A stretch of DNA of 42,619 bases from Patescibacteria group bacterium. Lineage in GTDB: Bacteria; Patescibacteriota; Patescibacteriia; Patescibacteriales; GWC2-42-12. Below, piece by piece: positions 1 through 42,619 of this stretch (positions are counted from its first letter, which is position 1; the number at the start of each line of letters is the position of its first letter). The notes under the pieces were generated by a model that was not told the DNA's origin, did no database searches, and saw only the letters and a program-made list of their open reading frames with translations. Where the stretch lies: assembly GCA_028703305.1 (NCBI GenBank), contig JAQVNC010000007.1, positions 1 to 42,619 of the forward strand, given 5' to 3'. The translations under genes were made by a program, and so were the position numbers.

Positions 1-768
1 GGCGCCTAAAATCGCCCCCATATAAGGTATAAAAGAAAAAAATCCCACGAGCAGGGCTAAGACCAAAGCATAATCAACGCCCAAGATTAAAAGGCCGACA
101 TAAGACATGACCGCCAAAGATAATGACACAATTAATTGGCCCCTTAGCCAATGACCCAATTTTAATTGAATCCGATTGATCAAGTGCATAATATAGGCTT
201 GATTTTTTTCCGGAGCGATTGACCAAACTAATTTTTTTATGGCGCTTTCTTCAACCACCATGTAAAAAGTTAAAACCAAAATTAAAACAAAAGAAAAAAT
301 TCCGCCAAAAATATTAAACAAGGTAAAAAAAACTCCGGAAGCCGTGTTCTGCAAATAAGCGGTAATCACATCAAACGAACTTTTGGTATTATCTATCAGG
401 CCGTATTTTAAAGAATAATCTTTTAAAACGCTGAATTTTGAAGAAACAGACTCATAATAACTTGGGAAATTATTCGCCAGGCCGTTAATTTCACTGATAA
501 TCGGCGGGATTATTAAATATAAAGTCGCGGCTAAAACGCCAAAAACTATTAAATACAGCATTAAAACACTGGCTGAACGGGGAATTTTCTTTTTCTTAAG
601 CTTATCAACCCAAGGATCCAGGGCGCTGGAAAAAACCAAAGAGACAAAAAATAAAATTAGAATATCGCTGATCAAATATAAAAAATAGCCTAAAACAAAA
701 ATGGCAATAGTTTTAATTATTGTGCCGCTGGTGATAGTTATGCTAATTGGCTGTTTATCTAATTCCAT
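1..768 (-). CDS. AI-2E family transporter (partial, N-terminal 256 residues)
   Basis: Multi-spanning membrane protein of the AI-2E/PerM-like transporter family. The reading frame opens with ATG at 766-768 (MELDKQPISI) and runs open to base 1, where the window ends, so the C-terminal part is missing. Visible are an N-terminal hydrophobic pair (about residues 17-50), a third helix near residue 70, a long soluble loop (about 95-145) and further helices ending in a GFFSFIPYMGAILGA segment, which matches the conserved region of this family. The family exports small molecules or, in some members, ions; the substrate cannot be read from sequence. A -10 box lies 6 nt before the ATG, so the mRNA is probably leaderless. 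Family assignment is confident, substrate is not. Confidence 0.85.
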   Translation of the reverse strand, partial: MELDKQPISITITSGTIIKTIAIFVLGYFLYLISDILILFFVSLVFSSALDPWVDKLKKKKIPRSASVLMLYLIVFGVLAATLYLIIPPIISEINGLANNFPSYYESVSSKFSVLKDYSLKYGLIDNTKSSFDVITAYLQNTASGVFFTLFNIFGGIFSFVLILVLTFYMVVEESAIKKLVWSIAPEKNQAYIMHLINRIQLKLGHWLRGQLIVSLSLAVMSYVGLLILGVDYALVLALLVGFFSFIPYMGAILGA

Positions 769-990
769 ATGCTAATTATAAAACATTGGCAAAATTAGAG
801 CAAACTATTATTTTCATATAGATACAATTCAAAATCACCCGGGGGTTCGGGGTGACGAATAAGCGCCAAAGCGTAAGCGTCTAAAGATTAATCAACATAA
901 TAGCGCATTGAGTCACCCCGAAACTTCTTTGGTTACTTTCTTAGTTATAAGAAAGTAACCCCTAGCGGAGCGTCACGAATGTCTAAAATA
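769..990. repeat. Gene-free spacer with two inverted repeats
   Basis: No coding gene is seen between the AI-2E start and the groEL terminator. The spacer holds an 11-bp inverted repeat, TTCGGGGTGAC (846-856) with GTCACCCCGAA (912-922), and a perfect 13-bp hairpin, GGTTACTTTCTTA (931-943) with TAAGAAAGTAACC (948-960), loop GTTA. The text around 961-980 (TAGCGGAGCGTCACGAA) resembles the repeat units found elsewhere in the window, so this is probably a decayed repeat cluster. Confidence 0.55.
775..803 (-). promoter_or_regulatory. Promoter of the AI-2E gene, probably leaderless
   Basis: On the minus strand TTGCTC (798-803), a 17-nt spacer and a perfect TATAAT (775-780) precede the ATG by only 6 nt. 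Transcription would start at or next to the start codon. The -35 match is weak (3 of 6). Confidence 0.5.
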
Positions 991-1023
991 AAAATAGGAT
1001 AGTTCATTGTACTATCCTATTTT
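991..1023 (-). terminator. Terminator after groEL (bidirectional)
   Basis: A 13-bp perfect stem, AAAATAGGATAGT (991-1003) and ACTATCCTATTTT (1011-1023), with a 7-nt loop and T-rich flanks on both sides. It stands about 50 nt after the groEL stop and would also stop plus-strand transcription. Confidence 0.8.
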
Positions 1024-1071
1024 TTTATATTATAATTTTTTTTATTTATAGCCAGAAGCCTTGGCGAAGGA

Positions 1072-2786
<1,715 letters not shown>

Positions 2787-2816
2787 AAATGCGTTGCCAT
2801 GACAACAAGTTAATTT

Positions 2817-3107
2817 TTATTCTAACACTGCGAGTATATCGCTCTCGCTTATTATCAAATATTCCACTCCGTCAACTTTTATTTCGTCCGGAGAATATTT
2901 TTTAAACATAACTTTATCGCCGACTTTAACGCTCATAGGCGCTCTTTGTCCGTTGTCCAATAGTTTGCCATCGCCCACGGCAACTACTTCGCCTTTTTCC
3001 GGCTTTTCTTTATCTATGGTGTCGGGCAAAACTATGCCAGACTTGGTGATTTCAGCCTCGGTAATCGGCTTGACCACGATATGGTCATGTAAAGGTTTTA
3101 ACTTCAT
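2817..3107 (-). CDS. groS: Co-chaperonin GroES (Hsp10)
   Basis: Seven-subunit lid of the GroEL folding chamber. The 96 residues cover the whole family length: MKLKPLHDHIVVKPI at the start, the mobile-loop region ITKSGIVLPDT (about residues 20-30) that contacts GroEL, and the conserved end KVMFKKYSPDEIKVDGVEYLIISESDILAVLE. It is the first gene of the operon; groEL follows after a 95-nt spacer holding a palindromic repeat. The long leader (about 140 nt from the predicted start site) carries CIRCE at its 5' end and another copy of the same palindrome. No Shine-Dalgarno precedes the ATG. Confidence 0.98.
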   Translation of the reverse strand: MKLKPLHDHIVVKPITEAEITKSGIVLPDTIDKEKPEKGEVVAVGDGKLLDNGQRAPMSVKVGDKVMFKKYSPDEIKVDGVEYLIISESDILAVLE

Positions 3108-3114
3108 ATAAAAT

Positions 3115-3145
3115 CTCGTAACTCATAGCGCGCAACCCGCAACTC
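3115..3145. repeat. GTAACTC/GCGCAAC word cluster in the groES leader
   Basis: A run of the words CTCGTAACTC, GCGCGCAAC and CGCAACTC. Longer versions of this word cluster occur at 9541-9576 and, in the opposite orientation, at 9601-9630 between atpB and atpE. Confidence 0.55.
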
Positions 3146-3150
3146 TTTTT

Positions 3151-3178
3151 GTCATTCCCGCGCAGGCGGGAATCCAGG
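3151..3178. repeat. ATTCCCGC/GCGGGAAT palindromic repeat, groES leader
   Basis: Second copy of the palindrome at 2760-2786, differing by one loop base (CAGG for CAAG). It would form a hairpin in the groES 5' leader, between CIRCE and the start codon. Confidence 0.8.
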
Positions 3179-3215
3179 AGTGTACACGCTAAAGTTTATT
3201 AATTAATAATTTAAT

Positions 3216-3242
3216 TTAGCACTCTCATTCATCAAGTGCTAA
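3216..3242 (-). promoter_or_regulatory. CIRCE operator (HrcA site) of groESL
   Basis: Read on the minus strand: TTAGCACTT, 9-nt spacer, GAGTGCTAA. This matches the CIRCE consensus TTAGCACTC-N9-GAGTGCTAA at 17 of 18 positions. It starts about 10 nt after the -10 box, so it overlaps the transcription start region, as usual for HrcA-repressed heat-shock operons. The hrcA gene itself is not in the window. Confidence 0.95.
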
Positions 3243-3252
3243 TTATTATTGT

Positions 3253-3280
3253 ATTTTACCAGCATTACAGCGATTGTCAA
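3253..3280 (-). promoter_or_regulatory. Sigma70 promoter of groESL
   Basis: Minus strand: perfect TTGACA (3275-3280), 16-nt spacer, TAAAAT (3253-3258), directly followed by CIRCE. Confidence 0.85.
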
Positions 3281-3304
3281 GTATATAAAATTTAGGCTTA
3301 TTTT

Positions 3305-3338
3305 TAATAAAAAGCGATTAAGCAAAAGCTAAATCGCT
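3305..3338 (-). terminator. Terminator at the end of the atp/SnoaL-like transcript
   Basis: Minus-strand hairpin AGCGATTTAGC (3328-3338) with GCTTAATCGCT (3313-3323), one mismatch, followed by a run of five T. It lies 30 nt after the stop of the gene at 3368. Confidence 0.75.
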
Positions 3339-3367
3339 AAATATAAAAAATCTATTATGCAATATTT

Positions 3368-3799
3368 TTATTCTGGCTTAATTGATGAATGGTGATGCAA
3401 AATTTCAAAACTGCCATCTTCTTTTAATCTGACGACATAAGAGAATCTGGCCTTGACAATGTCTTTTTTATCATCAGTCCCCAATTCAAAATTGTACATT
3501 CCTGAATGCAAATAAATATCAGGTCCAAGGGTTTGAACTTCGTCATCAACAATCTCGCCGGTAGGTTTTTTTTCAAGGAAATGCTTAAAATATTCCTCTG
3601 CTCCACTTCGACCTTTTTTAAATTCTCCGGAAACAGTCGGCAAAAAAGTCGCGCCCTCCGCGTAAAGTTCGGCCACTTTCTTTTGATCGCCGGTTTTGAG
3701 AGCCTGATTCCAAATTGAAAAATTACACCTGGCGATTTTTTTGATTTCCTCTATGTTAGCCTCCATAAGTTTAACATTTTTATTATCTAAATTTTCCAT
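3368..3799 (-). CDS. CaMKII-association-domain / SnoaL-like protein
   Basis: A 143-residue cytosolic protein with the NTF2-like (cone-shaped alpha+beta) fold. The pattern IWNQALKTGDQKKVAELYAE (about residues 29-48), the middle GRSGAEEYFKHFLEKKP and the ending EILHHHSSIKPE fit the bacterial SgcJ/EcaC or CaMKII_AD families, whose members often form homo-oligomers around a small pocket. No catalytic activity can be assigned. It starts 19 nt after the atpC stop without an obvious promoter and ends just before a strong terminator, so it is probably the last gene of the ATP synthase transcript. That linkage is inferred from spacing only. Fold assignment is good, function unknown. Confidence 0.8.
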   Translation of the reverse strand: MENLDNKNVKLMEANIEEIKKIARCNFSIWNQALKTGDQKKVAELYAEGATFLPTVSGEFKKGRSGAEEYFKHFLEKKPTGEIVDDEVQTLGPDIYLHSGMYNFELGTDDKKDIVKARFSYVVRLKEDGSFEILHHHSSIKPE

Positions 3800-3818
3800 A
3801 TTGTTTTATTATTTTTTA

Positions 3819-4256
3819 TTATTCTAAATTTTTAATTTTCCGCCACCTTCTAATCGCTTTAGTGCGCGCCAATTCGCGTTCAATCGCGGCATTAACTTCG
3901 GCAAAATTAACTTCCTCTCCCTGCCTGGCTTTTTCTTTAAGCTCGGAGGCTCTTCTATGCGCTTCTTCGGCCCGGCTCATATCAAGCTCTTCGGCCCGTT
4001 CGGCCGTATCCGCCAAAATTACCACTTTATCTCTTAAAACTTCTAAAAAACCGCCAGAAATAGATATAACATCTTCCTGGCCGTTTCTTTTTTTTACATG
4101 AATCACACCCGGTATTAAACTTGATACCAAAGGAATATGATTAGGCAAAACCGTAATCTCTCCGGTTCTGGTCGGCAGGATAATCTGGGTAATTTCTTCC
4201 TTAAGCACTACCCTCTCCGGAGTCACGATTTCAAATTTTATGAATTTATCAGACAT
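3819..4256 (-). CDS. atpC: F1 ATP synthase epsilon subunit
   Basis: Central-stalk subunit that binds gamma and the c ring and can inhibit ATP hydrolysis. The 145-residue product has the N-terminal beta sandwich (FEIVTPERVVLKEEITQIILPTRTGEITVLPNHIPLVSSL, given here only as positions 8-47) followed by the C-terminal helical hairpin with the Ala/Glu/Arg-rich segment RAEEAHRRASELKEKARQGE (about 95-115). Gene order is atpD, atpC, with a 12-nt gap. The length is close to the family norm of 130-145. Confidence 0.93.
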   Translation of the reverse strand: MSDKFIKFEIVTPERVVLKEEITQIILPTRTGEITVLPNHIPLVSSLIPGVIHVKKRNGQEDVISISGGFLEVLRDKVVILADTAERAEELDMSRAEEAHRRASELKEKARQGEEVNFAEVNAAIERELARTKAIRRWRKIKNLE

Positions 4257-4268
4257 AAATTAATAATT

Positions 4269-6651
<2,383 letters not shown>

Positions 6652-6657
6652 GTAAAA

Positions 6658-8184
6658 TTATTTTATTAAATAATCCAAACCGCTTTTATAATCATTTATT
6701 AAACTTTTCATTTCCGCTTCCAGCTTTTCGCTTAACTCTTTTTTCTCCGTGATTTCTTTTAAAATTTTCGCGCCGGACGAGGCCGCGTATTTATATAAGC
6801 CGGCTTCAAAATCGGATATTTTTTCTACCGGCACATCATCAGCCAAGCCGTTAATTAAGGCGAAAAAGACTAAAATCTGGTTAGCGACCGGAACCGGCGA
6901 ATATTGGCCTTGCTTAAATATTTCTTGCAGCCTTTTGCCGCGCTCCAATTTAGCCATAGTATCTTTATCCAGTTCCGAACCGTATTGGGCAAAAGCGGCC
7001 AGTTCTCTAAACTGCGCGGCTTCAAGCTTCATCTTGCCGGCGACTTTTTTCATGGCCTTAATCTGGGCGTCCGAGCCAACGCGGGAGACGGATAAACCGG
7101 CGTCAACAGCCGGTCGGCTACCTTGATAAAATAATTCCGGCATTAAATAAATCTGGCCGTCGGTAATGGATATAACGTTGGTCGGAATATAGGCCGACAT
7201 ATCACCTGACTGGGTTTCAATAATTGGCAAGGCCGTGATTGAACCGCCGCCGAATTCCTGGCTTAATTTACAAGCGCGTTCTAAGAGGCGTGAATGCAAA
7301 TAGAAAACATCGCCAGGATAAGCTTCTCGTCCCGGCGGGCGGCGCAGTAATAGAGAAATTTCGCGATAAGCTACCGCGTGTTTTGATAAATCGTCATAAA
7401 CTATTAAAACGTCTTCGCCTTTATCTAAAAAGTATTCGGCCATGGCGCAGCCGGCATAAGGCGCGATATAAAGTAAAGAAGCCGGATCAGAAGCGCCGGC
7501 TAAAACCACAGTCGTATATTCAAGCGCGCCGAACTGCTCCAATTTGCCAACAATACCGGCAACTTTTGATTCTTTTTGTCCGATCGCCACATAAATGCAT
7601 TTCATGTTCTGACCTTTTTGGTTAATAATGGCGTCAATGGCAATGGCGCTTTTGCCGATCTGGCGGTCGCCGATAATTAATTCTCTTTGGCCGCGGCCGA
7701 TTGGAATAATGGCGTCAATGGCTTTAATGCCGGTTTGCACCGGCTGCTTGACTTTTTCTCTGGTAATTACGCCCGGGGCGATTTTTTCCACCGGATAAAA
7801 TTTATCCGCTTGGATTTCACCCTTGCCGTCAAGCGGCACGCCCAAAGGATTAACCACGCGGCCAATTACGCCGTTACCGACCGGCACTTCCAAAATTCTA
7901 TTTAAGCATTTAACTTCGTCGCCTTCTTTAATGCCAAGATAATCGCCTAAAATAATCGCTCCGACACGGTCTTCTTCTAAATTTAAAGCCATGCCATAAA
8001 CCGAACCGGCGGCGGATTTAAACTCTAACATCTCCGACATCATCACCTCGGAAATACCTTCAATTCTGGCAATGCCGTCGCCGATTTCAATTACTCGGCC
8101 GACGGTTTCATGCTTAACTTCGGCCTTAAATCCGGCAATCTGTTCTTTAAGTTGTTCAACGATAAAATCTTTGGTAGTGCTCAT
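6658..8184 (-). CDS. atpA: F1 ATP synthase alpha subunit
   Basis: Non-catalytic nucleotide-binding subunit of F1. 508 residues, the usual length. Walker A is [15 protein letters not shown] (near residue 170); the conserved segments [20 protein letters not shown] (about 268-287), the arginine-finger region [10 protein letters not shown] (near 370) and the C-terminal helical domain are intact. The ATG at 8184 gives [16 protein letters not shown]. It is separated from atpH by 176 nt that hold a long inverted-repeat element, the largest gap in this operon. Confidence 0.97.
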
Positions 8185-8206
8185 ATATATAATTTAAAAT
8201 TTATAA

Positions 8207-8307
8207 TATCAAATAAAATTTAATGGCCGTAGAGCCCCGCCCGCCACGCAAGACGAGCTTGCGAGGCGTTGCGGGCAGGTTTGCTCGCTATTAAATTTTA
8301 TTTGATA
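8207..8307. repeat. Inverted-repeat element in the atpH-atpA spacer (copy A)
   Basis: Perfect 18-bp arms TATCAAATAAAATTTAAT (8207-8224) and ATTAAATTTTATTTGATA (8290-8307) enclose a 65-nt GC-rich core. The core starts GGCCGTAGAGC, continues GCCCGCC and holds nested inner pairs (CGCAAG/CTTGCG; GCCCGC/GCGGGC). The element at 26826 has the same core opening and is followed by the same tail. Confidence 0.85.
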
Positions 8308-8360
8308 CAATATATTTTTTGAAAGTATTGAAAACTTTTTCTAAAAAAGTTTTCAAAGGT
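8304..8360. repeat. Conserved tail of copy A with TTGAAAAC hairpin
   Basis: The text from GATACAATATATTTTTTGAA to the end of the spacer is nearly identical to 26879-26935. It contains the inverted repeat TTGAAAACTTTTT / AAAAAGTTTTCAA. In both places it directly follows the stop codon of the upstream minus-strand gene (atpH here, nadK there). Confidence 0.8.
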
Positions 8361-8762
8361 TTATTTTATTAATTTATCTTTTAAATCAACTAATTGCGTT
8401 TTTAAACTTCCGTCAACCACTCTATCGCCATATCTTATTACCACTCCGCCTAAAATATCTTTATTAATTTCCCGGCTTAACATAACTTCTTTGGCGCCGG
8501 ACAATTTAACAATATAATCTTTCAATAATTTAACGGCCGGCTTTTCAAGCACTTTGGCGCTAACCGCCCGCGCTTCCACTATGCCGTGTTTATTATTCCA
8601 GATTTTTATAAATTCAGCTGTGATTTTTTCCGCTTTGGACAGCTGATTATTTTCCGCTAAAATTTCCACGAATTTTTTAATAACAGCTTTAACCTGATTA
8701 GGCGACTTGCCGTCAACCGTTTCATACAAACTTAAAGCAAATTGTTTTATGGTAATTTTCAT
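8361..8762 (-). CDS. atpH: F1 ATP synthase delta subunit, short form
   Basis: Peripheral-stalk cap that joins F1 to the b subunits. The C-terminal part is convincing: GGVVIRYGDRVVDGSLKTQLVDLKDKL (positions about 105-131) matches the family signature. At 133 residues it is about 45 shorter than E. coli delta (177). Aligning from the C-terminus, the loss is at the N-terminus, so part of the six-helix bundle that grips the alpha subunits is missing. The start is fixed: atpF ends 1 nt upstream, leaving no room for a longer frame. Short delta subunits are plausible in reduced genomes; there is no sign of a frameshift. Confidence 0.88.
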   Translation of the reverse strand: MKITIKQFALSLYETVDGKSPNQVKAVIKKFVEILAENNQLSKAEKITAEFIKIWNNKHGIVEARAVSAKVLEKPAVKLLKDYIVKLSGAKEVMLSREINKDILGGVVIRYGDRVVDGSLKTQLVDLKDKLIK

Positions 8763-8763
8763 G

Positions 8764-9252
8764 TTATTTAATCATCTTTTTAATCATTTCTCTGTCTTTT
8801 TTTTCATCCATTTTTTCGCAGATTACTTTTTCTACTGCGGCCATAACTAAATCCGCCACTTCTTTTTTAATCTCTTTTAAAGTAGCCGCCTTTTCCGCCT
8901 GCATTTTCTGCTTTTCCTGATTGATAATCGCTCCGACTTCTTCTTTAACGCGCTTAATCTCCGCTTGCTTTTTAGCGTCCGCGTCGCTAGCGGCTTTTTC
9001 CAAAATTAAATTAGCCTGCTTTTTAGCTTGGATTATAACTTTATTAAATTCTGCCTGCGTTTCTGATAATTTTTCCTCAACTTTTTTAGCGTCATCCAGG
9101 CTTTTGGCGATTTTATCAGATCTTTCGCTCATTACTTTAGCTAGCGGCTTAAAAGCGAACCAATACAGGACTGAAAAAACAATGGCGAAGTTTATAACTT
9201 GGGCGATAATCAGCCTAAGGTCAAGATGAAAAGTTTCAATTAAATTTTCCAT
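8764..9252 (-). CDS. atpF: Fo ATP synthase b subunit
   Basis: Peripheral stator stalk, normally a dimer. 162 residues: one membrane helix (about residues 14-33, IIAQVINFAIVFSVLYWFAF) followed by PLAKVM and a long charged alpha-helical coiled coil rich in K, E and A to the end. This is the standard b-subunit architecture. Only one b gene is present in the operon, so the stalk is probably a homodimer rather than a b/b' pair. The stop is 1 nt from the atpH start, indicating translational coupling. Confidence 0.94.
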   Translation of the reverse strand: MENLIETFHLDLRLIIAQVINFAIVFSVLYWFAFKPLAKVMSERSDKIAKSLDDAKKVEEKLSETQAEFNKVIIQAKKQANLILEKAASDADAKKQAEIKRVKEEVGAIINQEKQKMQAEKAATLKEIKKEVADLVMAAVEKVICEKMDEKKDREMIKKMIK

Positions 9253-9318
9253 ATATTAGCAATAATTAATTAGTGATCTAGCCACTATCCCGAAAAATCG
9301 GGACAGTACGCCAAATTA

Positions 9319-9630
<312 letters not shown>

Positions 9631-9632
9631 AA

Positions 9633-10454
9633 TTAATGTTCTTCTTCGGTCGCCATCATGGTTAAATAAGTCAAAATCAACATGGTAAAAATTAAAGCCT
9701 GAATCGCGCCAACCATGACTTCCAAAAACATAAAAGGCACCGGCAAGCCGAAAGCTAAAATAGCGGCCATGGAGGCGACTAAAACTTCGCCGGCGAAAAT
9801 ATTGCCGAAAAGCCTGAATGACAGGCTGGCGACCTTAGCCAATTCGCTGATAATTTCCAATAGTCCGACAAAAACTTTAATCGGATTAACTATTAACACC
9901 GACGGGTCCTTTAATACTTTTTTGGGAATTTCCAATAATGCCTTAAGATTGATAAACTTATTAAAATATTTCCAGGCGCCAACGGAGATGATGCCAAAAA
10001 TATGGCTGGCTATTACGCCGATTAAAGCTAAGGCCAGAGTGGTATTTAAATCGGCCGTGCCGCCCCGAAAAAATGGCACAAATACTTTTTTACCATGTTC
10101 GGAAACCACCTGGCCGACCGAACCTACGCCGGGGAGCAGCCCCAGCCAATTATTTAATAAAATAAAAACAAAAAAACTTAAAACGAAAGGAAAAACTTTT
10201 AAAGTCTTTTTTCTTGAACCGGTAACCGAATCAAAAACATCAAACAGCATTTCTATGCCCGCCTCCATGAAATTCTGGATGCCGCGGGGTATTAATTTTA
10301 TTTTAGATTTAAAATATAAGCCGAAGATGACAACCAATAAAACCACCAGCCAAGTATTAAGCAAAGAATTGGTTATCTGAAAATCGCCAAAATGAAAAAT
10401 AGGTTCGGCGTAAAGAGTGTGTTCGCTAATAATTTGGTTAGTGTCGGCTGGCAT
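9633..10454 (-). CDS. atpB: Fo ATP synthase a subunit
   Basis: Stator channel protein through which protons reach the c ring. 273 residues with five to six membrane helices. The key region is ASLSFRLFGNIFAGE (about residues 209-223), whose arginine is the essential stator charge facing the c-ring glutamate. The last helices are GAIQALIFTMLILTYLTMM. The N-terminal region up to residue 25 is predicted outside or periplasmic. I chose ATG at 10452-10454 (MPADTNQ); a TTG six codons upstream is possible but has no support. Gene order after the atpZ-like gene is classical. Confidence 0.95.
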   Translation of the reverse strand: MPADTNQIISEHTLYAEPIFHFGDFQITNSLLNTWLVVLLVVIFGLYFKSKIKLIPRGIQNFMEAGIEMLFDVFDSVTGSRKKTLKVFPFVLSFFVFILLNNWLGLLPGVGSVGQVVSEHGKKVFVPFFRGGTADLNTTLALALIGVIASHIFGIISVGAWKYFNKFINLKALLEIPKKVLKDPSVLIVNPIKVFVGLLEIISELAKVASLSFRLFGNIFAGEVLVASMAAILAFGLPVPFMFLEVMVGAIQALIFTMLILTYLTMMATEEEH

Positions 10455-10517
10455 AGTTATGAAATAAAACAAAAAATTTGGTTAGTTTAAACCAAGCGTT
10501 TTAAAAATATTATTTGC

Positions 10518-10757
10518 CTATTTTTTTAATTCTTTAAAAGCGTTAACAATAAGTCCGGCGATAGAAATTATAAAAGCGATGCTGATACAGCTTAAAAGCA
10601 GCCAAGGTTCGCTATGATATTTTTTATCAAGCCATTTGCCTAAATATAAAGCGATAATAATCGGCGCCGCGATCCAAACTGACAGCTTCAAGAACATAAT
10701 CATAGCCGGCTGCCACCAAACGACCCGATTGCTCTTTTTTAATTCATTGCCAGACAT
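10518..10757 (-). CDS. AtpZ/AtpI-like small membrane protein of the ATP synthase operon
   Basis: A 79-residue protein with two predicted membrane helices (about residues 18-39 and 50-70) and the motif ALYLGKWLDKKYHSEPWLLL between them. This loop-helix pattern is that of the AtpZ/ATPase_gene1 family found as the first gene of many atp operons, where members help assemble the c ring or carry divalent ions. I chose ATG at 10755-10757 (MSGNELKKSN), since the upstream 24 codons show no similarity to the family. It is the promoter-proximal gene of the operon, about 60 nt from atpB. Confidence 0.82.
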   Translation of the reverse strand: MSGNELKKSNRVVWWQPAMIMFLKLSVWIAAPIIIALYLGKWLDKKYHSEPWLLLSCISIAFIISIAGLIVNAFKELKK

Positions 10758-10841
10758 ATTTTTAAAAAAAATAATCGGGACTACCGATGAATAATTTTCC
10801 GAGTATAAATTTTCGCTATTTATACACACCTATCCACTTCT

Positions 10842-10870
10842 TTTATACCTTAAAAATTAAAAACAGTCAA
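10842..10870 (-). promoter_or_regulatory. Promoter of the ATP synthase operon
   Basis: Minus strand: TTGACT (10865-10870), 17-nt spacer, TATAAA (10842-10847). It sits in the spacer after the tatD stop and gives a leader of about 75 nt before the atpZ-like gene. Confidence 0.8.
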
Positions 10871-10883
10871 TCCCCCGATATTT

Positions 10884-11723
10884 TTAAATATTGAATAATT
10901 TTCTGGCATTATTTGTGCTAATTTCAGCTATTCTTTCAAAACTTAAATTTTTAATCTCCGCTATTCTTTCAGCGACTTTTTTAACTAAGATCGGTTCATT
11001 TCTTTGCCCGCGGAAAGGCTCCGGCGTCATATAAGGGCAATCGGTTTCAATCATAAATTTATCATTGGGTATGCGACGGATTAAATCGTCCCATTTGGCG
11101 GAAAAAGTTATTAAGCCGGTAAAAGATATATTTAAGCCGAGAGTAAAATATTGCCAAGCTAATTCTTCGTCGCCGGAAAAGCAATGCATAACGCCCCAGG
11201 CTTTGTCTTTTGGCATAATGTCTTTATAATCTTTTCTGAATTTTTTTAAAATTTCCAGCATATCGTCGTGGGCTTGGCGGCAATGGATAATGGCCGGCAG
11301 TTTTAAATTCTTGGCCAATTCAAGCTGGCGCAAAAAAACTTCTTTTTGCCGACGCTTAAGCGCCGCCGGATCAGCCGCCGGGTCAAGATGATAATAATCC
11401 AAACCGATTTCGCCAATCGCCACTACCTTTTTAAACTGCGCCAATTTTTCATAAACATCATAGCTGAATTCTTCTCCGCGCGCGTTAAAATCATAATCAT
11501 CGCCGGTAGCTTTCTGCTCGTGCGTATGGATCGGGTGGAGTCCTACCGCGGCATAAACCCCTTTTTCATATTTATTGGCGTATTCCAAGGCGCGCTTGGA
11601 AGTTTTTGTTTCCGAGCCGACTAAAATCATCCAGGTGTCCGCGGCTAAAGAACGGCGTATTACCTCGTCGGCGTCGTCTTTAAAAGCGCTAAAATTTACA
11701 TGCGCATGGGTATCAATCAGCAT
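10884..11723 (-). CDS. TatD family metal-dependent hydrolase
   Basis: Cytosolic TIM-barrel metallohydrolase; TatD proteins act as 3'-5' DNA/RNA exonucleases and have a role in DNA damage responses. The 279 residues carry all metal-site motifs in order: DTHAH (4-8), GEIGLDYYHLDP (about 102-113), HCRQAHDDM (about 147-155), HCFSGDEE (about 180-187) and ETDCPYMTPEPFRG (positions about 227-240). Length is slightly above the usual 260. It follows sua5 after a 75-nt spacer holding one copy of the GTCATTGCGAG repeat. Family assignment is firm; the natural substrate is not fixed by sequence. Confidence 0.93.
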   Translation of the reverse strand: MLIDTHAHVNFSAFKDDADEVIRRSLAADTWMILVGSETKTSKRALEYANKYEKGVYAAVGLHPIHTHEQKATGDDYDFNARGEEFSYDVYEKLAQFKKVVAIGEIGLDYYHLDPAADPAALKRRQKEVFLRQLELAKNLKLPAIIHCRQAHDDMLEILKKFRKDYKDIMPKDKAWGVMHCFSGDEELAWQYFTLGLNISFTGLITFSAKWDDLIRRIPNDKFMIETDCPYMTPEPFRGQRNEPILVKKVAERIAEIKNLSFERIAEISTNNARKLFNI

Positions 11724-11733
11724 AAGTCATTTT

Positions 11734-11773
11734 GTCATTGCGAGGAGCGTCAGCGACGCGGCAATCTCACGAA
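11734..11773 (+). repeat. Solo GTCATTGCGAG-type repeat, sua5-tatD spacer
   Basis: Forty nucleotides reading GTCATTGCGAGGAGCGTCAG then CGACGCGGCAATCTCACGAA. This is the left arm of the paired elements at 17092 and 18657 without a right arm. Confidence 0.8.
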
Positions 11774-11798
11774 CATTAATTATATTTAATACTCACCA

Positions 11799-12389
11799 CT
11801 ATTTCCTGATAATTTTTATATCCTCCATATCTCTTAAGTCCACCAGCCTTGAAGATTTAGTTCTTTTACATTCACCCGCGTCAATTACTAAGTCGGGCGG
11901 ATATTTAAAATATTTATCAAGATTTTCCACTTTAGTTAAAGTTTTATCGCCTTTCTTGTTTAAACTGGTGGAGACAATCGGAAAACCGGCCTCATTTATT
12001 ATTTTAATTAAAAAATCATTATCCGGCAATCTAACGGCTAAACTATTTAAGCCGCCGGTTAATTCGACCGGCAGATTCGGCCGGCGTTTTAAAATTACCG
12101 TAACCGGTCCGGGCCAAATCTTTTTTAAATATTCCAGCTGCGTTGAATTAACAAAGCAATATTTTTTTAGCATGCTAAAATCGCTGATTAAAATTAACAG
12201 CGGCTTCATTCCCCTCTCGCCTTTAATTTTATTTATCTTTTTAATCGCTAAAATATTGCGGCAATCACAGCCCAAGCCGTAGACCGTGTCGGTCGGATAA
12301 GCGATTATCTGGCCGTGGCTTAAAGAATCAGCGATTAAATCAATTTGCTCTTGGGTTGTATTATTTATGTCTATTTTTATGGTTTGCAT
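11799..12389 (-). CDS. tsaC: L-threonylcarbamoyladenylate synthase (Sua5/YrdC/TsaC)
   Basis: Makes threonylcarbamoyl-AMP from threonine, bicarbonate and ATP, the first step of the universal t6A37 tRNA modification. 196 residues, single YrdC domain without the C-terminal Sua5 domain. Key segments are IIAYPTDTVYGLGCD (about residues 28-42), KIKGERGMKPLLILI (about 54-68), the motif WPGPVTVILKR (about 93-103) and PIVSTSLNKKGD (positions about 136-147). The ATG is 5 nt after the stop of the ATP-grasp gene, so both are probably on one transcript. I use the TsaC symbol because the protein is short. Confidence 0.93.
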   Translation of the reverse strand: MQTIKIDINNTTQEQIDLIADSLSHGQIIAYPTDTVYGLGCDCRNILAIKKINKIKGERGMKPLLILISDFSMLKKYCFVNSTQLEYLKKIWPGPVTVILKRRPNLPVELTGGLNSLAVRLPDNDFLIKIINEAGFPIVSTSLNKKGDKTLTKVENLDKYFKYPPDLVIDAGECKRTKSSRLVDLRDMEDIKIIRK

Positions 12390-12394
12390 AATAA

Positions 12395-13333
12395 TTATAG
12401 CGTCGTTATCGGCCTTGATTGGGTTATATAAAATTTGCCTTTAGCGAAAGCCCATTCTATGTCCTGCGGCTTTTTATAATGTTTTTCAATAGCCGCGCAA
12501 ATTTTTGCCAATTCAATAATTTGCTTGCCGTTAAATTTTTGCTTTTCTTGAATAGCTTTTGGCGCGACCGTATGCTTAATGCCGCCGCCGGCTTTTCTAA
12601 CTATCATCATTTCTTGTTTAGCCACATTAATATCAATAATAGATAGATCGCGCTTATCAATAACATAAGCGTCCGGCGTCACCTGCCCCGAGACGATGGC
12701 TTCACCCAGCCCCCAGCCGGCTTCAATAATCATTTGATTTTTATCGCGCGTTACCGGATGAACGGTAAAGGCAATACCGGAAATCTCCGAATCTATCATC
12801 TGTTGCACCACCACGGCCACGCTCACTTTAGTTTTAAGCATTTTTTTCTCTTGGCGGTAAAAAATCGCGCGCGGAGTAAAAAGAGACGACCAGCATTTTT
12901 TTACGTTTTCCAATAAATTTTTCTCGGTCGTGTCTAAATAGGTTTCAAGCTCACCGGCCCAGGAAGCGACCGAAGAATCTTCGGCCGTGGCCGATGAACG
13001 CACGGCCACGAATTTAGATTTCAGTTTTTTAAACTCAACTAAAATTTCTTTTTTAATATCAGCCGGTATGTCTTGATCATCAATTAAATCACGAATAACA
13101 TTTGACGCCTTATCAACCGAATTGATATCTTTATAATTTACTTTTTTTAACACCGCCGCGATCTCCGCATTCAAATCGGTTTCTTCTAAAAACCTGTCAA
13201 AAACATTTGCCAATAGCACAAAGCCTGGCGGCACGCTTAAACCGGCATTAGTTATTTCTCCCAAGCTTGCTCCCTTGCCTCCGGCTTCACTCACGTCTTT
13301 ATAGGAAAGTTGCTTAAAATTTTTTATAAACAT
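12395..13333 (-). CDS. Stand-alone PEP synthase/PPDK-type ATP-grasp domain protein
   Basis: 312 residues that cover only the N-terminal ATP-binding (PPDK_N) half of PEP synthase-like enzymes, which moves phosphate from ATP to a histidine domain. Visible motifs: SEAGGKGASLGEI (15-27), the core AVRSSATAEDSSVASWAG (110-127), LFTPRAIFYR (151-160), VVVQQMIDSEISGIAFT (174-190), EAGWGLGEAIVSGQVTPD (204-221) and the domain end DIEWAFAKGKFYITQSRP (291-308). It stops exactly where the histidine domain would begin in full-length enzymes. The matching histidine domain is encoded separately at 15036-16571, upstream on the same strand. Neither gene has the PEP-binding TIM barrel, so the final phosphate acceptor is unknown. 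Confidence 0.88.
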   Translation of the reverse strand: MFIKNFKQLSYKDVSEAGGKGASLGEITNAGLSVPPGFVLLANVFDRFLEETDLNAEIAAVLKKVNYKDINSVDKASNVIRDLIDDQDIPADIKKEILVEFKKLKSKFVAVRSSATAEDSSVASWAGELETYLDTTEKNLLENVKKCWSSLFTPRAIFYRQEKKMLKTKVSVAVVVQQMIDSEISGIAFTVHPVTRDKNQMIIEAGWGLGEAIVSGQVTPDAYVIDKRDLSIIDINVAKQEMMIVRKAGGGIKHTVAPKAIQEKQKFNGKQIIELAKICAAIEKHYKKPQDIEWAFAKGKFYITQSRPITTL

Positions 13334-13335
13334 AA

Positions 13336-14319
13336 TTATTTCAGCAAATTAACAATAATTTTTATAACAGTATCTTTATCTTTTGGATCGCTAATGGCGG
13401 TTAGCAATGCCAACGCCACCAAAGCATTATCATTAATTTTTTTCTCGCCATTATCTCGATAAAGAAAATTATTTTTGTCTAAAAAATAAACAAACAAAAA
13501 AGAAGCAATACGCTTATTGCCGTCAATAAAAGGGTGATCTTTAATTATTAAATACAAAAGATGCGCGGCTTTTTCTTCAAAACTTTTGTATAATTCATTG
13601 CCGCCAAAGGTCTGCCAAAGGTTAGCCAAAATACCTTCCAATTTATTAGCGCTTTGATGGCCAAAAATATCGCTGGCTTGTTTTTTCTTCACGAGTTCAG
13701 CTTTTATATTTTTTATCACTTCAAGCGCTAGCTCGTAAGTTAATTTGTATTTAGTTTTTCCGGCTCTGGGCAAAGCTAATTTATCTTTATCGTATTTTTC
13801 TAAGATGGCCAATGAGCTTAAATAATATGCCAATAGATTTAGTATCTCCTGCTCTTGCCCGGCCAATAATTCATGTTTTGCCTTTTCACGCATAAACGAG
13901 ATCACGTTTTGCAATTCGGAAAATTTTTCCCTGGCTTCCAGCAATCTTTTTTCATTGATCGTATAGCCTTGGGCTAAATGGTCTTTTAAAGTTTTCGTCG
14001 CCCAAATGCGAAATTGAGTGGCACGCTTAGAATTTACCCGATAACCGACAGATAGAACAACATCTAAGCTATAGAATTTTACCGGTTTATCAGAATTTGC
14101 AATGTGCAAATTTTGCACATTGCTTTTTTCTTTTAACTCGCCGTTTTCAAATATATTTTTAATATGTTTAGTAATAACGCTTCTTTCTACATCAAAAAGC
14201 AACCCAATCTGCGCTTGTGTCAGCCAGACAGTTTGTTTTTCCATCTTAACATCTAATTTAGGCCCTCGTTTTGTCTTATAAATTATTATCTCGCCCTTAC
14301 TTTTATTGTTTATTTTCAT
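13336..14319 (-). CDS. RhuM-type DNA-binding plus Fic/Doc toxin-like protein
   Basis: 327 residues in two parts. Residues about 10-120 match the virulence-associated RhuM domain (VWLTQAQIGLLFDVERSVIT, the FYSLDVVLSVGYRVNS segment and FRIWATKTLKDHL), thought to be DNA-binding. The C-terminal part is Fic/Doc with the catalytic motif HPFIDGNKR at 262-270. The NKR ending is the Doc form rather than the GNGR of AMPylating Fic proteins; phage P1 Doc phosphorylates EF-Tu. No antitoxin gene and no inhibitory (S/T)xxxE(G/N) helix is evident next to it, so the RhuM half may act as its own control module. It lies 2 nt before the ATP-grasp gene, between the two halves of the split phosphotransfer system. 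Confidence 0.85.
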   Translation of the reverse strand: MKINNKSKGEIIIYKTKRGPKLDVKMEKQTVWLTQAQIGLLFDVERSVITKHIKNIFENGELKEKSNVQNLHIANSDKPVKFYSLDVVLSVGYRVNSKRATQFRIWATKTLKDHLAQGYTINEKRLLEAREKFSELQNVISFMREKAKHELLAGQEQEILNLLAYYLSSLAILEKYDKDKLALPRAGKTKYKLTYELALEVIKNIKAELVKKKQASDIFGHQSANKLEGILANLWQTFGGNELYKSFEEKAAHLLYLIIKDHPFIDGNKRIASFLFVYFLDKNNFLYRDNGEKKINDNALVALALLTAISDPKDKDTVIKIIVNLLK

Positions 14320-14323
14320 ATAT

Positions 14324-14401
14324 TTATTTTAAATTTTTTATTATTCTCTTATCGGCACCAACTTTCGCTAAATTGCCGTCGCACAATATTTGCGATTTTG
14401 T
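14324..14401 (-). pseudogene. Remnant of a PEP-utilizer (phosphohistidine domain) gene 3' end
   Basis: The minus strand of this short spacer reads TKSQILCDGNLAKV then GADKRIIKNLK and a stop. The intact gene at 15036-16571 ends TKIATQVLHDGDLVEV then DADKGIVKILK and a stop. About 15 of 25 aligned residues agree, with one two-residue gap, and the nucleotide text is also similar (GCCGATAAGAGAATAATAAA against GCGGATAAGGGGATAGTGAA). No start codon or upstream domain remains. It is a degenerate second copy of the last ~80 bp of that gene, left between the HAD gene and the RhuM-Fic gene. Confidence 0.75.
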
Positions 14402-14422
14402 CTTTCTTTCTTTTAAAAAACT

Positions 14423-15034
14423 TTATGCTTTTAAATAACTATCCAATTCTCTCTTAAACTGCTTAAAATTTTTATAATAAATTGTCTTAACTCCTAATTT
14501 ATTAGCTTCCACTAAATTAAAATCCTGGTCATCAATCATTATAGCCTCTTCCGCCCTAACTTTGAACTTTTTTAAAACATATTTTATTGTTTTATCCGAA
14601 GCTTTTGGCAGTTTCAAATCAAATGAATTAATAATATTTTTAAAATACTTTCTGGTTTCCATTTTTTTCAAAGTCTCGTTAAATTGCCCGGGCGTATTTT
14701 TAGAAAGCAGTAAAATTATAAAACCGGCTTCTTGCAGTTTTAAAATATAATTAAAAACCGGAGTATTCTTTTTTTGAAAAGACAGATGTTTTTTTCTTAA
14801 ATCCCGCCAGCTTTCTTTAAGCCCCAATTCTTTAACCGGCAATTCAAAAGATTGCCGCTCGGTTATTTTGCCTAATGCCGCCGGAGAAAAATATTTATGA
14901 TATACAATATCGTACAAATGGCTAAAATCCATTTTGTATTTTTTGGCCAGCCACCGGCAAGTATCTTTATAACTGCCAAGCGTTAAAACCCCGTAATAAT
15001 CAACGATTATTAATTTAATTTTACTTTTTATCAT
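14423..15034 (-). CDS. HAD-superfamily hydrolase with a DxY nucleophile motif
   Basis: 203 residues with the haloacid-dehalogenase Rossmann core. Motif I is IIVDYYGVLT with nucleophile Asp12; the +2 residue, normally the general acid Asp in phosphatases, is Tyr14. Motif II Ser111 (LLLSKN), motif III Lys144 (KLPKASD) and motif IV Asp168/Asp169 (IMIDDQDFN) are present. The helical cap lies between about residues 20 and 90. A DxYG motif is typical of L-2-haloacid dehalogenases, while DxD is typical of phosphatases, so the reaction is uncertain. The start lies 1 nt from the stop of the PEP-utilizer gene, so the two are translationally coupled. Confidence 0.82.
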   Translation of the reverse strand: MIKSKIKLIIVDYYGVLTLGSYKDTCRWLAKKYKMDFSHLYDIVYHKYFSPAALGKITERQSFELPVKELGLKESWRDLRKKHLSFQKKNTPVFNYILKLQEAGFIILLLSKNTPGQFNETLKKMETRKYFKNIINSFDLKLPKASDKTIKYVLKKFKVRAEEAIMIDDQDFNLVEANKLGVKTIYYKNFKQFKRELDSYLKA

Positions 15035-15035
15035 A

Positions 15036-16571
15036 TTACTTTAAAATTTTCACTATCCCCTTATCCGCATCCACCTCCACCAAATCACCATCATGCAAAA
15101 CTTGAGTGGCGATTTTTGTGCCGACGACACAGGGAATTTTTAATTCCCGCGCCACAATGGCGGCGTGGCAAGTTATACCGCCGTCATCGGTAACAATAGC
15201 AGAGGCTTTTTTCATGGCCGAAACCAAACTGGGGAAAGTCGAATGAGCGACCATAATATCTCCTTCTTCCATTTTATGCATTTCTTCAGGCAGATTAATA
15301 ATCTTAACTTGCCCTTTAGCTTTGCCGATAAACGCCACCGTACCTTTAAGTTCGGAGCTTTTCTTGATAATAATTTTTTCTAATTTTTGCTTTTTTAAAA
15401 AAATTTTAGCTTGTTCACCCGTGTAAATTTTTATTTTTCCGCGACGGCTAAACATTACGCTGAATTTATATCTTTGATTAAGCTCGTCCGGAGAAAACTT
15501 TTTATAATTTTTAATCTCCTGGCCGGCGACATATTTCATCTGCATTAAAGAAAAACCCTCTCGCCGGCCTAGCTCCTTTAAAATTTTATCATGAATATAT
15601 ATGCCATAAAATAAAACGTCTTTTCTAAGAGCCTTTAGCCAGATGATTTGCGCCGCGACATCAAAGATTTTAATTTCTTTTTTGTTTAAATTTAGAATTT
15701 TTATCAATTGATTTCTTCGTTTAATAGTGTTCTCTCTCGCCGCTATTAATCTTCTGACTTCCTTTTTAGGATTAACTTTTTGCCTGATTAAAGACGACCA
15801 AATACTTAAATAATAATCTAAATTATAGGCCGGTCCGATATAAGTATACGGCGCCCAGCGCCATTTTTTATAATGGGCGATTATTTTATTGTATAATTTT
15901 TTATTTATGTTTTTGAGTTGGCTTTCAATTTTTATCAAATCTTTTTGCTTGAAAATTTTGCAAGCGGTTCTATCCGCCATGATTAATTCCAGAATAGCCA
16001 GCATTTCTAACTCTTCTTTTTGGGCAAAACTTTCTTTTTCCGGCGTAGTTAATATGCTAAAAACTTCAGGAAGATTTAATAATAATTTATTTTGCTTAAT
16101 TTTATCTTTTATTAAATTTATCAAATAATCGCTTAAATCCTCGCCATCAGAATCAACGAACCAGGTGGTGGCTAAGGCATACCCGTGAGAAAGATACATT
16201 AAATTAAAAAGCTGATAAAATATCTTTACTAGCTGCCGGCTGGATAATTTTTCGTATTTTATTTTTTCAATCTTTTTAAGCTTATCAAAATAAGCCTGAT
16301 TATATTCCGTGGCCTTATTTTGTATTTTTTTTATCCTCTCGGGGCCGCTAATAATCTCTTTGATAATATTTTTTATAAAATTTCTTAATTCATTTTTTAA
16401 AAAATAAGTGCCGGTATTATCGCCGTTTTCAAATACGGCGAAGCTTTGATTTAAATAATTCTTTTTAACGGTCGGCTTTTGAAAATTAAAAATCGATTCC
16501 ATCGCCTCAGACATCATGATGTATTCTATCTGTTTAATCTCAAAATTTTTCCGCCAAATTTTATTATTCAT
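15036..16571 (-). CDS. PEP-utilizing enzyme with C-terminal phosphohistidine domain
   Basis: 511 residues. The last about 85 residues are the swivelling phosphohistidine domain of PEP synthase-like enzymes: KGTVAFIGKAKGQVKII, the segment GDIMVAHSTFPSLVSAMKKA, then DDGGITCHAAIVAREL with the phosphate-carrying His469 and PCVVGT. The first about 400 residues are mostly helical, rich in Lys and Ile, and match no family I recognise; this part could bind an acceptor substrate, as the middle domain of rifampicin phosphotransferase does. The ATP-grasp partner is encoded at 12395-13333, so the enzyme is split and gene order is reversed compared with the fused enzymes. It follows cvpA after 7 nt. Confidence 0.85.
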   Translation of the reverse strand: MNNKIWRKNFEIKQIEYIMMSEAMESIFNFQKPTVKKNYLNQSFAVFENGDNTGTYFLKNELRNFIKNIIKEIISGPERIKKIQNKATEYNQAYFDKLKKIEKIKYEKLSSRQLVKIFYQLFNLMYLSHGYALATTWFVDSDGEDLSDYLINLIKDKIKQNKLLLNLPEVFSILTTPEKESFAQKEELEMLAILELIMADRTACKIFKQKDLIKIESQLKNINKKLYNKIIAHYKKWRWAPYTYIGPAYNLDYYLSIWSSLIRQKVNPKKEVRRLIAARENTIKRRNQLIKILNLNKKEIKIFDVAAQIIWLKALRKDVLFYGIYIHDKILKELGRREGFSLMQMKYVAGQEIKNYKKFSPDELNQRYKFSVMFSRRGKIKIYTGEQAKIFLKKQKLEKIIIKKSSELKGTVAFIGKAKGQVKIINLPEEMHKMEEGDIMVAHSTFPSLVSAMKKASAIVTDDGGITCHAAIVARELKIPCVVGTKIATQVLHDGDLVEVDADKGIVKILK

Positions 16572-16578
16572 ATTTATT

Positions 16579-17079
16579 TTATATTATCTCCTTAATCCTA
16601 TTAAGTAGCCCGGGCAGTAAAGGTAGAATGGCTTTAGTGTAGCTAACCAAAAACGGCGCGACTTTTGAAGCGTCGAGCCAGTGGCCGAAAGCGGTTTGAG
16701 AAATATATAGTAAAGCCAGACCTATAACTAAGCCGCCTTCAACAAAGCCTAAGGCGGCGCCGGCCAAACGGTTAATTGTTTTTAAAAAAGGAATTATGGA
16801 AATTAAATCAAAGGTCCGATCTAAAAGCGCGAAAACAAAACCGATTAAGCGGTTTATTAGAGTAAAGAGCACGATAAAAACTATAATTTTTCCGGCTATT
16901 TCATGGCCGAAAAATAAATTTTTAACCCAATCAAAGGCCGTTAAATAAAAAATAAGGGCCAGCCATAAGCCTCCGACCAAGCCGAATAAAGAACCGACTG
17001 TTCTTATTAGGCCGAAAAATAAGCCGTAAAAAATAAAACCGGCCAAAATAATAAACAAAACGATGTCAAAGATTGTCAT
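16579..17079 (-). CDS. CvpA family membrane protein
   Basis: 166 residues with four predicted membrane helices (about 4-22, 27-48, 63-88 and 103-127). FDIVLFIILAGFIFYGLFFG, LFGLVGGLWLA and NRLAGAALGFVEGGLVIGL (residues about 103-121) fit the CvpA family, named after the colicin V production locus. Family members occur in most bacteria and affect envelope functions in a way that is not well defined. It is the first gene of a tight minus-strand run: cvpA, PEP-utilizer, HAD. Upstream lies one of the paired inverted-repeat elements. Confidence 0.85.
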   Translation of the reverse strand: MTIFDIVLFIILAGFIFYGLFFGLIRTVGSLFGLVGGLWLALIFYLTAFDWVKNLFFGHEIAGKIIVFIVLFTLINRLIGFVFALLDRTFDLISIIPFLKTINRLAGAALGFVEGGLVIGLALLYISQTAFGHWLDASKVAPFLVSYTKAILPLLPGLLNRIKEII

Positions 17080-17091
17080 ATGATTATATTT

Positions 17092-17217
17092 GTCATTGCG
17101 AGGAGCGTTAGCGACGAAGCAATCCCACGTATTATAATCTTTAGCAAAATATTACCACCTTAATTTTAAGTTATCATTCGTGAGATTGCTTCGCTCCTTT
17201 TAGTCGCTCGCAATGAC
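17092..17217. repeat. Paired GTCATTGCGAG inverted-repeat element, downstream of metG
   Basis: Left arm 17092-17129 (GTCATTGCGAGGAGCGTTAG then CGACGAAGCAATCCCACG) faces right arm 17179-17217 (CGTGAGATTGCTTCGCTCCT then TTTAGTCGCTCGCAATGAC). The about 50-nt centre is AT-rich and contains ATTACCACCTTAATTTT. The same arms and the same centre word occur at 18657-18781 on the other side of metG. Confidence 0.85.
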
Positions 17218-17226
17218 ATCTTTAAA

Positions 17227-18645
17227 TTAAATTCTGGGGAATAACGGCTCGCCTTTTTTAATCTGCTTCGCACTAAATTGCTTAATAACTTTTTCAGACA
17301 CGGTCGGCATAAACGGCTTTAAGAGATTAGCCGCATTTAATATATCGCCCGCTATCGGCTCTAAGATATTTTTTATGGCTGCTTCGTCTTTTAATTTCCA
17401 TGGTTTTTTGTCGCTTAAAACCGCGTCGCCGGCCCTTAATTTATCCCATAGAATTTTTAAAGATTCATCAAATTTAAAAGCTTGCATGCTGGCCGCGCAT
17501 TCTTCATTTAATTTTTTATCGCTGCCAATCCGCAAATTTAATTTAATTTTATTAGTTTCCAATAAGTTGGAAACGCGCGCCGCTAGATTGCCCAAGCCAT
17601 TGGCTAAATCAGCATTATATTTATCATCAAATTTTTCCCAACTGATATCGCCGTCATGGCCAAAAGCCGTGGCGCTCATAATTAAATAACGGGTGGCATC
17701 AACGCCATATTTTTTTACTAAATCAGCCGGCGCGATCACATTGCCTAAAGACTTGCTCATTTTTTGCCCGTTGATTTGAAAGTAGCCGTGAATAAATATT
17801 TTTTCCGGCAATGGCAAATCTAAAGATAAAAGCATGGCCGGCCAAATCGTAGCATGCACGCGCAAAATATCTTTGCTCATAAGCTGCGCGGACGCCGGCC
17901 AAAATTTAGGCGATTTTCCAGCTTCGCCAGACCAGCCTAAACCGGTTAAATAATTTAAAAAAGCGTCGGCCCAAACATAAACCGTGTGCGATTTATCCCA
18001 AGGGATAGGTATGCCCCAATTAATATTTTTGCGGGAAAACGACACATCTTCCAGCCCTTCCTTTTCATAAAAGCTGACGATTTCATTTTTACGATTAGGA
18101 GGCAGAATCTTTAATTCATCTTTTTTTATTTTTTCCAATAATTCATCCTGATATTTGGATAATTTAAAAGTATAGCATTCCTCGCTCATTTTTTCCGGCG
18201 CGATTTTATGGTCCGGACACAAGCCGTCAACCAAATCGCGTTCGCTTTTATATTGTTCGCAGCCGCGGCAATACAGGCCATCGTATTTACTTAAATAAAT
18301 ATCACCTTTATTATACATATACTGCAAGGCTGTTTGCACCGCCTTCATGTGCGCCTCGTCGGTGGTCCGCAAAAAATTGTCATTGGAAATATTTAACTCT
18401 TTCCAAGCTTCTTTAAAAACGGCGGCGACTTCATCAGCGTATCGTTTTGGCTCTAATCCCATTTCTTTGGCCTTACTTTCAATCTTCGCCCCATGCTCAT
18501 CCGTGCCAGTCAGGAAAAAAATATCTTCGCCCAAAGTCCGGTGCCAGCGCGCCAAAACATCGGCCGCGACGGTCGTATAAGTATGGCCGATGTGCGGCTT
18601 GTCATTAACGTAATAAATCGGCGTGGTAATATAAAATTTTTTCAT
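17227..18645 (-). CDS. metG: Methionyl-tRNA synthetase
   Basis: Charges tRNA-Met with methionine, including the initiator. 472 residues: class I core with HIGH (18-21) and KMSKS (295-299), the zinc-knuckle insertion with Cys126, Cys129, Cys143 and His146 (CRGC...CPDH), and the anticodon-binding helical domain at the end. The C-terminal EMAP/Trbp111-like tRNA-binding appendix found in many bacteria is absent, so the protein is the short form. The gene stands alone between two near-identical inverted-repeat elements, so its transcription unit cannot be linked to cvpA or rsmI. Confidence 0.96.
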   Translation of the reverse strand: MKKFYITTPIYYVNDKPHIGHTYTTVAADVLARWHRTLGEDIFFLTGTDEHGAKIESKAKEMGLEPKRYADEVAAVFKEAWKELNISNDNFLRTTDEAHMKAVQTALQYMYNKGDIYLSKYDGLYCRGCEQYKSERDLVDGLCPDHKIAPEKMSEECYTFKLSKYQDELLEKIKKDELKILPPNRKNEIVSFYEKEGLEDVSFSRKNINWGIPIPWDKSHTVYVWADAFLNYLTGLGWSGEAGKSPKFWPASAQLMSKDILRVHATIWPAMLLSLDLPLPEKIFIHGYFQINGQKMSKSLGNVIAPADLVKKYGVDATRYLIMSATAFGHDGDISWEKFDDKYNADLANGLGNLAARVSNLLETNKIKLNLRIGSDKKLNEECAASMQAFKFDESLKILWDKLRAGDAVLSDKKPWKLKDEAAIKNILEPIAGDILNAANLLKPFMPTVSEKVIKQFSAKQIKKGEPLFPRI

Positions 18646-18656
18646 ATTCTTGCGTT

Positions 18657-18781
18657 GTCATTGCGAGGAGCTTCAGCGACGAAGCAATCTCACGAATAAA
18701 AATATTTATAAATAATTGCCACCTTCATTTAAACAATTCATCAGTGAGATTGCTTCGCTCCTTTCAGTCGCTCGCAATGAC
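18657..18781. repeat. Paired GTCATTGCGAG inverted-repeat element, upstream of metG
   Basis: Left arm 18657-18696 (GTCATTGCGAGGAGCTTCAG then CGACGAAGCAATCTCACGAA) faces right arm 18744-18781 (GTGAGATTGCTTCGCTCCTT then TCAGTCGCTCGCAATGAC). The centre carries ATTGCCACCTTCATTT, matching the centre of the element at 17092. Confidence 0.85.
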
Positions 18782-18788
18782 AGGAATA

Positions 18789-19517
18789 TTATTTTCCCAC
18801 AATTACCACAAATTCCCCTTTTTGATCATTAGCGCTGGCTTTTATTTTTTCAATAATTCTTTCAATCTCGCCGCGATAAACCGTTTCGTGCATTTTTGAA
18901 AGTTCTCGGCAGACCACGACTGAAGTTAAATCTATCGGCTTGGCTTCAAGCTCTCCCTTTTTATTGATTTCTTTATTTTCTTTAGCCGCCTTTTTTAATT
19001 CTTCAAGAAACTTGATGATGCGGTGTTTTGATTCATACGCCACCACCGGCCATTCGCTTTCCATAATCTTATGGATAAAAGTCTGCCGGCCTTTTTTATG
19101 GGGCGGAAAACCCATAAATATAAATTTATCGGTGGGCATGCCGGAAATTGACAGCGAAGCGGTTACGGCCGATGGGCCGGGCACGGACTCTATTCCTACG
19201 GCTCCGTCCAATTTTTCCAAAATCGCCTGGATTAATTTTCCTCCCGGGTCGGAAATTCCCGGCGTACCGGCGTCCGATACCAAGGCCAAATTTTTTCCGG
19301 CCGCGAGCATTTCAATTATTCGCTCCACTTTATTTTCGCTGGAATGCTCGTGATAAGAAATCGTCGGCGTTTTAATATTATAGTGCGACAATAATTTTCC
19401 AGTGACCCGCGTATCCTCGCATAAAATAAAATCAACTTCGCCTAAAATGCGAAGTGCCCTTAAACTAATATCCTCTAAATTGCCGATCGGCGTGCCGACG
19501 ATATATAAAGTTGCCAT
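18789..19517 (-). CDS. rsmI: 16S rRNA (cytidine-1402 2'-O)-methyltransferase RsmI
   Basis: Methylates C1402 of 16S rRNA in the ribosomal P site using S-adenosylmethionine. 242 residues of the SAM-dependent tetrapyrrole methylase fold: LYIVGTPIGNLEDISLRAL (4-22), CEDTRVTGKLLSHY (33-46), ALVSDAGTPGISDPG (about 78-92), VPGPSAVTASLSISGM (about 112-127) and the C-terminal CRELSKMHETVYRG (about 202-215). The usual family length is 270-290, so the C-terminal small domain is trimmed. Confidence 0.95.
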   Translation of the reverse strand: MATLYIVGTPIGNLEDISLRALRILGEVDFILCEDTRVTGKLLSHYNIKTPTISYHEHSSENKVERIIEMLAAGKNLALVSDAGTPGISDPGGKLIQAILEKLDGAVGIESVPGPSAVTASLSISGMPTDKFIFMGFPPHKKGRQTFIHKIMESEWPVVAYESKHRIIKFLEELKKAAKENKEINKKGELEAKPIDLTSVVVCRELSKMHETVYRGEIERIIEKIKASANDQKGEFVVIVGK

Positions 19518-19545
19518 AAATAAAAACTTCTTTTATAAATAAGCG

Positions 19546-19640
19546 AGGCTTGGTAAATTATTTTTATCGCGCATATGAAATTGTAGCGACCGCAGGGAGC
19601 CCAAATTTCATCTAAGCAGAAAAAATAATTTACCTAAGCC
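19546..19640. repeat. Inverted-repeat element upstream of rsmI (copy C)
   Basis: Outer arms AGGCTTGGTAAATTATTTTT (19546-19565) and AAAAATAATTTACCTAAGCC (19621-19640) match apart from a one-base indel. Inner arms ATGAAATT (19575-19582) and AATTTCAT (19604-19611) surround a GC-rich core TGTAGCGACCGCAGGGAGCC. The arm sequence is unlike those of the other copies. Confidence 0.75.
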
Positions 19641-19654
19641 GAGCTGCTTTGCTC

Positions 19655-21316
19655 TTACATTATTTCTTCTTTTCGTTCTTTTACGTATTTAGTCCAGTCT
19701 TCGGCAATGTCAACAAAAATTTTAAATGGCGCTTCAATAATAAAATCCAAAACGAAAACAAAAAAATTGATGCGGGAAAATTTTTCATTAAGCCATTTGC
19801 CGACTTCAATAATCGGAATGTAAAAGAAATCTATAATAAAACTAAAAATATTTTCCCGTTTTTCAACAATATACATTTCACGCGCCACCTTTCTGATTCT
19901 TAAGCTAAAAAAGCTTACTAAAGTCAGGAAAAATAAGAATATTATAATGCTGACAAAAGTAAATTGGATTTTATCCAAAATATAAATTACCAGCCCGAAA
20001 GTTATAAAAAAAGTAACGGCGTAAATTACCGCGAAAACAGCGTTAACGCCGGGGCGGCGCTTGACCGGCTGCCTTAAAACTATCGGCTCTTTACGCTCTT
20101 TTTCTTTAAAAACAATTTCTTCAACGCCCTGGACAATTTTTTGCGTATTGGCTTCAGACGGCATCCTGGTGAACAGCACTATTATAAATAATAATAGCGG
20201 CGGAAAAATTATATTTATGGCCAAAGAATTATAATTCAAAACTTCGCCCAGCCATAAAGTGAACGGCACTTCAAGTATAAAGGCCAAAACCATTTTAGTT
20301 AGAAATATATAGATAATGCTCCTAACCGCGGCTCGGCGCAATTTAATTTTAGCCTCATGATATCTTTTTTGCGTAAATTTTTTAATCAGCCGGGGGAAAG
20401 CTTTGGGGTCGTCTTTAAAGCTTTCATAAACTCCCACCGGATCATCCGAAACCACGTCGTTTAAAATCATGAAATAAACCGCGTAACGTTTAATAATTTT
20501 ATTGACTTGCGCGGCCAGCGGATGGTTCATTTGCGCGTCAACTTCTGATTTCATGGCCTCTAAGCGATCGGCCAAATATTTTATTTCCTGCTCACTCGCT
20601 TTAGACCAGTTGGCGCTATAATATTTAACCAGCAACAACTCTAGCATGTCATTATCAAATTTCATAAAAATCCGGTGGATGCCAAGATAAATTTGGATTT
20701 CCCTATCCGCCTGATAAGCCGAGCCGTTTGGCAAGACAATATTCCCGGACAACAATTCATAAATATTGCTGATGGCGGTCTGCATGACCGGATTATCGTT
20801 TAATCTATCTTCAATTTCCGCGGCCGCCAAAGTAAAGATCCATTTATCAATTTTATCTCTAACTTTTTCATCAGCGATCTTTAATAGCCCTAGAGACCTT
20901 AATTTTAAATACTTGCTTATAGCAGCGGCTATTTCCCCAATTTTAGCTTCCGGCAATTTATTATTCGGCAAATAACCGGCCCTGATTAATTCAACCAATA
21001 AATTTTTAGCCAGCTCCTCCACGTCAACATTAACAGTTTTTAACGAGCCTTCTATTATAATCTGCCTTTTTAAATTTCTTAGAATGGCGTTTTTTCTTAA
21101 TAAATATTCCTCTTTATAATCAACCGAATTGCGAATTTTTTCATAATAAAAAGACAGCCGTGAAATCAACTCGGAAACTTTTATTTTCGGCGCGTCATCA
21201 TCATCTTCCAGCACCTTATTTTTTTCATGGTAAATTACTTGAAATAATTTTTTAGCGTTTTCGTTAGGGGTAAAAATTATTTCTTCTTTTTTGGAAATAG
21301 TCGGATTTAAAGACAT
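19655..21316 (-). CDS. Unknown membrane protein (553 residues)
   Basis: I do not recognise a named family. The first about 330 residues are soluble and helical, with an acidic DDDD patch near residue 40 and the segment IYLGIHRIFMKFDNDMLELL (about 209-228) followed by LVKYYSANW. The second part has two hydrophobic pairs (about residues 345-390 and 430-475) separated by a basic stretch. Two weaker hydrophobic or amphipathic helices lie near the end (about 495-545). The shape suggests a large cytosolic domain anchored by four helices. It sits alone between rsmI and a small membrane protein; no promoter of good quality was found. Lineage-restricted conservation is likely but cannot be tested here. 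Confidence 0.75.
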   Translation of the reverse strand: MSLNPTISKKEEIIFTPNENAKKLFQVIYHEKNKVLEDDDDAPKIKVSELISRLSFYYEKIRNSVDYKEEYLLRKNAILRNLKRQIIIEGSLKTVNVDVEELAKNLLVELIRAGYLPNNKLPEAKIGEIAAAISKYLKLRSLGLLKIADEKVRDKIDKWIFTLAAAEIEDRLNDNPVMQTAISNIYELLSGNIVLPNGSAYQADREIQIYLGIHRIFMKFDNDMLELLLVKYYSANWSKASEQEIKYLADRLEAMKSEVDAQMNHPLAAQVNKIIKRYAVYFMILNDVVSDDPVGVYESFKDDPKAFPRLIKKFTQKRYHEAKIKLRRAAVRSIIYIFLTKMVLAFILEVPFTLWLGEVLNYNSLAINIIFPPLLLFIIVLFTRMPSEANTQKIVQGVEEIVFKEKERKEPIVLRQPVKRRPGVNAVFAVIYAVTFFITFGLVIYILDKIQFTFVSIIIFLFFLTLVSFFSLRIRKVAREMYIVEKRENIFSFIIDFFYIPIIEVGKWLNEKFSRINFFVFVLDFIIEAPFKIFVDIAEDWTKYVKERKEEIM

Positions 21317-21370
21317 ATTATTTCTGTAAATTTTAGCTAATTAAACATTTATACAATAACATTTATCGCT

Positions 21371-21403
21371 TAAAAAATCAAGGCGGGAAAATTATCCCGC
21401 CTT
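21371..21403 (-). terminator. Terminator after the 75-residue membrane protein gene
   Basis: Minus strand AAGGCGGGA (21395-21403), loop, TCCCGCCTT (21380-21388), followed by a run of six T (21371-21378). It lies about 25 nt after the stop at 21429. Confidence 0.85.
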
Positions 21404-21428
21404 GGTGATTGACCAATTGAATATCCGG

Positions 21429-21656
21429 CTATAATTTAAGATATTTTTTAATTTCTCTCTTAAGCCACCAGGTTTTATAGGCCAGATAAAAAAACATGTA
21501 AGCAACGATTATAACCAGAAGGCCGATTACCAGCCTTAAGAAAAAATCCGTCCAAACGATTAGCACCGCGGCAATAACCAAAATTACGCCGGAGGCTATA
21601 AAATGAATAATCGTACCGTTGATTGTCGCGTTGATTTGTTTAAATAAATTTTGCAT
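21429..21656 (-). CDS. Small two-helix membrane protein, unknown
   Basis: 75 residues with two hydrophobic helices (about 15-33 and 37-60) and a basic C-terminus KTWWLKREIKKYLKL. No family recognised. A TATAAT at 21686-21691 on the minus strand lies about 30 nt before the ATG, just after the stop of the acyltransferase gene, so it may have its own promoter. A clear terminator follows. The combination of promoter, clean frame and terminator supports a real gene. Confidence 0.65.
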   Translation of the reverse strand: MQNLFKQINATINGTIIHFIASGVILVIAAVLIVWTDFFLRLVIGLLVIIVAYMFFYLAYKTWWLKREIKKYLKL

Positions 21657-21695
21657 AAAATTTATGGCTAAATATTAATACCTTTATTATAACAC

Positions 21696-22751
21696 TTATT
21701 CATAACTTTTAACATACTCAAATAATTTTTGCCTTTTTAAAATTACATAGGCTAAGAGAAACAGGGGCACGGCCGCTAAAATTAAATTTACGCGCGGATA
21801 TAAAATCCATAAAGTTGTATCAATAACGATCCAGTGATAAATGTAAATCGCTAAAGTAGAATCGCCCAGCAGCCTAACTAAAGCCAAAATTGAATTAATT
21901 GCCCTATTGCCGGTCCGCTCCAAAAAATAAAAAACATAAATCAGCAGATACATAAAAGCAAAACTGGAAAAAACATAAAATAATTTTATCGGGTACATCT
22001 GGCCGGAAAAATTAACCGAGCTGAAATTATTAAATTGCAATACTCCGGAAATCATGGCCAAGGACGAAAAAACCAAAAGCAGCTTGCCTTTATGCTTTTC
22101 AAAACCCAGCATGCTTAAATAAAAACAGATTAAAAATGGCGTTAGCCAGAGGATCAAAGGAAACATAATATTATTTCTGGCAAAGAGTAAATCCGCCGCC
22201 GGGCCGGTTGGCATCGGGAAAAAATAACCAAAATAAATAACAGCGGCGATTAGCGCGGCAATGCTTGATTTCGCGTATTTAGTTCTGGATAAATATAAAA
22301 ATAGCGGTGAAATAATTAAAAAAGCGCCAATGGTTAAAATAATGGAAATCGGCACGGTAAAAGAGCGCAGAGATAAAATATCAATCAAATTCATTTTGCC
22401 CGCCGCCGTAAACTGCCAATAATATGGTTCAACGGAAAAATTATAAATATATAATTTTATTATATTATATAAAAAATACACGCCAATCAATTCGCCGCCC
22501 CGCTTGAATAACTTTTTCGCGGCCGTCAGCAAGTCGTATTTAGAATAAGCCCAAAAAACCACTCCGCCGGACGTGGCAATAAAAAATAAAACGCTCGGAT
22601 ATAAAAACTCCTTAAAATAAAGGGCGCTCCCGGATAAAATCAAGCCGGACCAATCCAAAAGATGTATTAACATTATGGAAATAATCGCCCAGCCTTTAAT
22701 ATAAGAAAAATAATAATTGCGTTTAGTTTTTATTTTAGTTGGTTGTCCCAT
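21696..22751 (-). CDS. Membrane acyltransferase (acyltransferase-3 / HGSNAT-like)
   Basis: 351 residues with about ten membrane helices. The N-terminal segment YFSYIKGWAIISIMLIHLLD (about residues 14-33) contains the intramembrane histidine expected of acyltransferase-3 and heparan-glucosaminide acetyltransferase-type proteins, and LLGDSTLAIYIYHWIVIDT (about 298-316) is the typical C-terminal HW segment. Such proteins move acyl groups from the cytosol to sugars or lipids outside. I start at ATG 22749-22751 (MGQPTKIKTK); this overlaps the end of the NRAMP-like gene by 17 nt, which indicates coupled translation. The acceptor is unknown. Confidence 0.78.
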   Translation of the reverse strand: MGQPTKIKTKRNYYFSYIKGWAIISIMLIHLLDWSGLILSGSALYFKEFLYPSVLFFIATSGGVVFWAYSKYDLLTAAKKLFKRGGELIGVYFLYNIIKLYIYNFSVEPYYWQFTAAGKMNLIDILSLRSFTVPISIILTIGAFLIISPLFLYLSRTKYAKSSIAALIAAVIYFGYFFPMPTGPAADLLFARNNIMFPLILWLTPFLICFYLSMLGFEKHKGKLLLVFSSLAMISGVLQFNNFSSVNFSGQMYPIKLFYVFSSFAFMYLLIYVFYFLERTGNRAINSILALVRLLGDSTLAIYIYHWIVIDTTLWILYPRVNLILAAVPLFLLAYVILKRQKLFEYVKSYE

Positions 22752-24024
22752 ATAAAGCCGCGAACATAGCCATGCTTGATAAAAATACGATAGCAAAAGC
22801 CAGCCAAAGCATAGCGCGCGATAATAAGCCGCTCTTATGCTTGCCCATTATTTTTTTATCGCTGGCGATTTTATTAATTAAAAACAATAAAGGCACGGAA
22901 ACTACTCCGTTAATCACGGCGGTAAAAACCAAAGCCTTTATCGGGTCAATGCCGATATAATTAATCATTAAACCGATTAAAGTGGCCATGGTAATCACGC
23001 CGTAAAAACCATGCGCTTTTTTAAATTTTAGATTCAAACCTTCTCGCCAATTAAAAGCTTCCGAAACCGCGTAAGAAGCCGAGGCTGAAAGCACCGGTAC
23101 GGATAAAAGCCCCAGGCCGACTACGCCGAAAGCAAAAATAATTTTTGCCCATAGCCCGGAGTTGGGGAAAGTATTAACTAAAGGCTCAAGCGCCCTGGCG
23201 GCGTCGGCCGCGGTTCCAATCTCGGTAATGCCGTTATTATGAAGAACCGTACCGGCCGCCACGATAATGCACCAGGCCGCTATTTGCGAAAACAACATGC
23301 CTAAAAAATTATCCAATCTCAAATTTTTTATGAATTTTTCGGTTATTTTAGGCTTGCCATGATTAAAAATATGATGGTTTTTCTCCTCCTCAACCTCCTC
23401 TGAAGCTTGCCAAAAAAACATATAAGGAGAAATTGTCGTGCCTAAAATTCCGACGATGATAAACAAAAAGCCAAAACTAAATTCAATGTGCGGTATAAAG
23501 GTAGTTTTTAAAATTTCCAGCCAAGGATTATTAATCAAAAAAACCGTAATCGGATAAGCGATTAAAGCCAAGGCGCACCATTTTAAAAAATTTGAATAAA
23601 CTTTATACGATAAAAAAATTTCTAAAAATAAAATCAGGGCGGTAAAAAATAAAGCTAAAACGCTAAAATTTAATGGAACTAATAACTGCATAGCTTCAGC
23701 CATAACGCCGATATCAGCCCCGATATTTATGGTGTTGGCGGCTAAAATTAAAAGTACGGCCGCAAACAAAACTTTTTTGCTGTAATGCTGCTTTATAACC
23801 GCCGCTATGCCTTTGCCGGTAACCGCGCCGATACGCGCGCAAGCCTCTTGAACCGCGGTGACCAGAGGCAGAATAAAGACTATGGTCCAAAGTTGGCTAT
23901 AGCCGAATTTAGCGCCGGCTTGCGTATAAGTCGCGATGCCGGACGGATCATCGTCGGCCGCGCCCGTAATCACGCCCGGTCCGATAATCTTAAAAATCTT
24001 TTTTATTTTTTGAGTTATTTTCAT
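22735..24024 (-). CDS. NRAMP-related divalent metal transporter with altered metal site
   Basis: 429 residues, about 11 membrane helices, LeuT fold of the SLC11/NRAMP superfamily. Helix 1 has DPSG (26-29) in GAADDDPSGIATYTQAG instead of the canonical DPGN. Helix 6 has TISPYMFFWQASE (197-209), so the canonical metal-selecting Met-Pro-His is Ser-Pro-Tyr. Loss of the methionine thioether is expected to weaken selection for soft transition metals; related branches include magnesium transporters. A Glu/His-rich loop (EEVEEEKNHHIFNHG, about 209-223) follows. TATAAT at 24032-24037 lies 7 nt before the ATG. The gene overlaps the acyltransferase gene. Confidence 0.87.
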   Translation of the reverse strand: MKITQKIKKIFKIIGPGVITGAADDDPSGIATYTQAGAKFGYSQLWTIVFILPLVTAVQEACARIGAVTGKGIAAVIKQHYSKKVLFAAVLLILAANTINIGADIGVMAEAMQLLVPLNFSVLALFFTALILFLEIFLSYKVYSNFLKWCALALIAYPITVFLINNPWLEILKTTFIPHIEFSFGFLFIIVGILGTTISPYMFFWQASEEVEEEKNHHIFNHGKPKITEKFIKNLRLDNFLGMLFSQIAAWCIIVAAGTVLHNNGITEIGTAADAARALEPLVNTFPNSGLWAKIIFAFGVVGLGLLSVPVLSASASYAVSEAFNWREGLNLKFKKAHGFYGVITMATLIGLMINYIGIDPIKALVFTAVINGVVSVPLLFLINKIASDKKIMGKHKSGLLSRAMLWLAFAIVFLSSMAMFAALYGTTN

Positions 24025-24031
24025 GCTGTTA

Positions 24032-24037
24032 ATTATA
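24032..24037 (-). promoter_or_regulatory. -10 box of the NRAMP-like gene, probably leaderless
   Basis: Minus-strand TATAAT, 7 nt before the ATG at 24024. A good -35 is not visible (TTAGCG at 18 nt is weak). Confidence 0.45.
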
Positions 24038-24072
24038 CTATATTTTAAAATTTACCGCTAATTGTTAATAAG

Positions 24073-24105
24073 ATAAAAAAACAGAGGCTTATGCCCCTGC
24101 TTTTT
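24073..24105 (-). terminator. Terminator after typA (bidirectional)
   Basis: Minus strand CAGGGGC (24093-24099), loop ATAA, GCCTCTG (24082-24088) with one mismatch, then seven T. The plus strand also ends in five T. Confidence 0.75.
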
Positions 24106-24122
24106 ATATTATTTTAACTTTT

Positions 24123-25913
24123 TTATTTTCCCCGCCCGGCTTTTATCCTGTCATTTTTAGTTAAATACATCTTGCGCAACCTGATGTTTTTAGGAGTAAC
24201 TTCCAAATATTCATCATCTTTCATAATGCCTAAGCCTCGTTCCAGAGTAATTTCGTAAGGCGGAATAAGCTTAATGGCCTCATCCGCGCCCGAGGCGCGC
24301 ATATTGGTTAACTGCTTGCCTTTAATCGGGTTAACGTCCAAATCGTTGCCTTTGGCGACGTTGCCGATGACCATTCCTTCATAAACTTCAACATTGGCAC
24401 TGATATATAAAGTGCCGCGCTCTTGCAAATTCCATAAAGAAAAAGCCAAAGCTTTGCCCGAGACCATGGATACCATTGAGCCTAATTCGCTTTTGGCAAT
24501 TTCACCGACATGCGGCTTAAAGCCGGCCACATGCGTGCAAATTATACCCTCGCCCCTGGTATCAACCACAAATTCATTGCGATAGCCCAAGAGACCTCTG
24601 ACCGGTATCTCAAACACCATCCTTATGCCGGCATGTTCCGGATTCATTTCTTTCATCAAACCTTTTCTTTTAGCCATTTTCTCAATTATCACGCCTGACA
24701 TTTCCTGCGGCACGTCAATAGTGACTTCTTCAAAAGGCTCTAGCTTAACGCCATTCTCTTCTTTGATAATTACTGTCGGCTGGGAAACTTGAAGTTCAAA
24801 GCCTTCACGGCGCATATTTTCAAGCAAAATAGCAATATGCAATTCGCCCCGGCCGTAGACTTTATAAAAATCTCCGTCAGCGAAATCAATTTTTAAACCC
24901 ACATTTACTTCAAGCTCTTTCTCCAGCCGCTCTCTTATCTGCCGGCTGGTGACATACTTGCCTTCCCGTCCGGCGAATGGCGAATTATTAACTAAAAAAT
25001 TCAAGGAAATAGTGGGCGGATCCACTAAAATAGCCGGCAAAGCTTCCTGGGCGGCGTCCAAACAAATAGTTTCACCTATATAAATATCAGGGAGTCCGGC
25101 GACCATGACAATATCCCCGGCCGCGGCCTCTTTAACTTCCTTTCTTCTTAAGCCTTCAAAAGTGAACAGTTTGGAAATTTTTCCGGTTCTTACTTCTCCG
25201 TTTGGTTTTTTAATTATGACATTATCCGCCTGTCTGGCCACGCCTTCATAAATTCTGCCGATCGCCAACCGGCCGATAAAATTATCATAAGCCAAATTAA
25301 ACGTCTGGATCTTTAGGGGTAGCTTAGCCTCTTCGGTCGAAGAGGCTGGCTTGACTTTCTCCAAAATAACATCCAAAAGCGGATTTAAATTATCGCTTAT
25401 GTCCGCCATATTCTTTTTAGCAATGCCTTGGCGGGCGATAGCGTAAACGGTGGTAAAATCAAGCTGCTCGTCATTCGCGCCCAAATCCAAAAACAATTCA
25501 TAAACTTTTTCCAGCGCCCATTCAACCCTGGCTGCCGGCTTATCAATTTTATTTATCACCACGATCGGCTTAAGCCCGAGTTCCAAAGATTTTTTTAAAA
25601 CAAACTTAGTTTGCGGCATGGGCCCTTCTTGGGCATCCACGACTAAAAGCACCGAGTCAATTGAGCGCAAAACCCGCTCTACTTCCGAGCCGAAATCAGC
25701 GTGCCCCGGCGTATCAACAATATTTATTTTCGCTCCCTTATATACAACCGAAGTATTTTTTGAATAAATCGTGATGCCGCGTTCAAGCTCCAAAGCGTTT
25801 GAGTCCATGCTTACGCCCGACTCGGTCATGCCGGTTTGCTGCATTAACCTGTCCGTTAAAGTGGTTTTACCGTGATCCACATGGGCGATAATGGCGATAT
25901 TTCTAATTTCCAT
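24123..25913 (-). CDS. typA: Ribosome-associated GTPase TypA/BipA
   Basis: Translational GTPase of the EF-G/LepA class that acts in ribosome assembly and stress adaptation. 596 residues, close to the usual 600-615. G1 AHVDHGKT (10-17), G2 region with RGITI (45-49), G3 DTPGHADF (near 66-73), G4 NKIDKPAARVEW (near 120-131); then domain II, the EF-G-like domains III and V (EPFEEVTIDVPQEMSGVI, about 398-415), and the BipA-specific C-terminal part with VVDTRGEGII and the ending KAGRGK. It has its own promoter 190 nt upstream and a leader that holds a long inverted-repeat element. Confidence 0.96.
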   Translation of the reverse strand: MEIRNIAIIAHVDHGKTTLTDRLMQQTGMTESGVSMDSNALELERGITIYSKNTSVVYKGAKINIVDTPGHADFGSEVERVLRSIDSVLLVVDAQEGPMPQTKFVLKKSLELGLKPIVVINKIDKPAARVEWALEKVYELFLDLGANDEQLDFTTVYAIARQGIAKKNMADISDNLNPLLDVILEKVKPASSTEEAKLPLKIQTFNLAYDNFIGRLAIGRIYEGVARQADNVIIKKPNGEVRTGKISKLFTFEGLRRKEVKEAAAGDIVMVAGLPDIYIGETICLDAAQEALPAILVDPPTISLNFLVNNSPFAGREGKYVTSRQIRERLEKELEVNVGLKIDFADGDFYKVYGRGELHIAILLENMRREGFELQVSQPTVIIKEENGVKLEPFEEVTIDVPQEMSGVIIEKMAKRKGLMKEMNPEHAGIRMVFEIPVRGLLGYRNEFVVDTRGEGIICTHVAGFKPHVGEIAKSELGSMVSMVSGKALAFSLWNLQERGTLYISANVEVYEGMVIGNVAKGNDLDVNPIKGKQLTNMRASGADEAIKLIPPYEITLERGLGIMKDDEYLEVTPKNIRLRKMYLTKNDRIKAGRGK

Positions 25914-25931
25914 AATAATATTTATTTTTGC

Positions 25932-26028
25932 TTGGGCTAAATTTGTAAAATTTTCGTGCGAGGACTGTGTGAGGCCGCCAGCAGGCGGACGAGTTCCGAG
26001 AGGAGTAAATTTTATAAATTTAGCCCAA
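25932..26028. repeat. Inverted-repeat element in the typA leader (copy D)
   Basis: Arms of 22 nt: TTGGGCTAAATTTGTAAAAT plus TT (25932-25953) and AAATTTTATAAATTTAGCCC plus AA (26007-26028), with one mismatch. The core contains GCGAGGACTGTGTGAG, an inner GCCGCC-AGCA-GGCGG hairpin and CGAGTTCCGAGAGG. In the minus-strand typA transcript it would form one long stem-loop just before the start codon. Confidence 0.8.
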
Positions 26029-26065
26029 TCTTCATGTCGTTAAAAGTCTAGACAGTTTTTATAAA

Positions 26066-26131
26066 TAAAAAGCGCCCTAGAAGCCAGGCAACTTTATTCG
26101 TTAATATACAACTTATTTTTAAAACAGTCAA
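26066..26131 (-). promoter_or_regulatory. Promoter of typA with an early leader hairpin
   Basis: Minus strand: TTGACT (26126-26131), 17-nt spacer, TATATT (26103-26108). Right after the expected start, about 26066-26093, the text AAAGTTGCCT and AGGGCGCTTT forms an imperfect stem followed by T residues. This could be a terminator for the upstream gene at 26152 or an attenuator of typA; the sequence does not decide. Confidence 0.65.
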
Positions 26132-26151
26132 GCGAAGCTTATTTTTTAAGC

Positions 26152-26814
26152 CTATTTACCTCCTGATTTTTTTACCGGCTGTTTTATCTTTTTTCCAAGA
26201 TCGGAAAAATTCCTTAAGCCCTGCCATCTTTTTCTAAAATCTTCCGCGTCCAGGTAGCCGGAAAATTTATGGTACTGGGAATGAGTATTTTCCACCCGCC
26301 TGGCATATTTTATCGGGCACCAAAATCTTTCCGTGCGGCCGCCGATTTCCACCGCGTAACGAAAAACATTATTAACATAACTGCAGTAAAGGCAATTAAA
26401 TTTTTCCAGCCAGTTAAGATAAGGCAAAAGCTGGCGGTCGTAGACAAAAAATTCTTTTTTATCAACCAAGGGGATGCCGTAAATTCTAAAACAAACTTGA
26501 TGGTAAATTTCCAGGCAGATGCTGAAAAATACTGTCGGGAAAAACATGCCGTAAATAAACGGCATGCTAAAAATATATTTAAAATTAAGCGGCCAAATTG
26601 TTTTAAAAACCCCAATCCGCCAGCTTTTTAGCTGTTCGCGCCTTAGCTCAATTTCTTTTTTTAAATTTTTTCTTCCGACTACTGATTCAATGGCGCTGTT
26701 AAAAGCTCGGCGGACTTCGTCATTTAATCTTTCCAATTTATTGGCGCCGATTTCTTTGCTCTCAATAATGGACTGCTCTACTTTTTTAATTCTTTCTAAA
26801 AGTTCTTTTCTCAT
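26152..26814 (-). CDS. Conserved-looking protein of unknown function with CxxC and CPIK motifs
   Basis: 220 residues. The N-terminal 65 residues are a charged helix, likely coiled coil (MRKELLERIKKVEQSI onward). One or two hydrophobic segments follow (about 83-108, FIYGMFFPTVFFSICLEIYH). The C-terminal half carries YLNWLEKFNCLYCSYVNNVF (about 132-151), then GGRTERFWCPIKYARR (about 158-173). I recall the pattern NCxYCSYxN...RTExxWCPIKxA from proteins of unknown function in other bacteria. The three cysteines could bind a metal or heme. It follows nadK, separated by an inverted-repeat element; a TATAAT sits 5 nt before the ATG at the edge of that element. Confidence 0.75.
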   Translation of the reverse strand: MRKELLERIKKVEQSIIESKEIGANKLERLNDEVRRAFNSAIESVVGRKNLKKEIELRREQLKSWRIGVFKTIWPLNFKYIFSMPFIYGMFFPTVFFSICLEIYHQVCFRIYGIPLVDKKEFFVYDRQLLPYLNWLEKFNCLYCSYVNNVFRYAVEIGGRTERFWCPIKYARRVENTHSQYHKFSGYLDAEDFRKRWQGLRNFSDLGKKIKQPVKKSGGK

Positions 26815-26825
26815 AATTTATTATA

Positions 26826-26881
26826 ATCAAATAAAAATTTTATGGCCGTAGGGCTTTGCCCGCCATAAAATTTTATCTGAT
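26826..26881. repeat. Inverted-repeat element after nadK (copy B)
   Basis: Arms ATCAAATAAAAATTTTATGG (26826-26845) and CCATAAAATTTTATCTGAT (26863-26881) pair with one indel and one mismatch. The core GGCCGTAGGGCTTTGCCCGC is itself a hairpin (GGGC-TTT-GCCC). The core matches the opening of copy A at 8207 (ATGGCCGTAG, GC, GCCCGCC). Confidence 0.85.
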
Positions 26882-26935
26882 ACTTTATATTTTTTGAAAG
26901 TATTGAAAACTTTTTCTGAAAAAGTTTTCAAAAGT
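26879..26935. repeat. Conserved tail of copy B with TTGAAAAC hairpin
   Basis: Nearly identical to 8304-8360, including the inverted repeat TTGAAAACTTTTT / AAAAAGTTTTCAA (26903-26931). It abuts the nadK stop codon. Confidence 0.8.
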
Positions 26936-27700
26936 TTAAACGTGCCAACGTTTTAATTCAAAATCATAGCCCGGCTTAAAAGCCAATTTAACCGCTTCTC
27001 GGCTCGGCTTAACTTTAAACTTTTTAACTTTGGTTAAAATTTTACCATGGTCGGCATAGGCCGTGGCTTGGCCTCTCTCTATTTCAACGGTTATTCCCTG
27101 ATCCGGAACAACGGCGCGCAAAGATTTTTTGGCGCAAACGGATTTTATGGCCAGCTGATTGGCGCCTAAAGAAATAATAGCTCCGCCGGCCGCGTAATTA
27201 TAAGCCGTACTGCCCTGGGGCGTGGAAATAATAATGCCGTCGCCGTCAAACTCATGTTTGGGAAAATTTTTATCTCCCCTGATAGTGCCGATAATGCGTT
27301 CATTGCCTTGAGTTGCTTTAATATAAAAATCATTAAAAGCGTAAAAACTTTTTACTTGGCTCGAGCCCGCCGCGATAAAATCGCCTTGCAGCATGTTAAG
27401 CTTAATTAATTTGCAAAGGGAAAAATTTAAAAAAACTTCGGCTAATTCTTCGGCCGAATCAATTTGATTTAATAAAAATCCGCTGGTTCCGCAATTAATG
27501 CCGAAAAAAGGCTTATTGTATTTTCTAAACAAGCTGATGGCGCGAAGCAAAGTGCCGTCGCCGCCGGCCGCCACAAAAAAATCCGCTGGCGCCGGCTTAT
27601 TAACAAGCTTAACCAAGCCGGCCAACCCTTTACCCTTAAACCACTTATTTATCTCTTGGCTCCGCTTATCTTGATTTGTCAGAAGGAAGGCTTGTTTCAT
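26936..27700 (-). CDS. nadK: NAD kinase
   Basis: Phosphorylates NAD to NADP with ATP (or polyphosphate in some members). 254 residues, slightly short for the family. The signature GGDGT is in FFVAAGGDGTLLRAI (about residues 42-56), the second motif is GINCGTSGFLL (about 68-78), and the NAD-binding segment is DGIIISTPQGSTAYNYAAGG (about 154-173). I start at ATG 27698-27700 (MKQAFLLTNQ); a TTG five codons upstream is possible. It diverges from pyrH, 81 nt apart, so the two share a promoter region. Confidence 0.93.
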   Translation of the reverse strand: MKQAFLLTNQDKRSQEINKWFKGKGLAGLVKLVNKPAPADFFVAAGGDGTLLRAISLFRKYNKPFFGINCGTSGFLLNQIDSAEELAEVFLNFSLCKLIKLNMLQGDFIAAGSSQVKSFYAFNDFYIKATQGNERIIGTIRGDKNFPKHEFDGDGIIISTPQGSTAYNYAAGGAIISLGANQLAIKSVCAKKSLRAVVPDQGITVEIERGQATAYADHGKILTKVKKFKVKPSREAVKLAFKPGYDFELKRWHV

Positions 27701-27781
27701 TATTGTATATTCCAATCATTTGCTTTAAACATAATATTAAGATACCATAAAAATAGCTTAATGCATAACTATCTATCAACT

Positions 27782-28498
27782 ATGAAAAAGCCAAAATATA
27801 AAAGGATTCTTTTAAAAATTTCCGGCGAAGCCATGAAAGGCAAGCGAGAATACGGCATTGATCCGGAGTATGTTTCTTACCTGGCTAAAGAAATAGAGGC
27901 TGTCCATAAAACCGGCGCGCAAATCGCCATTGTGGTGGGCGCCGGCAATATTTTTCGCGGCGTGGCCGGCTCTAAGCATGGCCTGGATCGAGCCACGGCC
28001 GATTATATGGGCATGCTGGCCACTGTTTTTAACGCCATGGCTCTGCAGGACGCTTTGGAAAAATTAAATATCACTACCCGCCTCTCTACCGCCATTGAGA
28101 TGAAACAAATCGCGGAAACGTTTGTCCGCCGCAAAGCTTTAAGGCATTTGGAAAAAAATCGCATTGTTATTTTGGGCGGCGGCACCGGTCTGCCTTTTAT
28201 CACCACCGACACAACCGCGGCCATGCGCGGCCTGGAATTAGGCTGTGAAGCGATTTTTAAAGCGACTAAAGTTGACGGAGTTTATGACGATGACCCGATG
28301 GAAAATCCCAAAGCCAAAAAATTAGCCAGCTTAACCCTGGAGCAGGCTTTTCAAGATAATAAAATAAAAATTATGGATAAATCGGCCATTTCTTTGTGCC
28401 GCGCCAATAATCTTCATATCATTGTTTTTAAGCTTGATAAAAAGGGCAACTTTAAGAAAGCGGTTATGGGAGAAAAAATCGGCACGACTATTTGCTAA
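27782..28498 (+). CDS. pyrH: UMP kinase
   Basis: Makes UDP from UMP, a required step of pyrimidine nucleotide synthesis; hexameric, amino-acid-kinase fold. 238 residues, the normal length. Motifs: YKRILLKISGEAMKG (5-19), VVGAGNIFRG (about 52-61), the segment RKALRHLEKNRIVILGGGTG (about 119-138), TTDTTAAMRG (about 142-151) and KATKVDGVYDDDP (about 161-173). I chose ATG 27782 (MKKPKYKR); a start at 27761 would add seven residues. A weak promoter TTGCTT-N17-TACCAT may lie at 27720-27748. A strong terminator follows. The usual neighbours frr and tsf are not here. Confidence 0.96.
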   Translation: MKKPKYKRILLKISGEAMKGKREYGIDPEYVSYLAKEIEAVHKTGAQIAIVVGAGNIFRGVAGSKHGLDRATADYMGMLATVFNAMALQDALEKLNITTRLSTAIEMKQIAETFVRRKALRHLEKNRIVILGGGTGLPFITTDTTAAMRGLELGCEAIFKATKVDGVYDDDPMENPKAKKLASLTLEQAFQDNKIKIMDKSAISLCRANNLHIIVFKLDKKGNFKKAVMGEKIGTTIC

Positions 28499-28517
28499 AA
28501 TATTGAATTATAAATTT

Positions 28518-28548
28518 AAAAAAAAGACGATTTAAAATCGTCTTTTTT
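28518..28548. terminator. Bidirectional terminator between pyrH and the PHP gene
   Basis: GACGATTT (28526-28533) and AAATCGTC (28535-28542), flanked by A-runs on the left and T-runs on the right. It serves the two convergent genes. Confidence 0.85.
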
Positions 28549-28567
28549 GTTAATTCGCATTTTAAAG

Positions 28568-29338
28568 CTATTTTTCCATAACCGCCGGCTCCAGCCCCAA
28601 TTCCAATTTTTTCGTTCGCAGGCCAAAAATCTTTACCGTGATATATTTGCTTATATATCTCATTAAAAAATTTATATAATATTTCATTAAGTCAAAAGAA
28701 TTCTTCGGCGCTGTAACGTTTTTAAACTTGCCGTATCTTATGGCCTGCAGCACGCTTTCGGCGGTTAAATCCACCGCTTCAATAATGGCAAAATCGGTAT
28801 TAAGCTTTTTTAAAAAATGCACATCGGCCGTGGCGATCACCGGCTTTTGAAACCGGGCGGCAATGGCTTCGGCCTTTTTATTCTGATGGTTCATTTTTTT
28901 AGAACAAGCGCAGGAATGCTCAATCGCGTCAAATAAATTAATATATTTTTTTAAACTCCTCGCCCCTAAAGATATAAGGCGATTGTAAGTCGGATGCGGA
29001 GCTAAAACAAATATTTCCGGATGCTTCTCTTTATAGGCATGAAGTTCTTTTAAAGTTTTGACTTTTTCTATGGTCTTGTCGCAATTTAAAATAACCACGT
29101 GCTTATTTAAAACACGGCCCAGGCCGCGTTCAACTCCGGGAATTAAAAGTATGCCCTTCTTTTTGGCATAATTGGCAAATTCTTTTTTGAAAACAAATTT
29201 TTTATGGGGCGTAAAACCTAAAACCTTAAAGCCGAATTTTTCCGCCTCGTCAATCAAATTATAAACATTATAGTTTATCAGATGACCGTCTTTTTTGTCT
29301 TCGCTGGTATGGATATGCAAACTGGCTTTTAACTGCAT
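28568..29338 (-). CDS. PHP-domain phosphoesterase-like protein
   Basis: 256 residues of the polymerase-and-histidinol-phosphatase fold, a trinuclear metal hydrolase. Motifs: LHIHTSEDKKDG (7-18) with the first His pair, GFTPHKKFVF (about 41-50), LIPGVERG (about 65-72), VLAPHPTYNRL (about 110-120) and VIATADVHFL (about 166-175). The last about 60 residues are a basic helical extension. Substrate unknown; such stand-alone proteins are often nucleotide or sugar-phosphate phosphatases. It has a promoter at 29345-29373 with the -10 box 6 nt before the ATG, so translation is probably leaderless. Confidence 0.85.
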   Translation of the reverse strand: MQLKASLHIHTSEDKKDGHLINYNVYNLIDEAEKFGFKVLGFTPHKKFVFKKEFANYAKKKGILLIPGVERGLGRVLNKHVVILNCDKTIEKVKTLKELHAYKEKHPEIFVLAPHPTYNRLISLGARSLKKYINLFDAIEHSCACSKKMNHQNKKAEAIAARFQKPVIATADVHFLKKLNTDFAIIEAVDLTAESVLQAIRYGKFKNVTAPKNSFDLMKYYINFLMRYISKYITVKIFGLRTKKLELGLEPAVMEK

Positions 29339-29344
29339 GTGATA

Positions 29345-29373
29345 ATTATATCTTAAATTTTTATTTATAACAA
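29345..29373 (-). promoter_or_regulatory. Promoter of the PHP gene, probably leaderless
   Basis: Minus strand: TTGTTA (29368-29373), 17-nt spacer, TATAAT (29345-29350), then 6 nt to ATG. Confidence 0.65.
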
Positions 29374-29385
29374 ATTACCGTAAAA

Positions 29386-30129
29386 TTAGCGCCCTAAAGT
29401 AATATTGTCAAATATGATTTTTTCCCAAAGCGCCTGGCCAACGGCCGAAGGATGAAACTTATCCGCGGCGTAATAAGGCCCGTTTTTTAAAAACATCGCC
29501 CGAGTCGGCTCGGCAATATCAATATATTTGGCGCCATAAGCCGCGGCCAGTTCTTCAATTATTTTATTAAATTCCGCTGTTTTACTTTCAAAATAATAAT
29601 TATTCGGCGGCAAAAAAGCTTCACCGCCGATAAACGGCAAACTAATGGCGTAAATTTCAGCTTCGGTTTTTTTACTTAACTGCTCTAAAATATATTGGTA
29701 ATTTTTCTTGAATTTTTCCGCGCTGTAAAAACCATGGATGTCATTAACGCCGATAAGCAAAGTAATAATTTTTGGCTTAGCGGCAATGGCCGGCTCCAAT
29801 AAATTTTCAATCAAATCATCCGTGCGATAGCCCGGATAAGAAAAATTATGCAAAGTTATTTTGCCGCTCTTAGACAAATCTTCAGCCAATAAATAAGGAA
29901 ATGATTCCTCATATTTATTTAAACCCATGCCGGAAGTTAAACTATCGCCTATCGCCGCGTAAGTTAAATTGCCGCCCGCCGCCTTCTCATTAAACATATA
30001 AAAGCCTTGGGCCGTTGGCGCTTTTAAACCGATACGGCCAAATATAAAATAAGCATAAACATTGGCTAAATATAAATATAAGCCAATGGCTAAAATGAAA
30101 AATAAAATAATAATAAATATTTTTTTCAT
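29386..30129 (-). CDS. SGNH/GDSL-type hydrolase, membrane-anchored
   Basis: 247 residues: an N-terminal membrane helix (about 4-24, possible signal anchor) and an extracytoplasmic SGNH esterase/lipase domain. Block I is AAIGDSLTSGMG with Ser63, block II has Gly near NFSYPGYRTDD (95-105), block III is GVND (127-130), block V is DKFHPS with Asp223 and His226, giving a complete Ser-Asp-His set. Likely an esterase acting on acylated surface sugars or lipids; the substrate is not visible. It follows the SDR gene by 14 nt and is probably cotranscribed with it. Confidence 0.88.
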   Translation of the reverse strand: MKKIFIIILFFILAIGLYLYLANVYAYFIFGRIGLKAPTAQGFYMFNEKAAGGNLTYAAIGDSLTSGMGLNKYEESFPYLLAEDLSKSGKITLHNFSYPGYRTDDLIENLLEPAIAAKPKIITLLIGVNDIHGFYSAEKFKKNYQYILEQLSKKTEAEIYAISLPFIGGEAFLPPNNYYFESKTAEFNKIIEELAAAYGAKYIDIAEPTRAMFLKNGPYYAADKFHPSAVGQALWEKIIFDNITLGR

Positions 30130-30143
30130 AAATTCACCATGGC

Positions 30144-30875
30144 TTATCTTAAGGTCCAGCCGCCGTCAACAATAATCGTTTGGCCGGTAATATAATCGGA
30201 TTTGTCAGATGCCAAAAAAACCACCGCGTTGGCGATATCCTCCGGCTGGCCCATTCTGGCCGCGGGAATCATGCTGATAGTTTGCTGTTTGATTTTTTCA
30301 TCCGGCTGGCTGGCGCCCGGAGTTTCAATAGCGCCCGGCGCCACCGCGTTAACCGTTATCTTTTTCGGCGCCAATTCTAAAGCCAGCGCCCTAATCATAC
30401 CATTAACGCCGCCTTTAGAAGCGCAATAATGTACTAAGCCCTCAAAACCGATAAAAGCCGCCACTGAAGAAATATTAATTATTCTGCCTCCGGCCGTCAT
30501 AACTTTAACCGCCTCTTTTGAGCAGAGAAAAACACTTTTTAAATTAACATCCATAACCTTGTCCCAGTCAGTTTCTTCCATCTGCTCAAAAGGCTTAAAA
30601 GGATAGATGCCGGCATTATTTACTAGAACATCAACCTGCCCGAATTCTTTGGCGGTTTGGCTAAAAAGCTCGGCCACCTGATCTTTATCCGAAACATCGC
30701 ACTTTACAGCTTTAGCGTTAGCGCCTGTTTTTTTTAATTCCTCGGCCGTATTTTCGCAATCTTTTTGGCTAATATCGCTAACGATTACATTATAACCGGT
30801 CTGCGCTAAAGCCGTGGCAATACCTCTGCCAATGCCTTTGCCCGCGCCGGTAACGATTGCTGTTTTATTTGCCAT
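30144..30875 (-). CDS. Short-chain dehydrogenase/reductase (FabG-like)
   Basis: 243-residue cytosolic NAD(P)-dependent oxidoreductase of the classical SDR family. Cofactor motif TGAGKGIG (9-16), NNAG (86-89), catalytic Asn111, Ser137, Tyr150 and Lys154 (HYCASKGG), and the C-terminal SDYITGQTIIVDGGWTLR (positions about 226-243). Asp34 after the second strand (VSDIS) favours NAD over NADP. It could be 3-oxoacyl-ACP reductase or a sugar/alcohol dehydrogenase; no other fatty-acid genes lie nearby, so I do not give a symbol. It sits between a cupin and an SGNH hydrolase on the same strand. Confidence 0.9.
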   Translation of the reverse strand: MANKTAIVTGAGKGIGRGIATALAQTGYNVIVSDISQKDCENTAEELKKTGANAKAVKCDVSDKDQVAELFSQTAKEFGQVDVLVNNAGIYPFKPFEQMEETDWDKVMDVNLKSVFLCSKEAVKVMTAGGRIINISSVAAFIGFEGLVHYCASKGGVNGMIRALALELAPKKITVNAVAPGAIETPGASQPDEKIKQQTISMIPAARMGQPEDIANAVVFLASDKSDYITGQTIIVDGGWTLR

Positions 30876-30925
30876 AATAAATTATTTAATAATAAATTTT
30901 AACATCAACCTCCTTAAAGCCCGAA

Positions 30926-31324
30926 CTATTCGGTAGCCACGCCGTCAAATTCAGCTTCATTGGCCGAAGCTTCAGCTTTGGTGGCGCGCACGATGCCGTC
31001 TTTATGGTGCGCCGGCGAATAAATAGTGTAGAGCTTAAGATCCTCCGCGTCCGAAACATTGATAACATTATGCTCGGCTCCGGCCGGCACAACTATGGCC
31101 GAGCCGTCGCCGACTTCATATTCGTTGCCATCAATAATTACTTTGCCCCGCCCTTTTTCAAAACGAAAAAATTGGTCATTGTCAGGATGGACTTCCATGC
31201 CGATTTCTTCTTTGGGTTGAAGCGACATCAGCACTAATTGGCTGTGCTTGCCTGTGTATAGCACTTTGCGAAAATTATTATTTTCCAAAGTGTCTTTTTC
31301 AATGTTGGCGTTAAAGCCTTTCAT
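30926..31324 (-). CDS. Cupin-domain protein
   Basis: 132 residues with a single beta-barrel cupin domain. Metal-ligand positions are visible: HPDNDQFFRFEKGRG (47-61) has the first-motif histidine with the Glu at 56, and VPAGAEHNVIN (about 79-89) supplies the last histidine. The downstream LYTIYSPAHHKDG (about 98-110) is typical of a widespread small-cupin family. Whether it is an enzyme (isomerase or dioxygenase) or a binding protein is unknown. It is the promoter-proximal gene of cupin-SDR-SGNH; its promoter has an extended -10 box. Confidence 0.9.
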   Translation of the reverse strand: MKGFNANIEKDTLENNNFRKVLYTGKHSQLVLMSLQPKEEIGMEVHPDNDQFFRFEKGRGKVIIDGNEYEVGDGSAIVVPAGAEHNVINVSDAEDLKLYTIYSPAHHKDGIVRATKAEASANEAEFDGVATE

Positions 31325-31368
31325 AATTTTTATGTTAAATTAATTAAAATATCAACTTGCCTGCCCTT

Positions 31369-31397
31369 ATTATACCATAAAAATCGGAGAAAACTAA
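31369..31397 (-). promoter_or_regulatory. Extended -10 promoter of the cupin operon
   Basis: Minus strand: TGGTATAAT (31369-31377), 17-nt spacing to TTAGTT (31392-31397). Leader of about 40 nt. Confidence 0.7.
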
Positions 31398-31497
31398 ATT
31401 AATAAATAATTTAATTTTACAACTATTTATTTTTAATCTAAAATAAAAAATGTTCACAGCCGGTTAATATATTATTAATAAATTTAAATAAAAAAGT

Positions 31498-32040
31498 ATG
31501 ACCAAAAAAATCATCGGCATTATTACCATGTTTTCATTAATGCTTATGGTAGCGCCGGTTTTGGCTGAAGATACTACGTCCGCCAACGCCAACAACGCCG
31601 CGTTAACCGCCACTGCCAACGCCAACGCTGCTGCTAAAGCGGCGGCTGCCAAAGCCAAAGCAGACGCCAAAGCAGCCAAAGCGGAAGCGGCTAAAGCCGC
31701 TGCCACCGCGTCTATCGTCTGCGTGGGCAAGGCCGTAGGCGTTCGTGAAACCGCCATCCAAACGGCTTTCAGCGCTTACAGCGCGGCCGAAACCTCGGCT
31801 TTAACCGCCCGAGCAAGCGGTCTTAGCGCGGCCTGGGCTAAAACTACGGCCAAAGAAATAAAAACCGCCGTAGCCGCGGTCTGGAAAACTTATCGCACCG
31901 CCCATAAAACCGCCGCCAAAACCCATAACGCCAGAGTCAAAACGGCCTGGACGCAATATAAAACAGCCGCCAAGGCCTGCAAACCGGCTAAAGAAGTACC
32001 GATAGAAACCCAGTCAGCCGGCGATAACAATATTCAATAA
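31498..32040 (+). CDS. Secreted Ala/Lys-rich helical protein, unknown
   Basis: 180 residues. A signal peptide with a hydrophobic core and a VLA cleavage site after residue 23 is followed by a very Ala-rich tract (about 24-72) with repeating AKA and ANA units, then a helical region bounded by Cys75 and Cys161. The region shows a loose repeat of about 14 to 16 residues with TA, AW and KTY positions, suggesting a long amphipathic helical hairpin closed by one disulfide. It could be a pilin-like, spacer or surface protein; no family is assigned. It has its own strong terminator and is transcribed away from the cupin operon. Confidence 0.75.
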   Translation: MTKKIIGIITMFSLMLMVAPVLAEDTTSANANNAALTATANANAAAKAAAAKAKADAKAAKAEAAKAAATASIVCVGKAVGVRETAIQTAFSAYSAAETSALTARASGLSAAWAKTTAKEIKTAVAAVWKTYRTAHKTAAKTHNARVKTAWTQYKTAAKACKPAKEVPIETQSAGDNNIQ

Positions 32041-32054
32041 AAAGTTTGCCTGAC

Positions 32055-32089
32055 AAAAAACAACCCCAAAAAATTGGGGTTGTTTTTTT
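32055..32089. terminator. Bidirectional terminator after the Ala-rich gene
   Basis: CAACCCCAA (32061-32069) and TTGGGGTTG (32074-32082) flanked by six A and seven T. It also ends the convergent gene at 32104. Confidence 0.9.
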
Positions 32090-32103
32090 ATGTTTTTTTA
32101 TCG

Positions 32104-32490
32104 TCATTTCCGTTTTCTCTTTGTCACTCCGCTCTTGACTGCTTTACTTTTGACGGCTACGGCCGAAGCGCTAATCGTCTGCCAATGTTTTTTTAAATCT
32201 CGCGCTACGGCGCTGATGTCTTTACGGCTGGCTTTGTTGCCTTTGCCGTACTGTTCGGCCACGGAATCAATGATTTTATGATAGACCGACTCGCTGATCT
32301 CGCCGGCCGCCTCAAGCTTCTCAATAACATCGCCTTTCATTTTAATGGCCCAAGCTTTGGCATGCTTCTGGCGCTCCTTTGATTTTGGTCCGAATAAAAA
32401 ATAAACGGTAGCCGCCAAACCGGCCAGGCTGGCGCCCAGAGCGGCTATTTTTAAAGCGCCTGAACCGCTTTTGGCTGTTTTATTTTTCAT
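32104..32490 (-). CDS. YtxH-like single-helix membrane protein, unknown
   Basis: 128 residues: one membrane helix (about 13-33, LKIAALGASLAGLAATVYFLF) followed by GPKSKERQKHAKAWAIKMKG and a basic helical cytosolic part ending in KRKRK. The arrangement resembles small YtxH-type stress-associated membrane proteins, but the similarity is only in shape. The residues ERQKHAKAWAIKMKGDVIEK look conserved in style with other proteins of this lineage. It follows the lipoprotein gene by 39 nt, so it could be cotranscribed. Confidence 0.65.
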   Translation of the reverse strand: MKNKTAKSGSGALKIAALGASLAGLAATVYFLFGPKSKERQKHAKAWAIKMKGDVIEKLEAAGEISESVYHKIIDSVAEQYGKGNKASRKDISAVARDLKKHWQTISASAVAVKSKAVKSGVTKRKRK

Positions 32491-32529
32491 AAATTTAAAA
32501 TTAATTATTTCTATGTGTCCAAGATTAAT

Positions 32530-33627
32530 CTACGGCCTGCAAGCAAGGCTTAAAGCGCAACCGCTTTCGTCATAATTGGAAATACTAAAGTTTGGCTGGT
32601 TATTTTTTCTGCATTTAAGCGCCTGATCTAATACTGCTTGATTTATCGGGCAGCCTGGCCGCTGCATGTTGGAGATGCTCTGGCTAACGATTTCTTCCTG
32701 GGTTAAACATTTATATTCGGTAATACAGCCTTGTTCAGTCCTTTGCTGGTCAAATTGCCCGCCCCTGGCCGCGCAAGCGGTTTTTTCAGCTTGAGCCGGC
32801 TCTTTTATATAAGTACACTTAATCGGCTCCATGCATTGCGGCACAAAAGCGATGCCTGATTTTTCGGCAGAATAACTTTTAAGCTGCCAACTCGGACTGC
32901 CCTGGCCGGCACTGCCAAAATCAAAAGAAACCATAAAAGGCAATTTTATACCATTAACCTCTTTGGCCGCGCAGGCATTCATGGTGCCGTTCATATTGGT
33001 GCCTTTGGCGACAATCTTGAATTTCTGACAAGCTAGAACGCCGGCGGTATTTTCCGTCTGGCGGATAACCGAATAATCGGTTAAAGACATGCCGCTGTCA
33101 ACATTTTTAAGAATAATCGGCGCGGAGGCGCTCCAAACTTCGGGCGCGTTGAAATTCTTGCCGGCATAAGCGAAAATGGAATTCAGGGTTAAATAGATAT
33201 TAAGCTGGTCATATTCGGATTGCATATCGTCAAAAGCCAGCTTGTCTTCATTGTCAGACCGGCTAACCGCGGTCTCGCCGTTGTCCGCGAAAATAGTTAA
33301 TTTTGAAAAAGCGGAATTTTGCCCGCCATTATCCATTTTTATCAAGCCGACATAAGCTTCCCGGCCGGCGCAGCGCTCTACGCCTTCAAGCCAAATCGTC
33401 ATATTTAATTTGCCGCTGGGTCCGGTCGGACCGAAATTTTTTAATTCATAGACTAGTTTTAACGGCTGAAAATTTTCCGCGATCGCCAATTTCTCCGAAG
33501 ATTTTTCTCCAGCCGCGGGAACTTCCGCCGATTGCTTTTTTAAAGAGCAGCCCGCGCTTAAAAATAAAAGCGCGAAAAGCATTGCAACTATCGCGCTGAA
33601 TTTAAAGCTAACTTTAGTTTTTAACAT
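32530..33627 (-). CDS. Secreted lipoprotein with cysteine-rich C-terminus, unknown
   Basis: 365 residues. The lipobox LSAGC (23-27) marks Cys27 as the lipidated residue after a hydrophobic signal helix. The middle (about 50-260) is beta-rich and without a family I recognise; the last about 110 residues hold many cysteines in pairs (CMEPIKCTYIK, CAARGGQFDQQRTEQGC, YKC, GCPIN, LKC, SGCALSLAC), suggesting disulfide-bonded small modules. It is probably attached to the outer face of the membrane. Promoter TAGACC-N17-TATAAT at 33655-33683 lies about 25 nt before the ATG. Confidence 0.75.
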   Translation of the reverse strand: MLKTKVSFKFSAIVAMLFALLFLSAGCSLKKQSAEVPAAGEKSSEKLAIAENFQPLKLVYELKNFGPTGPSGKLNMTIWLEGVERCAGREAYVGLIKMDNGGQNSAFSKLTIFADNGETAVSRSDNEDKLAFDDMQSEYDQLNIYLTLNSIFAYAGKNFNAPEVWSASAPIILKNVDSGMSLTDYSVIRQTENTAGVLACQKFKIVAKGTNMNGTMNACAAKEVNGIKLPFMVSFDFGSAGQGSPSWQLKSYSAEKSGIAFVPQCMEPIKCTYIKEPAQAEKTACAARGGQFDQQRTEQGCITEYKCLTQEEIVSQSISNMQRPGCPINQAVLDQALKCRKNNQPNFSISNYDESGCALSLACRP

Positions 33628-33654
33628 ATAAAAAATTATTTATTAGCTAACTAT

Positions 33655-33683
33655 ATTATACCGCAACCAACCTTTTTGGTCTA
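33655..33683 (-). promoter_or_regulatory. Promoter of the lipoprotein gene
   Basis: Minus strand: TAGACC (33678-33683), 17-nt spacer, TATAAT (33655-33660). Confidence 0.6.
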
Positions 33684-33692
33684 TACTTAAAA

Positions 33693-33849
33693 TTGGCTTT
33701 GCTGGCTTTTAAAAAATATGATATGATTCTACTAGAAAGAAATTATAGCTATCCCATGCGCTATAAACCCATACCAGAAAATAATATTTTTTTCTATATA
33801 AAAATCTGCCATAAAAAAGCGGGATAAATTTTGTCCCGTTTTTTTATTT
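33693..33849 (+). ncRNA. Candidate short transcript with promoter and terminator, no ORF
   Basis: This covers much of the 315-nt gene-free stretch 33628-33942. TTGGCT (33693-33698), 18-nt spacer and TATGAT (33717-33722) could start a transcript near 33730. It would contain a 7-bp hairpin TTATAGC...GCTATAA and end in a terminator: AGCGGGA / TCCCGTT with A-run and seven-T flanks (about 33812-33849). The length would be about 115-120 nt, with no start codon and frame worth calling. It may be a small RNA or an attenuated leader of the gene at 33943. Confidence 0.35.
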
Positions 33850-33859
33850 TTCCTATAAT
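33831..33859 (+). promoter_or_regulatory. Promoter of the PhaC-like gene
   Basis: TTGTCC (33831-33836), 17-nt spacer, perfect TATAAT (33854-33859). The -35 box lies inside the 3' arm of the hairpin just described. Confidence 0.6.
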
Positions 33860-33926
33860 GCTCTTTAAAAAAATAACACGGAAGCGAAGCTAAGATATAA
33901 ACCGAAACTTAACATCAGCGAAAGGG

Positions 33927-33934
33927 AAAGGAGG
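33927..33934 (+). promoter_or_regulatory. Strong Shine-Dalgarno of the PhaC-like gene
   Basis: AAAGGAGG, 8 nt before the ATG at 33943. It is the only ideal Shine-Dalgarno before a gene in this window and fixes the start. Confidence 0.85.
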
Positions 33935-33942
33935 AACGGATT

Positions 33943-34998
33943 ATGTTAAATCAATTGAACAGACAGTTCCATTTATTAAAATGCAGTTTAACGTTCTGGA
34001 AAGAGGCCTTAAGATTACCGGCTCCTCAAACCTGGGATGACGGCTCCAACACAGTAATTGATGAGTCGCCATACCATAAGCTCCGTCTTTTCCGCGCCAA
34101 AGGGCTTAAGCGGCATAAAGAATGTATCTTTCTCTACCCTCCCCACGCCGGCAGACACCCGAATATAACCAACAACCTAATCCACGCTTGCCAAGACGAC
34201 GGCTTTGACGTCTACGTCTTTGAGATTCTCGCGGCCACCTGGTTCACTAAGGATCTTGACCTTGAAGGCCTTACCCGGCTCGGGGCAAAATGCTACTCCC
34301 TGATAAAACGAAAAAAAATACTGATCGGCGTTTGCCAGGGCGTCTGGCTGTCAATTCTCGTGGCGAACCGCATAGAGGACAAACCGGTTGCTCAATTCGT
34401 ATTTGCCGGTCCGGTTGATTTTTGGGCCGGTAATGGCTTTATCAAGAAAAAATGCGAATTAATTCCGCCGGAGTTCATGGATATAGCGGCCTTTATGAGC
34501 GGCGGACTGCAATCAGGGTCAACCCAGTGGTGGAATTTCACTTCCGGAGATCTTAAGGCGGTGTTCTATGACGATTACGCCAAACTTTGGGATCTCATAA
34601 TCGCGGGGAAAGACATAAGCGAGTGGATAAATAACCATGGCTGGTATTACTCTCCTCAACATCTAAGCCAATGGTTTTTCCAGGCGACGAAATGGCTGTT
34701 TATTGAAAACCGACTAAAAGACATGGTTGACTTCAAAAAATTTGGTTGGCCATTGCGCATCTTCGTCGGCGGGAAAGACGCGATTACTCCGCCAGAGCAA
34801 ACTCTGGCGATGCAGAATTGGGTAAGTTCCAATAATGTCAAGGCGTATATCTTTAAAAAATGCGGGCACACGGCGAGTTTCTGCAAGCCTGAACCGCTGG
34901 CGCAGATGATAGAAGATTTGCGCTTGATTTCACCGGCCAAGGAAATAAAATGCAACGCGTATAGAGCCGCCGGCAACCACAAAAGAATGGCTGCCTAA
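33943..34998 (+). CDS. PHA-synthase-like alpha/beta hydrolase with Cys nucleophile
   Basis: 351 residues with the alpha/beta-hydrolase fold. The nucleophile elbow is GVCQG (129-133), with Cys131 in the position used by polyhydroxyalkanoate synthases (GxCxG) rather than the Ser of esterases. Asp279 in FVGGKDAITPPEQT and His309 in KKCGHTASF complete a Cys-Asp-His triad. The protein is shorter than PhaC (about 350-590), and no phaE, phaR, phaA or phaB gene is nearby, so PHA synthesis is not supported. Codon choice (AGA, CTC, GGG, TCC more often), the ideal ribosome-binding site and a private promoter and terminator set it apart from its neighbours and suggest acquisition. Confidence 0.75.
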   Translation: MLNQLNRQFHLLKCSLTFWKEALRLPAPQTWDDGSNTVIDESPYHKLRLFRAKGLKRHKECIFLYPPHAGRHPNITNNLIHACQDDGFDVYVFEILAATWFTKDLDLEGLTRLGAKCYSLIKRKKILIGVCQGVWLSILVANRIEDKPVAQFVFAGPVDFWAGNGFIKKKCELIPPEFMDIAAFMSGGLQSGSTQWWNFTSGDLKAVFYDDYAKLWDLIIAGKDISEWINNHGWYYSPQHLSQWFFQATKWLFIENRLKDMVDFKKFGWPLRIFVGGKDAITPPEQTLAMQNWVSSNNVKAYIFKKCGHTASFCKPEPLAQMIEDLRLISPAKEIKCNAYRAAGNHKRMAA

Positions 34999-35003
34999 AG
35001 GCT

Positions 35004-35010
35004 AAGGAGG
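35004..35010 (+). other. Orphan Shine-Dalgarno-like AAGGAGG after the PhaC-like gene
   Basis: AAGGAGG lies 5 nt after the stop. The next bases offer only ATA as a possible start and a frame of eight codons before a stop, then the terminator. It may be a relic of a lost second gene. Confidence 0.4.
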
Positions 35011-35030
35011 AAAAAATAAACAATAACAAA

Positions 35031-35070
35031 AGCGCTAGCTGAATTTATTCAGTCTAGCGCTCTTTTTTTA
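35031..35070. terminator. Bidirectional terminator between the PhaC-like and DUF4349 genes
   Basis: Outer stem AGCGCTAG (35031-35038) / CTAGCGCT (35054-35061), inner stem CTGAA / TTCAG, followed by seven T on the plus strand. It serves both convergent genes. Confidence 0.88.
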
Positions 35071-35073
35071 ATT

Positions 35074-36015
35074 CTATATAAACTTCCTATAAACCTTTTT
35101 CCCGATGTAATAAATCAGCCAGACTATCAAGCCGTAAATTATAAGCATGGGCAGAACCACAATAATAAAAGCAATTAAGCCGTTAACAAAATTCTGCCCG
35201 CCGGTTATAAGCTGCTTAACCGAAAGTTTAACTACCTGCCAAGGCCGCCAATCTTGCGAGGCCGTAGCGATTTCTACATCTTCCGTGATATTAACCGTTA
35301 TAGTTGACATATCGGTTTGGGAATTTAAATATCTGATTTGCCCTTGCAGTTGTTCAATTTCTCCACGCGTTCTGGCAATTTCTTTAGTCACGGCTAAAAT
35401 TTCCTCAATTTTTCCCGAACGATTCAATAAAGCGTTAAAAGACGCTTCTTCGGCTTGCGTATTTTTTAAGCGTGCTTCCAGGTCAATATACTCGGCGGTT
35501 ATATCTTGGGTGTTGGCGGTTTCGGAAACAACCTGGCTGGCGACTTTTTTTATGCCATTAAAGGCCGCGTCAAAATTATTGTAGGGCACGCGCACGGTTA
35601 TAGCGCCGGATTTTACCCCCTTGGTTGATTCATAAAAATTAGAAACGGCCACTTCCCCCTTATTAAGTTTAGCGATGTTGGCGATGCTTTCAGCGGCAGT
35701 TTCGGCATTTTCCACTTTTAAACTTAAGTCTCCGGTTTTAATTATTTTTTTATCAACCGGCTGAATCGCCGAACTGGGACCTAGCTCCGCCTCCATAGTC
35801 GCGACCGAATCCCTGGCGATTTCGCCCGCAAAAGATGGCGCGGATTTAGTTGACGGCGCCAAGGCTATAGACATACTGGCCGAGCCTGACTGCCTGGACG
35901 CTTGATCACCGGTATATTGGCCGATACCGCCCATAGCAATTATCAGGCCGATATACAAGATTATAAACGCCAGTAAAACCATCCCGGCGATTTTTAGATA
36001 CTTTTTGATTGGCAT
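35074..36015 (-). CDS. DUF4349 membrane protein
   Basis: 313 residues. Membrane helix near the N-terminus (about 8-30), a Ser/Ala-rich linker, then the DUF4349 domain: KKIIKTGDLSLKVENAETAA (about 89-108), ITVRVPYNNFDAAFNGIKKV (about 138-157), a coiled coil around YIDLEARLKNTQAEEASFNA (about 175-194) with ILAVTKEIARTRGEIEQLQG, and STITVNITED. It ends with a second membrane helix (about 280-305). The family is widespread and of unknown function, usually envelope-bound. I start at ATG 36013-36015 (MPIKKYLK), because the upstream ATG falls within a repeat-like GTCATTCCG text. Confidence 0.88.
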   Translation of the reverse strand: MPIKKYLKIAGMVLLAFIILYIGLIIAMGGIGQYTGDQASRQSGSASMSIALAPSTKSAPSFAGEIARDSVATMEAELGPSSAIQPVDKKIIKTGDLSLKVENAETAAESIANIAKLNKGEVAVSNFYESTKGVKSGAITVRVPYNNFDAAFNGIKKVASQVVSETANTQDITAEYIDLEARLKNTQAEEASFNALLNRSGKIEEILAVTKEIARTRGEIEQLQGQIRYLNSQTDMSTITVNITEDVEIATASQDWRPWQVVKLSVKQLITGGQNFVNGLIAFIIVVLPMLIIYGLIVWLIYYIGKKVYRKFI

Positions 36016-36031
36016 AAAATTTAAATTTATT

Positions 36032-36057
36032 GTCATTCCGAACTAAGCGCCGGAATG
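36032..36057. repeat. Small GTCATTCCG palindrome
   Basis: CATTCCG (36034-36040) and CGGAATG (36051-36057) form a 7-bp hairpin between two membrane-protein genes. The opening GTCATT is shared with the other repeats of the window. Confidence 0.5.
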
Positions 36058-36714
36058 CTAATCAATTATTTTTCGCTTATGAGTTATGAAATAATAAACA
36101 GAGACAATCGCCACGACCGTTACGGCGCCTAAAATATCCAGAGTTAAATCATTGGCCGTATCCGCGCCTGATCCCAGCCGATTGGTATGAAAAAAAACAT
36201 CTTCCAAATATTCTTCCATCTCATAAAGCGCGCCTAAGCTAACGGTTGCGGTCGTGGCCAAAAATAAAGCGAGCTTTAGCCTACCCTCTTTTAAAAGCAA
36301 GCTAAACTTAAATTTATCAATATAAAAGGCGTTAATAACCGCGAACAGGGTAAAACAAATAATGGCGCTATTAAAATAATGGACAACCTGATCCCACCAA
36401 TCATACCTGGAATATAAATGAAAAAAATCTCCGGCCGCGTCCAAAGCTAAGGCAATGGTTATTATTACCCAAACCGACCAATGCAGATAATGGCCTTTTT
36501 TCTTCCTATAATTATGGGCCGTCATTTCTAAAACCGCCAAAGTGAAAATAGATGTAATAACTAAACCGAGCCAGGTGAACTGGGTGTTAAATTGCAAGAT
36601 TTTAAGAAAATTTAAAATTTCAAAAACTATCAAAGCGACGAATAAAAATCTGGCAAAATTTATTACGCCCAATATGTTAATTTTATCTTTATTGCCAATG
36701 CCAAAAAAATTCAT
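36058..36714 (-). CDS. DUF2238 / YjdF-like membrane protein
   Basis: 218 residues with six predicted membrane helices. The family-type segments are ALDAAGDFFHLYSRYDWWDQ (about 90-109) with VVHYFNSAIICF and, later, GALYEMEEYLEDV plus GSGADTANDLTLDILGA (about 182-198), where several conserved acidic and histidine residues lie within or beside the membrane. YjdF-type proteins have no established function. It follows the Ig-repeat protein gene by 37 nt on the same strand and may share its transcript. Confidence 0.82.
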   Translation of the reverse strand: MNFFGIGNKDKINILGVINFARFLFVALIVFEILNFLKILQFNTQFTWLGLVITSIFTLAVLEMTAHNYRKKKGHYLHWSVWVIITIALALDAAGDFFHLYSRYDWWDQVVHYFNSAIICFTLFAVINAFYIDKFKFSLLLKEGRLKLALFLATTATVSLGALYEMEEYLEDVFFHTNRLGSGADTANDLTLDILGAVTVVAIVSVYYFITHKRKIID

Positions 36715-36751
36715 AATAAATATTTAATAATTAAATGTCTCATATAGCATT

Positions 36752-39004
36752 TTATCTCTTGGCGCCGGAGTAAGCAACGGCGCGCACAATATCCCAGGCC
36801 AAAGAGTTGTCCGGGTTATGGCCGTAGACGGCTTTAAACGTTTTAATGGCTGATCTCTCGGAATTTGTATTCCTGGCTGTCGGCCTTAAGCCGTAAGCGA
36901 TTATGGAAATGGCGGCATTATCATTTTGATTGCTTAAATCAGCCTCGCGCTTATAAACTTTCTTAAATTCAATTTTGGCCGAGAGGACGGCGGAAGTATT
37001 GGCTTCACCCGGCCAGCGGCCATTGGCGATTTTAATGGCGTCAGCCCATTCGCTTTCGGTGGTCGGCAGCTTATTAAACGCTTTTTTATATGAGCTTAAA
37101 ACTCCGGCGCGTTCGCCGGCGCCCATATTCTTCGTCGTCGCCGTGCCGTAAGTAATAAAATTAATAATCAATTTAGTAGCGGCGGCATTCAGCGTTTTTC
37201 CCTTAATCAGCGAGTTAAAATATGATAATTTAATTTTACCTTCAAGCGCCGTATCTTTAACGATACCCTTTTCCTGAATGACATCAGAAGCTTCGGCGAT
37301 AATTTTCTCAATCAGAGTTTGGGTCGCGATTAAAATGTCGGCATTGGTTTTCGGTGAAGAAGGTTTTTCCTCGACCGGCGCCGGCTTGGTGTAGCTGGCG
37401 TTTATAGTCGCACAGTTAGTGGAATAGGTGGAGGAACAAATAGTAATTACCGCTGATCCTGAAGCAGTGCCGCCGCTAAGCGTTAAGACATTGCCGGCGC
37501 CATTTAGCGCGGCCGCCACGGCCGTTGGGTTGCTATTTAAAGAAATTACTTTGCCGCTGCCGCTGCCGCCGCTTAAAGAAATGATTGACTTGTTATTAGC
37601 GGTTATGACAACATTATTTTGGCTGAAATTAATCGGTACCAATTCCGAGCCGACATTAACATAGATGCTGGCGCAGACCGAACCGCTAGAGACCGAGCAA
37701 ATATTAATTATTGACGAGCCGACATTGGCGCCGTAAATAGAAATAATATTCGTACTGCTGGCGATATTGGCCGTAACCGCGATCGGATTGGAGTTAGAAG
37801 AAATAACATAGCCGCTATTGCCGCCGCCGGCAACCGTAACGTTAGTGGTTTCGGTTTTGGAAATAGAAACAACATTCTGACTGAAAGACAAGGCGGTCGC
37901 GGAAGCTTCCTCGGTATTAAGCTTAAGCGTAACGCTCAATCTGCCGCAGGTAGCGTTAGTCGTCGCCGAGCAAACCTTAATTTCACTTGTGCCGGACTTG
38001 CTGCCGCCGATTAGCGTTAAAATATTGCTTGAAACAGTCGCGCCGGCAACCGCGGAATCAGAATTGGAAGAAACATAATAGCTATTATCAGGCCCGCCCG
38101 AAATAATAACATTCTGGGACGCGCCGGGATTCAAGGTAACGCTGCTCGGGCTAAAAGACAAGGCGTCAACATTACTGCTTAAAGTAGTAATAACCAGGCT
38201 GGCGCAATTCGTGCTTGAACTTTTAGAGCAAACCACGATCGTGGCTGTTCCCGGAGTATGCCCACCATATAACGAGATAACATTGCTGGTGCCGCTGATT
38301 GATGCCTCAACCGCGGCGGCATTGGAATTTGAAGCCACATTAAAGCCGGAGTTGCCGCCGCCGTAAATATTGACATTTTTTGTCTGATTTTCCGAAAGCG
38401 TAAAATTATTTAAGCTGAAAGTAATTTGATTTTGCCCTTGGTCGCCAACTACCACCGCGATGGAGCCGCAGCCGACGTTAGCGCCGCAAAGTGACAAAGC
38501 TCCGGAACCATTGCTTAAACCGGTAATCGTAACTTGGCTACCGGATAAAATCGCGCCGATCACCGAACTTATGCCGTTGGCCGCTAAAATCAAAGTGTTT
38601 GAACCGGTTATATTAACGCTTTGCCCGACCGCGATATTTACGCTGGCGCTTGATAACGAGAGCGAACTTACGTATGACGGCCAAAGCATAGTCGTTGACT
38701 GGGCGCCATTAACAGTAATATAGACTGGGGAGCCTTGGGGAATGCCATAGCCGCCGCTGGAAATGGAAGTTGTAAAATTGCCATTTTCATCGGTCGTGCC
38801 AAAAACAATAGTTGTCATCGTTGAAGCTCCGGGCGGCAAGAATGAAAGTCTGATAGTGCTGGACGGATCGCCGGTAATCGTTACTCTGACATTATCGCCG
38901 GCCGTATTGGTTAAAGCTAAAGTGGCCGGGGCAACAGCCTTAACGCCGCTAGCCAATAGCATAAAGCACAAAACCGGCATTAAAAAATACATTATTTTTT
39001 TCAT
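36752..39004 (-). CDS. Secreted Ig-like repeat surface protein with conserved C-terminal domain
   Basis: 750 residues. A signal peptide (about 1-23) is followed by a first beta domain (about 24-110) and five repeats of about 78-85 residues, each with LSFS..., GGGNSGY, SSNSNP, a Tyr/Ser-Gly-Gly turn and a closing cysteine pair (for example ICSVSSGSVCASI). The paired cysteines suggest one disulfide per repeat. After a Pro-rich linker (about 550) comes a helical C-terminal region with GERAGVLSSYKKAF, LPTTESEWADAIKIANGRWP and SLAWDIVRAVAYSGA. I recall this tail from other Patescibacteria surface proteins. A role as S-layer or adhesion protein is inferred. Promoter at 39048-39076. Confidence 0.8.
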   Translation of the reverse strand: MKKIMYFLMPVLCFMLLASGVKAVAPATLALTNTAGDNVRVTITGDPSSTIRLSFLPPGASTMTTIVFGTTDENGNFTTSISSGGYGIPQGSPVYITVNGAQSTTMLWPSYVSSLSLSSASVNIAVGQSVNITGSNTLILAANGISSVIGAILSGSQVTITGLSNGSGALSLCGANVGCGSIAVVVGDQGQNQITFSLNNFTLSENQTKNVNIYGGGNSGFNVASNSNAAAVEASISGTSNVISLYGGHTPGTATIVVCSKSSSTNCASLVITTLSSNVDALSFSPSSVTLNPGASQNVIISGGPDNSYYVSSNSDSAVAGATVSSNILTLIGGSKSGTSEIKVCSATTNATCGRLSVTLKLNTEEASATALSFSQNVVSISKTETTNVTVAGGGNSGYVISSNSNPIAVTANIASSTNIISIYGANVGSSIINICSVSSGSVCASIYVNVGSELVPINFSQNNVVITANNKSIISLSGGSGSGKVISLNSNPTAVAAALNGAGNVLTLSGGTASGSAVITICSSTYSTNCATINASYTKPAPVEEKPSSPKTNADILIATQTLIEKIIAEASDVIQEKGIVKDTALEGKIKLSYFNSLIKGKTLNAAATKLIINFITYGTATTKNMGAGERAGVLSSYKKAFNKLPTTESEWADAIKIANGRWPGEANTSAVLSAKIEFKKVYKREADLSNQNDNAAISIIAYGLRPTARNTNSERSAIKTFKAVYGHNPDNSLAWDIVRAVAYSGAKR

Positions 39005-39047
39005 AGATTTATTTTAAATGATTATTAATAATTAAATTACTTATTAT

Positions 39048-39076
39048 ATTATACCACTTTGGCAAGTTTAGTGTAA
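39048..39076 (-). promoter_or_regulatory. Extended -10 promoter of the Ig-repeat protein gene
   Basis: Minus strand: TTACAC (39071-39076), 17-nt spacer, TGGTATAAT (39048-39056). The extended -10 equals that of the cupin promoter. Leader about 37 nt. Confidence 0.65.
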
Positions 39077-39104
39077 ATAAAAACGCCCCTTTCATAAGGC
39101 GGCG
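39077..39104 (-). terminator. Terminator after the 62-residue membrane protein gene
   Basis: Minus strand CGCC and CCTT paired with AAGG and GGCG (39084-39104, one bulge), then TTTTTATTT. It directly abuts the -35 box of the next gene. Confidence 0.75.
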
Positions 39105-39171
39105 GGAAATTGGAAAAAATAAAAAACTTGCCATTACTAGAACAGCCAATTTAAAATTAACGAACCCGGCC

Positions 39172-39360
39172 TTATTTTTCACCTATAAACCGAACGATGA
39201 AATAAACCGCGGTCACGACAAATAAGACCCACCAAAGCCACAAGAGACTTGCCAAATAACCGTAGAAGTACAGGCCCAACAAAATGCCCAAGGAGAGAAG
39301 GCAAAGTTTTATTAAACCCACCTCCCACCATTTAAAAGCCCACGTTTTGAAAATTTGCAT
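39172..39360 (-). CDS. Small two-helix membrane protein, unknown
   Basis: 62 residues: FKTWAFKWWEVGLIKLCLLS leads into a helix (about 15-33, LIKLCLLSLGILLGLYFYG) and a second Trp-rich helix (about 36-58). The opening KTWxFKWWExGLxKxC looks like a small-protein pattern I have met in other genomes of this group, but I cannot name a family. It has its own terminator. Function unknown. Confidence 0.65.
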   Translation of the reverse strand: MQIFKTWAFKWWEVGLIKLCLLSLGILLGLYFYGYLASLLWLWWVLFVVTAVYFIVRFIGEK

Positions 39361-39457
39361 GGTTTTTTAATTATGGTTAATAATAGTAATTATAACATTT
39401 TTCGACTTAAAACTAAAATCCCGCCCGGGCTTGGTAGAAATCTATGGAAAAATGAGA

Positions 39458-39463
39458 TATAAT
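39458..39463 (+). promoter_or_regulatory. -10 box of the FecR-domain gene
   Basis: Perfect TATAAT about 80 nt before the ATG; no convincing -35. The leader between holds a small TTTGGC / GCCAAA hairpin (39483-39511). Confidence 0.4.
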
Positions 39464-39541
39464 GTAATAAGCATAATATCTATTTGGCGGAAACAAAGGT
39501 CGAAGGCCAAAAAACATTATTGATAAAACAATTATAAATTT

Positions 39542-41338
39542 ATGAAAAAAACTTTTTATATTCCGGGTATTGCTTTGATTGTTATTTTAGGCGCAACTAA
39601 TTTTGCTTCCGCCTTAATAACTTGTCCGGCGGGAAGCCATACCTTCTCGGGCGGCACCCAAGCTTCCGGCTATGATATGTGCATTCCTGACGTCGGATCG
39701 TCCGGACCGGTTTCAGGCTCTTCCGGCCAATCAAGCGCAACTTTTACGCCTTCCACTAAAAGCACAATAACTCCATCCGGCACTACCGCCCAAACACAAA
39801 CGCAGGGCATAGCTATGGATACACAAGTAGATTCAGAGGTGAGCAGATTATATGGCACCAGTATTTATAACCAGGCAAAAACGCTTTATGATAATAGCAT
39901 ATCTGTTAACCAAAATGATTATAATGCGGTTGCCAGCCAAACTCAAAATGCTGATTATAATACCTCGGATGCCCTTAGGCGAGCTTATAATGTCCGCGCC
40001 ATTGAAAGATTAAATCAAGTTTGGAATGGAATAATGGCCTTGGAAACATCCTATGCAGAGCAATTAAAACAGCAGACGGCTACCCCCACTCCAATCACCC
40101 CCACTCCAATCACTCCCGCTCCAATCACTCCCGCTCCAATCACTCCCGCCTCCTATAGCGCCTCTGATCTTAAGCCCGGCAAAACATTTACCGCGCCGGC
40201 CAATCAGCCGGCCAACATTGTCACGCCCGGCCAGAGCATAATTCTTAAAGCCGGTTCAGTTATCAAATATATTGACCAATATACCTGGCAGACGGTCAAA
40301 GGAACTATCCGTTTTTTGGAAAAAGTAGCCATAAACGGCAGATATAAAGTCCGGTTAAACGGCGGAGCCGCGGTAAGCGTCCGCGGCACGCAATTTATTA
40401 TTAATGAAGCAGCCAACACTACCACTTTGACGCTTCTTAAAGGTTCAGTAACAGCAACCTCCGCCAAAGGCAATGCTTCAATCACTCTTAAAGAGGGTTA
40501 TAGGCTGGCGATTACCAAGGGCGTCTTGGGCAAACCTGTTAAAATTAATACCGCCCAGCTTGATGCTTCATGGTATGAAAATATTCCGGCTGGCGCTAAT
40601 TTTACCAACGCGTCCTGGCAAAAATCATCAGCGGCTGCCAATTGGTCCAGCGACTGCGCAATCACCACCGGCCAATCCACGGCCACGGAAACCTTGACCG
40701 CGGATGAACAGACGCTGGTTGATTATTTGAATCAAAAAGCCTCTCCGGTTTTCCGGATTCATGAAATTGACACTTTCGCCTCGCCAACCAAAATTTCATC
40801 CGTCATGGAAAAAACCACCCTAAACAATGGCGCCAAAACAATTAGCGCTTTAGTCAACGGCAAATCATTGTATTATTCCAGCGATAAGGCCGGCAAAGTC
40901 TGGAAGGTCTTCCAAGATAAAAATATTACCGACAACATGCTTAAAAATGCTAAAAGCCATAATATAGTTTATGGCATTAACAAGAACACCTTAGCTTTTG
41001 ACCACTGGGACAAGGCCGGCAATAGCCGCGTCGCGGTTTATAAAGCCGTGGCCACTCAAGATGGCACCGACAGCCTGATCCGCAACGCTTTTGATCCGTC
41101 GGCTACGTCCAGCCCGACCTTGCTCAATGTCAAAATTTATATCAATGAAGATACCCAGCAATGGATTAAAACCGAAGCCAGCATAAATTATCCAACCGGC
41201 AAAATTCTCCTGCCCATTTACCAGACCTGCAAATATGCCTATGACACGGCTAAAACCAAAGTGCCGGCTAAAGCCAAATCAGTTACTTCCAAGGCCGGCA
41301 TTGCCGAAATGCAGAAAATTTATAATGCTATGAAGTAA
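39542..41338 (+). CDS. Secreted FecR-domain protein
   Basis: 598 residues. Signal peptide with cleavage after Ala24 (FASA), a Cys pair (CPAGSHTF...MC), a Ser/Thr/Gln-rich stretch, a helical segment and a Thr-Pro-Ile repeat (about 184-203). A FecR-like beta domain follows (about 220-330), recognised by AAVSVRGTQFIINEA and LTLLKGSVTATSAKG; such domains bind ligands or carbohydrate outside the cell. The last about 200 residues (from LTADEQTLVDYLNQKASP) look like a lipoprotein-carrier-type beta sheet domain of unknown role. No sigma/anti-sigma partner is adjacent, so this is a surface protein and not an iron-signalling FecR regulator. Confidence 0.8.
   Translation: MKKTFYIPGIALIVILGATNFASALITCPAGSHTFSGGTQASGYDMCIPDVGSSGPVSGSSGQSSATFTPSTKSTITPSGTTAQTQTQGIAMDTQVDSEVSRLYGTSIYNQAKTLYDNSISVNQNDYNAVASQTQNADYNTSDALRRAYNVRAIERLNQVWNGIMALETSYAEQLKQQTATPTPITPTPITPAPITPAPITPASYSASDLKPGKTFTAPANQPANIVTPGQSIILKAGSVIKYIDQYTWQTVKGTIRFLEKVAINGRYKVRLNGGAAVSVRGTQFIINEAANTTTLTLLKGSVTATSAKGNASITLKEGYRLAITKGVLGKPVKINTAQLDASWYENIPAGANFTNASWQKSSAAANWSSDCAITTGQSTATETLTADEQTLVDYLNQKASPVFRIHEIDTFASPTKISSVMEKTTLNNGAKTISALVNGKSLYYSSDKAGKVWKVFQDKNITDNMLKNAKSHNIVYGINKNTLAFDHWDKAGNSRVAVYKAVATQDGTDSLIRNAFDPSATSSPTLLNVKIYINEDTQQWIKTEASINYPTGKILLPIYQTCKYAYDTAKTKVPAKAKSVTSKAGIAEMQKIYNAMK
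40091..40150 (+). repeat. 15-bp tandem repeat inside the FecR-domain gene
   Basis: Four units starting CCAATCAC at 40091, 40106, 40121 and 40136, coding PITPT/PITPA. Because the unit is a multiple of three, copy-number changes would only alter linker length. Confidence 0.85.
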
Positions 41339-41376
41339 TATAATAAAACCACTTAGATATAAAAAAAATATATATT

Positions 41377-41407
41377 AAAATAACGCCTAATTAGGCGTTA
41401 TTTTTTT
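41377..41407 (+). terminator. Terminator after the FecR-domain gene
   Basis: AAAATAACGCC (41377-41387) and GGCGTTATTTT (41394-41404), loop TAATTA, then further T residues; about 40 nt after the stop. Confidence 0.88.
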
Positions 41408-41503
41408 GTTGACTTCTTGTAGCGTGCGGCGCTAAAACCTATTTCCAAACCGAGACAGATTATTTTTATTTACCAAACCCTGCTACCGATAAGACAAAAG
41501 GAT

Positions 41504-41671
41504 TTAGCCGGAATTTTTTTTCTTGCTTTTTATTAAACCAATAATGCCGATAATAAACGCCAGCAGTCCCATTAATTGCCCTCCGGGGCTATCATCAAAT
41601 TCGCCATATACAAACATAAACACACCAAATGATATTGCCAGAAAGGAAATGATTATTTTGCCTATGTTCAT
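41504..41671 (-). CDS. Small two-helix membrane protein, leaderless
   Basis: 55 residues from ATG 41669-41671: MNIGKIIISFLAISFGVFMF as first helix, YGEFDDSPGGQ as loop, a second helix LLAFIIGIIGLI and a basic tail SKKKNSG. No family recognised. An extended -10 box (TGCTATAAT, 41678-41686) lies 6 nt before this ATG, which supports the shorter start rather than the one at 41695 that would be upstream of the promoter. It is divergent from the histidine-kinase-like gene. Confidence 0.55.
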   Translation of the reverse strand: MNIGKIIISFLAISFGVFMFVYGEFDDSPGGQLMGLLAFIIGIIGLIKSKKKNSG

Positions 41672-41677
41672 ATAAAC

Positions 41678-41723
41678 ATTATAGCACAACTTCATTTAAG
41701 TTTCTGAATGTTTTTGCTATACT
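41678..41723. promoter_or_regulatory. Back-to-back extended -10 promoters
   Basis: Minus strand TGCTATAAT (41678-41686) serves the gene starting at 41671; plus strand TGCTATACT (41715-41723) serves the gene starting at 41733. Gaps to the ATGs are 6 and 9 nt. Confidence 0.65.
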
Positions 41724-41732
41724 GATAAATAT

Positions 41733-42619
41733 ATGGATACGACACACATTTTCGCGTCATTCGCGTCAACAATTGTCTTTATCGCCATTATAATAGCCGG
41801 CCTTTCCAATTTGGGCTTAGGCATATATGTCTATAAAAACAACCCGCGAAAAAAGCTTAATAGAACTTTCGCGGTTTTTGCTTTTATTAATTTCTTGTTT
41901 TGCCTAATCAATACGATTAACAACTTGGCCAGCGAACATACCTTCTGGCTTCGCATATGTTACGCGGTCGGAACGTTGGTTGCCTCAGGTTGCTTTTTTT
42001 TGGGAATTGCCGTCGCTAATATTCAGGTCAAAAAATGGATAAGAATCATAATATATCTGGCGACCGGCATAATGACTCTTGCTTGTCTGACGCCTTATGT
42101 TATCAAAGAATTATCCGCCTACGATGTCCTTGGCTGGCAAGCGGAATTCGGACCGCTGTTTATCGTTTGGGTTATTTTTACCGTATTTATTTTTTGTCTT
42201 TCCGTTTATTTGCCGCTGCGAGAAATAAGATATCTTAATGAACGGAACAGAAAACAATTTACTTATTTTGTTTCAGGATATTTTATTTTTGGTACTTGGT
42301 CGTTATTATTCGGAGTGATTTTCCCGCTATTCGGTTTTTCCTCTATCAGCAACATTGACTCCCCGTCAACTCTATTTGTAACCGTCTTTACCAGCTATGC
42401 CATCATCAAATATCAATTAATGGATATAAAATCGTTATTTTTTAAAGCTTTTGTTTATTCTTTAATTATCGCGGCAATCTGCGTAATTTTGGCGGTCATA
42501 GTTTTTTTGGAGTCATGGTTATATTATAATTTAGGATCTTCGGCGACATATTTTATTTTTCTTTGCGTTTCAATCATCATATTCCTGGTTGGCAGATCGT
42601 TTTATAAAAAAACAAAAGA
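41733..42619 (+). CDS. 7TM sensor region of a probable histidine kinase (partial)
   Basis: The frame is open from ATG 41733 to the window end (295 complete codons). It is a multi-helix membrane domain with VYKNNPRKKLNRTFAVFAFI (about residues 34-53) after helix 1, several further helices, IREIRYL-like EIRYLNERNRKQFTYFVSGY and the closing segment SYAIIKYQLMDIKSLFFKAF (about 229-248), then two more helices. This is the pattern of the histidine-kinase N-terminal 7TM region (HisKA_7TM). The kinase or other output domain would lie beyond the window. The kinase assignment is therefore inferred. Confidence 0.7.
   Translation, partial: MDTTHIFASFASTIVFIAIIIAGLSNLGLGIYVYKNNPRKKLNRTFAVFAFINFLFCLINTINNLASEHTFWLRICYAVGTLVASGCFFLGIAVANIQVKKWIRIIIYLATGIMTLACLTPYVIKELSAYDVLGWQAEFGPLFIVWVIFTVFIFCLSVYLPLREIRYLNERNRKQFTYFVSGYFIFGTWSLLFGVIFPLFGFSSISNIDSPSTLFVTVFTSYAIIKYQLMDIKSLFFKAFVYSLIIAAICVILAVIVFLESWLYYNLGSSATYFIFLCVSIIIFLVGRSFYKKTK

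Follow-up and report, generated by a model that had tools for sequence, protein, structure and literature searches.

The stretch of DNA analysed here, called the window in the following, is 42,619 nt long. Within it, the spacer between atpH and atpA (positions 8185-8360) contains a composite inverted repeat, and a second copy lies between nadK, whose stop is at 26936, and a gene of 220 amino acids (26152-26814). Pfam matches confirm the names of atpA, atpH (OSCP/delta) and the NAD kinase gene. Because the atp genes are on the minus strand, the + orientation of the element is antisense to atpH and atpA. The features of the two copies are the following.

8207-8360, + strand: copy 1, atpH-atpA spacer (covariance model match 8206-8357, E ~4e-14)
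8207-8224, + strand: left arm of helix P1, perfect 18-bp pairing with 8290-8307
8225-8289, + strand: core, GGC-CGTA (bulge)-P2-GCT
8232-8235 / 8283-8286, + strand: helix P2 (GAGC/GCTC), with a 47-nt GC-rich loop, the usual loop being 3 nt
8290-8307, + strand: right arm of P1, partner of 8207-8224
8312-8328, + strand: hairpin B, ATATTTTTTGAAAGTAT, the weakest helix, with no double changes
8328-8356, + strand: hairpin C, TTGAAAACTTTTTCTAAAAAAGTTTTCAA, adjoining the atpH stop
26826-26935, + strand: copy 2, spacer between nadK and the 220-aa gene (covariance model match 26824-26932, E ~3.5e-16)
26826-26843, + strand: left arm of P1
26844-26864, + strand: core, GGCCGTAGGGCTTTGCCCGCC
26865-26881, + strand: right arm of P1, pairing with the left arm except for one A.C mismatch and a one-base bulge
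26886-26931, + strand: tail hairpins B and C

The perfect 18-bp arms around a GC-rich core that an earlier note had described at atpH-atpA were indeed found, and the tail adjoins the atpH stop (8361-8363, minus strand), although it measures 53 nt (8308-8360) and not 57. The nadK copy, presented there as a twin, has the core opening GGCCGTAG in common with the atp copy, and over 84 nt their tails show 90% identity, but the two are just two of 27 copies in the genome. The arms, said to be self-complementary in both, pair perfectly in the atp copy only, given the mismatch and the bulge in the nadK copy. The P2 loop of the atp copy is 44 nt longer than in other copies. For the palindromic tail motif, 0 matches are expected in shuffled sequence.

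Anatomy and distribution of the element

The element is ~108 nt long overall (range 105-165 nt). It consists of helix P1 and two tail hairpins, all AT-rich, together with a core of the fixed form GGCCGTA-[P2]-CGCT. In the + orientation a P1 arm of 17-18 bp is followed by GGC, a CGTA bulge, P2 (4 bp with a TTT or TCT loop), GCT and the second P1 arm, and GCT closes with GGC through the pairs G.T, G-C and C-G. The 3' part after P1 consists of A(T/C)AC-N-TTATATTTTTTG hairpin B, hairpin C and AAAGGT. About a dozen copies carry additional small CCC(C)-GGG(G) hairpins, each 15-20 nt long, which interrupt the loop of B, the loop of C or the stretch separating these two hairpins.

L047, L050-L052, L074, L089, L093 and L100 bear hairpins of the form TTTATCCCC-TTGC-GGGG, small inserts that occupy as many as three set positions of the element, and their presence or absence differs between orthologous copies. 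At L083 and L073 (both in G003) the tips are replaced by similar CCCCGCAAATGCGGGG hairpins, twice within L083.

A DNA search followed by a genome-wide covariance model, a check proposed in the earlier note, gave 27 full copies in the source genome (925 kb in 37 contigs). In total 64 distinct copies were gathered, nearly all within one order. The genomes were drafts, one per species, with genes called as the longest open frame, and copies within one genome are related, so that the counts do not represent independent events. Congeners have 1-2 copies and other members of the family 0-9. Across the order the distribution is sporadic (16 of 111 genomes), and in a class-wide sample the element was found in 5 of 381 genomes, the source genome included, one of the five being outside the order. 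It is thus present in other genomes of the clade, whereas the earlier note would have abandoned its reading had they lacked it. When 84,980 genomes were scanned for the exact pattern, the matches were Patescibacteria/Parcubacteria records and one Proteiniphilum hit (L091), which the covariance model does not match and which was treated as chance. No match to the element was found in IMG/VR or in phage and plasmid collections, and Rfam covariance models gave nothing on it at the gathering score.

Placement at gene ends

At stop codons, 43 of the distinct copies are antisense to the gene and 4 are sense, 9 being unscorable. In the 43 antisense copies hairpin C lies no more than a few bases from the end of the minus-strand gene, whose stop codon is in several cases inside the end of this hairpin, and the following gene mostly starts 3-21 nt past P1. 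Five copies in rRNA spacers are all antisense: 23S-5S spacers are occupied in G018, G046, G008 and G021, with another copy just upstream of the 23S gene in G021. Three copies among tRNA genes in G022 have the sense direction. The 23S-5S spacers of many relatives are short and devoid of the element, and others have different palindromes at the same spot.

In the source genome the occupied junctions include rplW-rplB, rpsC-rplP, infC-rpmI, rpmI-rplT, rpmF-nusB and atpH-atpA, with further sites in the rplJ upstream spacer and at eno and pil genes; about 10 of the 27 copies flank ribosomal-protein genes (names read from translations). The whole element occupies rpsS-rplV in two genera (G006 and G010), and a sense copy at rpsO is conserved in two genera. 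In a third genus (G007) the rpsS-rplV spacer (L133) holds a remnant of one P1 arm, TTAAATTTTAACTTGATA, which is probably a deletion scar.

The earlier note had proposed that the copy before atpA could tune the ATP-synthase subunit ratio. In Escherichia coli an mRNA structure at atpHA controls the translation of atpA, and the mRNA is likewise structured at this junction here. In contrast to E. coli, however, this position is not conserved here, and all 17 relatives examined lack the element at atpH-atpA. Their spacer is either empty (9-16 nt, in G007, G009 and G020) or, in most relatives, filled by unrelated fold-backs, of at least six kinds by our own reading. With the same scoring, fold-backs were counted at 4/18 atpB-E, 14/18 atpE-F, 6/17 atpF-H, 9/18 atpH-A, 3/14 atpA-G, 2/10 atpG-D and 5/12 atpD-C junctions. 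Ribosomal-protein operons offer the same picture, and in the source genome the element is also found at about 25 other junctions. Since atpH-atpA in relatives holds unrelated repeats or nothing, and fold-backs are about equally frequent at other atp junctions, the proposal on the subunit ratio fails. The atpH-atpA copy is most likely an insertion that is tolerated, and any influence on the mRNA would be local at most.

Other palindromes were observed in the window. A second dispersed family, TTGTCATTGCGAGGAGC...GCTCGCAATGACA (11732-11799, 17090-17218 and 18655-18782), fills operon spacers too and sits at atpH-atpA in G006 and G008. A third consists of GTCATTCCCGCGCAAGCGGGAATCCAG repeats (2756-2791 and 3147-3182), with related forms at atpH-atpA in G003 and in ribosomal-protein gene spacers of relatives. 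Two more long AT-arm palindromes, at 25932-26028 and 19552-19634 (arms GGGCTAAATTT... and GGTAAATTATTTTT...), have GC-rich cores unrelated in sequence. Composite hairpins with exchangeable cores may constitute a wider class in the DNA of this window.

Conservation of the fold and a possible strand preference

In the source genome, the two arms of P1 mismatch at 2.5% of their pairs within a copy, whereas the same arm differs by 12-14% between copies, which agrees with the earlier statement that the arms vary but remain self-complementary. The corresponding values are 0.9% versus 24-25% for P2 and 2.0% versus 10-11% for hairpin C. Across the copies the P1 arms diverge by 12-22%, the bulge and the junction by only 2-5%. 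Double changes were found at 13 helix pairs, versus 7.2 +/- 1.3 in shuffles, and in 61 double-change cells, versus 20 +/- 4 in shuffles and 0-3 with slid partners, so that the covariation exceeds both column composition and the shifted controls. Hairpin B showed no covariation.

For eight protein-gene junctions, two genomes carry the element at the identical position, and the proteins encoded on both sides match. Among the pair differences at these orthologous junctions and in one 23S-5S pair, 19 are double, 11 one-sided and 12 broken, a tally that comes from few orthologous pairs and omits the G003 pair, whose hairpin tips are replaced. The compensatory changes indicate that the fold evolves in place. 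As the arms vary and yet stay self-complementary, with paired substitutions in both dispersed and orthologous copies, we conclude that the fold is maintained. The earlier note had suggested selection for the fold or a mobile element and had staked its reading on paired substitutions in the arms; the substitutions observed speak for it.

Among the imperfect pairs of P1, P2 and C, 26 are of the G.U type and 7 of the A.C type when read on the + strand, where the junction pair is G.T; part of the count for hairpin C is alignment noise. P1-P2 folds better on this strand in 60 of the 64 copies by comparison of minimum free energies (MFE), mainly through the junction pair. This is suggestive of the strand antisense to the genes being the relevant one, whether as RNA or as single-stranded DNA; we keep to this wording because the MFE contrast is strong for P1-P2 only and is largely driven by the conserved junction pair.

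Relation to known repeats and probable origin

Integron attC sites lie after stop codons in a fixed direction and have free arms, a conserved folded bottom strand and extra-helical bases. The element is similar in its siting after stops, fixed direction, free arms, conserved folded strand and extra-helical bases, but its flanks are core operon genes and not cassettes, and the AAC/GTT triplets of attC arm ends are absent from most copies.

GTAG REPs have a tetranucleotide at the end of the palindrome, a unit of 20-40 bp and a REP-associated tyrosine transposase (RAYT) gene flanked by the repeat (PMC3733652, PMC8266576). Like GTAG REPs and REPINs, the copies studied here are short, scattered palindromes that mostly follow coding regions, with GTAG beside a hairpin and a strand-specific folded form (PMC3733652, PMC8266576). 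In contrast to them, the element has three hairpins, variable arms, no linked RAYT and tens rather than hundreds of copies; GTA(G) is bulged inside P1-P2, ~20 nt from the end, and the unit measures 105-165 nt. By size and end tag it is therefore not a GTAG REP as published (PMC3733652). The one RAYT-like gene of the genome (contig C15) has a different repeat at its start. Directly ahead of the RAYT-like Y1 transposase gene at L088 (39-677), and again within the frame of this gene, lie GCGGTCGGACCGC repeats. No paper in the literature searched joins Patescibacteria with REPs.

Bacterial MITEs such as NEMIS, RUP and ERIC are non-coding intergenic sequences of 70-300 bp that lie beside coding sequences and are patchily distributed (PMC3733652). 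The element is alike in its size, lack of coding capacity, patchiness and dispersed intergenic copies. It differs from them in that the long inverted repeats do not form its ends, the tail lying beyond them, that the arm sequence is not conserved (12-22% variation), and that no parent IS was found. It was therefore not classed as a classical MITE, its own-genome copies moreover showing no duplication. Overall, it functions most like these dispersed palindromes, REPs and MITEs.

The explanation that we consider probable is a new non-autonomous, MITE/REP-like interspersed repeat that spread in an ancestor, was mostly inherited vertically and is constrained in its fold. It would have spread in the ancestor of a Falkowbacteria-like family of Patescibacteria, where a structure-recognising mobilisation system, lost or not identified here, may have set it at the stop-codon ends of transcribed operons. 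It would then have persisted where harmless, chiefly inherited in place, its pairing presumably maintained through selection on the folded strand, to which palindrome correction may have added. The 27 dispersed copies and the patchy distribution make a mobile origin likely, as the earlier note had proposed. The copies, their patchiness, placement and direction and the fold are observed, whereas mobility, recognition of the folded strand and near-neutrality at atpH-atpA are inferred. Target-site duplications were not detected among the own-genome copies (p = 0.68), and all copies together gave a weak signal by fixed offset. Against this explanation, no transposase with the element's ends, no recent identical copies and no clean empty site in a close relative were found, and persistence at one and the same junction in different genera, together with compensatory changes, is more than a neutral insertion would require. 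G010 (7-9 copies; 98% complete) and G012 both lack a Y1/RAYT-like mobiliser, the sole candidate examined.

Several other readings were weighed against this interspersed repeat. The direction may stem from the way in which the element inserts or from the loss of sense copies that interrupt expression. Such purging, which concerns the direction only and is compatible with the preferred explanation, is possible but somewhat doubtful. On the + strand P1-P2 (~-29 kcal/mol) is followed ~8 nt later by TATATTTTTTG, so that a sense insert would give the transcript a strong hairpin and a T-rich stretch, and sense copies are few within operons; yet four of them persist between genes, the rpsO one in two genera, and the T-stretch is separated from the stem, which makes it no canonical terminator. 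Rather unlikely in our estimate is a mobile element recognised as a folded single strand that docks behind stop codons and rRNA ends, takes its direction from transcription and is linked to no known transposase. We regard as unlikely a cis-acting RNA of polycistronic transcripts, in which the hairpins, including those at atpH-atpA, would be processing (RNase III-like), stabilising or translation-insulating signals. Nearly all copies lie in transcribed operon spacers abutting stops, others in 23S-5S and 16S-23S spacers and tRNA clusters, about 10 of the 27 own-genome copies flank ribosomal-protein genes, and the fold is kept at orthologous junctions; but the better-pairing strand, with G.U instead of A.C, is antisense to the transcripts, and the sites are patchy, the same junctions in relatives being empty or occupied by unrelated repeats.

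It seems quite unlikely that mutation alone, through template switching or quasi-palindrome correction, keeps the arms complementary while the fold is free of selection. The many A-T to T-A flips, the matched indels in both arms and the few intermediates fit such a process, but in 61 of 63 copies the G.T junction pair of the same helix has escaped correction, and across genera the unpaired core is nearly invariant while the arms vary. Palindrome correction could still add to arm homogeneity, sparing the G.T pair. Least probable is a REP sequence moved by a RAYT: GTAG precedes P2, the own-genome copies show no target-site duplication and one Y1/RAYT-like gene is present in the genome, but GTAG is internal and not terminal, the element has ~108 nt against 20-40, the RAYT-like gene bears the other repeat, GCGGTCGGACCGC, and G010 keeps its copies with no Y1 gene.

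Patescibacteria with tiny genomes are usually described as compact. Here a 0.93-Mb genome of this group carries a real new repeat family, and the ends of core-operon genes (ribosomal proteins, ATP synthase, rRNA) are filled by folded repeats of several unrelated families. The covariance model, the 64 distinct copies and the orthologous sites are enough to test how the element arrived, why it faces one way and whether it affects operon expression.

Follow-up and report, generated by a model that had tools for sequence, protein, structure and literature searches.

A hairpin with a fixed tip and stems rewritten in matching pairs suggests a mobile element recognised as folded single-stranded DNA

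The hairpin at the start of typA

The window, i.e., the whole analysed stretch of 42,619 nucleotides of a Patescibacteria group bacterium (contig JAQVNC010000007.1, genome G000 in the following), contains the gene typA on its minus strand and, adjoining the start of this gene, a long hairpin (Table 1). The two outer arms of 22 nt each are 95% complementary, enclose 53 nt and contain a single mismatch, which is a G opposite a T on the + strand. RNA folding of positions 25920-26060 yields -45.7 kcal/mol compared to -30.5 +/- 3.4 kcal/mol for shuffled sequences (z -4.48; 0/200 shuffles as good). The stem-loop with one G-T mismatch, as given in the preliminary description of this DNA, is thereby confirmed, and the two core motifs and the GCCGCC/GGCGG hairpin described there are all present at their places. 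The assignment to the typA leader holds insofar as the element adjoins the typA start, but the distance from the ATG to the arm is 18 instead of 19 nt, and since typA is encoded on the minus strand, the element in the orientation originally written down is antisense to typA.

Table 1. Coordinates of the hairpin, its parts and the neighboring gene in the window
Feature	Position	Strand	Basis or remark
Whole hairpin element	25932..26028	+	Core orientation +, antisense to typA; aligned with 30 other copies
Left outer arm	25932..25953	+	Arm complementarity; covarying helix 1
Right outer arm	26007..26028	+	Arm complementarity; covarying helix 1
Left core half GAGGACTGTGTGAG, consensus GAGGACTGTYTGAG	25960..25973	+	Core pattern matches
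Inner tip hairpin CCGCC-AGCA-GGCGG with flanking G/C	25973..25990	+	Fold; helix 3, 5/7 pairs changed on both sides
Right core half GAGTTCCG plus atypical AGAGGAG (usual CAGTAG)	25991..26005	+	Core pattern, copy comparison
GTCG tetranucleotide just beyond the right arm	26036..26039	+	Weak evidence
typA/bipA, context gene outside the element	24123..25913	-	GTP_EFTU and BipA_C domains

The core consensus of the family is GAGGACTGTYTGAG-[small hairpin]-CGAGTTCCGCAG, which we read as probable stacked G.A irregularities (TGAG/CGAG, CGAGG/CCGCAG). The core pattern matches the window only once, and this copy is atypical on its right side, CGAGTTCCGAGAGG, as GAGTTCCG is followed by CAG in 192/219 copies and by AGA in three. 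The variant CCGAGAGGAG instead of CCGCAGTAG is found in the window copy and in two more, in L262 and L308.

Further upstream in the typA leader (26131-26073, minus strand), a promoter-like TTGACT-17-TATATT precedes a short hairpin with a T-run, both lying ahead of the coding sequence. A similar hairpin with T-run was seen by eye in nine of ten typA leaders, G002 being the one without, which suggests transcription attenuation of typA. A scan for intrinsic terminators found none overlapping the element, so this candidate was rejected. The window also harbors hairpins of other families. The second family (8196-8318 and about 26826-26890) has ATGGCCGTAG.GC in AT-rich arms, followed by the palindrome TTGAAAGTATTGAAAAC, and the third is marked by GCGCATATGAAATTGTAGCGA (19552-19634), its copies in L274 containing different inner hairpins where the short core would be. 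The elements at 8207, 19546 and 26826, which had been described as sharing the layout of the typA hairpin, thus have the long-stem layout in common with it, but belong to these other families.

Copies, insertion sites and arm covariation

The core pattern GAGGACTGNNTGAG-N4..26-GAGTTCCG is present in 24 copies in the 925-kb genome G000, 13 forward and 11 reverse, and the reversed control pattern gave no match there. Three genus mates contain 17, 8, and 8 copies, respectively. Searching the core in further Patescibacteria genomes, as had been proposed, was productive: 10/41 genomes of a sample of relatives contain at least one copy, as do 3/286 genomes of an even sample of the phylum, own genome included in both, so that the distribution among relatives is patchy. 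Predicted reading frames are avoided by 67/69 copies of the own genome, genus and family, the other two overlapping one. A scan of the GTDB collection revealed at least 118 core loci. Among the matches listed, these fall into about ten phyla, as assigned by us from the record titles, namely Pseudomonadota, Bacillota (Lachnospiraceae), Actinomycetota (Coriobacteriia), Bacteroidota, Nitrospirota, Myxococcota, Spirochaetota, Elusimicrobiota, Gastranaerophilales, and Patescibacteria. The core is enclosed by complementary arms (score at least 20) in 108/132 copies with enough flanking sequence among the matches listed, compared to 12/132 with a shuffled left arm and 6/132 when one arm is taken from a different phylum. 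At least one copy with complementary arms is present in nine of the ten groups among these matches, the single copy of Gastranaerophilales being without. The motif pair inside complementary arms is thus found in many genomes, and the preliminary description, which would have been refuted by its absence from all others, is not refuted.

In 35 core-bearing genomes, which we picked from the at least 118 loci, the number of copies ranges from 1 to 66. The 66 copies belong to a genome of the Myxococcota (L077, L129, L184); in many of its listed copies the inner tip departs from the simple perfect hairpin that is found in most other groups. The cultivable carrier Niveibacterium sp. 24ML has 25 copies. 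At least one match, in Reyranella (L097), looks like chance. Some genomes, e.g., G070 and those of Rhodocyclales, carry copies in head-to-head pairs about 200-250 nt apart; the own genome has single hairpins. A search of phages with one 34-nt core consensus gave no match, the same query retrieved 12 plasmid records with weak matches, one of which covers at least 80% of the query, and the core pattern occurs in two viral contigs of the IMG/VR collection. A phage or plasmid element was rejected as the core is rare in viruses and plasmids. Six core strings of 11-15 letters, searched for in the partially available literature text, returned matches that, among those listed, looked by title like primer or probe coincidences; figures of REP papers may show the core.

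The comparison of orthologous sites revealed that the element is present in some species and absent from others. Two of ten readable typA leaders carry it, with up to 330 nt of each leader read (only 113 in G005 and 222 in G006; G007 without the start). G001 carries it at the corresponding position, its arms differing by a compensated change of two bases (TAAATTT/AAATTTA vs. TGGATTT/AAATCCA), and the typA sites of G006 and G003 are empty, with three unaligned bases in the latter. Altogether six insertions, typA and five others, face empty or nearly empty orthologous sites, in which the arms are absent too. The insertion in L262 of G001 has a clean empty site in G002, and about 25 nt are retained in G000; the one in L268 of G002 has clean empty sites in G000 and G003, and that at L274:8496 of G000 a clean one in G002. 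For the insertions in L290 of G002 and L299 of G003 the sites in G000 are nearly empty, with short unrelated stretches remaining. Since the arms are absent along with the core in the clean cases, the arms at these sites were not pre-existing palindromes of the host. Other site pairs in the same comparison are messy, and three sites hold a different hairpin family in other species. In similar copies of G002 the unit extends to about 150 nt and includes an additional inverted repeat on the outside, approximately TGAACTCAT/ATGAGTTCA. No target-site duplication was defined at the insertions. Possible decay products are a core-less palindrome in G001 opposite a full element of G000, and a right arm standing alone in G002 (L264, L268). 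Furthermore, CGTC-REP-like repeats of the GTCATTGCGAGGAGC type occupy gaps at 17084-17225 and 18656-18780 of the window, where G001 has the core element, which shows that different hairpins use the same intergenic sites in sister species.

The covariance of the arms, for which a test had been proposed, was clearly found in 31 of 70 listed copies, a set that we chose for its common long form and from which the short-tip subtype and others are excluded. In this set 96.9% of the cells are paired and 20/36 pairs are changed on both sides, with 148 both-side changes compared to 42.9 in shuffles, and the covariation score is 0.401 compared to 0.131 for shuffled and at most 0.084 for slid alignments. 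Five pairs of the core helix are invariant and thus uninformative on covariation either way. A fixed tip together with stems that are rewritten in matching pairs suggests that folded single-stranded DNA is the form in which the element moves and is recognised.

The folded strand

Triloop tips are present in 106 of 219 distinct copies, 103 of them closed by a C-G pair, and 90/106 have the sequence GNA (GAA 40, GCA 25, GTA 23, GGA 2). Among control hairpins of the same loci, 11/104 triloops are GNA and four more on the opposite strand (15/104 for both strands), which is a rough comparison as control stems have at least seven pairs and element tips at least two. By our own count, 39/219 copies have no two-pair inner stem. 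GNA and GNNA loops with at least two G-C pairs form extraordinarily stable DNA mini-hairpins, as stated in the available part of the source (PMC4686876). Among the arm mismatches read on the core strand, 165 are G.T and 94 A.C (139 vs. 73 by distinct context), the ratio being 76 vs. 23 in Patescibacteria and 89 vs. 71 elsewhere, where it is not significant alone (p 0.18); the copies are related, so that p values are too small. Using DNA parameters the + strand folds better in 69/73 copies of Patescibacteria and in 129/141 others. RNA parameters favor the + strand as well (72/73 and 123/141, respectively), and therefore folding alone is no proof of DNA.

Both flanking genes are antisense to the core strand in 54/69 copies (21/24 in the own genome, 33/45 in genus and family) and in sense in 4/69, so that antisense accounts for 54/58 tandem contexts. 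In own genus and family an mRNA hairpin would consequently be formed by the opposite strand. The three signs, i.e., the GNA tips, the G.T excess and the antisense strand, point indirectly to one folded DNA strand. Moreover, the core strand is on the side of negative GC skew in 66/69 copies (23/24 in the own genome, 43/45 in genus and family). A general strand bias across taxa was rejected, since the collection copies show none, with 67/149 on the positive side among the matches listed; on the negative-skew side are 7/8 copies in G302 and 13/23 in G070, and by taxon there is no other clear bias. GC skew usually marks replication. If the bias tracks replication, the core strand would be on the leading-strand template side, opposite to the preference of IS608. 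The bias could also follow gene direction instead of replication, or it may reflect the loss of hairpins folding on the lagging template. The second hairpin family, with eight of nine copies on the negative-skew strand, the third, with all six copies in the same orientation to GC skew, and one more with 5/6 are biased in a similar manner in the stretches of the own genome that were examined, and hence the bias probably belongs to the host genome and is not specific to this element.

Interpretation and known systems

Repetition, presence or absence together with the arms, a conserved tip core, covarying arms, and a preferred strand characterize this hairpin. It is probable that they reflect a small non-autonomous mobile DNA element of about 100-150 nt, a REP/REPIN-like hairpin handled as single-stranded DNA, which would be the form that moves or is recognised. 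A trans-acting enzyme would recognise one DNA strand, folded into a hairpin whose irregular tip is conserved, and the element may have moved in this way into short intergenic gaps. By analogy with TnpA-REP, the protein would read the core with its mismatches, bulge and often GNA-capped tip and accept any paired arm, and because any paired arm would be tolerated, the arms could drift in compensating pairs. Such a protein would be a strand-specific recombinase of single-stranded DNA that is encoded outside the element and can pass between phyla. That all copies are one family, with a fixed tip of about 30 nt across about ten phyla and free paired arms, moved as single-stranded DNA by a widely shared or horizontally moving hairpin recombinase other than RAYT or Y1, is a possibility that we put forward tentatively. 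The designation as a mobile hairpin, one of two options originally considered, is supported by the multiple copies, the empty orthologous sites and the recurrence of the core within different complementary arms in many genomes. The insertion at typA is probably a passenger, and incidental as far as the comparison shows.

An unlikely explanation is a true REP/REPIN with long arms and a diverged tag that is mobilised by a REP-associated tyrosine transposase (RAYT), even though the irregular hairpins, the strand asymmetry, the intergenic location and the head-to-head pairs of some genomes fit with it. The own genome does contain a Y1/RAYT-like gene (L054, 1-680), but this gene bears a different palindrome of the AGCGGTCGGACCGCT type before and inside its reading frame. 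A tag-like GT[ACG]G is present within 14 nt of the right arm in 11/50 genus copies compared to 0/50 at a control position, which is weak and would speak for RAYT, but it lies 3' of the stem without directly adjoining it. In the 50 copies of G000, G001, and G003, GTAG itself was found near the right arm (14 nt) in four, CGTC in one compared to two of 50 at the control, and neither of them in the left flank of any copy, for GTAG on either strand. Furthermore, a Y1 transposase (PF01797) is encoded in 23 of the 35 picked core-bearing genomes, and none was found in the other 12, among them G054 with 14 copies, G052 with 22, G061 with 23 and G070 of the Parcubacteria with 34, nor was one found in G012 with 15 copies. 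Most Y1-free carriers are drafts, and absence is therefore weak evidence there; the strongest case is G054, apparently a single-record Nitrospirales chromosome of 2.35 Mb. Among the relatives, Y1 is present in 9/10 core-bearing compared to 19/31 core-free genomes (p 0.13), and 43 fetched Y1 loci, a part of all Y1 matches, contain no core. RAYT was rejected as partner because the association is weak and not universal. When 2272 reading frames located up to 2.5 kb from copies were clustered, no mobile-element protein recurred among the clusters listed; these comprise housekeeping families and spurious frames derived from the repeat, so that no partner gene could be accepted from them. Six proteins encoded between paired copies match Pfam FTCD_C or 8xMP or have no match.

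It is quite improbable that the hairpin is an RNA element, i.e., a structured regulator or small RNA that is transcribed from the + strand and maintained by selection for pairing within the RNA. The strong covariation with G-U type intermediates and the better folding of the + strand with RNA parameters would be in line with this, but the + strand is antisense to both neighbors in most copies of own genus and family, and the insertions come and go between species. Among 30 tetraloop tips, moreover, there is one GNRA and no TTCG. None of the Rfam models reaches its gathering score in the window; with the threshold relaxed to E 10, only two matches appear, MIR7993 (21.9/100 bits) and SscA (13.1/60), both far below cut-off, for which reason an Rfam family was rejected.

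Template switching at replication can restore the identity of arms. Chance or host-made palindromes perfected in this way, which would also go along with the core-less or one-armed derivatives, are nevertheless very improbable, as a core of about 30 nt is common to several phyla and the process should be strand-symmetric, with no excess of G.T over A.C expected. Least of all can a conserved leader or attenuator controlling typA be expected, the other option originally considered: at 18 nt before the start codon the hairpin would fold in the 5' UTR, but it is missing from 8/10 readable typA leaders, its mRNA strand folds less well with RNA parameters, a separate terminator-like hairpin is present upstream in the same leader, and other copies lie beside unrelated genes.

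To our knowledge, short palindromic repeats of bacteria are mostly linked with a local transposase, or with none that is known. A constant tip core from Patescibacteria to Proteobacteria, Bacillota and Nitrospirota, with arms that share only their pairing, may serve as a sequence handle for finding a DNA-moving enzyme. The core pattern would indicate selection on a folded DNA strand, not on RNA or double-stranded sequence, and hairpins that an annotation could take for riboswitches or attenuators, the one at typA for example, may prove to be mobile passengers.

Among known systems, REPs are high-copy intergenic palindromes of 20-40 bp; the element is multi-copy and intergenic as well, but about 100 nt long. 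According to the available part of PMC8266576, TnpA-REP binds REP as folded single-stranded DNA and on one strand only, and irregularities of stem and loop as well as the GTAG tag matter. The element resembles REP/REPIN with RAYT in being intergenic, multi-copy, an irregular palindrome with one strand preferred, and in occurring in single and head-to-head forms. The mobile unit of a REPIN consists of two inverted repeats, whereas the element is paired in G070 and Rhodocyclales and single in the own genome. It is different in its arms of 20-45 nt that vary between copies, in a tip core spread across about ten phyla among the matches listed, and in having no GTAG or CGTC tag abutting the stem, and Y1 was not found in many carriers. 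Since two defining features of REP/REPIN, the tag and a RAYT gene flanked by the repeats, are not shared, the element is not filed as such. CGTC-tagged REPs, which in the accessible part of PMC3733652 are said to lack a dedicated transposase, have stems of 8-9 bp, mostly loops of 4-5 nt and a terminal CGTC (PMC3733652), whereas the stem of the element is long, its core irregular and a tag of this kind absent. The ends of IS608 (IS200/IS605) are hairpins that are read as single-stranded DNA by the Y1 transposase with an orientation following replication, as far as the available text of PMC5371812 goes; the element differs by having no transposase gene inside, by a strand bias of apparently opposite sign (PMC5371812, in part) and by a Y1 that is not consistently found. 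MITEs are defined by terminal inverted repeats in common with an autonomous transposon and a target-site duplication; for the element, presence and absence are seen, but no autonomous copy is near the copies examined. Rickettsia palindromic elements are often located in frame inside genes, according to the available part of PMC10969869, compared to 2/69 copies of the element that overlap a predicted frame. They are alike in being palindromic mobile elements of about 150 bp, with several families per genome (PMC10969869, same part).
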